A program made the translations under genes and the position numbers. From Lachnospiraceae bacterium (GTDB taxonomy: Bacteria > Bacillota > Clostridia > Lachnospirales > Lachnospiraceae), in contig JAFZNO010000101.1 in assembly GCA_017552985.1 (NCBI GenBank), positions 1 to 54,586 on the forward strand: a stretch of 54,586 nt of DNA, read 5' to 3'. Each line of letters starts with the position of its first letter. Within the stretch, counting starts at the first letter, position 1. The notes below the pieces were generated by a model. It saw only the letters and a program-made list of their open reading frames with translations, made no database searches and was not told the origin of the DNA. This document shows positions 1 to 54,586 of the stretch, in pieces.

Positions 1-139
1 CCTCAGGCATATTTGCCAAGCGTCGGTACTTAGGTGGCGCATACCGAAGGAGGGGCCCACGAAGTGGGAAGATTCCTTCGGTTTTATTGCGGCACCTTAG
101 TACCGATACGCTGCAAGTATAGCGCGAGCGTGCCTGAGG
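1..139. repeat. Nested long inverted repeat, MITE-like or structured RNA element
   Basis: Bases 1-9 are the exact reverse complement of 131-139. Inside them 10-16 pair with 113-119 (one G-T), 20-40 pair with 89-111 with two mismatches and a two-base bulge, 43-51 pair exactly with 74-82, and 56-60 pair exactly with 64-68 around a GAA triloop. The whole block therefore folds into one long hairpin with an unpaired segment at 120-130. It has no ORF of note and lies beyond the 3' end of spoIIIAH. No U-tract follows, so it is not an ordinary terminator. It could be a miniature inverted-repeat transposable element with terminal repeat CCTCAGGCA, or a structured RNA. The left boundary is at the window edge, so it may extend further. 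Its class is not recognised. Confidence 0.7.
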
Positions 140-228
140 GATACTATCAAGCCTCGGCCCCGAGTTCTGCATGATTCATTAACATGTCAGTAGACACATC
201 CCCGTGAACCGGTGGGGTGAGGGTGTGG

Positions 229-1029
229 TTAGTCGCGTACGACGGTGCTGATGATGATGCTCTCCGGCGCAACTCCCGTCTTGCGACATACAATGTCTTC
301 GATCTGGGCGCGTTGGGCGTCGGTGAGGGTCGCCGCGTTGACCACCACGTCTACGCCGCCGGCGGCAATGCTGACCACCACGTCGGAAAAGCCCTTAGCC
401 TCCAGCAGGATTTCCGCTGCCGCTTCCTTCTCCGCGATCTGCGTCATCTCCACCATGCTATTGACGGCTTGCTGCTTTTGCTCGTCGCTTAGATGCTCGC
501 TGCCGATCACGTCGAGAAGCGTCGCCTTATTCTTTGCCCTGGTTTGCTCTTTGAGGAGCTTGGCGTCAGAGACGATCCATGCGCCTGCGGAAGTGTATAC
601 GGCCTCTCCGGGGATCTCACCCTCCTTCGGCATGGCCGTCGCAGGTTCGTCCTCCTCGCCGCCATTCCCCGGACGCTCATATACAAGATCCATGCCGTCT
701 TCCAAATAGTTCAGCGTCAATTCCCCGTCATCGCCGTCTAAGCTTTGATACTCCAAAAGTTCTCCGCCGTCCGTCGTCTGGCCAAGCATTAGCAGATCCT
801 CTTCCGAAAGCTCCAAGATCGTATCCGCGCTCTCTGTCTTTTGCGTATCTTTTTTCAGATCTCCCGCCACGTAATTTTCCGTAATGACCTTACCGGAATC
901 CACGGCCTTCAAGGCCTCTCCCGGCTCCTCTTTTATAGTATTCTCCGCAAATTGCAAATACCCTGCAATGGCTATCATGATCGCGAGAGCCGTGATCATC
1001 AGCTGGTTTTTCTTGAAAATGGTTTTCAC
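229..1029 (-). CDS. spoIIIAH: Stage III sporulation protein AH
   Basis: This 266-residue protein has a short cytosolic N-terminus, one membrane segment at about residues 10-26, an acidic linker, and a C-terminal alpha/beta domain from about 165 to the end that matches the SpoIIIAH ring-forming fold related to YscJ/FliF secretion rings. In sporulating Firmicutes it sits in the mother-cell membrane facing the forespore, partners SpoIIQ and builds the feeding channel needed for late forespore gene expression. It is the last gene of the eight-gene spoIIIA operon read leftward, 49 bases after spoIIIAG. The assignment rests on position and domain pattern. The linker is longer and more acidic than in Bacillus, which is common for this poorly conserved part. 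Confidence 0.93.
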   Translation of the reverse strand: MKTIFKKNQLMITALAIMIAIAGYLQFAENTIKEEPGEALKAVDSGKVITENYVAGDLKKDTQKTESADTILELSEEDLLMLGQTTDGGELLEYQSLDGDDGELTLNYLEDGMDLVYERPGNGGEEDEPATAMPKEGEIPGEAVYTSAGAWIVSDAKLLKEQTRAKNKATLLDVIGSEHLSDEQKQQAVNSMVEMTQIAEKEAAAEILLEAKGFSDVVVSIAAGGVDVVVNAATLTDAQRAQIEDIVCRKTGVAPESIIISTVVRD

Positions 1030-1078
1030 TTCTTTTTCCTCCCTGCCCTATGTTTGGTAGTTCATTCTATTCCTGCCC

Positions 1079-1729
1079 TCACTTGGATAGACCAAGCTTT
1101 AATACTTTTATTTTATGCGCTTCCAGCCCAAAGAGCGCCTGTACGGCCTCCGTCAGTTCCTTGGAGACGCGTCCCGTGCCCGCCCCCTGTGCGATCACGA
1201 TCACGCCCTGCACCTGCGGATAACGCTTCTTAACGACGTACGGGCTTTTTCCCTTGGATGCCTCGTCGTAAACCGCGCTCTCCTCCCTGATGGTCTCCTG
1301 GCCTTTTTTCCCGGTATTTCCGACTCCGTTTTCCTCCGTTTTTCTCTGTGTTTCTTTCACGTTCGTCAGCACCACCAGTTCCACCGATTGCTCCAGCGTG
1401 ATCATCACCTTTACCTTCCCAGCACCGTCTACCTGCCCTAGCAATTCCTCCAGTTCTTTTTCCATCTGCTCCAGGTAAACCGTATCAGAAAACTGCTCCC
1501 CGCCATCCTGCCTCCCCGTCATGGAAGACGGCACGTTTTCCCCAACGTCAAATGCAACCGGGTCATATTCCGCCTGTCCCCCGTATGATTGCTCCGTTTT
1601 CTTTTGCTTCCCCGCAGGAAGTGAAATGACAAGAAGCAGGATTCCTGACAGCAAAAGGATCATGAGCCGGTCCTTCTTCAGCCATGGTGCCAGTTTTGTT
1701 TGAAACCACTCTTCCGTTTTATGGTTCAT
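1079..1729 (-). CDS. spoIIIAG: Stage III sporulation protein AG
   Basis: The 216-residue product has a basic N-terminus, a membrane segment at about residues 22-40 and a large outward-facing domain. Its core, near residues 98-120, contains the hydrophobic strand pattern VKVMITLE typical of the SpoIIIAG ring-building motif. In the family, SpoIIIAG forms a large oligomeric ring between mother cell and forespore as part of the SpoIIIA-SpoIIQ channel. A lysine- and glutamate-rich insert at about 122-152 is a family feature. The start overlaps the end of spoIIIAF by 11 bases, which suggests translational coupling. No odd feature is seen. Confidence 0.92.
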   Translation of the reverse strand: MNHKTEEWFQTKLAPWLKKDRLMILLLSGILLLVISLPAGKQKKTEQSYGGQAEYDPVAFDVGENVPSSMTGRQDGGEQFSDTVYLEQMEKELEELLGQVDGAGKVKVMITLEQSVELVVLTNVKETQRKTEENGVGNTGKKGQETIREESAVYDEASKGKSPYVVKKRYPQVQGVIVIAQGAGTGRVSKELTEAVQALFGLEAHKIKVLKLGLSK

Positions 1730-2081
1730 TTCCGCCTCCCAAATTGATTTCTTTCGTCTTGATCTCCGTGACGGCTTCCACGTCTACTTCGATCCCAGGC
1801 TCTTCCGAAAACTCCGGTTCTCCATTCCCCGCCCTTTCGTCCCAAGACCCGCCAAAGGATATTTCCAATGCTTCCGCATAGTTTTCCAATATCTGGGAAT
1901 CCAGCGCTTCCCCCGTAAGGATCCGCTTTACGGGCGTCAAAAACTGCAGAAGGATCAGCGCACTCATCAATAGTCTTAAGTATTTTTCATAGCTCTCCCG
2001 CGGCCGGAACAGTACGATCATCTGCGCGCAGATCATAAAAATCGCAAGCCTTCCCAAATCCCTCGTTAATGCCTCAAACAT
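1719..2081 (-). CDS. spoIIIAF: Stage III sporulation protein AF
   Basis: A small protein of about 120 residues with two hydrophobic helices in its first 50 residues and a soluble acidic C-terminal part, as in SpoIIIAF. The start chosen is the ATG at 2081, because an AGGAGG lies four bases upstream and the protein then begins MFEALTRDLG, close to the family start; in-frame ATGs further upstream run into spoIIIAE and have weaker sites. Known family members are membrane components of the SpoIIIA channel of the engulfed forespore. It lies between spoIIIAE and spoIIIAG in the conserved order. Sequence conservation in this family is low, so the call leans on position. Confidence 0.88.
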   Translation of the reverse strand: MFEALTRDLGRLAIFMICAQMIVLFRPRESYEKYLRLLMSALILLQFLTPVKRILTGEALDSQILENYAEALEISFGGSWDERAGNGEPEFSEEPGIEVDVEAVTEIKTKEINLGGGNEP

Positions 2082-2098
2082 CCTTCCTCCTGCCATGC

Positions 2099-3178
2099 TC
2101 ACGTTCTTACCGAGGACACGGCGACAGCCAGACAAATCTCAAAAAAGAGCATGGTCACGCCCGCGATCCCCAAAAGCAGCATTCCCGCCTCACCGGCGCG
2201 GTCTGCCGACTTTGCAAGCCTCTTATCACAAATGATACCCATGACGGCGGCCGCAAACCTTAGCGTCACCGCCAACAACAAAAGTTCCCATAATGGCTTC
2301 AGACACAGGAAAAACAAGAGCACCGTCATGACAATCCCGGCGGCATTTTTTACAATGGTCGCCGAACCTAAAATGATCTCAAGAACGCCCTCCACGCCGT
2401 CGCCGATGCCTGGAATTGCCGAAACCCCTTTCATAAGTGCGGAACCCTGCAGCTTGTCTACGGCCGGTGCCAGCATCTTCTGTAAAAATCCCATTCCAGC
2501 CACTGCCCCAAGCAATCCCTTTAATCCAACGCTGACTGCCTTTTTCAATAGCTCCGTCATGCGTTCCAACCGCTCCTGTCCCATGACGCCCTCGAGCACC
2601 GTCAGCAGAAAAAAACAGGAAGTCAACGGCAAAAAGCACCTCCTTAACGCTTCCTCCACCACAAGGAGCAACAATACCGTCATTTGATGGCTTGCCCCTG
2701 CGGACATGCTCCCCGTTGCCACGCTGACGGAGACCAGATAGACGGGCATCAACAGCTTGATAAATCCGACGATTCGCTCTATCGCAGCCGTCGCGATCCC
2801 TAACATCTGGGAAAAGCATCTTGCCAGGATGGCTGCCTGCAGAAGATACGCAAGGTAAAAGCTCATTTCGCTCACCTGGTACTTTTCATATGTATCTGAA
2901 AAACGCATCAGCGCCGCGCTAAACGCGCCAAGCAACACCAGGCTTACAAACAGCGTCCATGCCCCGCTCTCCTCAATGGTAAGCCCGGCGATCCCCCTCT
3001 CCCAAAAGTATTTCCATAACTCCCCAAACCGCCCCTGCATCAAAAGTCCCAGCATTGTATCCAATGACAATTCCAAGGATGGAAACGCTTCGCTGATCCG
3101 CTCTCCCAGCTCTCCCATCCTCATCTCTTCCCACAGATCCGTCAGTTCCATGCCGTTCCATCCTTCCGTCTCCCGCAT
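2099..3178 (-). CDS. spoIIIAE: Stage III sporulation protein AE
   Basis: The product, about 359 residues, is a polytopic membrane protein with roughly seven hydrophobic segments beginning near residue 65. It has the SpoIIIAE pattern, including the long paired helices around MLGIATAAIERIVGFIKLLM. SpoIIIAE is the permease-like member of the channel complex. The chosen ATG lies three bases after the spoIIIAD stop; a longer reading frame reaches 3247 but its first residues only overlap spoIIIAD. An ATG nine codons downstream with a GGAAGG site is an alternative. Unlike the Bacillus subtilis protein, no cleavable signal peptide is visible: the N-terminus is an amphipathic soluble stretch. Confidence 0.92.
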   Translation of the reverse strand: MRETEGWNGMELTDLWEEMRMGELGERISEAFPSLELSLDTMLGLLMQGRFGELWKYFWERGIAGLTIEESGAWTLFVSLVLLGAFSAALMRFSDTYEKYQVSEMSFYLAYLLQAAILARCFSQMLGIATAAIERIVGFIKLLMPVYLVSVSVATGSMSAGASHQMTVLLLLVVEEALRRCFLPLTSCFFLLTVLEGVMGQERLERMTELLKKAVSVGLKGLLGAVAGMGFLQKMLAPAVDKLQGSALMKGVSAIPGIGDGVEGVLEIILGSATIVKNAAGIVMTVLLFFLCLKPLWELLLLAVTLRFAAAVMGIICDKRLAKSADRAGEAGMLLLGIAGVTMLFFEICLAVAVSSVRT

Positions 3179-3180
3179 CC

Positions 3181-3567
3181 TTATCCCAGGAGCAAAATCT
3201 GGTCGATCAATGCCACTAGGATCGCCAGCCCCGACAGCGTAACGCAAAGCTTTCCCAGCGTCTCCATCTGCCCGGCCAAAAATCCATACCCCGCATCCCT
3301 GCAGATTCCTGCCGCAAATTCGCAGACGTAAGTGATGCCAAGCACCTTCAGCATGATCCCCAGCTGATCACTCCCGGCTCCCAGATAATCTTTTAACTTC
3401 GCCAGCGTCTGCGTGATCCCGGCGATCCGTTTCATGCACAGGGCAAGGACCAGGATTCCCATGGCCAGTCCCATCAAAAAACCGTACGCAGGCTTCTCAT
3501 TTTTGATCAGCATCGAAGCCAAAACCGCAAGGATCACGCAGACGCTGATCCTGATCACGTCTCCCAT
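3181..3567 (-). CDS. spoIIIAD: Stage III sporulation protein AD
   Basis: A 128-residue, mostly hydrophobic protein with about four membrane segments, matching the usual SpoIIIAD length. The ATG at 3567 was chosen because a GGGGGAGG ribosome site sits just upstream and the protein starts MGDVIRISVC, like family members; the open frame runs 28 codons further upstream through spoIIIAC sequence with no support. SpoIIIAD is a membrane subunit of the mother-cell/forespore channel. It is separated from spoIIIAC by 13 bases and from spoIIIAE by about two bases, consistent with co-translation. Confidence 0.92.
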   Translation of the reverse strand: MGDVIRISVCVILAVLASMLIKNEKPAYGFLMGLAMGILVLALCMKRIAGITQTLAKLKDYLGAGSDQLGIMLKVLGITYVCEFAAGICRDAGYGFLAGQMETLGKLCVTLSGLAILVALIDQILLLG

Positions 3568-3580
3568 GGTTCCTCCCCCG

Positions 3581-3775
3581 TCACAAAGCAAAAAATGTCT
3601 GCATGGATTCAAATAGATCGAAAATATATGGCAGGATCCATGACATGACAATGATCAGACCGGCGAGACTGATCAGAAAGGCATGCTCTTCCCTGCCGCT
3701 ATGCTTTAGCACCTGCCCCAGGATCGTCACCAGAATCCCCACGGCAGCAATCTTGAAGATCAGATTTACTTCCAT
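3581..3775 (-). CDS. spoIIIAC: Stage III sporulation protein AC
   Basis: A 64-residue protein with two predicted membrane helices separated by a short charged loop containing KHSGREEHAF. That loop is characteristic of SpoIIIAC, one of the most conserved members of the operon. It works with SpoIIIAD in the channel membrane. Length and motif agree with the family, and it sits between spoIIIAB and spoIIIAD in the standard order. Confidence 0.94.
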   Translation of the reverse strand: MEVNLIFKIAAVGILVTILGQVLKHSGREEHAFLISLAGLIIVMSWILPYIFDLFESMQTFFAL

Positions 3776-3797
3776 CCCGTCCCTCCGTCTTAAATTT

Positions 3798-4310
3798 CTA
3801 CCAAAGAAGCAGGATCACAAACAAACCTCCCATGATCCCCAGGCAACTGGCCACGCGGCATTCTCCCACTAGCCTTTCCTTCCTCTTTTCCACAAGCGCT
3901 TCCACCCTGTGCCTGCTTTGTTCCAATGCCCTTCGTTGCATCCGTTCGTCTTGATAACCTTCCGGAGCCGCAAATCCGAGGAACGCATGATATTCCGTTG
4001 CCGGCAAAAACCTTCCAAGCTCGTCTCCAAGCGTCTCCTCCATGAGGTCCAAAAGTGCCGCCTCAGGTGATGCCAATGCCTTTCTTCCCGTTTCTTCAAT
4101 AAGCTTTCCCATTTGCGTTTGTCGCTGCATTCCCGCACGGACAAAGCATTCAGGAAGAGATCCCCTGCCATACTGGATCTCGCCTTCGATCAGTTCCAAA
4201 ACGTCCCGCATCTCCTCCGTCCCGGCTAGTTCCCGTCTTCTCCACAGAACGTGCCGCACGCCCATCCCAAGACTCCCGAGCAATATCAATGCAACGCCTA
4301 GCCATCTCAC
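3798..4310 (-). CDS. spoIIIAB: Stage III sporulation protein AB, GTG start
   Basis: With the GTG at 4310 the protein is 170 residues, the normal SpoIIIAB length, and starts directly with a membrane segment (VRWLGVALILLGSLG). A purine-rich AGAAGGGA precedes this GTG. The remainder is helical and charged, and a final hydrophobic helix ends in ILLLW, as in the family. SpoIIIAB resembles GspF-type membrane platform proteins and is thought to contact the SpoIIIAA ATPase. The frame stays open to an ATG at 4430 but the added 40 residues look like shadow coding of spoIIIAA. The gene overlaps spoIIIAA by 161 bases, which is unusual for this operon. Confidence 0.9.
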   Translation of the reverse strand: MRWLGVALILLGSLGMGVRHVLWRRRELAGTEEMRDVLELIEGEIQYGRGSLPECFVRAGMQRQTQMGKLIEETGRKALASPEAALLDLMEETLGDELGRFLPATEYHAFLGFAAPEGYQDERMQRRALEQSRHRVEALVEKRKERLVGECRVASCLGIMGGLFVILLLW

Positions 4311-5262
4311 CGTTCCCTTCTTTCTGGACCAAGGCTTCCGCCCCTTTCCTTTTCCAACAGTCCACAAGCACCGGGGCTCTCTCCCCCTTTCCCAATATGA
4401 GAATGCATTCAAACAAATCCTCCAATCCACGCTTTGTCACGTCCTCCCTTGACGCACCGTGAAGCGTCGCCATAAGCTTTATGCCGCATCTTGCCGCCTC
4501 CCGCATTTCCAAGACGTCCTCCGGTTTTCCCATCTCGTCCACCGCTAGCGCATACGGCCCCATGGATCTGATCATGAGCCTCATGCCAATGGCCTTGGGA
4601 CAACCGTCCAGCACGTCCGTCCGCACTCCTAAGTCATTTCGCGGTACGCCGAGATGTCCTCCGCCCAGTTCCGACCTCTCGTCCACTACCCCAACGGTCC
4701 TTCCCCTGTCGTAAGCGCTTCCATTAGATATCTGCCGTATGAGGTCTCGCAGAAGGGTTGTCTTTCCGCAACCTGGCGGCGAAACGATGAGCGTATTCAT
4801 GAGTTCTCCCCCCTCATACAAGAAAGGCAGCACCTCATCTGCCGCGCCCTGGATCTCCCTCGCGATCCGGAGGTTCAAAAAAGCCACGTTCTTTATGGTC
4901 TGAAGCCTTCCCCCTGCCATGACGGCCTGCCCGGCAACGCCTAGCCGGTGCCCTCCCTCCAGCGTCAGATATCCTTCCCGCAATTCCTCCTCATACGCAT
5001 ATGGGGAATACTTACACAAATGCAGTATGAGTTTCGACAATTCCTCCCTCGTAAAACACTTTGCCCTTTCCTTCTCATCCGTCGCCCTCCCCGCATCATC
5101 CACGTACCATTCCCTTCCGCCTCTGCTTTCCATGGCAGGCTTCATCGCCCGAAGCCTAAGCTCCGTCAGGTCCTTCGTCAGCACCCTCCCCCAAAAGTCT
5201 TGTTCCTCCTTCGGAAACAACCTGACCAGCTCCCGCATCCTCCCTCTCTTTCCCTTGTCCAT
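4150..5262 (-). CDS. spoIIIAA: Stage III sporulation protein AA, ATPase with C-terminal extension
   Basis: This is the ATPase of the SpoIIIA complex, related to secretion ATPases. A Walker A motif SPPGCGKTTLL lies near residue 163 and a Walker B-like stretch ALAVDEMGKPED about 100 residues later. The ATG at 5262 is preferred over a TTG 12 bases upstream because a GGAGAAGG precedes it. The product is 370 residues, against about 310 in typical members. The family-like part ends near VLVDCWKRKG, and the remaining roughly 65 residues are arginine- and glycine-rich and encoded by the same DNA as the start of spoIIIAB. I infer loss of the ancestral stop codon; a frameshift is the alternative. Confidence 0.93.
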   Translation of the reverse strand: MDKGKRGRMRELVRLFPKEEQDFWGRVLTKDLTELRLRAMKPAMESRGGREWYVDDAGRATDEKERAKCFTREELSKLILHLCKYSPYAYEEELREGYLTLEGGHRLGVAGQAVMAGGRLQTIKNVAFLNLRIAREIQGAADEVLPFLYEGGELMNTLIVSPPGCGKTTLLRDLIRQISNGSAYDRGRTVGVVDERSELGGGHLGVPRNDLGVRTDVLDGCPKAIGMRLMIRSMGPYALAVDEMGKPEDVLEMREAARCGIKLMATLHGASREDVTKRGLEDLFECILILGKGERAPVLVDCWKRKGAEALVQKEGNGEMARRCIDIARESWDGRAARSVEKTGTSRDGGDAGRFGTDRRRDPVWQGISS

Positions 5263-5291
5263 CCTTCTCCACAATATATGAACCCGTCCCC

Positions 5292-5321
5292 AAAATATGC
5301 AGATCGATCAGGAAAATATCG
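5292..5321 (-). promoter_or_regulatory. Candidate sigma-E promoter of the spoIIIA operon
   Basis: On the minus strand an ATATT core (5315-5319) is followed after 15 bases by CATATTTT (5292-5299). This agrees with the sigma-E pattern of a -35 ending in ATATT, a 14-15 base spacer and a -10 near CATACANT. The implied start lies about 20 bases upstream of the spoIIIAA ATG. spoIIIA operons are known sigma-E targets. Sequence match only. Confidence 0.6.
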
Positions 5322-5327
5322 CACAAA

Positions 5328-5364
5328 AAAACGTGTCACGGGGACGATTCTCCTAACACGTTTT
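5328..5364 (-). terminator. Intrinsic terminator after the FeoB-associated gene
   Basis: The arms AAAACGTGT and ACACGTTTT (minus strand) pair around a 19-base loop and run into a tract of seven T, ending transcription from the small gene at 5364-5534. The first arm overlaps that gene's stop codon. Confidence 0.65.
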
Positions 5365-5534
5365 CATTCCTTCTTATTCGATTTTTCTAATTCCCCAAGG
5401 TGACAAGGGCCGTTGCATTTGCTGCAATCCATGCAACACTGCAGGGATTTTCCTTCTTTCTTTGTCTTTCTCATGCTCCGCAGGATCAAAACAACGATGC
5501 CTGCCAGGCAAAGTAAAACGATTACCGTTGGCAT
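5364..5534 (-). CDS. FeoB-associated cysteine-rich membrane protein (orphan)
   Basis: A 56-residue protein with an N-terminal membrane helix (TVIVLLCLAGIVVLIL), a basic KTKKEGK stretch and a cysteine cluster CCMDCSKCNGPC. This is the pattern of the FeoB-associated Cys-rich membrane protein family, usually encoded beside ferrous-iron transporters. The start at 5534 is chosen for its GGAGGAGG ribosome site; five extra upstream codons are unlikely. No feoA or feoB is in the window, so it is an orphan copy here. A strong hairpin with a T-tract ends immediately before its ribosome site, so expression probably requires read-through or attenuation control. Confidence 0.75.
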   Translation of the reverse strand: MPTVIVLLCLAGIVVLILRSMRKTKKEGKSLQCCMDCSKCNGPCHLGELEKSNKKE

Positions 5535-5547
5535 GCGCTCCTCCTCC

Positions 5548-5577
5548 AAAAATCCGGCGCGGATGATTCCGCGCCGG
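5548..5577 (-). terminator. Strong intrinsic terminator or attenuator
   Basis: A perfect 10-bp GC-rich stem (5554-5563 with 5568-5577, loop of four) is followed on the minus strand by ATTTTT. It sits directly in front of the ribosome binding site of the FeoB-associated gene. It may terminate the mannan operon or a lost upstream gene, or act as an attenuator for the small gene. Confidence 0.8.
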
Positions 5578-5617
5578 TCTCTAGCTTCAGAATGGTAACC
5601 TCAGCGCGTAGCCAAAA

Positions 5618-5712
5618 TTACTTCTTCCATGCGTCATACTGCTTCTGGAACTCAACATTTGTTTTACTATACAACAACACATACAAATTTCCAATAGCTT
5701 TCCAACGTTTTT
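5618..5712 (-). pseudogene. Possible 3' remnant of a sugar-binding ABC lipoprotein
   Basis: A 31-codon open stretch on the minus strand ends NVEFQKQYDAWKK and a TAA stop at 5618-5620, followed by a strong terminator. That ending resembles C-termini of extracellular sugar-binding proteins of ABC transporters, which are normally part of mannan loci but missing here. Only about a dozen residues look convincing. The remnant uses TAT-GTG and AAT-GTT, codon pairs the real genes here nearly avoid. A chance similarity is quite possible. Confidence 0.3.
5666..5694 (-). promoter_or_regulatory. Candidate sigma-A promoter for the FeoB-associated gene
   Basis: TTGGAA (5689-5694), a 17-base spacer and TATAGT (5666-5671) on the minus strand lie about 130 bases upstream of the FeoB-associated gene. 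The resulting leader would contain the strong hairpin at 5554-5577 and a short open frame of 23 codons. This is an alternative explanation for the stretch that looks like a binding-protein remnant. Confidence 0.4.
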
Positions 5713-5790
5713 GTTAGAATTACCATCGAATAAATCGATTTCCTTCTGTTTTTAGAAGAGAATTAGGCGAAACGTAAATCGTTTTTTCGG

Positions 5791-6750
5791 TCACTTTGTA
5801 CAGTTCACGGTTGTGAGCATCAGCTCAACCTTTCCGTTAACGTAAACTTTTCCATATCCGTACGGAAGGATCAGATGCATGCCTTTACGGACGTGCCTGC
5901 CGTCCAACTCTCCTTCCCCGCTCAAGACACTGACAAGCAAGAAGGGATGGCTCTGTTCCATCTTAAATTTTCCGTCAACGTCAAGTTTCCAAGTACGGAA
6001 AAATTCGCAGGAAACCAGCTCATGCAACTCGTTTGGCGACAAGTTTGCAAAGTGTTTTATTCCCGTCTTGTCAGACAGGTCAGGGACGTTCGTCACCTCT
6101 ATGCTCTGCTCCACGTGTATCGGTCTCGGCTTTCCGTTCACAAGCCTTCCGTAATCGTAAACGCGATACGTCACGTCACTGCTCTGCTGCGTCTCCAGGA
6201 TCAGCATTCCAGGCGTGATGGCGTGAATGGTACCGGGAATGATCTGCACGCAATCGCCTTTCTTAACGGGAACCCTGCGGATCAATTCCTCATATCTTCC
6301 CGCATGCACCATGTCTGCGAGTTCTTCCCTGGTTTTCGCGTTATGTCCTATGACAAGTTCCGCATCCTCCGGGCAATCCAGCACGTACCAACATTCCGTC
6401 TTGCCAAGGCTCCCGTTCTCATGCTCTTTTGCGTATGCGTCATCCGGATGCACTTGTATGCTCAGCTTTTCCTTTGCGTCGATGATCTTCACCAAAAGAG
6501 GAAATTCCGGAGCTTTTACGTTGCCGAAAAGCTCTCTGTGTTCCCGGTACAGCCATGACAAGGTTTTCCCCTTCCACGTCCCTTCCGCGATCTTACAATC
6601 CCCGTGGGGATGGGCGCTGATTCCCCAACACTCCCCGATGCCGTCACCCTCGTCCCGATAATGGTATTCCGTCACAAGACGGTTTCCTCCCCATACGTTT
6701 TCCTTGAGTACGGGCTCCAAAAAAATGATTTCCCTGTTCTTTTCCGTCAC
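5791..6750 (-). CDS. manA: Mannose-6-phosphate isomerase, class I
   Basis: The 319-residue protein interconverts mannose-6-phosphate and fructose-6-phosphate in the cytosol, feeding mannose released by the locus into glycolysis. It is a type I isomerase of the short Firmicutes form with cupin folds. The zinc-site region SIQVHPDDAYAKEHENG near residue 100, the glutamate in GKTECWYVLD and the later histidine in IIPGTIHAITPG are visible. The start is a GTG preceded by AAGGAAG. It is the last clear gene of the mannan operon, 54 bases after the GH130_1 gene. The phosphorylases make mannose-1-phosphate, so a phosphomannomutase encoded elsewhere is needed to connect the steps. Confidence 0.95.
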   Translation of the reverse strand: MTEKNREIIFLEPVLKENVWGGNRLVTEYHYRDEGDGIGECWGISAHPHGDCKIAEGTWKGKTLSWLYREHRELFGNVKAPEFPLLVKIIDAKEKLSIQVHPDDAYAKEHENGSLGKTECWYVLDCPEDAELVIGHNAKTREELADMVHAGRYEELIRRVPVKKGDCVQIIPGTIHAITPGMLILETQQSSDVTYRVYDYGRLVNGKPRPIHVEQSIEVTNVPDLSDKTGIKHFANLSPNELHELVSCEFFRTWKLDVDGKFKMEQSHPFLLVSVLSGEGELDGRHVRKGMHLILPYGYGKVYVNGKVELMLTTVNCTK

Positions 6751-6804
6751 TTAAGTCTTCCTTCCCAGGCGACATGTCTTCGTCTCGCGTCGCCTTACTG
6801 AATC

Positions 6805-7980
6805 CTACCGATTCAACAGCTCCAGGTTTTTCTTCACAAGTTCGCATCTTTGCGCCACGCAGTCCGCGCTTCTTTGAGGATCCTCCGGCGCATGGAATAC
6901 GTAATCCTTAAGCCTTTCAATGCTTGTCCTCGCCACGTGCAGCCTGGTGTCAGAGGATGCATAATAAATATATACCGTTCCGTCCGGCAACGTGATCGCG
7001 CCGTTCGTAAACGTTACGTTGGACACGTCCCCGACGCGCTCCTCCCCGCGCGGTCCGATCAACAAGCCCGACGGCTCTGCGATCACTCTCGCCGGATCAT
7101 CCAATGCCGTTGCAAAGGCATAGATGACGTAGCGAAGGCCTGCCGCAGTGTTACGTACGCCATGCGCAATATGGATCCATCCCAGATCCGTCTTGATCGG
7201 AACGGCACCCGCGCCGTTCTTTACCTCCGTGACGGTGTGATACTTTCTCTTGCTGGTGATGATTTCCTCATCGATCACGGCATTCGTCACGTCATCACAA
7301 AGTCCAAAGCCGATGCCGCCTCCGCTCCCCGTGTCGATGAAATCATCCATGGGTCGCGTGTAGAAAGCATACTTCCCGTTCACATATTCCGGATGAAGCA
7401 CCACGTTTCTCTGCTGCGGGGAATGGAGCGTCCGCAGGTTCGGAAGTCTCTCCCAGGTCTTTAGATCCTTTGTGCGCACGATCCCTGCCGCCGCCACGGC
7501 TGCTGACAGGTCAGGGCTCTCCGTATCCTTGCTCTCCGAGCAAAAAACACCATATATATACCCATCCTCATGCTTCGTAAGACGCATGTCATAGACGTTA
7601 GTTTCCTCCGGGCAAGTATCCGGGAGCTGGACCGGATAATCCCAAAACCGGAACCCGTCCACTGGGCTGTCCGACTCCGCCACGGCGAAGAACGACTTCC
7701 TGTCATCTCCTTCCACGCGCGCCACCAGATAATATTTTCCGTTCAGTTCCAATGCTCCAGAATTAAACGTCGCATTGATCCCCAACCGTTTTTCAAAATA
7801 TGGATTCGCATCTTCGTCCAGATCATACTGCCAGATGACCGGCGCGTGTTCCCGCGTCAGAACCGGATACCGATACCTTTCGTAGATCCCGTTATAAAAG
7901 TTTTCGTCAATCTCATTCTTTCTGCTCAGAAGCTTTTCCTGTTCTTCTGCCAGTTCATAATACTTTTTGTGTATGCCCAC
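6805..7980 (-). CDS. GH130 subfamily 1 phosphorylase, probably 4-O-beta-D-mannosyl-D-glucose phosphorylase
   Basis: A 391-residue member of glycoside hydrolase family 130 with a five-bladed propeller pattern of Asp- and Trp-rich strands. It resembles Ruminococcus albus RaMP1-type enzymes, which split mannosyl-glucose with phosphate into mannose-1-phosphate and glucose. Visible family signatures include [20 protein letters not shown] near residue 75, the [10 protein letters not shown] strand and [20 protein letters not shown]. The GTG at 7980 is preferred over an upstream ATG because AGGAAGG lies six bases before it, giving the usual length. No signal peptide is present, so action is cytosolic. 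Its normal supplier, a cellobiose/mannobiose 2-epimerase, is absent from this locus. Confidence 0.9.
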
Positions 7981-8044
7981 CGTTATCCTTCCTTTCGAAG
8001 CACTTTTCAAGCCCATTCAAAACATAAACCCAACCTAATGCTTC

Positions 8045-10270
8045 CTAGCATTCCTCCAGCCAGTAGAGCCTTCCCTGAAAATCTCCCCAAGGTCTGTCCA
8101 CGATCATTCCCGCATTCATCAAAATGCTGCCGCTGACTACTTTTCCCGTATCCGTAAGAAGCTCCTTTTTGTTTAGATTTACCTGGATGACCTTGTATTT
8201 CACGTTCTCCCGCAATCCTTGAAGCCGTATGCAGCGGCTGTGTTCATTGGGTGTTGCCAGAACCTGCGTAAAGAAGACCAAAGACCTCTTCCCGCCCTTT
8301 CCGACAACCTGAAAACAATCATAGTCATGATTCTCCTGATAGGAGGCATTCCGGTAATAGGTGCCTTCCCGGATCAGATCATGAAATGCGTGGTACGCCC
8401 GGATCTGACTGGGGATCTCTTCCTTCTCCGCATCTGACAGCTTGGTGACGTCAAGCTCATACCCAAAGGTTCCCGCCAATGCAACCATGGCTCTCGTCGC
8501 AAACGGCGTGCTCCTTCCAACGGTATGATTCGGGCAGACGCTCACGTGGGCTCCCATCGAGCAAAGGGGATACAAAAGTGCCGTCCCTTCCTGGATCGCA
8601 AGACGCTCTACCGCATCCGTGTCATCCGAGCACCAGATCTGGGGACTGTAATACAGCATGCCAGGATCAAACCGTCCGCCCCCGCCGGAGCAGTTTTCCA
8701 AGAGCAAATTGGGAAACTCTTGCAAAAGGCGCTCTTGCATTTCATACATACCAAGCACAAACCTGTGACAGATTTCTCCCTGCCTGTCTGCCGGGAGCGC
8801 TGCGCTTCCAAGATCCGTAAGCGGTCTGTTCATGTCCCACTTTACGTATTCCACGTTGGCGGAATGCAATACGTCAAACATTTGTTTTAGGATATGATCC
8901 CTTACTTCCTTCCGTCCCACGTCAAGCACGTACTGGTTTCGCGCCCTGCAAGGCCTTCTTTCGGGAATCTGGATGGCCCAGTCGGGATGCTCTTCAAACA
9001 GTTTTGACTCAGGAGAGATCATCTCTGGCTCGAACCAGATTCCAAACTTTAATCCCAGGGCATTGATCTCGGAAACTAGCTTTCCAAGACCGCCTGGAAG
9101 CTTCGTCTCATTTACCTGCCAGTCGCCGAGGGAGCGGTTGTCGTCAAACCGGTTTCCAAACCATCCGTCGTCCAATACCAGCATTTCTATTCCAAGCTTT
9201 GCGCTTTCCTTCGCAATGTCCAAGATCTTTTCCGCGTTGAAATCAAAATAGGTTGCCTCCCAGTTGTTGATCAGTATGGGACGCTTTTTGTGCAGCCACG
9301 GGCTCCGGATCAAATGGTTTCTGTAGAGGTCATGATAACTTCTGCTCATGCCTCCCAGTCCCTTGGAGGAATAGGTTAACAGTACCTCAGGCGCCTGAAA
9401 GCTCTCGCCGGACTCCAGTTTCCAGGAAAACTCTTCCGGGTGAATTCCCATGACAACGCGAATCTGACCAAACTGGCTGCGCTGCGCCTGCGCCAAAAAG
9501 TTTCCGGAATAAGCGAAATGTAATCCGTAAACTTCTCCCTCCGTCTGACTCGCGTTTTTCGACAGCAACGCAATAAACGGATGTTCTTGATGACTGCTTT
9601 CCCCTCGCAGGGAGGAAACGCTGGTTTTTCCAAACCCCAGTGGCCTTCTCTCCATATGACGTTCTCTCGCCCAGGAACCGTGCAGCGTTAATACGTCATA
9701 TTCCCTTGCCTCCAGATCCAGGCAAGCACTCATGATCTTTTCCAGCCACAGGGCTTCCCCAGAGGCATTGATCACCTTGACGCTCCTGGCAATGGCATCC
9801 ACGTTTTCGAAGGTAGAATAGGACAATTCCACGTTCAGTTTGGTCACGGGATCCGTGCAGGTGATCACGAGAGTCGTCACCTCTCCCTCATTGCCGAAGG
9901 TTGCAGGCAGGCCGGTAAGTTTTCCCTTTCCCTTTTTGATCTCGTGACTAACGTAAACCAGATTTACGGCCGCATGGCCCTTTGCCGTGCGGATCTTAAT
10001 GCAGCTTTCCCGGAAATCCCCCACGCCGTGGGAGGAATACTCGAAGGGAAAGCAATCCATGAAAGAGCTCCTGTCCCTGTCGTTTTTCTCCGGCACAAAA
10101 GGCGGCTCCTCCAACCTAAGAAGATACTGCGCGCCACTTACGTCCAGCAATCTTTTCCCGTAATAGAGATGTCCCAAAAATCCTTCCTGGGCCACGATGC
10201 CAAGCAGATACGTAGTATTCGGCGTATGTAAACAGAAAATCCGTTCTTTTTCCAAGTATTGAATGCTCAT
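8045..10270 (-). CDS. Alpha-galactosidase, GH36
   Basis: The 741-residue enzyme has the GH36 layout: an N-terminal beta-sandwich, a TIM barrel from about residue 320 and a C-terminal beta domain. The catalytic barrel shows EMLVLDDGWFG, FGIWFEPEMI, and the nucleophile motif YVKWDMNR with its Asp near residue 470. The acid/base Asp lies in IWCSDDTDA about 70 residues later. It removes alpha-1,6-galactose side chains from galactomanno-oligosaccharides in the cytosol. The start has AGGAGG five bases upstream; a longer frame adds 16 residues without support. It lies 14 bases after the CE17 esterase gene, well inside the mannan operon. This is the long, tetramer-forming bacterial type rather than a raffinose synthase-like GH36. 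Confidence 0.95.
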   Translation of the reverse strand: MSIQYLEKERIFCLHTPNTTYLLGIVAQEGFLGHLYYGKRLLDVSGAQYLLRLEEPPFVPEKNDRDRSSFMDCFPFEYSSHGVGDFRESCIKIRTAKGHAAVNLVYVSHEIKKGKGKLTGLPATFGNEGEVTTLVITCTDPVTKLNVELSYSTFENVDAIARSVKVINASGEALWLEKIMSACLDLEAREYDVLTLHGSWARERHMERRPLGFGKTSVSSLRGESSHQEHPFIALLSKNASQTEGEVYGLHFAYSGNFLAQAQRSQFGQIRVVMGIHPEEFSWKLESGESFQAPEVLLTYSSKGLGGMSRSYHDLYRNHLIRSPWLHKKRPILINNWEATYFDFNAEKILDIAKESAKLGIEMLVLDDGWFGNRFDDNRSLGDWQVNETKLPGGLGKLVSEINALGLKFGIWFEPEMISPESKLFEEHPDWAIQIPERRPCRARNQYVLDVGRKEVRDHILKQMFDVLHSANVEYVKWDMNRPLTDLGSAALPADRQGEICHRFVLGMYEMQERLLQEFPNLLLENCSGGGGRFDPGMLYYSPQIWCSDDTDAVERLAIQEGTALLYPLCSMGAHVSVCPNHTVGRSTPFATRAMVALAGTFGYELDVTKLSDAEKEEIPSQIRAYHAFHDLIREGTYYRNASYQENHDYDCFQVVGKGGKRSLVFFTQVLATPNEHSRCIRLQGLRENVKYKVIQVNLNKKELLTDTGKVVSGSILMNAGMIVDRPWGDFQGRLYWLEEC

Positions 10271-10284
10271 GAAGTCCTCCTTTG

Positions 10285-11433
10285 TCAGCCGGCGATCAGG
10301 GATACGAGGTAAAAACACTCCGCGTTCCCAGACTCTTCCGTAATCTCTATCTCAACCGTATGATCAGCCAGATTTCCGTGTTCCAAAACCGTCTGCAGGT
10401 ACAGACAATCTCCCCAGTCTTCTGTGAAATTGGCATCCAGGGTAATTCCTCTGCTCCGGTCCCCGTCAAGGTACAGCGTGGCAACCGGCGCGGGTTTTCT
10501 CACGGTTTTCCGGTACTGCACCGCGATGTTTTCGCCCCGGACCCGGAATTTAATGCGATCTCCAAGATCCGATGCCTTCCACCCCCGCTTAAAGCAATCC
10601 GCGATAGCCTGTTGCGGCGTGTTATCCTGTTTGAAACCATCATTTTCAACCGGCGAGATCTGATAATTGCGATAACGCGTTACGTTCTCGTAGCTGCTTC
10701 GCGTGAGCGGGATCGGAAGAGGCAAAAACGAATCCGATGGATCCGCCTCGCCGCCGGCATTCGCGTCCGCTCCAAGCATCAAGGCCTTCTTCCTTACGTC
10801 CTCAAGAAACGTGGTGATCACGCCTGCCACGTATTCATGCCCCAAGTCATTTGGATGCAGGTCATCCTGCGTGATGCTGCGTTTCTCGATCCGTCCCTGG
10901 GCTACCATTGCATAGATCGAAGGCTTCATGCTTACGCTCGGCACGCGGTAGCGCTCCCCGACAGGCCTGTGTATCGCCTCCGCATTTCCCCCGTCATCAT
11001 AGCGGACGTTGTGCACCAGCATGAGCGCAGGTTTCCAAGGCGCCAAAAGAATCCTGCGTACCAAACTCTCGTAAGTTTCCTTAAAATGTGGGCTTTCGTC
11101 CTCGTCATTCACTGAAAACTCTACGATCACAAAATCCGGTCTCTGTGACAGCACGTCCTCCTGCAGTCTGGCAACGCCAAGATGCGAGGTCGTCGCACCA
11201 ATGCCTGCATTCCAATAAGAGATCTCCGCTTCCGGAAAACTGCGTTCCCACCAGTCATAGGTTCTGTATGCATAACAAAGCTTCGGTTCACTTGCAAGGC
11301 AACCCTGCGTGATGGAACCGCCCAAAAAAGCCACCGTGAGCTTTTCCCCGGCCAAAGCCCTTTGCATGCATTTTACAATTCTGGAATCATCTCCGGCAAC
11401 CGTCAGGCCCTCCCGGTACGTTGTCTCATCCAT
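10285..11433 (-). CDS. CE17-like mannooligosaccharide acetyl esterase (SGNH hydrolase plus CBM35-like domain)
   Basis: The 382-residue protein has an N-terminal SGNH esterase fold: block I GGSITQG with the catalytic Ser near residue 40, a Gly in WNAGIGA, an Asn in EFSVNDED, and the Asp/His pair in DDLHPNDLGHEY. The C-terminal 140 residues form a beta-rich carbohydrate-binding-like domain. This two-domain plan matches CE17 esterases from Roseburia mannan loci, which remove 2-O-acetyl groups from mannose units. No signal peptide is seen, so it acts on imported oligosaccharides. The neighbours (a CE2 esterase and two GH130 phosphorylases) support the function. An unrelated SGNH specificity cannot be excluded from sequence alone. 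Confidence 0.82.
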   Translation of the reverse strand: MDETTYREGLTVAGDDSRIVKCMQRALAGEKLTVAFLGGSITQGCLASEPKLCYAYRTYDWWERSFPEAEISYWNAGIGATTSHLGVARLQEDVLSQRPDFVIVEFSVNDEDESPHFKETYESLVRRILLAPWKPALMLVHNVRYDDGGNAEAIHRPVGERYRVPSVSMKPSIYAMVAQGRIEKRSITQDDLHPNDLGHEYVAGVITTFLEDVRKKALMLGADANAGGEADPSDSFLPLPIPLTRSSYENVTRYRNYQISPVENDGFKQDNTPQQAIADCFKRGWKASDLGDRIKFRVRGENIAVQYRKTVRKPAPVATLYLDGDRSRGITLDANFTEDWGDCLYLQTVLEHGNLADHTVEIEITEESGNAECFYLVSLIAG

Positions 11434-11489
11434 GCTCTTTCCCGCTCCTTTTTGTTTGCATTTGTCTTACTCCAGATTTATGGAATTAC

Positions 11490-12518
11490 TCACCGCTTTA
11501 TGGTACGAACGCTGTCCTTGATCACAAGCTGCCCTTCCACGACGTGGATCCCGCACCTTACGTTCTCCCCGTTCATCTGCCGGATCAGCGACTTCACCGC
11601 CGCCTTTGCCATGGCCTGCAGGTTCACCGCATAAGTCGTAACGGCTGCCCCAAGTTCCTTTTCACTGGGATAATTGTCAAAACCCGTCACCGAAACGTCC
11701 TCTGGAACGCGAAAGCCCATCTCCTCAAGATTCCTGATCAGGATTCCCGCAACGTGATCACAGTTACAAACAAAAGCCGTGGGCATCTTCTTGGGGAAAG
11801 TAAAAGTTTCATAGTTTTCATCCGTCCCCTTCTCCCTCGCACGGTCTGGGATCACGTGCGACTCCGGCACGGAAAGCCCCCGTTCCATCATCGCCTTTTG
11901 GAAGCCAAGGAATCTGTCCGTAATGCTGTTCGTCGCATAAAGCGTCCCTACGAAAGCAACGTTCCTGTGTCCCCGGTCCAACAGATATTCCGTGAGAAGA
12001 TAGGATCCGTAAAAGCTGTCAGAAATAAAGCAGTCCACGTCAAGGGCCGTGTCATAGAAGTCCAGGAATACCATGGGCATGCCCGCGCGCTCCTTTAATA
12101 GGGCCAGGTATTTTTCCTCCGGGCGGCCGATCACGATGAGTCCGTCCACCATGCTGTCCGTGACAAGTCTCGGAAGCACTCCGTTTTTTGTCATTTCCTC
12201 CGTCAGGCTTTCATACCCCGTAAAGCAATTCTTTTCCATTGCCTTCTCCGAGGTTGCCTGGTAGAGCCTCCAATAAAAGGAATCAAACGAAGCCAAGGCT
12301 CCCGGCGGCATCAAAACACCGATCCGGAAACCCGTGCCTGGTTCCTTTCCGCCGTGAACGGCCTTGTAGCCCATCTGTTTTGCAAGATTTAAGATCTGTT
12401 CCCGCATTTCCTCGCTGACGCCCTTTTGTCCTGAGAGCGCCTTGGAAACGGTGACCGTGCTCACGTTCACTTTTTTTGCGATGTCAGACATGGTAACTGC
12501 TTTTCTGCCCTTTGCCAT
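11490..12518 (-). CDS. LacI-family transcriptional regulator of the mannan operon
   Basis: The protein begins with a classical LacI helix-turn-helix (VTMSDIAKKVNVSTVTVSKA) followed by the hinge helix and a periplasmic-binding-protein-like sensor domain of about 280 residues. The ATG at 12518 fits best, with GAGGT seven bases upstream; ten extra upstream codons have a poor site. It is 342 residues. Lying within the mannan operon, between the two esterase genes, it probably controls this operon in response to mannose- or mannooligosaccharide-type ligands. The candidate binding sites are the repeats at 14817-14846 and the palindrome at 14984-14995. Confidence 0.92.
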   Translation of the reverse strand: MAKGRKAVTMSDIAKKVNVSTVTVSKALSGQKGVSEEMREQILNLAKQMGYKAVHGGKEPGTGFRIGVLMPPGALASFDSFYWRLYQATSEKAMEKNCFTGYESLTEEMTKNGVLPRLVTDSMVDGLIVIGRPEEKYLALLKERAGMPMVFLDFYDTALDVDCFISDSFYGSYLLTEYLLDRGHRNVAFVGTLYATNSITDRFLGFQKAMMERGLSVPESHVIPDRAREKGTDENYETFTFPKKMPTAFVCNCDHVAGILIRNLEEMGFRVPEDVSVTGFDNYPSEKELGAAVTTYAVNLQAMAKAAVKSLIRQMNGENVRCGIHVVEGQLVIKDSVRTIKR

Positions 12519-12528
12519 TTCTCTTACC

Positions 12529-13710
12529 TCAATCCTCCCAGATTTCATCTCCCAGGCTCTCTAGGAAACCTTGCATCTCCGCCGCCATCTTTTCCGCTTC
12601 GGGAATGCGTACGTGGCCGCTGGTTCCGCAGCCATTTTTCTCATACAAAAATTGTCTGATCTTGGGATCCCGCATTTCGTCGCAAACCTGCCCGATCGCC
12701 CTGTCCCAAGCCGGGTCATGTCCCAGGATCGTCGTCGTAAGAACGATCAGCGCCTTTGGATACTTTTCCCTAAGAAGCCCTAGGAATCTGCGGTAGTCTT
12801 CCCTCCAGCGCAGGGCCTTCTCCCCGTCATAGGCTTCCGACATGTAATTCTCCGGATGAGCGTCATTTTGCCCTATGGCAACGATCACGACGTGGGGTAC
12901 GTACGCCCCAAAGTCCCATGGTTTTCTCTCCCCCAGAGAGGGGTTATTCTGTATCTTGTCATAACAGCTCAGCATTCCCACGGCATCCGGAAGGTTGAAC
13001 CAGCCCATGCCATCCTGCAGCGCGATCCCGCCCTGCGACACGTCGTGAAGCCTTGCATTAAGGCGCCTTGCCAGGATCCACGGGTAGGAATAAAAGCTGT
13101 TGGAATAAATCCCGTTATGCCCTTCCGGATCGTCTGAGCCAACCCGTCCCACGGCCTCACTCACCTCGCCGCAGGAAATGGAATCCCCATAGACCTCAAT
13201 CCTTCTTTCCTGCCGGGGCGCGTCAACCCTGCCAAGCATACCTTTTTCCGCCACTAATCCGCAAAAGCTAAAGTAATGACAACCATCCATTCGCTTAAAG
13301 ATCGTCAGTTCATGCTCTTTTCCGTCCAGGAACGGCGCGAGGTCATAAAACCTAACGCTCTCCTTTAAGCCTTTTATCGCGGAAAGCCTTTCTCCTTCCA
13401 CGGGCAAAAGGCGAAGCAAAAACTGCTCCGCCGTCTCTCCCTGCAAAGAAGTGCCGTCATGCAAAAGGATCTTTCCACGGTATTCCCCGTCCACCAGAAC
13501 GCCCAATGCATTTTCAAAGTAGGCACGCTGATTCTCCAGCGCCAGAACTGCCCGCCGCCCGCCAAGGCAAAACCTTACGTGGCTGCACGGATTGACAAAC
13601 GTGGGGGCCTCCGGGCATTCGAAATCAATTCTTCCCTCGTAGGAAAAAGCCTGATCCGTCGGAGCGTGCCACGTCATTTCTGACGCCAGCTTATATATTT
13701 CCGTCTGCAT
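12529..13710 (-). CDS. CE2-family acetyl esterase
   Basis: The 393-residue protein has an N-terminal jelly-roll domain (about residues 20-170) and a C-terminal SGNH hydrolase domain starting at RRIEVYGDSISCGE, where the Ser of GDS is the nucleophile. AIGQNDAHPENY carries the oxyanion-hole Asn and CGTSGHVRIPEA carries the catalytic His. This order is typical of CE2 esterases, which remove 3-, 4- and 6-O-acetyl groups from mannose residues and complement CE17 enzymes. No secretion signal is present. It is the second gene of the mannan operon, with a GGAGG ribosome site, and ends ten bases before the LacI gene. Confidence 0.88.
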   Translation of the reverse strand: MQTEIYKLASEMTWHAPTDQAFSYEGRIDFECPEAPTFVNPCSHVRFCLGGRRAVLALENQRAYFENALGVLVDGEYRGKILLHDGTSLQGETAEQFLLRLLPVEGERLSAIKGLKESVRFYDLAPFLDGKEHELTIFKRMDGCHYFSFCGLVAEKGMLGRVDAPRQERRIEVYGDSISCGEVSEAVGRVGSDDPEGHNGIYSNSFYSYPWILARRLNARLHDVSQGGIALQDGMGWFNLPDAVGMLSCYDKIQNNPSLGERKPWDFGAYVPHVVIVAIGQNDAHPENYMSEAYDGEKALRWREDYRRFLGLLREKYPKALIVLTTTILGHDPAWDRAIGQVCDEMRDPKIRQFLYEKNGCGTSGHVRIPEAEKMAAEMQGFLESLGDEIWED

Positions 13711-13760
13711 TTTGCTACGTCCTCCTTACCTGCGCGCCCATACTTAAGCGCGAAGTCAGA

Positions 13761-14780
13761 TTATCTGCGTCCGATCTCCGTATCATCATTCCGGACAACG
13801 CTGTGCTCTTTGATATAATCCACGATCTCTTCAAACTGGCAGAAGGCAAGGCTTACGTAGCTGTCCGCACATCCGTAATAAATCGCGATCCTGCCGGTCT
13901 TGGGATCATGAATGGTTGCGCAGGGGAAGGTTACGTTGGGCACAAACCCGCGCTCCTCATACCACTCTTCCGGCGTCAGCAGGAAGGTCTCGCAACGATA
14001 CTTCACGATGGAAGGATTCTCCAAGTCCAGAATGGCGCCGCCGATGCTGTACACGTAACCGTTACAGGTTCCGCTCACGCCGTGATAGAACATCAGCCAG
14101 CCTTCGCTCGTCTCAATGGGAGCAGCGCCTCCGCCGATCTTTAAGGACTCCCACCATTCATAGCCCCTGCCCATCACGTGACGGTGCTTTCCCCAATAGG
14201 TCAGGTCAGGGCTCTCGCTGACAAAAATGTCTCCAAAAGGCGTGTGTCCGCTGTCAGAAGGTCTGCTCAGCATTACAAAATTGCCATGCAGCTTTCTCGG
14301 GAACAATACGGCATTTCTGTTAAAGGGCAGGAAGGGATTCTCGATCCTGACAAATTTCTTGAAGTCCTGCGTCTTTGCAATGCCGATGGCTGCGCCGTAA
14401 AAATCCCCACACCATATAATATAATACGTATCTTCCACTTTTACCAGTCTGGGATCATAAGCGTATACGGGCATGAAGGGTTCACCCTGTTCGTCCACGA
14501 ACTGAACCTTGTCCTTCTCGAACTCCCAGTGAATGCCATCCTTGCTTCTTCCAAGGTATACGTAGGGCACGCCGTTGGTCTGCTCGCCGCGGAACACGCC
14601 GATAAAACCGTCTTCATACGGTACGACTGCGGAATTAAAGATTCTTGCAACGCCGGGAATGGGATTGCGGTTAATGATGGGATTCTCCGTATAACGCCAT
14701 ACGGGTGCCCCCACAAGATTCGCGGGACGATCCTGCCAGGGAACGTTTTTCACTTCAGGTGCGATCATTTGAATGCTCAT
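13761..14780 (-). CDS. GH130 subfamily 2 phosphorylase, probably beta-1,4-mannooligosaccharide phosphorylase
   Basis: This 339-residue GH130 protein differs clearly from the GH130_1 gene downstream. It matches the RaMP2-type family that removes mannose from the non-reducing end of beta-1,4-mannooligosaccharides with phosphate, giving mannose-1-phosphate. Visible signatures are PGVARIFNSAVVPYEDGFIG near residue 43, YAYDPRLVKVEDTYYIIWCG, and GGGAAPIETSEGWLMFYHGV. It is the first gene of the mannan operon, with AGGAGG seven bases before the ATG. No signal peptide is seen. Together with GH130_1 and ManA it gives an energy-saving cytosolic route for mannan oligomers. Confidence 0.92.
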   Translation of the reverse strand: MSIQMIAPEVKNVPWQDRPANLVGAPVWRYTENPIINRNPIPGVARIFNSAVVPYEDGFIGVFRGEQTNGVPYVYLGRSKDGIHWEFEKDKVQFVDEQGEPFMPVYAYDPRLVKVEDTYYIIWCGDFYGAAIGIAKTQDFKKFVRIENPFLPFNRNAVLFPRKLHGNFVMLSRPSDSGHTPFGDIFVSESPDLTYWGKHRHVMGRGYEWWESLKIGGGAAPIETSEGWLMFYHGVSGTCNGYVYSIGGAILDLENPSIVKYRCETFLLTPEEWYEERGFVPNVTFPCATIHDPKTGRIAIYYGCADSYVSLAFCQFEEIVDYIKEHSVVRNDDTEIGRR

Positions 14781-14816
14781 TTTACTCCTCCTAAGATTTT
14801 TATCATTTTGGTTTGG

Positions 14817-14846
14817 TTAATTTAAGTTAATTTAGCTTATTTTAGC
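14817..14846. promoter_or_regulatory. Three 10-bp phased repeats, candidate operator of the mannan operon
   Basis: TTAATTTAAG, TTAATTTAGC and TTATTTTAGC follow each other without gaps at 14817, 14827 and 14837. They lie just downstream of the -10 element, around the predicted transcript start. They share the TTTAGC half-site with the palindrome at 14984-14995. A LacI regulator is encoded in the operon, so these are candidate operators. Confidence 0.5.
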
Positions 14847-14856
14847 TTTCACGCAT

Positions 14857-14885
14857 ATCCTACTCCCTTTTTGATATTTTTGCAA
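14857..14885 (-). promoter_or_regulatory. Candidate sigma-A promoter of the mannan operon
   Basis: TTGCAA (14880-14885), a 17-base spacer and TAGGAT (14857-14862) on the minus strand precede the GH130_2 gene by about 75 bases. The match to consensus is moderate. Its position between the candidate operators supports it. Confidence 0.5.
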
Positions 14886-14983
14886 TCCCTCTTTCGCATT
14901 TTTCTTTCTTTTGGTTGTTTTCCCCAATTAACCCAAGTGTCTTTTGTTGATTATTCCCAGTATCCGCCTCCAACAAAGCAAAG

Positions 14984-14995
14984 GCTAAATTTAGC
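14984..14995. promoter_or_regulatory. Perfect 12-bp palindrome, candidate upstream operator
   Basis: GCTAAATTTAGC is a perfect palindrome about 100 bases upstream of the mannan-operon -35 element. It contains the same TTTAGC half-site as the downstream repeats, so a looping LacI-type repressor could use both. Confidence 0.4.
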
Positions 14996-14996
14996 T

Positions 14997-15024
14997 AAAA
15001 AATAGCCCGTCGTTTTCGACGGGC
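14997..15024 (-). terminator. Intrinsic terminator of the DHH phosphoesterase gene
   Basis: On the minus strand GCCCGTCG and CGACGGGC pair around AAAA and are followed by TATTTTTT. It lies just past the stop codon of the DHH gene and separates it from the mannan-operon control region. Confidence 0.9.
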
Positions 15025-15038
15025 CATTTCAAAATATT

Positions 15039-15959
15039 TTATTCATTTACCATTTCCTTCAGTTCTTCCAGAAGCTTAGGAAGTCCTTCTGCCATCGTCT
15101 CGTCTGAGAACTGGCAGGTACCAACCTTCTTATGACCGCCTCCGCCATATTTCAGCATAAGGCTGCCCACGTCAATGGTACAGGTTTTATTCAATATACT
15201 GTAGCCAACGGCAGCGCTGCAACCCACGCCGCCTTTTCCGTTTACGATCCAAGCGGAAATATTCTGTTCGGGATACATGCTGTAGATCAGGAAGCGGTTT
15301 CCGGAATAGATGGGATTTACGCCCCTTAGGTCAGAAACCAACAGATTCCCGTACGTCACCGTATGCGCCTTCACCATCTCGCGGAACTTCTCGTCCTGCT
15401 CCTTGTATACCACAATGCGCTCCTGCACGTCAGGAAGGTTCAAGATCTCTTCCGTAGACATGGTTCTGCAGGCATGCATCAATTTTTCCATCAGCTGATA
15501 GTTGGAGATGGTGAAGTCTCTCCATCTGCCAAGACCCGTTCTGGGATCCATGAGGAAGCCTACCAAAATCCAACCCTTAGGGTTTTGGATCTCATCAATG
15601 GTAAGATTTCCGGAATCCACCTTGTCCACTGCAACCATAAGGTCGTCATATTGAGGGAAGCGCTGTCTTCCGCCGTAATACTCGTAAATGATCCTTGCGC
15701 AGGAAGGAGCGATCCTGCTCTCTCCCTTATACTTTCCCGCAAGCTGCAATCTTTCATATTCACTGGAATGATGATCAAACCAAAGTCCGCAGCCTTCCAC
15801 AAAAGGAACGTTCGCAAGGCAGTCATCCTCCGTCACGGGAATCAGTCCGTCCTGTAGATCCTTGGGATGTGCAAATTTCCAAGAATCGATCACGCCCGCC
15901 TCCAACAGAAGCGCGCCGCATGCCAAACCGTCAAAATCAGAACGCGTAATTAATCTCAT
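15039..15959 (-). CDS. DHH-family phosphoesterase
   Basis: The 306-residue protein starts with TRSDFDGLACGALL, the DHH-type metal-binding motif I. It continues with LWFDHHSSEY (the DHH motif itself, near residue 62) and ends with a DHHA1-type domain carrying GGGGHKKVGTCQF. The superfamily contains RecJ-like nucleases, oligoribonucleases and pyrophosphatases acting with manganese. The single-domain size and absence of RecJ OB parts favour a small phosphoesterase acting on oligonucleotides or nucleotides; the exact substrate is not clear. It has an AGGAGG site and follows the microprotein gene by about 30 bases. Confidence 0.85.
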   Translation of the reverse strand: MRLITRSDFDGLACGALLLEAGVIDSWKFAHPKDLQDGLIPVTEDDCLANVPFVEGCGLWFDHHSSEYERLQLAGKYKGESRIAPSCARIIYEYYGGRQRFPQYDDLMVAVDKVDSGNLTIDEIQNPKGWILVGFLMDPRTGLGRWRDFTISNYQLMEKLMHACRTMSTEEILNLPDVQERIVVYKEQDEKFREMVKAHTVTYGNLLVSDLRGVNPIYSGNRFLIYSMYPEQNISAWIVNGKGGVGCSAAVGYSILNKTCTIDVGSLMLKYGGGGHKKVGTCQFSDETMAEGLPKLLEELKEMVNE

Positions 15960-15988
15960 TGCAACCCTCCTAAACTTGTCCTATTTCT

Positions 15989-16054
15989 TTAGAATAATAG
16001 CAAAAGCAAAACCACGATAACGATTACCGATACTGAAACGCTGGAAACTATCAC
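15989..16054 (-). CDS. Probable 21-residue hydrophobic microprotein
   Basis: A GTG preceded by AGGAGG with six-base spacing opens a 21-codon frame that ends in TAA. The product is a short polar start followed by an almost pure Val/Ile/Leu run (VIVIVVLLLLLF), so a single membrane-inserted helix is expected. It lies 37 bases after the aldo/keto reductase stop and 30 bases before the DHH gene, within a same-strand group. The ribosome site is as strong as those of the neighbours, which is the main support. No family was recognised, and it could be chance. Confidence 0.5.
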   Translation of the reverse strand: MIVSSVSVSVIVIVVLLLLLF

Positions 16055-16090
16055 TTTTGTCCTCCTTTTTATTCCCTATTTGTAAATTTA

Positions 16091-17272
16091 TTATGATTTG
16101 ATCATTCGCTTTCGGAAAAGCTTGATCAAGATCTTATATGGCCATGGCCGCAGTTTTTTGTCAGCTTCCTTTAGATACTTCCGGATCTCAAGATGCTGAG
16201 GGCAATGCTGCTCGCACTTTCCACACTGCACGCAAAGGTCTGCAAACGCTGGTTCCTTGCGAAGGCCAACCACCTGCACGTACTGGAACCTGCCACTCCC
16301 CTTTCCTTCCGCATACATGGCGTTGTAGCACCGGAAGGTCGCCGGAATGTCCACTCCCTTCGGGCAAGGCATGCAATAACCGCAGCCCGTGCATCCCACC
16401 TTGGTCGTTCTCTCGATGGCCGCCTTGATCCCTGCGATCATCTTAAAGTCGCCTTCATCAAACTCTCCGGCCTGTACCTCTGACGCGATCCTGCAATTCT
16501 CCTCCACCATCTCCAGGGAATTCATGCCTGACAAAACGCAGGTGACCTCCGGCTGGTCCCACAACCACCGGAATGCCCATTCCGCCGCGGATCTTTTCTT
16601 GTCATGTCCCGCGATGAGCTTTTTCGCCTCAGCAGGCAGGAGATTCACTAACTTTCCGCCGCGAAGCGGTTCCATGATGATCACGGGGATCCCCTTTGCC
16701 GCGGCAGCCTTTAAGCCCTTCCGTCCGGCCTGTATGTTCTCGTCTAGATAATTATACTGGATCTGACAGAAATCCCAGTCATAATCCTCCAGGATCTGCA
16801 GGAACGTATCCGTGTTCCCGTGGAAGGAAAAACCAACCTGCCGGATGGCTCCCGATTCCTTTTTGCGTCTGATCCACTCCTCGATCCCGTTTTTCTTTAA
16901 GTTTTCCCAGGAGACAAGATCCGTCAGCATGTGCATCAGGTAATAGTCCACGTAGTCCGTGCGGAGGCGCTTCAGCTCCTCGTCAAAAAACTTGTCAATA
17001 TTCTCGGGGTTCTTTACCATGTACTGGGGGAGCTTTGTGGCGATCCTCACCTGCTCCCTGATATGATTGTCCTCGAGGATTTTTCCCAGGCAAACCTCAC
17101 TTCCCGGATAGACGTAAGCAGTATCGAAATAGTTTACGCCCTGCTTAAAAGCAGCCATAACCTCCTGCTCCGCTTTTTCATGATCTATGTTACTGCCCTT
17201 TCTTGTAAAGCGCATGCAACCGTAACCCAAAATGGAAACGTCATTTCCGTATTTATCCTTGCGATATTGCAT
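16091..17272 (-). CDS. Aldo/keto reductase with C-terminal 4Fe-4S ferredoxin domain
   Basis: The first 270 residues form an aldo/keto reductase TIM barrel. Motifs include LGYGCMRFTRKG near the start, FDTAYVYPGSE carrying the catalytic Asp and Tyr, and DYYLMHML. The C-terminal 110 residues carry cysteine motifs CTGCGYCMPCPKG and CVQCGKCEQHCPQ, typical of the widespread clostridial iron-sulfur aldo/keto reductases. Such proteins probably reduce small carbonyl compounds using NAD(P)H with possible electron transfer through the clusters; the substrate is unknown. It is 393 residues, starts at an ATG with GGAGG upstream, and has its own promoter. Confidence 0.93.
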   Translation of the reverse strand: MQYRKDKYGNDVSILGYGCMRFTRKGSNIDHEKAEQEVMAAFKQGVNYFDTAYVYPGSEVCLGKILEDNHIREQVRIATKLPQYMVKNPENIDKFFDEELKRLRTDYVDYYLMHMLTDLVSWENLKKNGIEEWIRRKKESGAIRQVGFSFHGNTDTFLQILEDYDWDFCQIQYNYLDENIQAGRKGLKAAAAKGIPVIIMEPLRGGKLVNLLPAEAKKLIAGHDKKRSAAEWAFRWLWDQPEVTCVLSGMNSLEMVEENCRIASEVQAGEFDEGDFKMIAGIKAAIERTTKVGCTGCGYCMPCPKGVDIPATFRCYNAMYAEGKGSGRFQYVQVVGLRKEPAFADLCVQCGKCEQHCPQHLEIRKYLKEADKKLRPWPYKILIKLFRKRMIKS

Positions 17273-17312
17273 TCACCTAGCCTCCTTGTCCGCAATATCC
17301 CCCCGTGAACAA

Positions 17313-17342
17313 ATTATAACACAAAACTATTTCCCGCACCAA
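17313..17342 (-). promoter_or_regulatory. Candidate sigma-A promoter of the aldo/keto reductase gene
   Basis: A perfect TATAAT (17313-17318) lies 18 bases from TTGGTG (17337-17342) on the minus strand, about 40 bases before the ATG. Confidence 0.6.
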
Positions 17343-17355
17343 TCATTTTCTATCC

Positions 17356-17385
17356 CGTGCTTCTCATTTTCCCACGTGAAGCACG
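17356..17385. terminator. Weak hairpin between operons
   Basis: CGTGCTTC (17356-17363) pairs perfectly with GAAGCACG (17378-17385) around a 14-base loop, just past the end of the large eight-gene run. No T-tract follows, so termination here may be inefficient or Rho-dependent. Confidence 0.35.
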
Positions 17386-17399
17386 TCCCTGACCTGTAC

Positions 17400-19085
17400 T
17401 TAGTCTTCTGCAGGTTTTTCATTCCTTTGGATCAGATACTTTGCGAACTCCTCCTCCGGCAGCGGTTTGGAGTAATAATACCCCTGAATGTAGTCGCCGC
17501 CAAGCTGGGAGATCCTCTCCATCTGCTCCTTCGTCTCCACGCCTTCCGCCACGGTCTTTAGATTCAGCATTTTGGCAAGCTGCATGGAAAACTCCAGGAT
17601 GTTCTTTTCAGAACCTGGCTTGTCGTTTTCAATAATGCTCCGGTCGAGCTTTAGCACGTCAAGATCCATGCTGCTTAGGGCGATCAAAGAAGAATATCCC
17701 GTTCCAAAGTCATCCATCTCGATCACAAAACCATTGTCATGGAGCTTTCGCACCGTCTCCGTAATGCGTTCCGGATCATCAGAATAGGCTGACTCCGTCA
17801 CCTCCACGTGTACCATGTCGTGAGAGATGTCGTAACTGTCTACAAGTGCCGTGATCCGATCCGCCAGATCCGGGATCTCAAAATCCCTTCTCGATACGTT
17901 GATGGAGACCGGCACGAGGGGAATGCCTTCCCTCTCCCATTTCTTTATCGTCTTGCAGATTTCCTCCCAAACAAAGAAATCCATTTTTGTGATGAACCCG
18001 TTTTGTTCAAACAGGGAGATAAACAGTATGGGATTCATGAATCCTATGTCCGGGTGCATCCAGCGTACCAGCCCTTCCGCGCCGCAGGTGCGGTTTGTGC
18101 GGAAATCATGCTTGGGCTGATAGAACACCTTAAATTGATGATCCTTTAAGGCATCATCCGCGCTCCCCAGAATCATCTGCTTGAGCAACAGATCCTTACG
18201 AAGCTCGTCATTGTATTCGGCGACGTAAACGCCATACTGGCTCTTGATCTTTTGCAGGGCAAGCATGGCGCGGTCATACATTCCCTTTGGCTTCACGTTC
18301 AGTCTCGGTTCAATCCGGTAAATGCCGTGCTTGACAATAACGTTCGGAATGGGATACGGCGTACCCGCATCATTTTCAGCAAGATTTTCCACGATCTCGT
18401 CGATCCCATGGTCATTCACAAGCCCGGCCAGCTTGTCTCCCTCAATCCTGCCGCCAAAGACGAACCCCTTGATGTGTTTGATCCCGTGGCTTGCCATGGT
18501 ATTTAGGACAATGTCTCCCATGTCGAAGCCGTACTTTTCATTGATCACCTTTAAGCCCTGGATGTCAGATACCAAAAACACAAACCTTTGATCCGCATGC
18601 TCTGATAGATACTCTTCCACCTTCTTAAAAAAGAATTCCTTTGCATACAGCCCCGTGAGGGGATCACGCTCCAGGATGTTCAGCATGGCCGTGGACTCAC
18701 GCAGCCTGATGAGACCCTTCACGCGGTTCTGGACGGTTCCCGGAACAAAAGGCTCACGCACAAAGTCGGCTGCACCGGCCTCTAGGCATTTTCCTTCCGC
18801 CTGGATCTGCAGATTTCCGTCCATGTTCCTGTCACAGACCACCATGACCGGTATGTCCCTAAGTTTCTCGCTTTCCTGCATTTTATGCAGTAATTCATAA
18901 TTACTCTTTTCCGTCTCCAACAGATCCGTGATCACCACGGATACGTCTTCGTATCGTTCTTCCATCCGCTTCAGGGCTTCCCTGGCGTCAGGCAAGGCAA
19001 GAACGTCATATTCTTTTCCCAAGATTTCCCGCAGTTCCCGTCTGGCCTGCTCACGTATGGAAATCAGTAATATCACGTCAAACAC
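17400..19085 (-). CDS. Degenerate receiver-GGDEF protein with intact EAL domain, probable c-di-GMP phosphodiesterase
   Basis: The 561-residue protein has three domains. Residues 1-120 resemble a response-regulator receiver with Asp54 (VITDLLE), but the N-terminal acidic pair is missing and the usual Lys-Pro is altered to REP. Residues 135-290 resemble GGDEF, but the signature is GRIEGDKL, so cyclase activity is unlikely. Residues 310-555 form an EAL domain with AEGLVRW, SINVSRRDF, EMDDFGTGYSSL and AEGVET, so phosphodiesterase activity is likely. It is cytosolic. The start is a GTG with only a modest upstream site. It is the last gene of the long run, 16 bases after the GH13 gene, and could lower c-di-GMP made by the upstream cyclase. 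Confidence 0.9.
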   Translation of the reverse strand: MFDVILLISIREQARRELREILGKEYDVLALPDAREALKRMEERYEDVSVVITDLLETEKSNYELLHKMQESEKLRDIPVMVVCDRNMDGNLQIQAEGKCLEAGAADFVREPFVPGTVQNRVKGLIRLRESTAMLNILERDPLTGLYAKEFFFKKVEEYLSEHADQRFVFLVSDIQGLKVINEKYGFDMGDIVLNTMASHGIKHIKGFVFGGRIEGDKLAGLVNDHGIDEIVENLAENDAGTPYPIPNVIVKHGIYRIEPRLNVKPKGMYDRAMLALQKIKSQYGVYVAEYNDELRKDLLLKQMILGSADDALKDHQFKVFYQPKHDFRTNRTCGAEGLVRWMHPDIGFMNPILFISLFEQNGFITKMDFFVWEEICKTIKKWEREGIPLVPVSINVSRRDFEIPDLADRITALVDSYDISHDMVHVEVTESAYSDDPERITETVRKLHDNGFVIEMDDFGTGYSSLIALSSMDLDVLKLDRSIIENDKPGSEKNILEFSMQLAKMLNLKTVAEGVETKEQMERISQLGGDYIQGYYYSKPLPEEEFAKYLIQRNEKPAED

Positions 19086-19101
19086 CTCACTTTCCGTTTC
19101 G

Positions 19102-20874
19102 CTAGCGGAAGCTCCTTACCCAGTTTAATAAAGATCCCTGGTGGTTATTCTCCCAAACCGAACGAAGCATCTGCTCCGTCACTGGTCCGTTTTTCTCCAT
19201 TTTAGAAAGAATGGCCTCCTGCAATTCCTCGATGGTCATGCATTCATATGCCTTTCCTTCCGACGCTGCCTTGTCGACAAAGCCCGTCTTTCGTTCCCGC
19301 AGTGGAATCACTTTCCCGGCGCAAGCCACCTCAGAGGTTGTCTCGCTTGCCGCGCAGGATTCATCCTTTCCTTCTGCGGGAAGTTCCTTCTCGCTGGACG
19401 TCACTTTTACAGTCTCAGAAAGCTCTTCCTCGCAGGGCGTCTCATTTACAGCCTCAGAAAGCTCTTCCTCGCAGGGCGTCTCTTTCACCGCCGTAAAATC
19501 AACGGGTTCCGCGCCGTTTACGCACGCTACTTCCAGTGCGATCACGTCCCCGCTGCAGCCGGGAAGCCTAACCTCGATCCATCCGTCCGCAGCGTCCATC
19601 CGGTTCCCCGTCAAAAGTCCCAGGTAGGTTCCGCCTTCCCGGACGGGAATCCGGATCGTCGCCCCATTGTCATCATTGTTGACCGCAACGTAAACGCATT
19701 CCCCGCATCCGCTTCTCGCAAATGCATATTGTCTGTTTGTGAGCACAAGCTCCTGATAGTCCCCATAAGATAAGGCGGGATGCTCCTTATGGATCCGCCC
19801 CAGCGCCGCGATCAGCTTCGTGCAGGGATTCTCCGCTACGCAATCGCCAAAATCAGCCAGATTAAGCTTCGGCCGGAGCGGCGCATCCGTTCCATAGGTT
19901 TTCTTCCCCTCAATGCCAAACTCCGATCCGTAATAGACCGACGGAATGCCGGGAAGCGCATACAACAGTACGTGCACTGGCAGATAATGTGCCTTGTTCC
20001 AGAGCTTTGTATGGATCCGCTCCACGTCGTGATTATCCACAAAATTATAGAGCTTTAAGCCATCCGGACGGTTTCCTCCCATGGCGTAAAGTCTCTTTAC
20101 CGTGTGGGCGATCTCGAAATAATTGTGCTCATTATGACCGGAATACAGGGCTTTGTGAAGATGATAATTGGTGACCGAATGCAAGGTTCCCTCGTTTACC
20201 CATCGGGTGTAATCCCCGTGGATCACTTCACCCATCAGCCAAAATTCCGGCTTTACTTCATTCGCCGTACGGCGAAGTGCCTTCATGAACTCAAAATCCA
20301 ACACGTCTGCCGCATCCAGGCGGATGCCGTCCACGTCAAATTCGCTGACCCAGAACCGGATCACGTCGCAGATAAAATCGCGTACGGCAGGGTTTTTCTG
20401 GTTAAGCTTCGCCATGATGTTGTAGCCGCCCCAGTTATCATAAGAAAATCCATCGTTAAACTCATTATTCCCCCAGAAATTTACGTTCTGATACCAATCG
20501 CGGTAGGGGGACTGCTCGCGTTTCTCCCGTACGTCCCGCATGGCAAAAAAGTTTCTTCCCGTATGATTAAACACGCCGTCAAAGATCACTCTTATGCCCT
20601 GCTCATGGGAGAGCTTGACAAATTCCTTTAGGTCTTCATTGGTTCCAAGCCGTCCGTCCAGCTTTTTGTAGTCCGTCGTCTCATATCCGTGTCCCTCGGA
20701 CTCAAATAACGGACCAATATAGATCGCGTTGCATCCGATTTCCTTCACGTGCGCGATCCATGGAAAAATCTCACGGAGCCTTGGCACCGGCTGCGCGTAC
20801 GGATTATGCTCCGGTGCCCCCGCAAGCCCCAGCGGGTAAATATGATAAAATATAGCCTCGTCATACCAAGCCAT
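19102..20874 (-). CDS. GH13 alpha-amylase-family enzyme with repeat-bearing C-terminal tail
   Basis: Residues 1 to about 430 are a GH13 barrel and C domain: DGVFNHTG (region I), GIRLDAADVLDF with the nucleophile Asp near 198, LMGEVIHGD with the acid/base Glu near 228, and FVDNHDVER with the stabilising Asp. The compact form without secretion signal suggests a cytosolic neopullulanase- or cyclomaltodextrinase-like enzyme acting on short alpha-glucans. After a beta domain the protein carries an unusual acidic tail with 13-residue repeats (ETPCEEELSE), then a basic patch and a C-terminal helical segment of about 45 residues. It follows the GH27 gene by 60 bases. Exact specificity is not readable from sequence. 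Confidence 0.9.
   Translation of the reverse strand: MAWYDEAIFYHIYPLGLAGAPEHNPYAQPVPRLREIFPWIAHVKEIGCNAIYIGPLFESEGHGYETTDYKKLDGRLGTNEDLKEFVKLSHEQGIRVIFDGVFNHTGRNFFAMRDVREKREQSPYRDWYQNVNFWGNNEFNDGFSYDNWGGYNIMAKLNQKNPAVRDFICDVIRFWVSEFDVDGIRLDAADVLDFEFMKALRRTANEVKPEFWLMGEVIHGDYTRWVNEGTLHSVTNYHLHKALYSGHNEHNYFEIAHTVKRLYAMGGNRPDGLKLYNFVDNHDVERIHTKLWNKAHYLPVHVLLYALPGIPSVYYGSEFGIEGKKTYGTDAPLRPKLNLADFGDCVAENPCTKLIAALGRIHKEHPALSYGDYQELVLTNRQYAFARSGCGECVYVAVNNDDNGATIRIPVREGGTYLGLLTGNRMDAADGWIEVRLPGCSGDVIALEVACVNGAEPVDFTAVKETPCEEELSEAVNETPCEEELSETVKVTSSEKELPAEGKDESCAASETTSEVACAGKVIPLRERKTGFVDKAASEGKAYECMTIEELQEAILSKMEKNGPVTEQMLRSVWENNHQGSLLNWVRSFR
19370..19486. repeat. 39-bp tandem direct repeat inside the GH13 gene
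   Basis: The units 19409-19447 and 19448-19486 are almost identical 39-base copies, with a third degenerate copy at 19370-19408. Each encodes 13 residues of the acidic linker. Near-identity at the DNA level suggests recent duplication and possible length variation between strains. Confidence 0.75.
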
Positions 20875-20934
20875 TATGTCTTATGCCTCTTTTTTCCGTC
20901 ATTTTTAATCATTTTGCCTTCCTCGCGGCAATGC

Positions 20935-22200
20935 TTAGGCAAAGAAAAATGCCTTTGCGGAATGCTTTCTTACGGGAACGGAAAGTACGCCCTCCGCGCA
21001 TCCTTCTTCTCCCGACCAAAGCTCCTTCACTTGAATTCCTCTGCAGATCTCAAGCTCTGCCAAGTCAAGGGTAAGCGTTCCGTCCTCTTCTCCCGCGTTG
21101 AACACGGCAAGGTAATTCCCGCCCTCGGCGGAGACTGCCATCCATACAATAAACTCCGTGCCATTGACCACCCTGCGGAAAACCTGATGAGAATGTCTTG
21201 CGTTGCGATGCATCTTTAAGATTTCTTCGTTGGTAAGGAGCTTCATCGTGAAATCGTCAAATCCCGTCATCTCGCCGCCGATCATCAGCGGAGAACGGAA
21301 GATGCTCCAGAGCGTCAGCATCGTGATCTGCTCATCCTCCGTAAACTTCGTCCAGTTTTCCTTTCCGTAAACCTGATTGATCGGTCCCACGGGTAGCATG
21401 TCTGCATCCGGCCAATGTCCGGCACCGGAGTGGGTACACCACTTTTCCGCCCTCTGGAACATGTCATACAGGAGTTCCCACTTATCCCAGAAGTCATCCG
21501 TGATGCGCCACATGTTACAGGTCTGCTTAAAGAGTTCTGCCTTGTCAAGCGGCGCGGGACCAGGCGAAATGCTGAGCACCATCTCCCGTCCGCAATTCTT
21601 CAACGCCTCGCTGAGCATGACAAGCTCCTCCTCGCACTGAGGCATTTCCCTGGCGATGTCGTCGCACTTGATAAAGTCAACGCCCCAGGATGCATAGAGC
21701 TTGAAGATGCTGTCATAATATGCCCTCGCGCCCTCCCTGTGAGGATCCACGCCATACATGTCGCTGTTCCAAACGCAGATGCTGGCCGTCTTAGCGACTT
21801 CTCGGGCCGTCTTGTCCGTTCCGAGGATTTTCGTATTTTGATGTACTGCCTGCCTTGGAATTCCTCTCATGATATGGATGCCAAACTTCAGCCCCAGGGA
21901 ATGTACGTACTCTGCCAAAGGTCCAAAGCCCTTTCCGCCCGCAGAGGAGGGGAATCGGTTAGGGGCGGGGATCAGTCTGGAATACTCGTCCATGCACAGA
22001 TCCGTAAAGGGATGATACATATGGCTTGTTGCCAGGGGCTCATACCACTGGATGTCAACGACAACGTACTCCCAGCCATACTGTTTCAAATTCTCAGCCA
22101 TGAATTTCGCATTCTGCCTGACAATGTCTTCCGTCACGGCAGCGCCGTAGCAATCCCAGCTGTTCCACCCCATGGGGGCAATCTTCGCCTTTTCACTCAT
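20935..22200 (-). CDS. Alpha-galactosidase, GH27
   Basis: The 421-residue protein is a GH27 retaining alpha-galactosidase. It begins with PMGWNSWDCYG, then VVVDIQWYE, GLKFGIHIMRG, the nucleophile strand DFIKCDD (first Asp near 194) and WRITDDFWD carrying the acid/base Asp. A beta-sandwich C domain ends the protein. No secretion signal is present, so it acts on imported galactosides. It is the second alpha-galactosidase of the window, of a different family from the GH36 enzyme, and sits in the run with the amylase-like enzyme and c-di-GMP genes. The ribosome site GGAGAG precedes the ATG. Beta-L-arabinopyranosidase activity, known in some GH27 members, is an alternative. Confidence 0.92.
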   Translation of the reverse strand: MSEKAKIAPMGWNSWDCYGAAVTEDIVRQNAKFMAENLKQYGWEYVVVDIQWYEPLATSHMYHPFTDLCMDEYSRLIPAPNRFPSSAGGKGFGPLAEYVHSLGLKFGIHIMRGIPRQAVHQNTKILGTDKTAREVAKTASICVWNSDMYGVDPHREGARAYYDSIFKLYASWGVDFIKCDDIAREMPQCEEELVMLSEALKNCGREMVLSISPGPAPLDKAELFKQTCNMWRITDDFWDKWELLYDMFQRAEKWCTHSGAGHWPDADMLPVGPINQVYGKENWTKFTEDEQITMLTLWSIFRSPLMIGGEMTGFDDFTMKLLTNEEILKMHRNARHSHQVFRRVVNGTEFIVWMAVSAEGGNYLAVFNAGEEDGTLTLDLAELEICRGIQVKELWSGEEGCAEGVLSVPVRKHSAKAFFFA

Positions 22201-22243
22201 GCTTATTCTCTCCAGTCTTTTCTCGTTATGCTGCGGTTCCAGC

Positions 22244-23428
22244 CTATTTCGCCCTCTTCTTCATCTCCAGCTGACGGAGCTTCAGGTTCGTGTTATAGAA
22301 ATCCTTGGTGCTGCATCCGGCCCTGCCGCCACCGGCACAAGCGCAGGCACATGCACAGGCGCAGGCACAGCTGCTGTGCGCGCAGCCGCTGGAAGACCTA
22401 GAGGTCGTAGTAGGCGGCACGTGCGTTACGTGTACGTGCATGTAAGTATGCGGCATGGATGCGTAAGGATAGGTGCCGTCCGTTCTGATCTTCCGAAGTG
22501 CTTTTTCCTCCTTCGGAATCTCTTCCTCCTTGATCACCTCTTCGCTCTTAATAAAGCTCTGTCCGCAGTATGGACAATTGTTCTCTCCGTCCTTCCTCGG
22601 CTCTCCGCAACCGGGACAGGTCTCATGATAAACAATCTTCGTACGGGTGATCTTCGTGGTTCCAAGTCTTGCGTTCCGGTCATAGATCATGGCACTGACA
22701 ACGATAAAGACACAGGTGCCCATGATGATCACAAAAATGATGACTCCCGCAACGGTTCCCGACATACTTCCTTTTTGACCGTCAATTCTGGTCTTTTCCG
22801 GATCAAAATTAAACGCACTGTTGAGGTAGGTCACCTGTACGGGTAACTTCTCACCGTGCTTTAAGCCCTCCTTGGTCCAAACGTAATAAGTGCCGCCGTT
22901 GTAGCTTACCTTATCAACGTTTGGTTCAACGCTCTTTACCTTGTCAGCGTTCCACCGGATCACCAGCTTGTCAATCTTAATGTCATTAAACCAGCCAGGC
23001 GTAAAGCCGTACACCGTCTCACCGTCCACAAACTGGTTCATCTGATAGGTATAGTCCTGAACCAATTTGAATTCAAAGGTTACGACTTCACCCTTCTTAT
23101 ACTTCTTGTCAAAGTCAATCCTCGCGTAGCTTCCGCCGTCAGAATAATAAGCAATCTTCTTGATATTATTTGTCAGCTTCTTCATGGAGACGTACTTTTT
23201 GTTCGGGATTCCGATCTTGACCCATTCCAAGGGGCCTTCCGAAGTGGAATCCAAAACCTTCCACTTAATGTGATAGAGCATGTCAAGCGTTCCGTCTTTA
23301 TTTACGTCGATGGTGATCTCGTAATCCACGATCTGGTCCAGGTCAGCCGCCTGTACGGTTGCCCCGAAGAACGGGATCATCACAAATAGCAGTATGGCCA
23401 AAATCAAAGCCTTTCTCACGTTTTTCAT
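22244..23428 (-). CDS. DUF2207-like membrane protein with cytosolic Cys-Ala repeat tail; candidate radical SAM substrate
   Basis: The 394-residue protein has a signal peptide cut near VQA-A (residue 27), an extracytoplasmic beta-rich DUF2207-like domain (about 28-215) and one membrane helix (about 225-248). It then has a cytosolic zinc ribbon (CPGC at 271-274, CPYC at 285-288), a charged linker, a His-rich stretch, and a tail at 347-373 with Cys349, six Cys-Ala dipeptides from 354 to 365, GGGRAGCS and then TKDFYNTNL. The Cys codons mix TGT and TGC and the Ala codons vary. The ATG overlaps the stop of the radical SAM gene by four bases. I infer that the tail is modified by that enzyme; the molecular role is unknown. 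Confidence 0.8.
   Translation of the reverse strand: MKNVRKALILAILLFVMIPFFGATVQAADLDQIVDYEITIDVNKDGTLDMLYHIKWKVLDSTSEGPLEWVKIGIPNKKYVSMKKLTNNIKKIAYYSDGGSYARIDFDKKYKKGEVVTFEFKLVQDYTYQMNQFVDGETVYGFTPGWFNDIKIDKLVIRWNADKVKSVEPNVDKVSYNGGTYYVWTKEGLKHGEKLPVQVTYLNSAFNFDPEKTRIDGQKGSMSGTVAGVIIFVIIMGTCVFIVVSAMIYDRNARLGTTKITRTKIVYHETCPGCGEPRKDGENNCPYCGQSFIKSEEVIKEEEIPKEEKALRKIRTDGTYPYASMPHTYMHVHVTHVPPTTTSRSSSGCAHSSCACACACACACAGGGRAGCSTKDFYNTNLKLRQLEMKKRAK
22310..22390 (-). other. Coding segment of the Cys-Ala tail
   Basis: These 81 bases encode residues 347-373, with eight cysteines in 27 residues: one at 349, six alternating with alanine from 354 to 364, and one at 372 after GGGRAG. Synonymous codons differ between units, which argues for selection on the peptide rather than recent slippage. 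Confidence 0.85.
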
Positions 23429-24813
23429 TTCTCCATACCTGCCTTTCTGCGAACGATTCTAAGGGGGCATTCACTGCGCATGGTGGCAGAATATGCCCTG
23501 CGAGTCTTACAAGTCTCGCCATTCCATATTTTATCCCAGTCATCCTTCAGGAAATCTCCCAAAGGCGCGTCATTTAGCCAGCTCTGGCAGGGAACCACGT
23601 TTCCTCCCGGCGTAATGGCCATGTTGCTGAGACATGCGCCGCAGTTCGGCGTGCTGATCCCCAGCTCCTTACAGAACTTGTCATCCACCCATCCAGGGGA
23701 AGTGAAACTGATCTCCATGCCATTGGCATAGCAGTATTCCACGGCCTCCTTTAAGATCTCGCGGATCTCGGGAAGGGTCAGCTGAAGGTTTTCCGATGCC
23801 TCCTTCGCTGCGTTACCTGTGGTGATCAGTCCGGAACACGTTACGTACAAAACGCCTTTTTCATGCAAGAATTTCAAAGTCTTCACGTAGTCCCGGTTCA
23901 GGGTGCACAGAGGCGTGTTGATGCTCAGGTTTATGCCTGCTGCCAGCGCATTCTCAATGCCCGCAACGGTATCCTGATACTTGGGCGCGCCAACCAGTTG
24001 ATTGTGGATCTCCTCGTCACAGGAATAGAACGTGATCTGGGCGCTGTCGAGAGACGCTTTCTTCAAGCTCTCGCAATATTCCTTCGTCAGCTTAATGCCG
24101 TTGGTGTTGAGTCTCGTGATAAACCATTTTGCGTGATCGATCAGTTCAAAGAGATCCTCTCGCATCGTAGGCTCTCCGCCGGTAAAGGTCACCTGCGGTA
24201 TGCCAACCTCGCGGCACTTGTCAATGATGGCCTTCCATTCCTCCGTGGACAATTCCTTCTCGGAGGACTGCTCCTGTCCTGCCGCATAGCAGTGCACGCA
24301 GTTTTGATTGCAATGCCATTTTCCTTCCTTGGTCATGGCGCTCACCATCAAATCCATTCTGTGAGGCGCGCGCATGTAAGGCGCATACTCTCCCATGTTG
24401 ATATAGGCGATGGGCTCATTCACCTCTTCGCCGTACGCCACGTGCTTAAAGGTTTCCATGATCGTCTGGATGTCATTCCGAAGACGGCTCTTCAGGACAA
24501 AAGGATAGATTTTCTTCATCTTCTTGCAGGTCTCGTCAACAATGGCCGTTGCCTGTTCGTCCGTGATCTCACGACCTGCGTGTTTATTCACTTCTTCGAT
24601 GAACTCCGTGAGCAAAATGCTCCAGGAACGGCTCACGGGGATCACGTCCTGTCCGTTGATGATGGCAACGCTGTCCTCCACCTCACCATCCTTGATCACC
24701 GGCGGAACCAAGTGGATTCTAACGACGCCGGGACCTTCCGGATTTAACGTCGTGTGACGTACTTCATTAAAATGCGAAAGCGCATATTCTCTTTCTCTTT
24801 TTGTCGTCTTCAT
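23425..24813 (-). CDS. Radical SAM enzyme with SPASM-type domain, candidate protein maturase
   Basis: The 462-residue protein carries the radical SAM cluster motif CNQNCVHC (Cys168, Cys172, Cys175), a GGEP motif at 212-215 and a C-terminal SPASM-like domain with cysteines at 391, 394, 409, 435 and 449. Such domains bind extra iron-sulfur clusters in peptide-modifying enzymes. The N-terminal 150 residues hold a helical region (about 60-105) that could be a PqqD-like recognition element, though this is only suggestive. It starts two bases after the symporter stop and overlaps the downstream Cys-Ala-tailed gene by four bases, so production of enzyme and candidate substrate is coupled. Thioether formation is the likely chemistry by analogy, not shown. 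Confidence 0.9.
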   Translation of the reverse strand: MKTTKREREYALSHFNEVRHTTLNPEGPGVVRIHLVPPVIKDGEVEDSVAIINGQDVIPVSRSWSILLTEFIEEVNKHAGREITDEQATAIVDETCKKMKKIYPFVLKSRLRNDIQTIMETFKHVAYGEEVNEPIAYINMGEYAPYMRAPHRMDLMVSAMTKEGKWHCNQNCVHCYAAGQEQSSEKELSTEEWKAIIDKCREVGIPQVTFTGGEPTMREDLFELIDHAKWFITRLNTNGIKLTKEYCESLKKASLDSAQITFYSCDEEIHNQLVGAPKYQDTVAGIENALAAGINLSINTPLCTLNRDYVKTLKFLHEKGVLYVTCSGLITTGNAAKEASENLQLTLPEIREILKEAVEYCYANGMEISFTSPGWVDDKFCKELGISTPNCGACLSNMAITPGGNVVPCQSWLNDAPLGDFLKDDWDKIWNGETCKTRRAYSATMRSECPLRIVRRKAGMEK

Positions 24814-24815
24814 GC

Positions 24816-26384
24816 TTAGTCTTCTCCCGTCTCGTTTATGATCTTTGCATTTTCTTTTTCAATGGCAGGGTCGTAGGACAGGATCGGTTCCACGTCCTGC
24901 TTTTTTAACCTTCTCGCCACGTAATTTTTCGTCAGCTTCATTACCAAGGGACTCATGGCAAGAACGCCAATGAGGTTCGGGATCATCATCATGCCGTTAA
25001 AGGTATCGGAGATATCCCATGCGATGGAGGAGGTCATGAGGGCGCCGGAAAGGATCATGATCACAAAGATGAACTTGTAAACCTTTGTCACCACGGGAGC
25101 CTTCTTGCCTGCCAGATACTCCACTGCCTTTGTGCCGTAATGGGACCAGCCCAGGATCGTCGTAAACGCGAACAACAGGATTGCGATAGCCACAAAATAC
25201 CGGCCGTATTCCACGTTGCCTGCCTTAAAGATCGTGTTAAAAGCTTCTGCCACGAGCGTTGCGTCCGTCTCTGCCTTTGCAGCGCCGGTCGTCAAGTCGA
25301 TGACGCCAGAGGTCAGGATTACCAGTGCCGTCATGGTACATACGATGATCGTGTCGGCAAACACCTCGAAGATGCCCCAGAGTCCCTGCTTTACAGGCTC
25401 CTTAACGTTGGAATTGGAATGCACCATAACGGAGCTTCCGAGACCAGCCTCATTTGAGAAAACACCTCTCTTACAACCCTGCGTAATAATGGTCTTAAAG
25501 GCTACGCCCGTCGCGCCGCCCCAGGCCGCCTGCTTTGAGAAGGCCATGCTAAAGATATGACCAAAGGCGGTTCCCACCTGACCAACGTTGGCGATGATGA
25601 TAACAAGCGCGCCGATCACGTAAGTCACTACCATGAAGGGAATGATCTTCTCCGCAACGATCGCGATTCTCTGCAGACCGCCAATGACCACGACGCCCAC
25701 CAAAATCATGATCACGATGCCGACGATCAGCATGTAGAGCGTTACGTCCGTGCCGCCGGAAGTATAGAGCACTTGATCCGACAAAGCTTTTACGTTAAAT
25801 GCGGAGGTAAAGTTCATGACGATCTTGTTTACCTGCCCCATGTTGCCGATGCCGAAGGATGCAAGCACCGCGCATACGGCAAAGACAATGGCCAGAACCT
25901 TTCCGACCTTCTTCATACCCTTGTAACCGCCAAGTCCGTCCTGCAAATAATACATGGCACCGCCGGACCACTCGCCCACGTGATTCTTTCTCCGGTAATA
26001 AATACCAAGAATGTTCTCGGAATAGTTTGTCATCATTCCGAAGAATGCAGCCATCCACATCCAAAATACCGCTCCGGGGCCACCCGTCATGATCGCTGCC
26101 GAAACGCCTGCAATGTTTCCAACGCCTACGGTTGCCGCAAGCGCCGTACAGAGCGCCTGGAACTGGGAGATGGACGCCTTCTCTCCGGTATGTCCCATAA
26201 CTTTTTTGTCAAACATGGAACCAACCGTCTTTTTCATCCAGTGTCCCACGTGCGTCACTTGGAAAAACTTCGTCAGCACGGTCATTAAAATGCCCGTTGC
26301 CAAAAGAAGCCAAACACCCACCGTCGTCCACACGAATCCGTTTACGGCGTCGTTAACGCTTGCAAGTCCGTCCCAAAATCCCAT
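24816..26384 (-). CDS. Sodium:alanine/glycine symporter, AGCS family
   Basis: The 522-residue polytopic protein has about ten to eleven membrane helices and AGCS signatures: ALAATVGVGNIAGVSAAI near residue 85, GPGAVFWMWMAAFFGM and the NEAGLGSS motif near 315. Members of this family (AlsT, AgcS, DagA) import alanine, glycine or glutamine with sodium or protons. The neighbourhood gives no certain substrate. It begins four bases after the cyclase stop and ends two bases before the radical SAM start, so the three genes are almost certainly co-transcribed. An alanine or glycine carrier beside a protein with a Cys-Ala and Gly-rich tail is noted, without implying a link. Confidence 0.94.
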   Translation of the reverse strand: MGFWDGLASVNDAVNGFVWTTVGVWLLLATGILMTVLTKFFQVTHVGHWMKKTVGSMFDKKVMGHTGEKASISQFQALCTALAATVGVGNIAGVSAAIMTGGPGAVFWMWMAAFFGMMTNYSENILGIYYRRKNHVGEWSGGAMYYLQDGLGGYKGMKKVGKVLAIVFAVCAVLASFGIGNMGQVNKIVMNFTSAFNVKALSDQVLYTSGGTDVTLYMLIVGIVIMILVGVVVIGGLQRIAIVAEKIIPFMVVTYVIGALVIIIANVGQVGTAFGHIFSMAFSKQAAWGGATGVAFKTIITQGCKRGVFSNEAGLGSSVMVHSNSNVKEPVKQGLWGIFEVFADTIIVCTMTALVILTSGVIDLTTGAAKAETDATLVAEAFNTIFKAGNVEYGRYFVAIAILLFAFTTILGWSHYGTKAVEYLAGKKAPVVTKVYKFIFVIMILSGALMTSSIAWDISDTFNGMMMIPNLIGVLAMSPLVMKLTKNYVARRLKKQDVEPILSYDPAIEKENAKIINETGED

Positions 26385-26388
26385 TGTC

Positions 26389-29109
26389 TTACTCCCCCTC
26401 TGCTGCCTTTAATTTCTTTAGGTAATTCTTGTTCTCGTACATGATGCCGTCCGCACGCTCAAATACTTCCGAAACCTTATGATCGGTCTTCTTCGTAAAC
26501 GTCGCGATGCCGGAGGCAACCACCGGTCCCGAATTCTTTCGCTGGTTTTCCAACGCTTTCGTGCGGATCTTTTTCAGCAAACGGTTCCGGTTCTCATAAT
26601 CCGACCCTCGCATAATGACGGCAAATTCGTCTCCGCCCACGCGGAAAACGGGACTGTGCGCGAAGATCTCAAAAATCATCTTACAAGCAGAACGGATGTA
26701 TTCGTCACCCGCCTTATGACCATACGTGTCATTGACAAACTTCAAATAGTTGATGTCGCAGATACAGATGGCAAAAGCAAGATCTTCCGCCTTCGCATCC
26801 AAATCTCGTTGAAGTGCTTCCTCCATCTCATGATACGCCGTGATGTTCTTTGCGCCGGTGAGACCGTCCCGCCGTGCCAGGTCATTTGCCATCTGCAGGG
26901 CCTTTACGTGTTCTTCCTCCCTGCGCACTTCTTCATTCACGTTCTCCACGCCGATAATAAAGTGCACGTGATCGCTTCCCCAGGTGACGGTAAGTCTCGC
27001 GTACTGCGTTTTCCCTTCAACCACGATGCGGTAGTCTGCCTGATATTGTTTGCGGTCTTCCAGCGCCGTGATCATGTGATCCCTGCTCAGGATCGCTAAG
27101 ATGCGGTCACGGTCCTCCGCATGGACAATCTTCCTGGAATTGATCCTTGTCTCTTCGAAGAAATCCCGTCCTTCTTCCTGAACCACAAGATTTCCATACA
27201 TGTTGTTTGCCTTAAATTCCACGTAATTTGCACTTTCGGAATTGACGTAATAAATAATGTCATAATGAGAGGCAAGTCCTTCGGCGATCTGACTAAAGAT
27301 TTCTTGCTTTCTCTTGTCCTTTCGCGCTTTTTTCATCTGCTCCGTCTCCGCCGGAGAGTTGATCACTTCCATGTCGTTGAGGTACAACACGCGGCTTAGC
27401 ATGCTGACAACGTATTCCCCGCGCTCCGGAATATCCTGCGTGAGTTCACAGACCATCAGCCCATAGATCCTGGATCCAAAAAAGACGGGGAACGGCACGT
27501 AGCCTAAGCACTTTGTCGGAATCTCCTTTTTTTGAAAAATGTTCTCCATGGTGCAATACTGCCGCTCACGCGGTATGACGTACAGGGTTCCTGCCTTCGT
27601 CACGCACCGTAGGTTCAAATGATCCGGGAATACCGTCACGCCCTTTGGATTAAAATCTACCGGCTCGTCATAGAGATACAGGGCGGCATTCTTCGGGCCC
27701 AGCTTATCAAAATGGCGGATAATGTTGTCCACGGAATTGCTTCCCGACCGGTCAAAGTCCGTCGTCTCGATCTGGAAATCCTGCATGACTCCCCGGCCTG
27801 CATTAACGTGGCTGGTATTTCTGTTCCACTGACTGGACAGCGAAAGGATCGCGCGATCCTTCATGCGCGTGAAAAGCCGGTTGTTCATTTGATTCGTGGA
27901 AATGGATTTTTGCACAAAATTCATTGCGCTTTGGAGTCTGTCCACGCACTGCAGGAATTTCGTGGCATCCGTAAAATCCATGGCCCTACTGTCAAAAAAG
28001 ATGTCGATCAGCCTTCCAATCTCTTCGAATTCTTCCGTGCTCATGTATCTTCTTTTCATGGAATAGAGCATCCTGGAAATAAATTCATAAAACAGGCGTT
28101 TTAGGTTTATGGCCTTACTGTCAAAATACTCATTCTTATACCTGTAAAAGCAGTCATCAAACATCCGGTAGATGAATGCCTCGTCAACGTTCACTAATTC
28201 CCTGGTGGTGTATTCGTATCTGTCATAGGGACAGGAAGCCCTTCCGTACAGTCTCGTGTCCAACGTGACGGATTCTACCTCTTTCCCGTCCATCTTATCC
28301 AGCAGCGTATCCAACGCTCTTTTTCCAAGGGTTTCATCCTTGGGTCCAATGGAAGCCAGCGGCGGCACCATGGAACTGGATGCCAGCGTATTGTCGAATC
28401 CAAAGACGTAAACGTCCTTTCCAGGTACCAGGCCCCTGCGCTCCAATTCAGCATACAGCGCGACCGCCGTGGGGTCGTTTACGCAGAAAACCGCCTGTGC
28501 GTTCGGATTCCTGTCCAGAAGTCTCGCCGCCTCCGCGGTACACCCCGCCGACATGTCTGCCGTTTCATACATGGACTCATCATACGGGATCTGATTGTCC
28601 TCAAGGCATTTCTTGAAAATGCGCTTACGGTCCATGGCATCCACGTTGTCCGTGCGCCCTCCCAGCATGCAAATCCTTCTTACGCCGCAACTGTTCACCA
28701 GATAATCGATCGTCTCACGGATCCCGGCTTCATTGTCGTAATTGACCGTCGTCTCATTCTCCTTGCGCGTTGCAACAAACACCTTGGGGATCTTGGAATA
28801 ATTGGTTACTTTTTCCAGTCCGAAGGAATCCTTTTCCACGGCCCACATGTTTGGCAGCGTCAAGATCAGTCCGTCAAACTTGCAGCTCTCCTCCAGATGA
28901 TAGATCGTATTATAGATGGTCTTGTAAACGTATTGCTTTTCTCCGACGGCTTTGTTCTCATTTTGCCTTCCGACCAAGAGCACCAAGCGGATGTTTTCCT
29001 GTTCCCTGGCGGCATTGACAACGCCGCGGATGACTTCCTTGGCAAACTCCGTAAAAATGTCTTCCATGATCAGTCCGACGTATCGCAACTCGTTCCTATT
29101 TCTTCTCAT
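26389..29109 (-). CDS. Soluble sugar-binding-domain (LacI-type) diguanylate cyclase
   Basis: The 906-residue protein begins with a periplasmic-binding-protein-like sensor domain (about residues 8-290) of LacI/GalR type. It contains CMLGGRTDNVDAMDRK and VFCVNDPTAVALYAEL, but there is no DNA-binding helix-turn-helix, signal peptide or membrane segment. A long helical and GAF/PAS-like middle follows, then a C-terminal GGDEF domain with DICDINYLKFVNDTYGH-type metal sites and an intact RVGGDEF near residue 835. It should make c-di-GMP in response to a cytosolic ligand, plausibly a sugar given the glycosidases in the run. An AGGAGA site precedes the ATG. It follows the FIST-EAL gene by 14 bases. 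Confidence 0.9.
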   Translation of the reverse strand: MRRNRNELRYVGLIMEDIFTEFAKEVIRGVVNAAREQENIRLVLLVGRQNENKAVGEKQYVYKTIYNTIYHLEESCKFDGLILTLPNMWAVEKDSFGLEKVTNYSKIPKVFVATRKENETTVNYDNEAGIRETIDYLVNSCGVRRICMLGGRTDNVDAMDRKRIFKKCLEDNQIPYDESMYETADMSAGCTAEAARLLDRNPNAQAVFCVNDPTAVALYAELERRGLVPGKDVYVFGFDNTLASSSMVPPLASIGPKDETLGKRALDTLLDKMDGKEVESVTLDTRLYGRASCPYDRYEYTTRELVNVDEAFIYRMFDDCFYRYKNEYFDSKAINLKRLFYEFISRMLYSMKRRYMSTEEFEEIGRLIDIFFDSRAMDFTDATKFLQCVDRLQSAMNFVQKSISTNQMNNRLFTRMKDRAILSLSSQWNRNTSHVNAGRGVMQDFQIETTDFDRSGSNSVDNIIRHFDKLGPKNAALYLYDEPVDFNPKGVTVFPDHLNLRCVTKAGTLYVIPRERQYCTMENIFQKKEIPTKCLGYVPFPVFFGSRIYGLMVCELTQDIPERGEYVVSMLSRVLYLNDMEVINSPAETEQMKKARKDKRKQEIFSQIAEGLASHYDIIYYVNSESANYVEFKANNMYGNLVVQEEGRDFFEETRINSRKIVHAEDRDRILAILSRDHMITALEDRKQYQADYRIVVEGKTQYARLTVTWGSDHVHFIIGVENVNEEVRREEEHVKALQMANDLARRDGLTGAKNITAYHEMEEALQRDLDAKAEDLAFAICICDINYLKFVNDTYGHKAGDEYIRSACKMIFEIFAHSPVFRVGGDEFAVIMRGSDYENRNRLLKKIRTKALENQRKNSGPVVASGIATFTKKTDHKVSEVFERADGIMYENKNYLKKLKAAEGE

Positions 29110-29123
29110 GCACGGATCTCCTT

Positions 29124-31670
29124 TTACCTCTTCTTTGCCTTCTTCGCCGCCACTTCGTCAATGGAAGGCGACGGCTTGGAAAACAGGTAACCCTGAGAAA
29201 AGTCCACGTCATAGATCGTCAATTTGCTCTGGATCTCTTCGTTCTCCACGAACTCCGCTACGATCTTCACGTTGCGGGAGCTTAGGTTCTTCCACCCCGT
29301 GATCAGCGCGATCAGATTCTCTGCATCCTTGTCAACGCAACAATTACGCACGATCGAACCGTCAATCTTGATGAAATCGCACTGAATGCTCAGGACGTGC
29401 TGTAGGTTGGAATATCCGCTTCCGAAGTCGTCAATGGAAATCATTCCGCCCAGTTCATGGATCTTATCGACAAAGTTTAACAGAATGCCGTAATCTCCAA
29501 CGTCTTCATTCTCCAAAAGTTCAAAGGTAAAGTTCTCCGGATGCCTGGTGGTGGAAAGGAAATCATAAATATAATCTACGATTTCCTGGTTCTTTACGTC
29601 TCTCATTCCGATGTTGATGCTGACGGATTTTCCCTCCACGTCCTTAAACTGCTCGAATACCTTTTTGATCATCGTGAAGGAAAGCTGGTCATACATCAGT
29701 CCGTAGGATCTCGCAACCTCAAGGAAATCTCCCGGATAGTAAATCTTTCCATTCTCGTCCGCCAGACGCATCAAAGCTTCATAGTGATGGATCGTCTGTT
29801 TCCTGTTGTCAAAAACTCCTTGATAATACGGGATCAACGCGTCATGAGAAAGCGCGTAATTGATCACGTTCACCATCTGATACTTCTTGCGGATGCTGTC
29901 CGCATCCATCTGTCCTTCGTTCGCGTCATGCACCAAAAACTGAACGTTCTTGTTCATCATTTCCGCCCTGGCTGAGTTGTAAGCAGAAGAAAGATTATCC
30001 ACGGTGCAGTTATACAATATACAAACAACCGGAATGATGGCAACGTATTCCTCTGAGGTCTCAAACAGCTTTTTGTATAAGCATTCCATGTCCTTTGTAA
30101 AGTCAGCCAGCGAAATCATGTAGGACGGGGCGCCAATGGCCACCTGCCACTGATCAAGTACGTAAAACCGATAGTTCTTCTCCTTTGCAAAATTCTTACA
30201 TTTTTCCACGTAATTCTTATACGTCAGCTGGATCGTTTGCTCTGAGAATACCAGCTTCATGTTGATAATGTCCAGCACGCTGATTACACAGATCCTGTCA
30301 TATCCCTTGAAGTTAATGTCAACGTTTAACGCAGCTTCGTTCGGGAGGTCCTCATTTCCGGAATAGAGAAGCTTTGATCCGCAATCGCGCAGGAATCTTC
30401 TCAGTTCATTGTCATCCGGAAGATTTTTGCTGTCTTCCAGTCGTTCCTCCAGTTCCACCAAGTAGTTAAGCAGTCTTTGATTGTCCTCAGCCAAGGGCTC
30501 CACGTTGGAAAATACGTAGGGATGATACTCCTGTACGTCCTTCTTTTCACCACATGCCGCCAGCGCAAAGGAGCAATTAGCAAAAACGTTTCTTCCGTCT
30601 GCGCAAACAATGATGCCGTCGGTTAAGCATCCGCACGCGTTGGAATTCTCATAGACGGAAATCTCCCATTTCGCGCTGTTGGGGAATCCCATGTATCTGG
30701 CCGTGCTGGAATAACAAAAGATTGTTTCCGCATACTCAAAGTTTTCCACGCGTCGGAACATTGCGCGATTATCTGCCATGATCTTCTGGTCATAGATCAG
30801 AGCCCTTCTGATCTTAGAACCTGCGATCACGTTGTGATTCGCATAGAGCTGGTCCCTGACAAAACGGAACTGAAGCGGTACGTTATTGCGATCTGAGTAG
30901 GCAAAAGGAAGCAGGCTCGTCAGATCCCAGCGGAATTTATCTTCTTCCCTTGCAACTGCCAGGTATTTCGTGGCTGCGTCGACACCGTCAATGGAGACAA
31001 TGCGCCTGCCATCCGTCTCCGTCACTTTCATCACTTCTCCAATTGCCTGCACTCCAGTGGCAAACGCGGCGCAGGATTTTAAATCCTTTCCGCTGATGGA
31101 AGCCACAAGAATGGATTCCCTGGACCATCCGTTTTCATTGAATACGTATCCCAAAAACTGCTTCTCACGGATCAGCTCTGACCTGCCAGGAACGCCGCCG
31201 ATCATTGGCACGCCGGGAAAGGCATCATTACTCTTTTCAACGAAGCGGGCAACGTCACCGTAATCTGCCGTCAAAAAGGCAAGCATCAGCTTAGAATCTT
31301 CACTGAACACGGCTTCTTTTACCTTTTTGCATAACGTCTCCGGTTTTAAGGGTCTCTTTTGCTTTCCGCCGGAATGCGTCGGCAACAACGCCGAACGGAC
31401 TTGACAGTCATCCATCTGCGTCACGGAGATCACACATTGATTGGGATCGATTTTCCCCCAGCGGATGACCGCGGCCGTACTCGTTCCAATGATATGCGCG
31501 TTGGGCACGAGACTTTTTACGTATTTGGCAAGTTCCACCGCTTCCTCTTCGTAATGGATCGCCGTGTGGATCCTGATCAGCACGTCCCCCTTCTGGGAAT
31601 TTAACATCAATTGATTTAAGGTTTCCGTAAGTCTAGCTTTCGAAACATAATGAAAATTCCAAGTGAACAT
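29124..31670 (-). CDS. FIST-domain EAL protein, probable c-di-GMP phosphodiesterase
   Basis: From the ATG at 31670 the protein has 848 residues. The N-terminal 380 residues look like FIST and FIST_C sensor domains, known to bind small ligands such as amino acids. A middle region of about 170 residues resembles a GGDEF fold without a signature. The C-terminal EAL domain has YEALMRL, SINIGMRD, SIDDFGSGYSNL and a slightly changed AEFVEN, so it is probably an active phosphodiesterase. No membrane segments are seen. The 31670 start is supported by AAGGGGG and by the promoter at 31717-31745, which rules out the first in-frame ATG at 31745. First gene of the eight-gene run. Confidence 0.87.
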   Translation of the reverse strand: MFTWNFHYVSKARLTETLNQLMLNSQKGDVLIRIHTAIHYEEEAVELAKYVKSLVPNAHIIGTSTAAVIRWGKIDPNQCVISVTQMDDCQVRSALLPTHSGGKQKRPLKPETLCKKVKEAVFSEDSKLMLAFLTADYGDVARFVEKSNDAFPGVPMIGGVPGRSELIREKQFLGYVFNENGWSRESILVASISGKDLKSCAAFATGVQAIGEVMKVTETDGRRIVSIDGVDAATKYLAVAREEDKFRWDLTSLLPFAYSDRNNVPLQFRFVRDQLYANHNVIAGSKIRRALIYDQKIMADNRAMFRRVENFEYAETIFCYSSTARYMGFPNSAKWEISVYENSNACGCLTDGIIVCADGRNVFANCSFALAACGEKKDVQEYHPYVFSNVEPLAEDNQRLLNYLVELEERLEDSKNLPDDNELRRFLRDCGSKLLYSGNEDLPNEAALNVDINFKGYDRICVISVLDIINMKLVFSEQTIQLTYKNYVEKCKNFAKEKNYRFYVLDQWQVAIGAPSYMISLADFTKDMECLYKKLFETSEEYVAIIPVVCILYNCTVDNLSSAYNSARAEMMNKNVQFLVHDANEGQMDADSIRKKYQMVNVINYALSHDALIPYYQGVFDNRKQTIHHYEALMRLADENGKIYYPGDFLEVARSYGLMYDQLSFTMIKKVFEQFKDVEGKSVSINIGMRDVKNQEIVDYIYDFLSTTRHPENFTFELLENEDVGDYGILLNFVDKIHELGGMISIDDFGSGYSNLQHVLSIQCDFIKIDGSIVRNCCVDKDAENLIALITGWKNLSSRNVKIVAEFVENEEIQSKLTIYDVDFSQGYLFSKPSPSIDEVAAKKAKKR

Positions 31671-31716
31671 CTTCATTTCCCCCTTAAAAAAACGCATAGT
31701 ACCCCTATCTTCACAG

Positions 31717-31745
31717 ATTATACCAAATCTCACTGGATTCGTCAA
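31717..31745 (-). promoter_or_regulatory. Sigma-A promoter of the FIST-EAL to REC-EAL gene run
   Basis: TTGACG (31740-31745), a 17-base spacer and a perfect TATAAT (31717-31722) on the minus strand lie about 50 bases before the FIST-EAL start. It is one of the best promoter matches in the window. No equally good promoter was noticed between the eight downstream genes. Confidence 0.85.
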
Positions 31746-31806
31746 TTTTCAGAGGGCCCAAAACCGCTTATTTCTTGTCTTTTTTTCTACTTTTACGCAA
31801 GAAAAA

Positions 31807-31836
31807 CGCTGCAGGTATTTTTCAGTACCCGCAGCG
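31807..31836. terminator. Intrinsic terminator after the histidine kinase gene
   Basis: CGCTGC-GGTA and TACC-GCAGCG arms pair around an eight-base loop with one mismatch, and T-tracts occur on both sides. It can therefore terminate minus-strand transcription from the kinase and any plus-strand read-through. Confidence 0.88.
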
Positions 31837-31872
31837 CTTTTTTATCATTGCCAAAATGCCGTCGTTTCCGGT

Positions 31873-33672
31873 CTAAAACAAAATTCCCACAGGGATTTTG
31901 ATCTCACATTCGAACGTCCCGCTCTTCTCGTCAAACTTCAGCTTATACTTCCATTTATGGTCATTCAGGATCTTTGCCGCAACGTAGAGGCCAAGTCCCG
32001 TTCCCTTTTCCCCGCTTCTGCTCTCACTGCCGCGGACAAAGGGCTGCCACAATCTCTTTAAGTTTCCCTCCGGCTTTTGATCCGTAACGTTTTGGATCCG
32101 GATCTTATGGTTCTCGCCAAGGATCTTGATCTCGCTTTCCGCAACGGAATACTTCACGGCATTCACGATCAGATTGTCAAAGACTCTCTGCAAGAGCTCC
32201 GCGTCTCCTCGCGCCTTCGTCTTTCCCTCCGTCACAAAGCGCAGCTTCTTTTCGTCCGCCTTCGACTGGTATCTGCGGATGGATTCCCCGCAAAGCTCCG
32301 TCAGTTCCACTGGTTTCCTTTTGATCCTCTTTTTCTCAAACTCATATTGTGAGGTCGCCAGATTTTCGGAGATGATCTCATTCACGTATTTAACGTTCCG
32401 TTCAATCTCTTCCGCATAGATTTCCCTTTTGTCCGTGTTTACGCCTTCCTTTAGGCTCTCGGCGTAACCCTCCATCGCGGTGAGCGGCGTCTTCAGGTCA
32501 TGCGCCATCACGTTCACCAACATCTTCCGGTAGGCTTCCGACTCATACTTGTATTTTTTCCGGTGATAGGAAAGAATGCAAATGATCGCCAAAATGACAA
32601 AGGTAATTTCATAGATCACAATGAAAGGCTTGCCAAAAATGTCCATGAGGTTTTCGATATAGTTTTCGATGGTGACGTACTGGCATAAAACGTAGGTCTT
32701 TCCGTTCTGATCGATCAAGGGACCTTTCATGGCTATTTTTATTTTATTCGGTATGCCCAGAATCCTTTCCGTCTCTATGCTTGTACCCGTTGTGTTGCTG
32801 CCAAGCCTTGCGATCTGCTTCTTGGATTCTTCCTTAAACCCCTCGTCCGGAACGGAAATGGCTGCGATATTCGTAAAGAAATAGTAAGTTCCTGCAATTT
32901 CCTCTTCCGTCTGTGGAACCCTGACGCGTTCCAGATCTTCCACGTGCTCGTATCCATCTATTTGCGCCGGCGTAAGGTCAAGAACAACACTCTCCGCATT
33001 GCGTTGATCTTTCCACGTAACCAAAATCTTTCCTGGAAGAAACATTCCGTCTCCCGTCTTCCAGACGTCCATGGGAGTAAAGTAAAGGTCATTGCCCGGC
33101 TCCAAAAGATCGTTCCACGACGCCTTATCGCGAACCGCTTCCCCCAGCGTCCCCGTCAAGGATGCTCCATGCTCTTTTATAAATCTTGCATAGGACTCTT
33201 CAAACGCCGAGGTGCGGCAATAAAAAACCACGCTTTCTCTATCCAGGTCAAATCCTCTAAACATACGGGCTTTCTCTTTGTTTTGGAATCGCAGGGACAA
33301 AAGCGTGTATTCCGTCGAATCCAGCACTGTCTCATCCGTTTGATTGTCCTTTAGCCATCCATAAGCCTTCACCGTTTCCTTTCGGCCGTCATCATAAAAA
33401 GCCATGGAAGTAGCAGCATAGGAAGTCCTGAAGAAAATCTCCGGAATCGTTTCTTTATTTTGAAAAGAAATCACCTTTTCAGAAAAAAGAGTTTGGGCAC
33501 TGTCGACAGCCCTTCGAAACGCGTCCATGCGCACGGCACTTTCCTGTTCTGCCATCACGTTGGCAATCGTCGCCATGCCGATCAGCGTGATGATCACGCA
33601 CGTGACCAAAAAAAAGGCCAGGTACTTTATGACATGAGAAATCAGCTTCCCTATTGGCATCTTTGTACTCAT
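31873..33672 (-). CDS. Sensor histidine kinase (two-component system)
   Basis: The 599-residue kinase has a membrane helix near residues 12-38, an extracytoplasmic sensor region of about 300 residues and a second helix near 348-368. It then has a HisKA domain with the phosphoacceptor in NVMAHDLKTPLTAMEGY and a catalytic domain with NLIVNAVKYS (N box) and GEKGTGLGLYVA (G box). The arrangement resembles VanS/PhoR-type kinases; the signal is unknown. It is co-transcribed with the response regulator gene 33 bases upstream. A GGAGGAAAT site precedes the ATG. The divergent cardiolipin synthase gene suggests an envelope-related signal. Confidence 0.93.
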   Translation of the reverse strand: MSTKMPIGKLISHVIKYLAFFLVTCVIITLIGMATIANVMAEQESAVRMDAFRRAVDSAQTLFSEKVISFQNKETIPEIFFRTSYAATSMAFYDDGRKETVKAYGWLKDNQTDETVLDSTEYTLLSLRFQNKEKARMFRGFDLDRESVVFYCRTSAFEESYARFIKEHGASLTGTLGEAVRDKASWNDLLEPGNDLYFTPMDVWKTGDGMFLPGKILVTWKDQRNAESVVLDLTPAQIDGYEHVEDLERVRVPQTEEEIAGTYYFFTNIAAISVPDEGFKEESKKQIARLGSNTTGTSIETERILGIPNKIKIAMKGPLIDQNGKTYVLCQYVTIENYIENLMDIFGKPFIVIYEITFVILAIICILSYHRKKYKYESEAYRKMLVNVMAHDLKTPLTAMEGYAESLKEGVNTDKREIYAEEIERNVKYVNEIISENLATSQYEFEKKRIKRKPVELTELCGESIRRYQSKADEKKLRFVTEGKTKARGDAELLQRVFDNLIVNAVKYSVAESEIKILGENHKIRIQNVTDQKPEGNLKRLWQPFVRGSESRSGEKGTGLGLYVAAKILNDHKWKYKLKFDEKSGTFECEIKIPVGILF

Positions 33673-33705
33673 ATGGATTTCCTCCGAATCTTATTCAATC
33701 CGGCG

Positions 33706-34389
33706 TTAACCTTCCGTGATCTTATAGCCCCTTCCGATCAAGGTCTTGATCTGCGAACCTGCACTTCCAAGACTCTTCCGGAGCTTTTTTACGTGATTGT
33801 CAACCACCCGGTCTCCGCCGTAGTAATCCTTACCCCATACCAGATCAAGCAGCATCTCCCTTGTGAAAACCCAGTCCTTCCGCTCCATGAGCACGGCCAG
33901 TAAAGACAGCTCCTTCGGCGCCAGGTCCACCTTTTCCCCGTTCACCGTAACCGAGAGCGACCTCTTGTGAAAACAGATCGCGCCGCAGGTTATGATCTCC
34001 TCTTTCTCTCTGACCGTTCCCTTGGATCTCTTGATCAGTGCCGTCACCTTCGCGTACAGCTCCGCAAAGGAAAAGGGCTTACAGACGTAATCGTCACAGC
34101 CGAGCTCATAGCCGTAAAGTCTGTCCTCCTCCATTGTCCTCGCCGTGATAAAGATCACTGGCACGTCACTGGTCTGACGGATTTCCTTCATCAGGGAAAA
34201 ACCGTTTCTGCCAGGAAGCATGACGTCCAACAACACAAGGTCAAATTCTTTTTCGCGAAAAAGCTGCAGTCCCGTCGTACCGTCCGCCGCGCAAGTCACC
34301 TCTAAGGAGGGCGTTTTGCCCTCAAAATAATCGCGAAGGATGTCCCTGATCTGCTTATCGTCTTCCACTAACAAAATCTGATCTCTCAT
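33706..34389 (-). CDS. OmpR-family response regulator
   Basis: The 227-residue protein has a receiver domain with LVEDDKQ, the phosphoacceptor Asp in LVLLDVMLPG and the conserved Lys in YVCKPFSF. It also has a C-terminal winged-helix DNA-binding domain ending with DRVVDNHVKKLRKSL and LIGRGYKI. The ATG at 34389 is preferred since AGGAG lies eight bases upstream; an upstream extension of 20 codons is unsupported. It pairs with the kinase encoded next. Three CGTATC repeats at 34524-34551 with 11-bp spacing are a plausible binding site for self-regulation. Confidence 0.94.
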   Translation of the reverse strand: MRDQILLVEDDKQIRDILRDYFEGKTPSLEVTCAADGTTGLQLFREKEFDLVLLDVMLPGRNGFSLMKEIRQTSDVPVIFITARTMEEDRLYGYELGCDDYVCKPFSFAELYAKVTALIKRSKGTVREKEEIITCGAICFHKRSLSVTVNGEKVDLAPKELSLLAVLMERKDWVFTREMLLDLVWGKDYYGGDRVVDNHVKKLRKSLGSAGSQIKTLIGRGYKITEG

Positions 34390-34461
34390 CTTAGCCACTC
34401 CTGGTCTTTCTGATCCGGCCGTAAGGCCACGGATGCCTTTCTGATGCAAGTCCTCCCTGTC

Positions 34462-34490
34462 ATGTTACCGCATCTGGTTTGTTTTGGCAA
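34462..34490 (-). promoter_or_regulatory. Candidate sigma-A promoter of the two-component operon
   Basis: TTGCCA (34485-34490), 17 bases and TAACAT (34462-34467) on the minus strand, about 70 bases before the regulator ATG. Confidence 0.55.
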
Positions 34491-34523
34491 TCCGCTTTTG
34501 ATGATCTAAGGATAACAGGCCCA

Positions 34524-34551
34524 CGTATCCTCTGCGTATCCTTTTCGTATC
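34524..34551. promoter_or_regulatory. Three CGTATC direct repeats at 11-bp spacing
   Basis: CGTATC occurs at 34524, 34535 and 34546, exactly 11 bases apart, between the divergent two-component operon and cardiolipin synthase gene. OmpR-type regulators typically bind direct repeats of this spacing. The rest of the 317-base gap (34390-34706) holds the two promoters and nothing else I can name. Confidence 0.6.
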
Positions 34552-34643
34552 TTTTTCATCTTTTTTCTCGGGCGACCTTTTCGATCCATTCAAAAATGGC
34601 AAAACATCATACTCGCATGATTGCCAAAATCCGTCGCGTGCGC

Positions 34644-34672
34644 TTGCAAGCCTTCCGCCTTTCGTATATGAT
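34644..34672 (+). promoter_or_regulatory. Sigma-A promoter of the cardiolipin synthase gene
   Basis: TTGCAA (34644-34649), 17 bases and TATGAT (34667-34672), about 35 bases before the chosen ATG. This shows that in-frame ATGs further upstream are not the start. Confidence 0.7.
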
Positions 34673-34706
34673 ATGGGTAAGGCAGCATCACGTTGCGGAG
34701 GATATC

Positions 34707-36392
34707 ATGAGTAAATGGATTCGGAAGGATTATTCAGAGGAAAAAGACGGCATTCTTAGACTGATGCCAAAGAAAAAACGAGGCATTCTGCGTATTTTGT
34801 TTAGCCGGATCGGTCTCGTTCTTGTTTTGATGGGCGTACAGGTCTTTTTGATCGTCTCTGCCTATCAATGGTTTGACGGTTATTTCCAATGGTTTAACGG
34901 GCTCATCTGGCTGATCACCATCGCCATGGTCTTTGAACTTTTCAGCAGTGACATGGATGCCACGGGGAAGCTGACCTGGCTGCTGCTCATGTCGCTGGTT
35001 CCCGTTCCCGCCGCGCTCTTTTATCTCTTCACGGAGCGTGACGTGGGACATCGCGCCATCAAGGCCAGAATAAAGGATTTGATCGCAGAAACCAAGGATC
35101 TCTTGCCCCAAGATCCCGTGACCTTCCAAAAGCAGGAGCTTGTCAGCTCCGCGACGGACGATCTTTGTACCTACTTAAACCGGAGCGGTTGTTTTCCCAT
35201 TTATGAGCACACCGCCGTCACGTATTTGTCCTCCGGCGAGGAGAAATTATCTGCACTTCTCGAGGAACTTCAAAAGGCCCGGAAGTTTATTTTCATGGAG
35301 TATTTCATCATAAGCGAAGGATACTTTTGGGGAAAAATCCTGAAAATCCTTGCCGAAAAAGCGGCGCAGGGCGTCGACGTTCGCATTGTCTACGACGGCA
35401 TGTGCGAGATTGCCCTGCTCAGCTCAGATTATCCAAACCGCCTTGCAAAGCTGGGCATCAAGTGCAAGCCCTTCTCCCCCATCCATCCTTTCCTGTCCAC
35501 CCACTACAATTACAGGGATCACAGGAAGATCCTGGTGATCGACGGAAAAGTCGCTTTCAACGGCGGCATCAATTTATCTGACGAGTACGTGAATCTGATT
35601 CATCCCTTTGGCACATGGAAGGACGCAGCCGTCATGCTAAAAGGCCCTGCCGTTCAAAGCTTCACGCTCACGTTCCTGCAGACCTGGAACATAACCGAAG
35701 CTGATCCCAAGTGGGATGAGGCCTTGATCACTCCTGATTATCAAACAACAAATTCCGATTTTGATTCCGAGCACCTGGCTTCGGCCGAATCGCATAATGA
35801 TTCCAAGCGCCCGTCTTGGGCCAGATCGCCAAGCGGTAACCCTGGCGGTTTTGTCATGCCTTACAGCGACTGTCCGCTGGATGAATACAAGGTTGGCGAG
35901 AACGTTTACATGGATATTCTAAACCGGGCCAAGACCTACGTACACGTCATGACCCCCTACCTGATTCTCGACAATGAATTGGAACAATCCTTGAAATTTG
36001 CAGCGGAGCGCGGCGTTGACGTGAAGCTGATCCTGCCTGGCATTCCAGACAAAAAGAGTGCATATTCGCTGGCAAAATCCCATTACCGGTATCTGATCGA
36101 TGCCGGCATTAAGATCTACGAATATACGCCCGGCTTTGTCCATGCCAAGGTTTTCGTTTCAGACAACGAAAAGGCCGTGGTAGGTACCATTAATCTGGAC
36201 TACCGCAGCCTTTATCATCATTTTGAATGTGCGACCTATCTCTTCCGCACGCCTTGTATCTCTGACATTGAATCCGACTTCCAGGCCACCCTGGCCCAGT
36301 GCCGCGAGGTAACCCGGGAAACCATCGCCCATGAGCGCCTTTCCTATCGCATCCTCGGCCGCCTCCTCAAATTCGTCGCACCGTTGATGTAA
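34707..36392 (+). CDS. cls: Cardiolipin synthase
   Basis: The 561-residue membrane enzyme condenses two phosphatidylglycerols into cardiolipin. Two or three N-terminal membrane helices (about residues 27-100) are followed by two phospholipase D motifs: HYNYRDHRKILVIDGKVAFN in the middle and HAKVFVSDNEKAVVGTIN near the end, each with the His-Lys-Asp triad. The start at 34707 has GGAGG five bases upstream and fits the promoter. A low-complexity linker of about 35 residues rich in Ser, near residue 350, separates the halves and looks longer than usual. It is divergent from the two-component operon and may be under its control. Confidence 0.94.
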   Translation: MSKWIRKDYSEEKDGILRLMPKKKRGILRILFSRIGLVLVLMGVQVFLIVSAYQWFDGYFQWFNGLIWLITIAMVFELFSSDMDATGKLTWLLLMSLVPVPAALFYLFTERDVGHRAIKARIKDLIAETKDLLPQDPVTFQKQELVSSATDDLCTYLNRSGCFPIYEHTAVTYLSSGEEKLSALLEELQKARKFIFMEYFIISEGYFWGKILKILAEKAAQGVDVRIVYDGMCEIALLSSDYPNRLAKLGIKCKPFSPIHPFLSTHYNYRDHRKILVIDGKVAFNGGINLSDEYVNLIHPFGTWKDAAVMLKGPAVQSFTLTFLQTWNITEADPKWDEALITPDYQTTNSDFDSEHLASAESHNDSKRPSWARSPSGNPGGFVMPYSDCPLDEYKVGENVYMDILNRAKTYVHVMTPYLILDNELEQSLKFAAERGVDVKLILPGIPDKKSAYSLAKSHYRYLIDAGIKIYEYTPGFVHAKVFVSDNEKAVVGTINLDYRSLYHHFECATYLFRTPCISDIESDFQATLAQCREVTRETIAHERLSYRILGRLLKFVAPLM

Positions 36393-36474
36393 CTCCACTT
36401 TTGCAATCCCGGCAGTGTTTTCCGCCCTGGCTTTCGATATACTCGCCCCGAGTCTTTCCATATTCCAGAGGAAA

Positions 36475-38316
36475 TCACTCCACCGTAACGCTCTTGGCGA
36501 GGTTGCGGGGTTTGTCAACGTCAAGCCCTCTTGCGAGGCTTACGTAATATCCAAGAAGCTGCAACGGAACAACCGCCAGGCTCGCCGCAAAATGCTGGTC
36601 GATCTGAGGCACGAAGACGCTGAAGTTTGCCGTGTCCTCAATGCTGTAATTGCCATAGGTGGTGAGTCCCATGAGATAAGCTCCGCGGCTCTTTACTTCC
36701 ACCATGTTACTGATCATCTTCTCAAAGAGTTCCTTCTGGGTCAGCACGCTGATCACCATGGTACCCTCTTCGATCAAAGTGATGGTGCCGTGCTTAAGCT
36801 CTCCGGCTGCATATGCTTCACTGTGAATGTAGCTGATCTCCTTCATCTTAAGGCTTCCCTCAAGACTGATGGCATAATCGATGCCCCTTCCGAGGAAGAA
36901 GACGTCCTTTGCCGCTGCAAACTTGGACGCAAACCACTGGATGCGTTCCTTATCGTCCAAGATCTTCGTGATCTTTCCGGGAATGGTCTGCAGCTCTTCG
37001 ATCAACTGTGCATACGTCTCATCGTCAATCTCACCGCGAACCTTCGCAAACTGAATTGCCAAAAGGTATCCCGCTGCCAGCTGGGCGCTGTACGCCTTGG
37101 TCGTTGCCACTGCAATCTCAGGACCTGCCATGGTGTAGAATACGTTGTCAGCCTCTCTTGCGATGGTGGAACCGATCACGTTTACGATGCCGAGGGTCTT
37201 GATTCCCTTGTCCCTTGCAAGGCGCAATGCCGCAAGGGAATCGGCCGTCTCACCGGACTGGCTGATGACTACCACAAGGTCCTTCTCATTCAACAAAGGA
37301 TTCCGGTAACGGAATTCCGATGCAAACTCAACCCTGACGGGAATCTTCGCAAGATCCTCCATTACGTACTGTATTACAACGCCCACGTGATAAGCACTGC
37401 CGCAGGCAACCACGTGAATCTGATGAATGTCTTTGATCTCTTCTTCTGAAAGCCCAACCTCACTAAGGTCAATCTTGCCATCCCTGATCACGGAATTCAG
37501 CGTATCCTGAACTGCCTTCGGCTGTTCGTGGATCTCCTTGATCATGAAATGCTCGAAACCGCCCTTTTCAGCCGCTTCCGCATCCCAGGTGATCTCCGTC
37601 AGTTCCTTCTCGAAGGTATCACCGTCCAAGTTGAAGAAAGTCACCTCACCGGCGCGAACGCGGGCCATCTCAAGGTTCCCAATGTAATAAACGTTGCGGG
37701 CATATTTCAAAATAGCCGGAACGTCAGATGCAATATAGGATTCTCCATTCGCCACGCCGAGGATCATGGGGCTGTCCTTTCTTGCCACGTAGATCTCACC
37801 AGGGAAATCCTTGAACATTACGGCAAGTGCATAGGAGCCGCGAACGCGGACCATGGTCTTGGCAATGGCGTCAATGGGACCCATGCCATATTTTTTATAA
37901 TAGTAATCCACGTATTTTACAAGAACTTCCGTATCCGTCTGGGAATAGAACTTATAGCCCTTGCGGATGAGTTTTTCGCGGATTTCCTGATAATTCTCGA
38001 TAATGCCGTTGTGTACGGCAACCACGTTGACGTCATCGCCGCTCACGTGGGGATGTGCATTGATCTCCGAGGGTTCCCCGTGCGTTGCCCAGCGCGTGTG
38101 ACCGATACCGCAGCATCCAGGAACGGATTTCCCTTCATTGGTTTTTTCAGCAAGAATTTTAAGCCTTCCCTTTGCCTTGACGATCTCCGCCTGCCTGTCA
38201 CCATCCCTGACAACGATGCCGGCAGAATCATAACCTCTGTACTCGAGCTTTGACAAACCGTCCAAAAGAATCGGCGCCGCCTGATGCTCTCCAACAAATC
38301 CAACGATTCCGCACAT
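36475..38316 (-). CDS. glmS: Glutamine-fructose-6-phosphate aminotransferase (isomerizing)
   Basis: The 613-residue enzyme makes glucosamine-6-phosphate for cell-wall synthesis. It has an N-terminal class II glutamine amidotransferase domain starting at the catalytic Cys of MCGIVGFVGE, and includes GHTRWATHGEPS. Two SIS sugar-isomerase domains with SQSGETADSLAALR and the C-terminal sequence DVDKPRNLAKSVTVE follow. Length and motifs are fully typical. It has its own promoter. There is no glmS ribozyme: the leader is only about 65 bases and contains a single hairpin. Confidence 0.97.
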   Translation of the reverse strand: MCGIVGFVGEHQAAPILLDGLSKLEYRGYDSAGIVVRDGDRQAEIVKAKGRLKILAEKTNEGKSVPGCCGIGHTRWATHGEPSEINAHPHVSGDDVNVVAVHNGIIENYQEIREKLIRKGYKFYSQTDTEVLVKYVDYYYKKYGMGPIDAIAKTMVRVRGSYALAVMFKDFPGEIYVARKDSPMILGVANGESYIASDVPAILKYARNVYYIGNLEMARVRAGEVTFFNLDGDTFEKELTEITWDAEAAEKGGFEHFMIKEIHEQPKAVQDTLNSVIRDGKIDLSEVGLSEEEIKDIHQIHVVACGSAYHVGVVIQYVMEDLAKIPVRVEFASEFRYRNPLLNEKDLVVVISQSGETADSLAALRLARDKGIKTLGIVNVIGSTIAREADNVFYTMAGPEIAVATTKAYSAQLAAGYLLAIQFAKVRGEIDDETYAQLIEELQTIPGKITKILDDKERIQWFASKFAAAKDVFFLGRGIDYAISLEGSLKMKEISYIHSEAYAAGELKHGTITLIEEGTMVISVLTQKELFEKMISNMVEVKSRGAYLMGLTTYGNYSIEDTANFSVFVPQIDQHFAASLAVVPLQLLGYYVSLARGLDVDKPRNLAKSVTVE

Positions 38317-38341
38317 AAACCCTAACCTCCTAAAAATGAGT

Positions 38342-38378
38342 AAAGGAATCTAACCCCCTGCGGGGCCAGACTCCTTTG
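38342..38378 (-). promoter_or_regulatory. Hairpin in the glmS leader
   Basis: AAAGGA-TCT-CCCC arms pair with GGGG-AGA-TCCTTT around a short loop. On the minus strand ACTCATTTTT follows, then the glmS ribosome site. It may act as a weak attenuator or as the terminator for the rplT operon upstream. Confidence 0.5.
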
Positions 38379-38388
38379 TCCTGTTTCC

Positions 38389-38417
38389 ATATTATCTTAT
38401 GACCCGCGGATTTGCAA
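38389..38417 (-). promoter_or_regulatory. Sigma-A promoter of glmS
   Basis: TTGCAA (38412-38417), 17 bases and TAATAT (38389-38394) on the minus strand, between the rplT stop and the leader hairpin. Confidence 0.7.
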
Positions 38418-38437
38418 GTCTAAATTTCACGGAAAAC

Positions 38438-38794
38438 TTATGCAATCTTGCTCTTTGCAAGCTCTGCAAGGCTCTTGAAGCCTTCTGCATCGCTAACTGC
38501 AAGCTCTGCAAGCATCTTTCTGTTGATGTCAACCTCAGCGAGCTTCAAGCCGTACATGAACTTGCTGTAGGAAAGGCCGTTCAGTCTTGCTGCAGCGTTG
38601 ATACGAGCGATCCAAAGCTGTCTGAACTGACGCTTCTTCTGCTTTCTGCCTGCGTATGCGCTGGTCAGAGCTCTCATTACGGACTGCTTAGCCACTCTGT
38701 ACTGCTTGCTTCTTGCTCCTCTGTAGCCCTTTGCGAGCTTCAAAATTCTATTATGCTTCTTCTTGGCATTTAAGCCACCTTTAATTCTTGCCAT
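38438..38794 (-). CDS. rplT: 50S ribosomal protein L20
   Basis: A 118-residue basic protein that begins [19 protein letters not shown] and shows the L20 pattern [18 protein letters not shown] and [12 protein letters not shown]20 is an early 23S rRNA-binding assembly protein and in Firmicutes binds its own leader to control the infC-rpmI-rplT operon. It is the last gene of that operon, preceded by a GGAGG site and lying 63 bases after rpmI. Confidence 0.98.
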
Positions 38795-38857
38795 CTCTTT
38801 TTTCCTCCATACCTAAATTAATCATTTACAAAACGTTACGTTCAACCCAACGAAACA

Positions 38858-39055
38858 TTAAAGATAAGGAAGAATCTTCTTCATGTTCTTTACGTTCGTT
38901 GCATCGGTAATAGCAGGCTGTCTGAGATTACGCTTTCTCTTGGTAGACTTCTTCGTAAGGATGTGGCTCTTGTATGCCTTAGCTCTCTTTAACTTACCGG
39001 TACCCGTTACCTTAAAACGCTTCGCTGCCGACCTACTTGTCTTCATTTTTGGCAT
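38858..39055 (-). CDS. rpmI: 50S ribosomal protein L35
   Basis: A 65-residue, very basic protein starting [20 protein letters not shown], diagnostic for L35 of the large ribosomal subunit. It lies between infC and rplT in the conserved order. Length, ribosome site (GGAGGAAAAC) and motif are all typical. Confidence 0.98.
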
Positions 39056-39121
39056 GACTGTTTTCCTCCTAAACTCTTCATTCTCTATTTTAACTTCTGC
39101 GACCGATCGCTTTGTTCCCGA

Positions 39122-39628
39122 CTATCGCTTCTCAGTTAAAAACATGGTCATACTTCTGCCCTCAACCTTGGGCGCCTTTTCTACCACTGCTACGTCGGAC
39201 AAATTCTCAACGAAATCATCCAGAATGTGCTTACTGGTATTCATGTGAGCCATCTCACGGCCGCGGAAACGAAGCGTAACCTTCACGCGGTCACCCTTGC
39301 TCAGGAACTTTCTGGCCGCATTCATCTTGGTATTCAGGTCATTCGTGTCGATGTTCGGGGAAAGGCGGATTTCCTTTACCTCCGTCACCTTCTGCTTCTT
39401 CTTTGCTTCCTTTTCCTTGCGGAGCTGCTCATACTTGAATTTCCCGTAGTCCACGATCCTGCACACGGGTGGCTGTGCGGTGGGAGCGATCTTTACCAGA
39501 TCCAATCCTGCTTCCTCTGCCAGCGCAAGTGCTTCCTTTGAAGACATGATGCCAAGCTGCTGCCCGGCTTCTCCGATGACGCGAACCTCCTTGTCACGGA
39601 TTTCCTCATTGATCATTAATTCGCTAAT
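39122..39628 (-). CDS. infC: Translation initiation factor IF-3, probable AUU start
   Basis: IF-3 keeps the small ribosomal subunit free and checks the start codon. The protein shows MINEEIRDKEVRVIG at the N-terminus, PVCRIVDYGKFKYEQ in the middle and VTLRFRGREMAH in the C-terminal domain, all family signatures. The start is probably the ATT at 39628: GGAGGG lies six bases upstream and the product then begins (M)SELMINEE. An ATG five codons upstream lies inside the ribosome site and has none of its own, and an internal ATG is about 20 bases from it. AUU starts are known for infC in other bacteria and permit self-repression. Product 168 residues. Confidence 0.93.
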   Translation of the reverse strand: MSELMINEEIRDKEVRVIGEAGQQLGIMSSKEALALAEEAGLDLVKIAPTAQPPVCRIVDYGKFKYEQLRKEKEAKKKQKVTEVKEIRLSPNIDTNDLNTKMNAARKFLSKGDRVKVTLRFRGREMAHMNTSKHILDDFVENLSDVAVVEKAPKVEGRSMTMFLTEKR

Positions 39629-39830
39629 GGTTTTGCCCTCCATAAAAAAATGAAATAAAAAAGGTGAATAGCATTACTATCCACCTACCTTTGACGTTTC
39701 ACGGACAGCGTTTCAAACGCCGTGCGATCTTTGAAAAAGTTATGAACGCTTACTGGCCCGATCGCCGTAAGGTGAGAGTGGATACTCTGCTTTGTTATGT
39801 ATCGCGCGGATTGACCTCTCCACGCACTCA
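39629..39830 (-). ncRNA. infC-rpmI-rplT leader with attenuator (L20-leader-like)
   Basis: About 200 bases of transcribed, noncoding leader lie before infC. Near the 3' end (39663-39685) GGTGGATAG pairs with CTATTCACC around a five-base loop and is followed by six T, a terminator. A second hairpin with GCGTTT/AAACGC arms lies near 39709-39730. A long leader that ends in a terminator fits the known L20-controlled attenuation of Firmicutes. I could not match a specific Rfam class by eye. Confidence 0.65.
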
Positions 39831-39833
39831 ACT

Positions 39834-39862
39834 ACAATACCATGGCTTTCCCGCCACGTCAA
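39834..39862 (-). promoter_or_regulatory. Sigma-A promoter of the infC operon
   Basis: TTGACG (39857-39862), 17 bases and TATTGT (39834-39839) on the minus strand. The -35 element contains the TGA stop codon of the upstream CarD-like gene. Confidence 0.8.
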
Positions 39863-40398
39863 GTAGTTTTTTTCAATTTCTTTGTATCTTTGCTGACGTT
39901 TTTCTTCATTTCCTTCTGAATGTAATCCGGAACCTCTTCCCTGGAAATGCCAAGCGCCACGGCCAGTTCCCCAAACAGGCTGTCCTCCGCGATCCTGCAG
40001 TACTTAGCATCCACGGCCGTCACCTTACGCCCCATCTCCTGACGCGTTTTCTTGCGCTGGTACGTGGTCTTTAAGATCCGCACCCACTCTTCGCACAGAT
40101 TCGTACGCATGCAGCCGCGGTATTCCTGCTCCAGGAGCTTGTCATTGGCAATGGAAATGGGCGCAATCTTACCCATGCCGCGGATCAGCTTTTTCGCCTC
40201 TGCCGCAGAAAGTACGCCGCGCATGGATTCTTTCCCCGCGTCAACGGGGATGTAGACCGTGGTTGCGTAGTTATAAACCGGTTTCAGGACGTAATACTCC
40301 CGGTTGCCTTCCACCCCAGGCATGCTCAGCTTCGTAACGTCCTCCACCGTGCAAACCCCTTTGCTCCCACATACTACAAATTCTCCCTTGCCAAACAC
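39859..40398 (-). CDS. CarD-like transcriptional regulator
   Basis: The 179-residue protein starts with the CarD/RNAP-interaction fold: FGKGEFVVCGSKGVCTVEDV and YYVLKPVYNYATTVYIPVD over residues 1-55. An all-helical C-terminal domain follows. CarD-family proteins bind RNA polymerase beta and alter open-complex stability at many promoters; in Clostridia several paralogs exist. The start is GTG with AGGAGAGG upstream. It lies between the MATE gene and infC and has its own extended -10 promoter. Confidence 0.9.
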   Translation of the reverse strand: MFGKGEFVVCGSKGVCTVEDVTKLSMPGVEGNREYYVLKPVYNYATTVYIPVDAGKESMRGVLSAAEAKKLIRGMGKIAPISIANDKLLEQEYRGCMRTNLCEEWVRILKTTYQRKKTRQEMGRKVTAVDAKYCRIAEDSLFGELAVALGISREEVPDYIQKEMKKNVSKDTKKLKKTT

Positions 40399-40479
40399 AA
40401 AATCCTCTCCTTTACTAATTTGCCAACCATGGGTACCGTGAAGAGACCGATGATGATCCCCGAATCTCCCACAAATAAC

Positions 40480-40508
40480 ATTATAGCAGATTATTTCCCA
40501 TTACGTAA
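40480..40508 (-). promoter_or_regulatory. Extended -10 promoter of the CarD-like gene
   Basis: TGCTATAAT on the minus strand (TATAAT at 40480-40485) with a weak TTACGT 17 bases upstream, about 80 bases before the GTG start. Confidence 0.6.
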
Positions 40509-40523
40509 GCAAATTTTCTGAAT

Positions 40524-41957
40524 TCAAAGAAGTTTTGTGGATTTTGCGCAGAACATTCCCTGCGGTTTTTGTGCATTTTGCGAATAAACCAGGTCACTAT
40601 CCTCTCTTTTGGTGATCGCTTTATGCTTCCATGCCCCTTGGAAGTAACGGATCAGACACACGACGCCCGTCACCAGCCAGGTAGCTCCCGTCGTCAGCCA
40701 GACGCCCCAATACCCGATGGAAGGGATTTTCGTAAAGATCTGGGCAAAGGACAGTCTGCATGCCACTTCCGAGATCCCGTTGATCATGGAGAATGCAGCA
40801 TCGCCGCATCCGTTCATCAGACCTCTGGGAACGTAGATCATGCCAAGTCCAAAATAGCAAAGGCTCGTGAAACGCAGGGCCCTGGTGGCGATCCTGATCG
40901 TTTCCTGGTTATCCTTTACAAAAAGCCGTACCAGGGATTCTCCGCCGAGATACATGACGGGAAGCATGACAAGGCTAAAGATGAGCACCATGACAACGGA
41001 TTGGCGGAATCCCTTCTTAACGCGTTCCACGTTACCGGCGCCGATGTTCTGGCCGGAATACGTCGTTACGGCACTTGCCAGCGAGGTGTACGGCTGCTGT
41101 ACCAGCTGCTCGATCCTGGCTGTCACGGTGTAGGCCGCCATGACCGTCTCTCCAAACCCATTGACAACGCCCTGTAAAACCATGCAGGAAACGGCGATCA
41201 TGGAGCTTTGAAGCGCGATGGGCACGCCCAAGCGGAAGGATCTAGCGATGATGGATCCGTGAGGCCGGAGTTCCTCCCTCGTCAGTTTAAAGTAAGGAAC
41301 CTTATAATACGCATAGATAATACAAGTTACTGCGGAAATATATTGTGAGACAATCGTTGCCAGGGCAACGCCAAACACGCCAAGTCCAAAGCACAAGACG
41401 AAGGCCAGGTCCAAGCCCACGTTCACAAGGCTTGACAGAATCAGGAAATACAAAGGCGTTCTGGAGTCGCCCAGCGCCCTTAGGATCGCCGAGACGCCAT
41501 TGTAGGTGGCGATGCCCACTATGCCAAAGCAAGTCGTCCGCATGTAGAGAACCGAGGCAGGCAGGATCGCGTCGGGAACCTGTAACAGCCGCAGCACGTG
41601 AGGCGCCGCGATGAACCCGATCAGGCTGACGCACAGGGATGCCGCGATCAGCACGTAAAAAGAATTCGCGATGGTCGCCCTGACGTTTTGCTCATCCTTT
41701 GCGCCGTAAAACTGCGAGACGATCACGCCAATGCCGATGGCCAGACCAGAACTCAGGGAAAAAAACAAAAAATTGGTCGAGCCGCAGGTTCCAACCGCCG
41801 CCAGCGCGTCGGATCCCACAAAATTCCCTACGACGATGGAGTCCACCATATTGTATAACTGCTGAAACAAATTGCCGATCAGCAGCGGCAACGCAAAGGT
41901 CAGTATGTGTTTCGCGGGACTTCCCACGGTCATGTTTGTCGTTTGACTAAGCGCCAT
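40524..41957 (-). CDS. MATE-family efflux transporter
   Basis: The 477-residue membrane protein has about twelve helices and the MATE pattern: FALPLLIGNLFQQLYNMVDS near the start, GVIVSQFYGAKDE, and YSGQNIGAGNVERVKKG in the middle. MATE transporters export drugs and metabolites with sodium or proton uptake. The start at 41957 has AAGGAGAG five bases upstream, so twelve upstream codons are excluded. It is divergent from the AraC-type gene, a common arrangement for a regulator and its target. Substrate cannot be read from sequence. Confidence 0.94.
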   Translation of the reverse strand: MALSQTTNMTVGSPAKHILTFALPLLIGNLFQQLYNMVDSIVVGNFVGSDALAAVGTCGSTNFLFFSLSSGLAIGIGVIVSQFYGAKDEQNVRATIANSFYVLIAASLCVSLIGFIAAPHVLRLLQVPDAILPASVLYMRTTCFGIVGIATYNGVSAILRALGDSRTPLYFLILSSLVNVGLDLAFVLCFGLGVFGVALATIVSQYISAVTCIIYAYYKVPYFKLTREELRPHGSIIARSFRLGVPIALQSSMIAVSCMVLQGVVNGFGETVMAAYTVTARIEQLVQQPYTSLASAVTTYSGQNIGAGNVERVKKGFRQSVVMVLIFSLVMLPVMYLGGESLVRLFVKDNQETIRIATRALRFTSLCYFGLGMIYVPRGLMNGCGDAAFSMINGISEVACRLSFAQIFTKIPSIGYWGVWLTTGATWLVTGVVCLIRYFQGAWKHKAITKREDSDLVYSQNAQKPQGMFCAKSTKLL

Positions 41958-42091
41958 GATACTCTCCTTGGCCCTTGGGCCCTTATAATTCAATCAACTT
42001 CCGTTCTCACGCTTAATCCTATCACCTTTTTACTTTTCTTCTACTCACCCATTGCGTAAATATACCCAATATTTGTCATCATTATTTGTTC

Positions 42092-42120
42092 TTGACTTTT
42101 GCACAAAAATAGCATAAATT
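42092..42120 (+). promoter_or_regulatory. Candidate sigma-A promoter of the AraC-family gene
   Basis: TTGACT (42092-42097), 17 bases and TAAATT (42115-42120), about 95 bases before the ATG. Confidence 0.55.
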
Positions 42121-42216
42121 CTAATTATAAACTGTAATATTTGACGTAAGTACGTCTTGTTAGCTTATTTCAACCGTCAAATAATCATCATTTTTTTAGA
42201 TTATGAGAGGTATATT

Positions 42217-43083
42217 ATGACAAATAACAAGAAACCTGAGCACATTTATTTTCCCAATCCGATCAACGTGATCATGACGGTTCCCGCAAAATTTGAGCTG
42301 CATTGGCATCATTTCACCGAGGTCATCTTCTATCCGGCGGACGCGCACTCAAAATCCGTTCCGAGGATCATCATTGACCAAACGCTCTATGAGATGCATC
42401 CGGGCGACACGCTGATGATCTGGTCCAGTGAGATGCATGCCGTGGATTACAATGCGGACTCACCGTTGATCGGCATTCAGTTTCCCGCCTCCCTCATGAC
42501 GGATCTTCCGGAATTCGCTTCCTTCTCCCATCTATTCCGGAATTATCATCTGATCAGCCGCAACGATCCTGACATGACGACCCTCGCGGAATTCATGCAG
42601 GTGAAGCTTCATCAGATCGTCGACGCGCACAAATCCCAGAGAACGTTCCACGGCGTGGAGGAGCTGATCTTTGTCTATGAATTATTCATGCAGTTTGGAC
42701 ATCACCTGCAGACCAATCTTCTGCCCAAGGATCCTTCCCTGCAGCAGGGAAATAGCCGCACCATCGACAAGATCAATTCCGCCTGCAGATACATCGCAGA
42801 AAACTGCGACAAAGATCTGACGCTGGACAGCGTGGCGAGCCAGGTGGGATTTAGTTCCTGTTACTTCTCAAGAGTGTTCAAGCAGACCATCCAGTGTAAT
42901 TTCGTGGAGTACTTAACGCAGCAGCGGTTAAAGCGGGCGCAGAACCTCCTGGCCGATTCCGATTCCGCCATCACCACCATCGCCATGGAATCCGGTTTCA
43001 AGAGCATCTCCACCTTCAACCGCGTATTCCAAAAATACAAGGGGTGCTCACCGAGTGAGTTCAAAAAACATTATCTGCAATAA
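42217..43083 (+). CDS. AraC-family transcriptional regulator
   Basis: The 288-residue protein has an N-terminal cupin sensor (about residues 15-120, with WHHFTEVIFYPA and DTLMIWSSEMHAV) and a C-terminal double helix-turn-helix (VASQVGFSSCYFSRVFKQ and ESGFKSISTFNRVFQKYKG). The cupin His residues suggest sugar or small-molecule sensing, as in AraC-type sugar regulators. The start at 42217 follows GAGAGGT; 20 upstream codons are excluded because they lack a site. It is divergent from the MATE gene and ends at a strong terminator. Target genes are not certain. Confidence 0.93.
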   Translation: MTNNKKPEHIYFPNPINVIMTVPAKFELHWHHFTEVIFYPADAHSKSVPRIIIDQTLYEMHPGDTLMIWSSEMHAVDYNADSPLIGIQFPASLMTDLPEFASFSHLFRNYHLISRNDPDMTTLAEFMQVKLHQIVDAHKSQRTFHGVEELIFVYELFMQFGHHLQTNLLPKDPSLQQGNSRTIDKINSACRYIAENCDKDLTLDSVASQVGFSSCYFSRVFKQTIQCNFVEYLTQQRLKRAQNLLADSDSAITTIAMESGFKSISTFNRVFQKYKGCSPSEFKKHYLQ

Positions 43084-43088
43084 TAAAA

Positions 43089-43119
43089 GGGGGACCGCAT
43101 CTGGTCCCCCTTCTTTTTT
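43089..43119. terminator. Strong bidirectional intrinsic terminator
   Basis: GGGGGACC and GGTCCCCC pair around GCATCT and are followed by TTCTTTTTT on the plus strand and CTTTTATT on the minus strand. It ends the AraC-type gene and the lipoprotein gene, which converge here. Confidence 0.92.
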
Positions 43120-43148
43120 GCCAAATAACCATTTTCCCCTTGCTGAAA

Positions 43149-45023
43149 TTAATAAATGTACAGCTGGCTTCCAAATTTCTCATTCCCCTGCAAGGATTCC
43201 AATGCCTTAACGTCAAACTGACAATCGCCAAAGCCCATGTACCCTTCTTCGCCGACGTAAGCCATCTTTCCCTGAAGATTGCGGAAGTTACAGTTATAGA
43301 AGTAAAGACTTCCGTCGTTAACCGAAAACATGGTAAATTCCTTGCAATCCTCGAACCGCGTATTGCTCACGTTCACGTAAGAGCCATATGCGTTCATGCA
43401 GCCGTACGTACAATCATGGATCACGCTTTCAGTTACGTTGACGTCTCCGCAGTCATATACCGTCAATCCGTAAGCGCCGCAACCATACAGGTCACAGCCA
43501 TTTACGTTCATGCCGTTACAACCGGTAAAATCAAGGACGTCGCCGCTGCAATGGCCCGGTTCAATCTCATGTCCAAAGACAAGATTATTTACGTCAACGT
43601 AATTACAATTTTCAAAGGCAAGCACTCTTGCCATGGGACATTCACAGACAATCTTTGCAGGATTCTTGGGATCCGCGGAATCAATAACCAAGTTGTTAAA
43701 CTTATGGATCACGACTTCCCACGAATCTTCATCCCAACCCGTATACAGGACTCCGGAGGGATTCACCCCCTCATCCTCGTACAGGCGCCGTGGAATCTTC
43801 TCGAAACCTCCCTCTGCGCGCATCCACTGCGTCAGATTATACGTTCCCGGCTCCAAGAAGACCATGGTATTGTTGCCCAAAGCCTTGATGAATTCATCCG
43901 TCGTTTTTACGGTCACGGTCTTGCCCGGCCAATAATCTTTTTGATCGACGTTTTTCCAGTCCATTCCGTCGTATTCATATTCCGACATGGCATTCGTAAG
44001 TCCAAACTCTTGATGGCGCATCTCAAGCATGGCCTGGATCTCTTGCTGGGAGTACAGCTTTATTCCCGCCTTGGCAAAGATTCTCTCTATCACGTCCTGG
44101 ATTTCTTTTTCAGCCTCATCGCCGTCCGCATAGATTTCATAGGAATACTTTACGATCTCGTCTTCCTTCTCGCCCTCTTGCCACTCCTGAAAACGATATT
44201 TCAGTATCTCAAAATAGTCCATCACTTCTTCGCCTTCATCTTCCGCCACTTCCGTAATGGCCTTGGACAAGGCGTCTTCACCGCCAATCCAGCCGTAGCC
44301 GGAATCAGCCGTAACGTCATATACGTAATGATAGTTGCCTTCACCGTCAAGGAAACCACCGGTGGAATGCCAGCCCATGCCCCAATAATAGCTGTCATCC
44401 AGGTAACCGTAATGATTGATCACCGAGCTGTATGAACGGTATCCGGAAACGGCGCGATAACAAACCTGAAGCTTTCCGTCATAATTTTTGATGACAAATT
44501 CATACGTGTCGGCAGTTCCCCAGGTGTCTCCGACGCAAGTGACCGAAAGACACAACTCCGGTTCCCCGTCGTTACCGCAATCTAACCTCAAGAAAGACAC
44601 TCCCGACACGCGAATGGGAGCGTCTGCTTCCGCGCTGTCTACCGTTTGAATCCGGCTGACCAGCTCCTTCAGAAGATATCCGTTCGAATCCGGGAAATAG
44701 GATTGTTCCGTTCCGGAAGCAGAGTCATAATAAGTGTAACTCTGTTTGTCAAAATAAACTTTCTCCTCGCCGCGGATAAATCCGTCATACATTTCCGAGG
44801 AAGATACGTTTGGTCTTGGCTTGCTTTCCCCTTCCCCGTCAACGGACGGTTCCGTGCTTTGCGCTTCAGAGCTGGAAACGGATTCCTTTCCCTCCTCGGA
44901 AGATTCTGCAGGTTTCTTCTCGCATCCCACGACACAAGCCGCCAACAGCATCAGCATGGCCAAAAGCATGCCCCATCTGGCTACTTTTCTTGCACTGCGT
45001 TCCTTACGCCATCCTTCTTTCAT
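43149..45023 (-). CDS. Lipoprotein with right-handed parallel beta-helix domain
   Basis: The 624-residue protein begins with a lipoprotein signal, basic residues then LLAMLMLLAACVVGC, so Cys near residue 34 should be lipidated. A Ser/Glu-rich linker follows, then a region of about 250 residues with no recognised family. The last 230 residues, from TVKTTDEFIKAL, are a parallel beta-helix (NosD/pectate-lyase type) with Asn- and Cys-rich coils such as CNYVDVNNLVFG and CNGMNVNGCDLYGCGAYG. The fold usually binds or cleaves polysaccharides, or serves as a surface scaffold. Start 45023 has GGAGG eight bases upstream. Encoded just after prfA but probably an independent accessory gene. Function is unknown. 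Confidence 0.8.
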   Translation of the reverse strand: MKEGWRKERSARKVARWGMLLAMLMLLAACVVGCEKKPAESSEEGKESVSSSEAQSTEPSVDGEGESKPRPNVSSSEMYDGFIRGEEKVYFDKQSYTYYDSASGTEQSYFPDSNGYLLKELVSRIQTVDSAEADAPIRVSGVSFLRLDCGNDGEPELCLSVTCVGDTWGTADTYEFVIKNYDGKLQVCYRAVSGYRSYSSVINHYGYLDDSYYWGMGWHSTGGFLDGEGNYHYVYDVTADSGYGWIGGEDALSKAITEVAEDEGEEVMDYFEILKYRFQEWQEGEKEDEIVKYSYEIYADGDEAEKEIQDVIERIFAKAGIKLYSQQEIQAMLEMRHQEFGLTNAMSEYEYDGMDWKNVDQKDYWPGKTVTVKTTDEFIKALGNNTMVFLEPGTYNLTQWMRAEGGFEKIPRRLYEDEGVNPSGVLYTGWDEDSWEVVIHKFNNLVIDSADPKNPAKIVCECPMARVLAFENCNYVDVNNLVFGHEIEPGHCSGDVLDFTGCNGMNVNGCDLYGCGAYGLTVYDCGDVNVTESVIHDCTYGCMNAYGSYVNVSNTRFEDCKEFTMFSVNDGSLYFYNCNFRNLQGKMAYVGEEGYMGFGDCQFDVKALESLQGNEKFGSQLYIY

Positions 45024-45075
45024 GATCCTTGCCTCCTTTGTCACGCCCACTAACGAGTCTAGCAAAAAATGCTTC

Positions 45076-46155
45076 TCATGCGGTTTCATTCATCTTGCTG
45101 AGCTTTGCGGCCTGATCCGCCGCAATGCATGCGTCTATGATCTCCTGAATGTCACCGTTCATCACCTTGTCCAACTTGTAAATGGTCAGTCCGATGCGGT
45201 GGTCCGTCACCCTTCCCTGCGGGAAGTTATACGTGCGGATCTTCTCGGAACGGTCACCCGTGCCGATCTGGCTCTTTCGAAGCTCTGCCTCTGCGTCATG
45301 ACGTTGCTGAAGTTCAATGTCGTACAGCTTCGCCTTCAAGAGCGCAAATGCCTTCGCCTTGTTCTGCAACTGGGATTTCTCCGTCTGGCTGTACACCACG
45401 ATGCCCGTGGGATAATGGGTCAGACGCACTGCGGAGTCCGTTGTGTTGACGCACTGTCCACCGTTGCCGGAGGCACGCATTACGTCGATGCGGATGTCCT
45501 TTTCCTCGATCACAATGTCAATGTCGTCGTCCACCTCAGGCATCACCGCCACGCTGATGGTAGACGTGTGGATTCTTCCGCCGCTCTCCGTCTCGGGAAC
45601 GCGCTGCACGCGATGTACGCCGCTCTCATATTTCATAACGGAATATGCGCCCTGTCCGTTGATCATGAACTGTACTTCCTTCATGCCGCCGATGCCGATC
45701 TCGTCCACGTTCATGGTCTCCACCTTCCAGCGGCGGGATTCCGCGTAATGCACGTACATGCGATAGATCTCGGCAGCAAAGAGTGCCGCCTCATCTCCGC
45801 CCGCGCCGGCACGGATCTCAACGATCACGTTCTTTTCGTCATTCGGATCCTTGGGAAGCAACAAGATCTTCATCTGCTGCTCCAACTCCTCAATGCGCTT
45901 CTTGCTGTCGCTTAAGGTTTCCTTGATCATCTCCCTCATGTCCTCGTCAGACTCTTCGTCCAGCATGGCAAGGGAATCTTCCACGTCCTGTTTGCACTTT
46001 TTATACTCTTTATATGCGTTTACAATGGGAGTCAGGTCACTCTGCTCCTTCATCAGCATCCGGAAGCGCTCCGGATTGCTCGTCACGGTAGGCTCACTCA
46101 GCTCCCCCATGATCTCCTCAAATCGAATCAACAAATCCTCTAATTTATCAAACAT
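45076..46155 (-). CDS. prfA: Peptide chain release factor 1
   Basis: The 359-residue factor ends translation at UAA and UAG. It has an N-terminal helical domain starting [16 protein letters not shown], the stop-codon-recognising region and the GGQ motif in [20 protein letters not shown] near residue 230. The start at 46155 is the usual family start with AAAGGTG seven bases upstream; a GTG three codons earlier is unlikely. It follows prmC, whose product methylates the Gln of its GGQ motif, giving a sensible operon. Confidence 0.97.
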
Positions 46156-46184
46156 TTCATTCACCTTTATTCTTTACAAAAGCC

Positions 46185-46205
46185 GCGCCTTAACGCAAAA
46201 GGCGC
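46185..46205. terminator. Small hairpin between prmC and prfA
   Basis: GCGCCTT and AAGGCGC (minus strand) pair around seven bases and are followed by GGCTTTTG. It is a weak terminator at best and may adjust prfA expression. Confidence 0.3.
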
Positions 46206-46239
46206 TTTGTTAACGGGTAACCTGCGTCCTTCTGGCAGG

Positions 46240-47091
46240 CTACAAGCCGTCCTTCGGGCTGAACGTGCCGCAGACCACCCGGTCCAATCCAGCATAATCT
46301 TTCACGATCCTTACCTCCCTGCAGCCAGCTTCCGTCATGAGATCGCTGACCGCCTTACCCTGGTCATGGCCGATCTCAAAGAAAAGCTGCGCACCGCCAT
46401 TTAAATATGGCGGACACTCATCCAATATCCTTCGATAAAAATGTAACCCGTCTTCCAGGCCGTCTAAAGCCATCTTGGGTTCATGTTCCCGCACTTCGGG
46501 CATGAGTTCTTTGATGCTCTCACTGGGAATGTAGGGCGGATTCGACGTAAGCACGTCGAACTTCCCTTCCACGGGTCCAAATAGATCCCCTTTCAAAAAG
46601 GCGTAATCCTCCTGCGGGATCAAAGCCTTTGCATTCCTGTCCGCAACCTCCAGGGCTTTCTCTGAGAGATCCACGCCAACTCCGTGACAATGATTGGAAT
46701 ACTTCAAAAGGCTGATCAAAATGCAGCCGCTCCCGGTGCAAAGATCCAGGATCGAACTGCCGCCGTGCAGATCCTTCATGACTTCCTCCACTAGGATCTC
46801 CGTATCCTGTCTCGGGATCAGCACTTCCTCGTTCACCTCAAACGTCAGTCCCATAAAGTCCTGCTCCCCCGTAAGGTGCTGCAGCGGAATCCTCTCGCTT
46901 CGCTTTTGAAGAAGTGCTAGATACGCCTCTTCCTCCGAAGGATCGGCAACCCTGTCCCCATGCGCAAGCAACGTGCTTCTGGTGACGTGACAGGCATATT
47001 CCAAAAGAAGCCGCGCGTCGAGCTTTCCCTCCGGCACGCCAGCCTCTTCCAATCTCTTTTGTCCAGTCATGAGCAGTTCCTGATACGTCAT
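46240..47091 (-). CDS. prmC: Protein-(glutamine-N5) methyltransferase, release-factor specific
   Basis: The 283-residue enzyme methylates the GGQ glutamine of release factors using SAM. It has a helical N-terminal domain (starting MTYQELLMTGQKRLEEAGV) and a Rossmann methyltransferase domain with ILDLCTGSGCILISLL and the catalytic NPPYIP motif near residue 190. The gene overlaps the DUF1385 gene by four bases and precedes prfA, the usual Firmicutes order. Confidence 0.96.
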   Translation of the reverse strand: MTYQELLMTGQKRLEEAGVPEGKLDARLLLEYACHVTRSTLLAHGDRVADPSEEEAYLALLQKRSERIPLQHLTGEQDFMGLTFEVNEEVLIPRQDTEILVEEVMKDLHGGSSILDLCTGSGCILISLLKYSNHCHGVGVDLSEKALEVADRNAKALIPQEDYAFLKGDLFGPVEGKFDVLTSNPPYIPSESIKELMPEVREHEPKMALDGLEDGLHFYRRILDECPPYLNGGAQLFFEIGHDQGKAVSDLMTEAGCREVRIVKDYAGLDRVVCGTFSPKDGL

Positions 47092-48056
47092 GCTTCTTCC
47101 TCATCCCAAGTATATCCGAAAGTCTTCGACAGATACTCGCGCCAGTCAAACACGGCATTCACGGATGCAATGGCAACCTCCACCATCTCCTCATCCGGCT
47201 CCTTCGTCGTGATCTTTTGGAATAAGAAACCGGGAGCTGACAAGATATTTACAAAAACGTTGTCAAACCTGCCTGCCAGGCGGATGAATTCATAAGCGAT
47301 CCCCGCCACTACGGGCATGAGCAGAACGCGGTAGCAAACTCTCTGCCACACGCTGTCCACGTGAATAAAGAAAAACAGCACAATGCTGACGATCAACACG
47401 AAAAAGATAAAGCTCGTTCCGCAGCGCTTGTGAAATCTCGAGGACTTCATAACGTTCTCCACGGTAAGCTCCCTGCCGCGCTCAATGCAGTTGATGCATT
47501 TATGCTCCGCGCCATGATACTGATAGAGCCTGCGGATGTCTTTCATCAGGCTGATCCCCGCTGCATACAGCAGGAAGATCGCGATCCTGATCACGCCCTC
47601 GATGATCAAAAGGAGGGAATGATTGCGGATAAAGCCTTCAAAATAACGGGAGGCAAAATACGGCAACACCACAAAAATACCGATGGCAAGCGCAACCGAG
47701 ATCACGGTAACCAATGCGGAAAGAACCTTCTCTCCCCTTCCGCCGGAGATCTTATCCAGCGCCTTGTCCACCGCGGTATTTTCCTCATCCTCCTCATAGA
47801 AGGACGCGGAATAGTTCAGCGCCTTCGTCCCAAGAACAAGGGAATTGATAAAATTTAAAACGCCGCGCACGAAAGGAACCTTAAGGAGCTTGCTTCCATG
47901 CAGCATCCCCTGAAAGTTCTCCACTTCCACCGCAATCTCACCGCTTGGCTTGCGTACGGCAACGGCGTACTTTTCTTCATTTTTCATCATGACTCCTTCA
48001 AGCACGGCCTGACCGCCGATGCCGGAGTAATGCTTTTTGATCTTATTCTTTGCCAT
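47088..48056 (-). CDS. DUF1385 membrane protein
   Basis: The 322-residue product starts MAKNKIKKHYSGIGGQAVLEGVMM, a signature of the DUF1385 family (YqhQ of Bacillus), which commonly sits beside prmC/prfA and rpmE. It has about four to five hydrophobic helices and a metal-site-like HGAEHKCINCIE motif near residue 185 followed by RFHKRCGTSF. The role is not established; family members are predicted membrane enzymes. The start at 48056 is preferred, with AGAAGG just upstream; the open frame extends 29 codons further into the rpmE terminator hairpin. Confidence 0.9.
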   Translation of the reverse strand: MAKNKIKKHYSGIGGQAVLEGVMMKNEEKYAVAVRKPSGEIAVEVENFQGMLHGSKLLKVPFVRGVLNFINSLVLGTKALNYSASFYEEDEENTAVDKALDKISGGRGEKVLSALVTVISVALAIGIFVVLPYFASRYFEGFIRNHSLLLIIEGVIRIAIFLLYAAGISLMKDIRRLYQYHGAEHKCINCIERGRELTVENVMKSSRFHKRCGTSFIFFVLIVSIVLFFFIHVDSVWQRVCYRVLLMPVVAGIAYEFIRLAGRFDNVFVNILSAPGFLFQKITTKEPDEEMVEVAIASVNAVFDWREYLSKTFGYTWDEEEA

Positions 48057-48100
48057 AACCTTCTTCTCCAAATCAGATGAAAAAATACCAAAGATATAGA

Positions 48101-48135
48101 AAGCCCGGAAAACCGACATACAGTTTTCCGGGCTT
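48101..48135 (-). terminator. Terminator-like hairpin after rpmE
   Basis: AAGCCCGGAAAAC pairs with GTTTTCCGGGCTT around about nine bases, followed on the minus strand by TCTATATCTTT. The U-tract is interrupted, so partial read-through to the DUF1385-prmC-prfA genes is likely. Confidence 0.7.
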
Positions 48136-48142
48136 GCCTGCA

Positions 48143-48343
48143 TTATTTAACGCCGTACTTCTTATTGAACTTATCAATACGTCCATCAGTTCTTGCAGTC
48201 TTCTGCTGACCCGTGTAGAATGAGTGGCACTTGGAGCAAACTTCCACGTGGATCTCCTTCTTGGTGGATCCGGTTACAAAAGTGTTACCACAGTTGCAGG
48301 TAACGGTTGCCTGGTAGTATGCGGGATGGATTCCTTCTTTCAT
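48143..48343 (-). CDS. rpmE: 50S ribosomal protein L31 (zinc type)
   Basis: A 66-residue ribosomal protein starting [16 protein letters not shown]. It retains four cysteines in CNCG and CSKC pairs, so it is the zinc-binding form rather than the zinc-free paralog used under zinc starvation. The ATG at 48343 has AGAGG eight bases upstream. It lies between rho and the DUF1385-prmC-prfA group, as in many Firmicutes. Confidence 0.97.
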
Positions 48344-48420
48344 CTCTATCACCTCTCTATTAAAATGGTTATTATTTCGTTCTCATCCGCACTGCTTATG
48401 GAACCACAAACAGCGTTGTT

Positions 48421-48449
48421 ATTGTAACACAGGATTTTTTTTCTTGCAA
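48421..48449 (-). promoter_or_regulatory. Sigma-A promoter of rpmE
   Basis: TTGCAA (48444-48449), 17 bases and TACAAT (48421-48426) on the minus strand, about 75 bases before the rpmE ATG. Confidence 0.75.
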
Positions 48450-48484
48450 GAGGTAAATAGAAAAATTTTCAAAATTCTTCAAAT

Positions 48485-50125
48485 CTAGATAAATTTGTTT
48501 TTCTTTACCATCTGAACGAATTCAAAATTGTTTTTGGTCCGCGCAAACAAGTCCAAAATCCTGTCCGTAGCCTCGTCCGGCTTCAAACCGTTGAGTGCCT
48601 TTCTCATGACGTTGATGGCCTCAAGCTCATCCCCGTTCAGTAACAGGTCTTCCCTTCTGGTACCGGATTTTGCAAGGTCGATGGCAGGGAAAATGCGTTT
48701 CTCGGAAAGTCTTCTGTCCAAAACCATTTCCATGTTGCCCGTGCCCTTGAATTCCTCATACACCACGTCATCCATCTTGCTTCCCGTATCCACGAGTGCA
48801 GTTGCAAGAATGGTAAGGCTTCCGCCCTCGCGCATGTTTCTCGCGGCGCCAAAGAAACGTTTCGGCATGTGGAGCGCCGAAGGGTCAAGACCGCCGGACA
48901 GCGTTCTTCCGCTGGGCGGAACCACCTGGTTGTAGGCTCTGGTAAGTCTCGTGATGCTGTCTAAGAGGATCACCACGTCCTCCTTATGCTCCACCAGTCT
49001 CTTGGCTCTCTCAATGGCCATCTCAGACACTCTTTTGTGATGCTCGGGCAGTTCGTCAAACGTGGAATAGATCACCTCGACGTTCTCTCCAATGATCGCT
49101 TCCTTGATGTCCGTCACTTCCTCGGGACGTTCGTCAATGAGCAAAATGATCATGTGCGTCTTCGGATTGTTGCGAAGCATGGATTTTGCCACTTCCTTAA
49201 GCAGCGTCGTCTTACCTGCCTTTGGAGGTGAAACGATCATGCCTCTCTGGCCCTTTCCAACGGGGCTGACCAGATCCATTACGCGCATGGCCACGCTACA
49301 GCCGGGCGTCTCCAGACGGATCCTCTTGTCCGGGAAGATCGGCGTCATGTCGCCAAAGTCCACGCGTTTCGCCGATTCCTCGGGGGAGCGGCCGTTGATG
49401 CTTCTCACAAACAGCAGGGCGCTGAACTTTTCCTGCTGGGTCTTAACTCTCTTGTTTCCCCTTAATATGTCACCCGTCTTCAGCCCAAACCTTCGGATCT
49501 GGCTGGGTGCCACGTAGACGTCGTTCTCTCCCGGAAGATAATTCTCACCGCGGATAAAGCCATAGCCGTCCGGCATGACCTCCAAAATACCATATGCCTC
49601 CACGCCGCTGTCAAGCTCTGCGGGGAACTGGTTGGCATCATATACTTCCACGGGACGGCTTGTCCTCATGGCATCAGGCGAAGCCTGCGCCGGAGCCGCC
49701 GGAGCTTGAGTGCCCTGCATTCCTGCCTGCTGCATTGGCGCGGCCGTCTGTGGCCGGGAAGGAGCCTGCTGTGCCGGTGCCGTCGTCTGCATCTGCGGAC
49801 GCGCCGGAGCCTGCTGTGCCGGTGCCGACGTCTGCGTCTGCGGACGCGCCGGAGCCTGCTGCGCCGGTGCTACCGTCTGCGGACGGGAAGAAGTCTGCTG
49901 GGGCTTATTTGTGCGGACCGGAGCCTGGCTCGAAGGTGTCTGCTGCGTCTGTTGTGCGGGCTGGGCCTGAGCCTTCGCCTCCTCTTCCTTCTTTAAGCGC
50001 TCATCCTCGGCCAGCATGGCCTCCACCACCTCTGATTTCTTCATGGCGGAAGTACCTTTCAGGCCTCTTGCCTTCGCAAGGTCCCGAAGCACGGTCACCG
50101 GAAGCGATTCATATTTTTCCCTCAT
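48485..50125 (-). CDS. rho: Transcription termination factor Rho with Gln/Pro/Ala-rich insert
   Basis: The 546-residue hexameric RNA helicase ends Rho-dependent transcripts. It starts with the Rho N-terminal helical module (VTVLRDLAKARGLKG), then has a low-complexity insert from about residue 50 to 170 made of imperfect APAQQAPARPQ-type repeats. The RNA-binding cold-shock-like domain follows (GYGFIRGENYLPGENDVYV), then an ATPase core with Walker A SPPKAGKTTLLKEVA and the Q-loop region GSKMDDVVYEEFKGTGN. The insert makes it about 120 residues longer than compact Rho proteins. Such disordered inserts occur in some gut bacterial Rho proteins and can drive condensate formation; whether this one does is unknown. 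Confidence 0.97.
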   Translation of the reverse strand: MREKYESLPVTVLRDLAKARGLKGTSAMKKSEVVEAMLAEDERLKKEEEAKAQAQPAQQTQQTPSSQAPVRTNKPQQTSSRPQTVAPAQQAPARPQTQTSAPAQQAPARPQMQTTAPAQQAPSRPQTAAPMQQAGMQGTQAPAAPAQASPDAMRTSRPVEVYDANQFPAELDSGVEAYGILEVMPDGYGFIRGENYLPGENDVYVAPSQIRRFGLKTGDILRGNKRVKTQQEKFSALLFVRSINGRSPEESAKRVDFGDMTPIFPDKRIRLETPGCSVAMRVMDLVSPVGKGQRGMIVSPPKAGKTTLLKEVAKSMLRNNPKTHMIILLIDERPEEVTDIKEAIIGENVEVIYSTFDELPEHHKRVSEMAIERAKRLVEHKEDVVILLDSITRLTRAYNQVVPPSGRTLSGGLDPSALHMPKRFFGAARNMREGGSLTILATALVDTGSKMDDVVYEEFKGTGNMEMVLDRRLSEKRIFPAIDLAKSGTRREDLLLNGDELEAINVMRKALNGLKPDEATDRILDLFARTKNNFEFVQMVKKNKFI

Positions 50126-50379
50126 GAAAATCCTCCTGTTTTGTTTCCAAGTTCATAAAAATACTGTTACGGCACGTTAAACCATAACAAAATCACGCAC
50201 GGCCCCCTAGCCATGCACGCGCTTTTGTTCGTTCACGATTTTCATCTGTTTTACGTGGGGAATCATAATCTAAGAATACTTAGGAAATGTCTGTCATCTA
50301 TACTTCTGCATTGTAATATAAAATTCTCAAAAATGGAAGAGCCAAAATAAAAAAAATCAATTTCTTTCAAAAGCCATAC
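50126..50379. other. Divergent intergenic region between rho and the malic enzyme gene
   Basis: About 340 bases separate the two divergent genes. The right end contains the malic enzyme promoter. The left 250 bases must hold the rho promoter and leader, but I see no convincing -35/-10 pair. It is AT-rich with a short CTAAG palindrome near 50270-50283 and no credible small ORF. Confidence 0.5.
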
Positions 50380-50408
50380 TTGAAACTTCGTATTTCATAG
50401 GCTATACT
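50380..50408 (+). promoter_or_regulatory. Sigma-A promoter of the malic enzyme gene
   Basis: TTGAAA (50380-50385), 17 bases and TATACT (50403-50408), about 55 bases before the ATG. Confidence 0.75.
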
Positions 50409-50417
50409 GTATACAGT
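50406..50417. promoter_or_regulatory. 12-bp palindrome overlapping the malic enzyme promoter
   Basis: ACTGTATACAGT is a perfect palindrome covering the end of the -10 element and the expected transcript start, followed by seven T. It could be an operator for a dimeric (for example GntR-type) repressor. Confidence 0.45.
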
Positions 50418-50462
50418 TTTTTTGTAACAATGACAATATAGAAAAAGAAAAGAGGTTTTTTC

Positions 50463-51617
50463 ATGACGACGAACGAAAAAGCAATGATGATGCACAAAGA
50501 ATGGAACGGAAAGATCGAGACCGTTGCCAAGGCTCCCGTAAAAACGAGGGAGGATCTGGCCATCGCCTATACCCCCGGCGTAGCTGAGCCCTGCAAGGCC
50601 ATCCATGAGGATCCCGAGCTGGCATACACCTACACCATGAAGGCAAATACCATCGCAGTCGTATCCGACGGCAGCGCCGTACTTGGTCTCGGCAACATCG
50701 GCCCTCACGCAGCCATGCCCGTTATGGAAGGTAAGGCCGTTCTGTTCAAGGAATTCGGCGGCGTAAACGCGGTTCCCATCTGCCTTGACACCCAGGACAC
50801 CGAAGAGATCATCAAGGCCGTTACCTGGCTTGCTCCCACCTTCGGCGGCATCAACTTAGAGGACATCAGCGCTCCCAGATGCTTTGAGATCGAGGAGAGA
50901 CTGAAGGCTACCCTGAACATTCCCGTGTTCCATGATGACCAGCACGGAACCGCCATCGTAGTTTTGGCCGGCATTATCAACTCCCTGAAGGTGATCGGCA
51001 AAAAGAAAGAGGATTGCCGCATCGTCGTAAACGGCGCGGGCAGCGCAGGCATTGCCATCTCCAAGCTTCTTTTGAAATTTGGTTTCCCTTACGTTACCAT
51101 CTGTGACACCACCGGCATCATCTCCAAGAACAGGACCAACCTGAACTGGATCAAGAAAGAGATGGCTGAGGTTACCAACCTGGATGGTCTGGACGGTACC
51201 TTGGCTGACGCCATGAAGGGTGCAGACATTTTCGTAGGCGTATCCGCTCCCGGCGTTGTTACCCCTGAAATGGTAAAGAGCATGAACAACGACGCGATCA
51301 TCTTCGCACTGGCTAATCCCGTTCCCGAGATCATGCCTGACGTTGCAAAGGCTGCCGGCGCAAGGATCGTTGGAACCGGAAGAAGCGACTTCCCCAACCA
51401 GGTCAACAACGTGGTTGCATTCCCCGGCATCTTCAAGGGTGCTTTGGAAGGCCGTGCTCCTCAGATCACCGAGGAAATGAAGCTTGCTGCCGCTCTCGCG
51501 ATCGCAGGTCTTGTTCCTGAAAACGAGCTCTCTGAGGACAACGTAATGCCCGAAGCATTCAATCCCAAGGTTGCAGACGTGGTTGCAGAGGCAGTAAAGA
51601 GCCACATCAAGAGATAA
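50463..51617 (+). CDS. NAD(P)-dependent malic enzyme
   Basis: The 384-residue cytosolic enzyme decarboxylates malate to pyruvate with reduction of NAD(P). It is the short clostridial type: YTPGVAEPCKAI near residue 37, the active-site region FGGINLEDISAPRCFEIEE, DDQHGTA, the nucleotide-binding VNGAGSAGIAISKLLL near 196, and FALANPVPEI in the C-terminal part. It lacks the phosphotransacetylase extension of large malic enzymes. It is preceded by AAAGAGG and starts a three-gene plus-strand group with the TIGR01212-type and DUF4364 genes. Codon choice is strongly biased, suggesting high expression. Confidence 0.95.
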   Translation: MTTNEKAMMMHKEWNGKIETVAKAPVKTREDLAIAYTPGVAEPCKAIHEDPELAYTYTMKANTIAVVSDGSAVLGLGNIGPHAAMPVMEGKAVLFKEFGGVNAVPICLDTQDTEEIIKAVTWLAPTFGGINLEDISAPRCFEIEERLKATLNIPVFHDDQHGTAIVVLAGIINSLKVIGKKKEDCRIVVNGAGSAGIAISKLLLKFGFPYVTICDTTGIISKNRTNLNWIKKEMAEVTNLDGLDGTLADAMKGADIFVGVSAPGVVTPEMVKSMNNDAIIFALANPVPEIMPDVAKAAGARIVGTGRSDFPNQVNNVVAFPGIFKGALEGRAPQITEEMKLAAALAIAGLVPENELSEDNVMPEAFNPKVADVVAEAVKSHIKR

Positions 51618-51635
51618 GCTCATAAAGGAGAATTT

Positions 51636-52613
51636 ATGACGGATTGGCACGGAAAGCCCTACTATTCCCTCGATGCCTATTGCAAGAACGTATATCATCA
51701 TAAGATTTACAAAATAGCCCTGAACGCTCACCTGACCTGTCCCAACCGGGACGGTCGCCTGGGCCTTCGGGGCTGTATCTTCTGTAGCGCCGGCGGAAGC
51801 GGTGAATTTGCAGTTCCGGTGGAAAGTGCTGACCAATGGGACGTGGAGAGACAGCTGCAACAAGGCATGGCTCTCTTTGGTCAAAAGAACGTGGGCGAGG
51901 AATTCATCGCGTATTTTCAAGCTTACACAAACACTTACGGGCCCCTTTCCTATTTGGAATCCATTTACCGGAGCGCCCTCTCCCATCCCAAGGTCCGCGG
52001 CATCTCCATCGCGACGCGTCCGGACTGCGTGGAGGAACCCGTGATCCGTCTCCTGACGGAATTAAAGGCTCAGTACCCTGAGAAGTTCATCTGGGTGGAG
52101 CTTGGGCTTCAGACCATTCACGAGAGCACCGCAACCTATCTGCGTCGCGGCTATCCCTTAAACGTTTTCGAGGATGCCTTTGCGAGGCTGTCCGATGCCG
52201 GGATCCCCGTGATCGTTCACCTGATCCTCGGTCTCCCTGGTGAAAACCAGGAAATGATCCTTCAAAGCGTCAAATGGGTCAGTGACCGAAAGCCCTTTGG
52301 CGTTAAACTCCAGCTCCTTCACGTATTAAAAAACACGGATCTCGCAACGGATTATGCGGAAGGGAAATTTAAGGTTCTGTCCCAGGAAGCATATCTTTCC
52401 TTATTGGCAGAATGCATCGCGCTGCTGGATCCCGGAATCGTCATTCACAGGGTGACGGGTGACGGCAGGGGAACCGACCTGATCGCGCCGGATTGGAGCA
52501 AAAATAAAAAGGCCGTGTTAAACGGCCTGCACCACTTGTTAAAAGAAAAAAACATACGGCAGGGCTGCCGAAAAGAGGTAAACTATGATACAGGATCCCC
52601 TAACGCTCTATAA
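51636..52613 (+). CDS. TIGR01212-family radical SAM protein
   Basis: A 325-residue protein with the family start DWHGKPYYSLDAYCKNVYHHKIYKI-like region, then LTCPNRDGRLGLRGCIFC, which carries the cluster cysteines in the spaced arrangement typical of TIGR01212 (YtqA-like) proteins. Later motifs VELGLQTIHESTA and HLILGLPGENQ resemble Elp3/MiaB-type radical SAM barrels. The function of the family is not established; RNA or tRNA modification has been suggested. It follows the malic enzyme by 18 bases with AAAGGAG and overlaps the DUF4364 gene by 29 bases. Confidence 0.9.
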   Translation: MTDWHGKPYYSLDAYCKNVYHHKIYKIALNAHLTCPNRDGRLGLRGCIFCSAGGSGEFAVPVESADQWDVERQLQQGMALFGQKNVGEEFIAYFQAYTNTYGPLSYLESIYRSALSHPKVRGISIATRPDCVEEPVIRLLTELKAQYPEKFIWVELGLQTIHESTATYLRRGYPLNVFEDAFARLSDAGIPVIVHLILGLPGENQEMILQSVKWVSDRKPFGVKLQLLHVLKNTDLATDYAEGKFKVLSQEAYLSLLAECIALLDPGIVIHRVTGDGRGTDLIAPDWSKNKKAVLNGLHHLLKEKNIRQGCRKEVNYDTGSPNAL

Positions 52614-53100
52614 ACTGATCGTCCTTTACATGTTGGACCGCGTGAATTTCCCCATGACAAACGCCCAGATCAGCGATTTCGTTTTGGAGAAGGAATATAC
52701 CAATTTCCTGACCCTGCAAACAGTGATCAACGAGTTGACGGAGGCCGGAATGATCTCCGCCCAGTCCATCCGCAACAGAACCCACCTCTCCATCACCACG
52801 GAGGGGAAAGAAACCCTGCATTTTTTTGAGAACCGCATTGGCGATGCCATCAAGGCAGACATCAAAAATTATTTTCAGGAAAAAGAATTCGACCTTCGCA
52901 ATGAGATTTCCGTTCTCGCGGATTATTACAAGGCAACCAGCGGCGAATACGAGACCAGGCTTGTCGCCAAGGATCGCGGCCTGTCGCTGATCGACCTGAC
53001 CCTCTCCGTTCCCACGAAGGAACTCGCGGAAACCATCTGCGACAACTGGCAAAAAAAGAACCAGGAAGTCTATCAATACGTCATTAAGGCATTATTTTAA
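52585..53100 (+). CDS. DUF4364 family protein, winged-helix-like
   Basis: The 171-residue protein begins DPLTLYKLIVLYMLDRVNFPMT and has an N-terminal helix-turn-helix-like part (NAQISDFVLEKEYTNFLTLQTVINELTEAGMI), then a beta-hairpin HLSITTEGKETL as in winged helices. This is the DUF4364 family common in Clostridia, probably DNA-binding regulators, though no target is known. It overlaps the end of the radical SAM gene by 29 bases with its AAAGAGG site inside that gene. Confidence 0.85.
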   Translation: MIQDPLTLYKLIVLYMLDRVNFPMTNAQISDFVLEKEYTNFLTLQTVINELTEAGMISAQSIRNRTHLSITTEGKETLHFFENRIGDAIKADIKNYFQEKEFDLRNEISVLADYYKATSGEYETRLVAKDRGLSLIDLTLSVPTKELAETICDNWQKKNQEVYQYVIKALF

Positions 53101-53116
53101 GATATTCATATTTCCA

Positions 53117-53155
53117 GAAAAAATACGGAGGCTGACCATAAAATCAGCCTCCGTA
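53117..53155 (-). terminator. Intrinsic terminator after rarA
   Basis: TACGGAGGCTGA and TCAGCCTCCGTA (53124-53155) pair perfectly around eight bases. On the minus strand six T follow. It also separates the convergent DUF4364 gene, where the U-tract is poor. Confidence 0.9.
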
Positions 53156-53187
53156 AATTATTGGTGCGAATCATGCTTTTCCCACCC

Positions 53188-54531
53188 TTATTTTTCCTTC
53201 CCTTTTGCCTCTGTCTTAATCTTTTTCATATGCTCCTTGATTTTCACCTCATAACCATTTCCAGTGGGTTTATAGAATTCCTTCCCATTCAACTCATAGG
53301 GCAGATACTGCTGCTCCACGTAATGATTCGGATAATCATGCGCATATTTGTAACCTGTTCCGTGTCCCAATTTTGCCGCTCCTTTATAATGTGCGTCCTG
53401 CAGATGCGTGGGAATGGGAAGGTTTCCCGTCCGCTCCACCTCCTGCATCGCCTCAAAAATCCCACAACATGCATTGCTCTTCGGAGCACAAGCCACATAG
53501 GAAACCGCCTGCGCCAAGATCAGCTGTGCCTCGGGCATGCCGATGCGTTCCACCGCCAGAGAGGCATTCACTGCCACCACCAGCGCCTGCGGATCCGCAT
53601 TTCCCACGTCCTCCGACGCACAGATCATGATCCTTCTTGCAATAAACTTCACGTCCTCACCCGAAACAAGCATTCTCGCGAGATAATACAGTGCCGCGTC
53701 GGGGTCTGATCCGCGCATGCTCTTGATGAACGCAGAGATCACGTCATAATGATTATCCCCATTCTTGTCATAGCGCATCACGCGCTTTTGGATGCATTCC
53801 TGCGCCACCTCGATCGTCAGATGAATCTTTCCGTCCTCCCCGCGGGACGTCGTCATAATGCCAAGCTCCACGGCATTCAACGCATGCCTTGCGTCCCCTC
53901 CTGCAAGATCCGCAAGAAACTCCTTTGCATCCTCGTCTATGACGGCGTCATAAGCCCCCATGCCTCGTTCCTTGTCATAAACCGCCTTTTCGATCAAGGC
54001 CATCACGTTTTCTTTTGAAAGTGGCTTCAACTCAAAGATGATCGACCGCGACAGCAATGCCCCATTCACTTCAAAATAGGGATTCTCCGTCGTGGCGCCG
54101 ATCAAAATGATGGTTCCGTCCTCCACAATGGGAAGAAGATAATCCTGCTGCCCCTTATTAAATCTATGAATCTCATCGATAAAAAGAATCGTGCGGCGCC
54201 CAAACATTCCCTGTTCCTGCTTCGCCTTCTCCACGACCTCTTCCATGTCCTTCTTTCCGGCAACCGTCGCATTGATCTGCGTAAACGTTGCACTTGTCGT
54301 ATTCGCGATCACCTTCGCCAGCGTCGTCTTTCCCGTGCCGGGCGGCCCATAAAAAATGACGGAACTGATCTTGTCCGCCTTGATGGCCCTGTAAAGCAAC
54401 TTATCCTTCCCAATCACGTGCTCCTGCCCCACCACCTCATCCAGGCTCTTCGGCCGCATCCGCGCCGCCAACGGCGATTCCTTCTCCATCTTCGTACTTC
54501 TCATATACTCAAACAAATCCATGTTGTCCAT
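53188..54531 (-). CDS. rarA: Replication-associated recombination protein A (RarA/MgsA AAA ATPase)
   Basis: The 447-residue clamp-loader-like ATPase acts at stalled replication forks. The N-terminal part has PLAARMRPKSLDEVVGQEH, Walker A FYGPPGTGKTTLAKVI near residue 60 and Walker B ILFIDEIHRFNKGQQD. The C-terminal tetramerisation part has MRGSDPDAALYYLARMLVSGED and ends with ALNGKEFYKP-like strands (LPYELNGKEFYKPTGNGYE). Length and motifs are typical. GAGGAAG precedes the ATG. The promoter lies near or beyond the right window edge. Confidence 0.96.
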   Translation of the reverse strand: MDNMDLFEYMRSTKMEKESPLAARMRPKSLDEVVGQEHVIGKDKLLYRAIKADKISSVIFYGPPGTGKTTLAKVIANTTSATFTQINATVAGKKDMEEVVEKAKQEQGMFGRRTILFIDEIHRFNKGQQDYLLPIVEDGTIILIGATTENPYFEVNGALLSRSIIFELKPLSKENVMALIEKAVYDKERGMGAYDAVIDEDAKEFLADLAGGDARHALNAVELGIMTTSRGEDGKIHLTIEVAQECIQKRVMRYDKNGDNHYDVISAFIKSMRGSDPDAALYYLARMLVSGEDVKFIARRIMICASEDVGNADPQALVVAVNASLAVERIGMPEAQLILAQAVSYVACAPKSNACCGIFEAMQEVERTGNLPIPTHLQDAHYKGAAKLGHGTGYKYAHDYPNHYVEQQYLPYELNGKEFYKPTGNGYEVKIKEHMKKIKTEAKGKEK

Positions 54532-54586
54532 TCCACTTCCTCACTCTCGGTCCAGTCCATCGGATCTCCATCCCGGCCCACCCGCA
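54532..54586. other. Right-edge sequence upstream of rarA
   Basis: These 55 bases hold the rarA ribosome site and otherwise nothing recognisable. Confidence 0.4.

Follow-up and report, generated by a model that had tools for sequence, protein, structure and literature searches.

Two overlapping open reading frames (ORFs) on the minus strand of the window, by which we mean the whole stretch of 54,586 nucleotides that was analysed, encode a radical SAM enzyme and, after it, a membrane protein whose C-terminus carries cysteine (Cys) residues alternating with alanine (Ala) (Table 1). The two frames share four nucleotides (ATGA), as an earlier reading made without database searches (the sequence-only reading) had described, and its observation of an enzyme paired with a Cys-rich tail is confirmed. 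A gene similar to Melibiase_2 alpha-galactosidases by Pfam adjoins the pair (window 20935-22200); an alpha-galactosidase-like ORF also adjoins the pair in loci L006 and L008 and lies one gene off in L007.

Table 1. Positions of the gene pair and its features in the window
Feature	Position	Strand	Basis
Radical SAM enzyme, 462 aa, Twitch-like (partial SPASM) C-terminal region	23425..24813	-	ORF
Enzyme N-terminal domain, residues 1-150	24364..24813	-	
CX3CX2C cluster motif, residues 168-175	24289..24312	-	Three Cys in 59/59 relatives
Auxiliary-cluster region, residues 391-449 (C391, C394, C409, C435, C449)	23467..23643	-	Cys conservation
Membrane protein with Cys-Ala tail, 394 aa	22244..23428	-	ORF
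Signal-peptide-like N-terminus, residues 1-28	23345..23428	-	Hydrophobic segment 7-25
Outer domain, residues 29-220, weakly DUF2207-like	22769..23344	-	Weak Pfam match
Membrane helix, residues 226-244	22697..22753	-	Hydropathy
Zinc-ribbon-like stretch, approximately residues 268-297	22538..22627	-	Zn_ribbon_3 at 270-290, below cut-off
Cys-rich tail, residues 349-372	22313..22384	-	Sequence
(Cys-Ala)6 array, residues 354-365	22334..22369	-	Sequence, codon analysis

The enzyme and the membrane protein

The first gene was read as a radical SAM protein on account of its CX3CX2C (residues 168-175) and GGEP motifs, and both motifs are present in a protein that matches Pfam Radical_SAM (PF04055) with 87.6 bits against a cut-off of 29.5. 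The further label 'SPASM-type' holds in part: the Pfam SPASM model scores 30.7 bits, over its cut-off, but the seven-Cys pattern is not there and the region is better named Twitch-like. Twitch domains contain one auxiliary cluster, held by cysteines around a beta-hairpin and the helices that follow. The C-terminal cysteines of the enzyme, which form CX2C, CX9GX4C and two further positions (C435 and C449), appear to fit this arrangement. The SPASM motif, given as CX9-15GX4C-gap-CX2CX5CX3C-gap-C in the available text of PMC6231123, is absent, since just C435 and C449 lie past CX9GX4C. In an alignment of 59 relatives, obtained at 85% identity from 72 sequences that passed a length filter, C168, C172, C175, C303, C391, C409 and C449 are invariant, while C394 is kept in 52 and C435 in 51; the divergent relatives L186, L187 and L188 have valine (Val) at the position of C303 and retain the other eight cysteines.

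Database profiles relate the enzyme to several groups of radical SAM proteins. NCBIfam returned 68 families at E<=1, and none of the 25 listed among these reached its cut-off (best 115.1 versus 500 bits); the NirJ2 and MoaA models outscore that of SkfB. Among 16 PDB sequences found with a profile of the enzyme family, SkfB is the best (E 2.7e-22), in a match that spans the radical SAM core and the following region, common to many enzymes. According to the available text of PMC6231123, SkfB is a thioether-forming sactisynthase composed of an RRE, a radical SAM barrel and a Twitch domain. The N-terminal 140 residues of our enzyme gave weak and scattered Pfam matches (best E 0.00098, in one member). 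PqqD was not among the 25 listed of 28 Pfam families matching the N-terminal domain, no RRE was found among the 10 PDB chains matching it at E<=10, and an hhalign comparison of the N-terminus with a PqqD profile of 21 sequences gave a probability of 28 over 31 columns, with an E of 0.00062 that refers to that single comparison. Elsewhere in the genome of the window (G000) there are five PqqD matches, on contigs C34 (three of them), C122 and C134, which perhaps belong to other peptide-modification clusters. A role in defence was considered and rejected, the only link being similarity of the radical SAM core to a viperin model.

The membrane protein ends in CAHSS(CA)6GGGRAGCSTKDFY and, after the zinc-ribbon-like stretch, its tail reads CAHSSCACACACACACAGGGRAGCSTKDFY. 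Eight cysteines, six of them alternating with Ala, and a following GGGRAGC were correctly noted earlier; they occupy 24 residues (349-372) rather than the 27 given then. A linker rich in glycine (Gly), serine and histidine precedes the tail, and tail proteins are roughly 300-460 aa long. The domains proposed upstream of it proved less distinct. A weak likeness of the outer domain to DUF2207 (PF09972) stands, with E<=0.01 in 9 of 59 tail-protein relatives, but the window protein itself scores 15.5 bits, under the cut-off of 24.4; similarly, a zinc ribbon match is present but its score of 20.3 bits is below the cut-off of 27. With 59 tail proteins NCBIfam gave 19 families at E<=0.1, weak, unrelated and each matched by at most six members, and a PDB search with the tail protein returned two chains alone (best E 0.15).

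Hydropathy places two hydrophobic segments in the window protein, at residues 7-25 and 226-244, in agreement with the signal peptide and single membrane helix read previously. Each of the 59 proteins of alignment A2 has a single hydrophobic segment ahead of residue 60 and a single one beyond residue 149, residues 60-149 being free of them; the N-terminal count is partly a product of row selection, the 59 rows having been chosen by us, nearly all from 79 proteins with start codons picked by script for a hydrophobic N-terminus. Among 123 tail ORFs, 17 are open at the 5' end and five have no hydrophobic start (L061, L065, two in L097, and L174). The flank after the later segment is the more positive in 55 of the 59 A2 proteins. 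Together, the segment pattern and the positive flank suggest that the outer domain lies outside the cell and the tail in the cytosol; hydropathy and charge thus agree with the orientation proposed from the sequence.

Distribution of the gene pair

Tails were sought independently of the enzyme by scanning genome_contigs with a degenerate pattern for CACAGGGRAGC, which yielded at least 118 stretches, some sharing a contig or assembly, with at least 121 motif ORFs. The enzyme was called in these stretches by blastp against the window enzyme (E<=1e-8, partial genes counted). Among the matches listed, it lies within 900 nt upstream of 88 of the at least 121 motif ORFs, and for two more, which are the second tail copies of L097 and L122, it is upstream at a greater distance. 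Five have it downstream with no change of strand, and two within the stretch but on the opposite strand; a further 23 are cut, with less than 90 nt upstream, and one (L061) is without an enzyme. Among the motif ORFs listed, 96 are preceded by at least 90 nt of DNA; 95 of these share their stretch with the enzyme, which for 87 lies upstream by no more than 900 nt. A minimum of 1500 nt leaves 74 of the ORFs listed, of which 73 share the stretch with the enzyme and 66 have it upstream within that distance. The gap between enzyme and tail gene exceeds 100 nt in two of the 88, L035 (708) and L065 (792).

Whole-genome searches found the enzyme at E<=1e-20 in 20 of the 23 genomes with cut ORFs. There is no enzyme match for L067, L099 and L102, in each of which the tail gene exits the contig where the enzyme would lie. 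At L061 (3631-4446) there is DNA on both sides of a tail ORF that has no signal segment, in a genome with no enzyme match. Several loci depart from the simple layout: L097 (3251-5851) and L122 (632-3593) each hold two tandem tail genes behind a single enzyme gene, and in L035 (5019-5282) an ORF of 85 aa, 708 nt past the enzyme ORF, encodes a hydrophobic stretch and the tail and could be a short form or precursor, or part of a frame-shifted gene. Carriage by viruses was rejected, with no exact motif match in viral_contigs.

Searching from the enzyme led to the same association. In a genus sample, the enzyme was found in 15 of 138 genomes (E<=1e-50), and a tail search in 17 of 138 (E<=0.01); the 14 motif-bearing tail genomes are 14 of the 15 with the enzyme, and the fifteenth, G119, has its enzyme gene cut at a contig end. 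Three genomes (G034, G154 and G157) gave tail matches without the motif; the enzyme match is limited to residues 243-461 in G137, and there is an internal stop in G138. In the order sample, 10 of 392 genomes have the enzyme and all 10 an adjacent tail, the inspection of tails having left out L166 and L167, where the expected motif is missing in one frame.

The class sample, searched with the family profile at E<=1e-60, has the enzyme in 10 of 391 genomes. A GGGRAGC tail is adjacent to it in G000, G662, G1032 and G1192; G1138 has two tail genes upstream of the enzyme and G1203 a GGGRVGC variant. In G1211 an array is followed by VGGRVGC, and the tail gene is broken by opposite-strand ORFs, one with a transposase DDE domain; at this locus (L190, 663-1451 and 1528-3264) the part beyond the interrupting ORFs carries CACACACACACAVGGRVGC. 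The tail gene meets the contig end after CACACACACACAGGGR in G1268, while the contig ends in the Gly-rich linker, before the array, in G1132 and in the outer domain in G1095. Across the genus, order and class samples, every genome reached through the enzyme except G119 therefore shows at least the beginning of a tail gene. A tail search of a phylum sample matched 4 of 398 genomes, with the motif solely in the genome of the window and the other three without it. At L181 (1-1505) two tail genes precede the enzyme, one with the array CACACAYACACA. In three genomes belonging to a single family, a related membrane protein of approximately 310 aa is encoded directly upstream of the enzyme (L171 516-1451, L172 539-1456 and L173 541-1470), and the L171 protein had no Pfam match.

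The pair is patchy, being present in 2.6% of the order and class samples, and record labels place it in Clostridia, Bacilli, Acholeplasmatales and Eggerthellaceae. Some gut and rumen bacteria carry it; the gut and rumen Clostridia with the pair include genomes titled Gemmiger formicilis ATCC 27749 and Hungatella hathewayi WAL-18680. Co-occurrence, the test named in the sequence-only reading, thus passes from the tail (95 of 96) and from the enzyme (genus, order and class); the contrary outcome, a tail common in genomes without the enzyme, was not observed, only four tail-only genomes having been met, in three of which a contig end cuts the tail gene. The genes might be merely co-transcribed and have separate functions, as the four-base overlap would allow, such overlaps being common in operons; we regard this as highly improbable, given that the association persists in extra tail copies, in reversed order and on opposite strands, and spans records of Clostridia, Bacilli, Acholeplasmatales and Eggerthellaceae. 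In the 38 loci common to both alignments, mean identity is 32% for outer domains and 53% for enzymes, and the two sets of distances correlate (Mantel r 0.78, reached in 0 of 2000 permutations).

Neighbouring genes were clustered over 91 loci, all short (80 of the at least 118 stretches and 11 others), and among these no gene besides the pair is common to most. The largest other clusters, of 13 and 10 loci, resemble shadow ORFs on visual inspection. Genes for an MNIO partner were rejected as well, PF05114 being found in none of eight genomes tested. An ABC-transporter-like cluster, one member of which was checked with Pfam, occurs in 9 of the 91 loci, and in five related loci its ATP-binding ORF lies past the tail gene by approximately 0.4 to 1.2 kb; an exporter is thus conceivable for part of the family. 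Such a gene and the Gly/Ser/His-rich linker ahead of the tail would suit a tail that serves as a peptide precursor and is cleaved from the membrane protein, its carrier, for release, but the transporter-like gene is missing from the other 82 short loci and the tail is cytosolic by hydropathy, so that we find release improbable.

Conservation and proposed modification of the tail

The run of CX units before GGGRAGC comprises 3-7 units in 102 distinct tails. X is Ala in 543 of 546 units, Gly in two and Val in one, with the reservation that the tails were chosen for GGGRAGC and that the search pattern forced up to 204 of the 546 X positions. The last stretch contains 4 to 11 cysteines, and six or more in 100 of the 102 tails. 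The peptide is constant and its codons vary: Cys is encoded by TGT 328 times and by TGC 213 times, Ala by all four codons, and 55% of codon comparisons show a difference at the third position, while constancy at the first two positions is a consequence of how the tails were selected and carries no independent weight. Tails reached via the enzyme gene carry the same motif, save the GGGRVGC and VGGRVGC variants. The synonymous variation claimed from the window alone extends to the family. An origin of the array as a DNA repeat is ruled out, no single repeated hexamer being found in any of the 102 arrays and third positions being varied. Chance is likewise ruled out, since the same 11 residues are found unchanged in at least 118 stretches, mostly beside the enzyme.

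These observations lend partial support to the interpretation in the sequence-only reading, that the tail is a substrate fused to a membrane protein, and we consider it likely that the tail is what the enzyme acts upon. In the proposed two-gene modification system, the membrane protein would expose its outer domain outside the cell and keep its C-terminal end cytosolic. The radical SAM enzyme of the upstream gene would bind the tail, for which the conserved segment S/T-x-K-D-F-Y after the array may serve as a follower, and would work along the (Cys-Ala)n array in place, forming thioethers between Cys sulfur and a neighbouring carbon, most probably one belonging to Ala. The modified tail would then be retained by the protein, as a cytosolic segment that is rigid and poor in thiols. 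As a whole, this account of cross-linking in place and retention seems to us probable, if by no wide measure.

The near-invariance of Ala points either to chemistry at Ala or to strict recognition, and the varying length of the array suggests repeated action of the enzyme. It is unlikely that the tail binds metal or Fe-S clusters or docks the enzyme at the membrane while the enzyme acts on some other substrate: the tail is Cys-rich and near a zinc-ribbon-like stretch, and the enzyme requires Fe-S clusters, but metal-binding CXC segments usually have no need for one fixed X, which here is almost always Ala. Thioethers are suggested by the Cys content of the tail and by the relation of the enzyme to SkfB, and that they are the main product we judge an even matter. 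The enzyme might instead form C-C bonds, epimerise, dehydrogenate or methylate at Ala or Gly. The spread of NCBIfam scores across many radical SAM families and the constancy of Ala between cysteines would accommodate such chemistry, but the abundance of Cys suggests that sulfur is involved and the nearest solved structure is a thioether former; we hold these other reactions to be rather unlikely.

Modification of the tail would take radical SAM maturation beyond small, released peptides to a protein that remains in the membrane, which would be an unusual use of radical chemistry. Cys-Ala thioethers would be lanthionine-like if the beta carbon of Ala is the acceptor, or sactionine-like if it is the alpha carbon. 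More tentatively, a permanently anchored chain of such radical-made thioethers on a cytosolic tail could be a structural or sensing part of the membrane protein and not a released peptide. Because the (Cys-Ala)n array would offer a substrate of simple, repeated units, the bond is open to direct test.

Comparison with known systems

No published description or curated family of the pair was found in the open-licence PMC literature and the families searched, a corpus that takes in few subscription journals, in keeping with the sequence-only reading, which named no characterised example. In the open-licence literature GGGRAGC gave one match, a PCR primer. The closest parallels are as follows. SkfB and the sactipeptide maturases share with our enzyme a radical SAM core and a Twitch-like C-terminal region, and SkfB is its best PDB profile match; SkfB, however, contains an RRE and takes the SKF precursor peptide as substrate (available text of PMC6231123), whereas here the N-terminal domain is unassigned and the putative substrate is a membrane protein. 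Ranthipeptides and sactipeptides are recognised by a short free precursor; our tail ends a membrane protein. SCIFF and other ranthipeptides are widespread in Clostridia and rich in Cys (PMC8326336, available text); SCIFF is a small free peptide, and that text does not mention a Cys-Ala array. In the Asp-Cys repeat pathway (Cluster 59; Kostenko et al. 2022), a residue-Cys motif, in as many as six copies, is encoded next to a radical SAM gene, but the peptide has a separate gene, the residue is Asp and not Ala, and a recombinase gene is present (PMC9062424, available text).

Membrane proteins have also been proposed as substrates of another class of enzyme. TIGR04222 proteins have a large outer domain and a Gly/Ser/Cys C-terminal region put forward as the substrate of an MNIO maturase (PMC12452194, available text), and thus resemble ours in a Cys-rich C-terminal tail as proposed substrate; there, however, the enzyme is an MNIO instead of a radical SAM protein and the tail is outside the cell. 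TIGR04222 was not among the 19 NCBIfam families matched by the 59 A2 tail proteins at E<=0.1. DUF2207 proteins are similar in a weak outer-domain likeness, but differ in that the window protein falls below their cut-off. Finally, with QhpD and quinohemoprotein amine dehydrogenase, thioethers are placed in a protein (PMC8326336, available text), as proposed here, but they join Cys to Asp or Glu within an enzyme subunit and not in the tail of a membrane protein.
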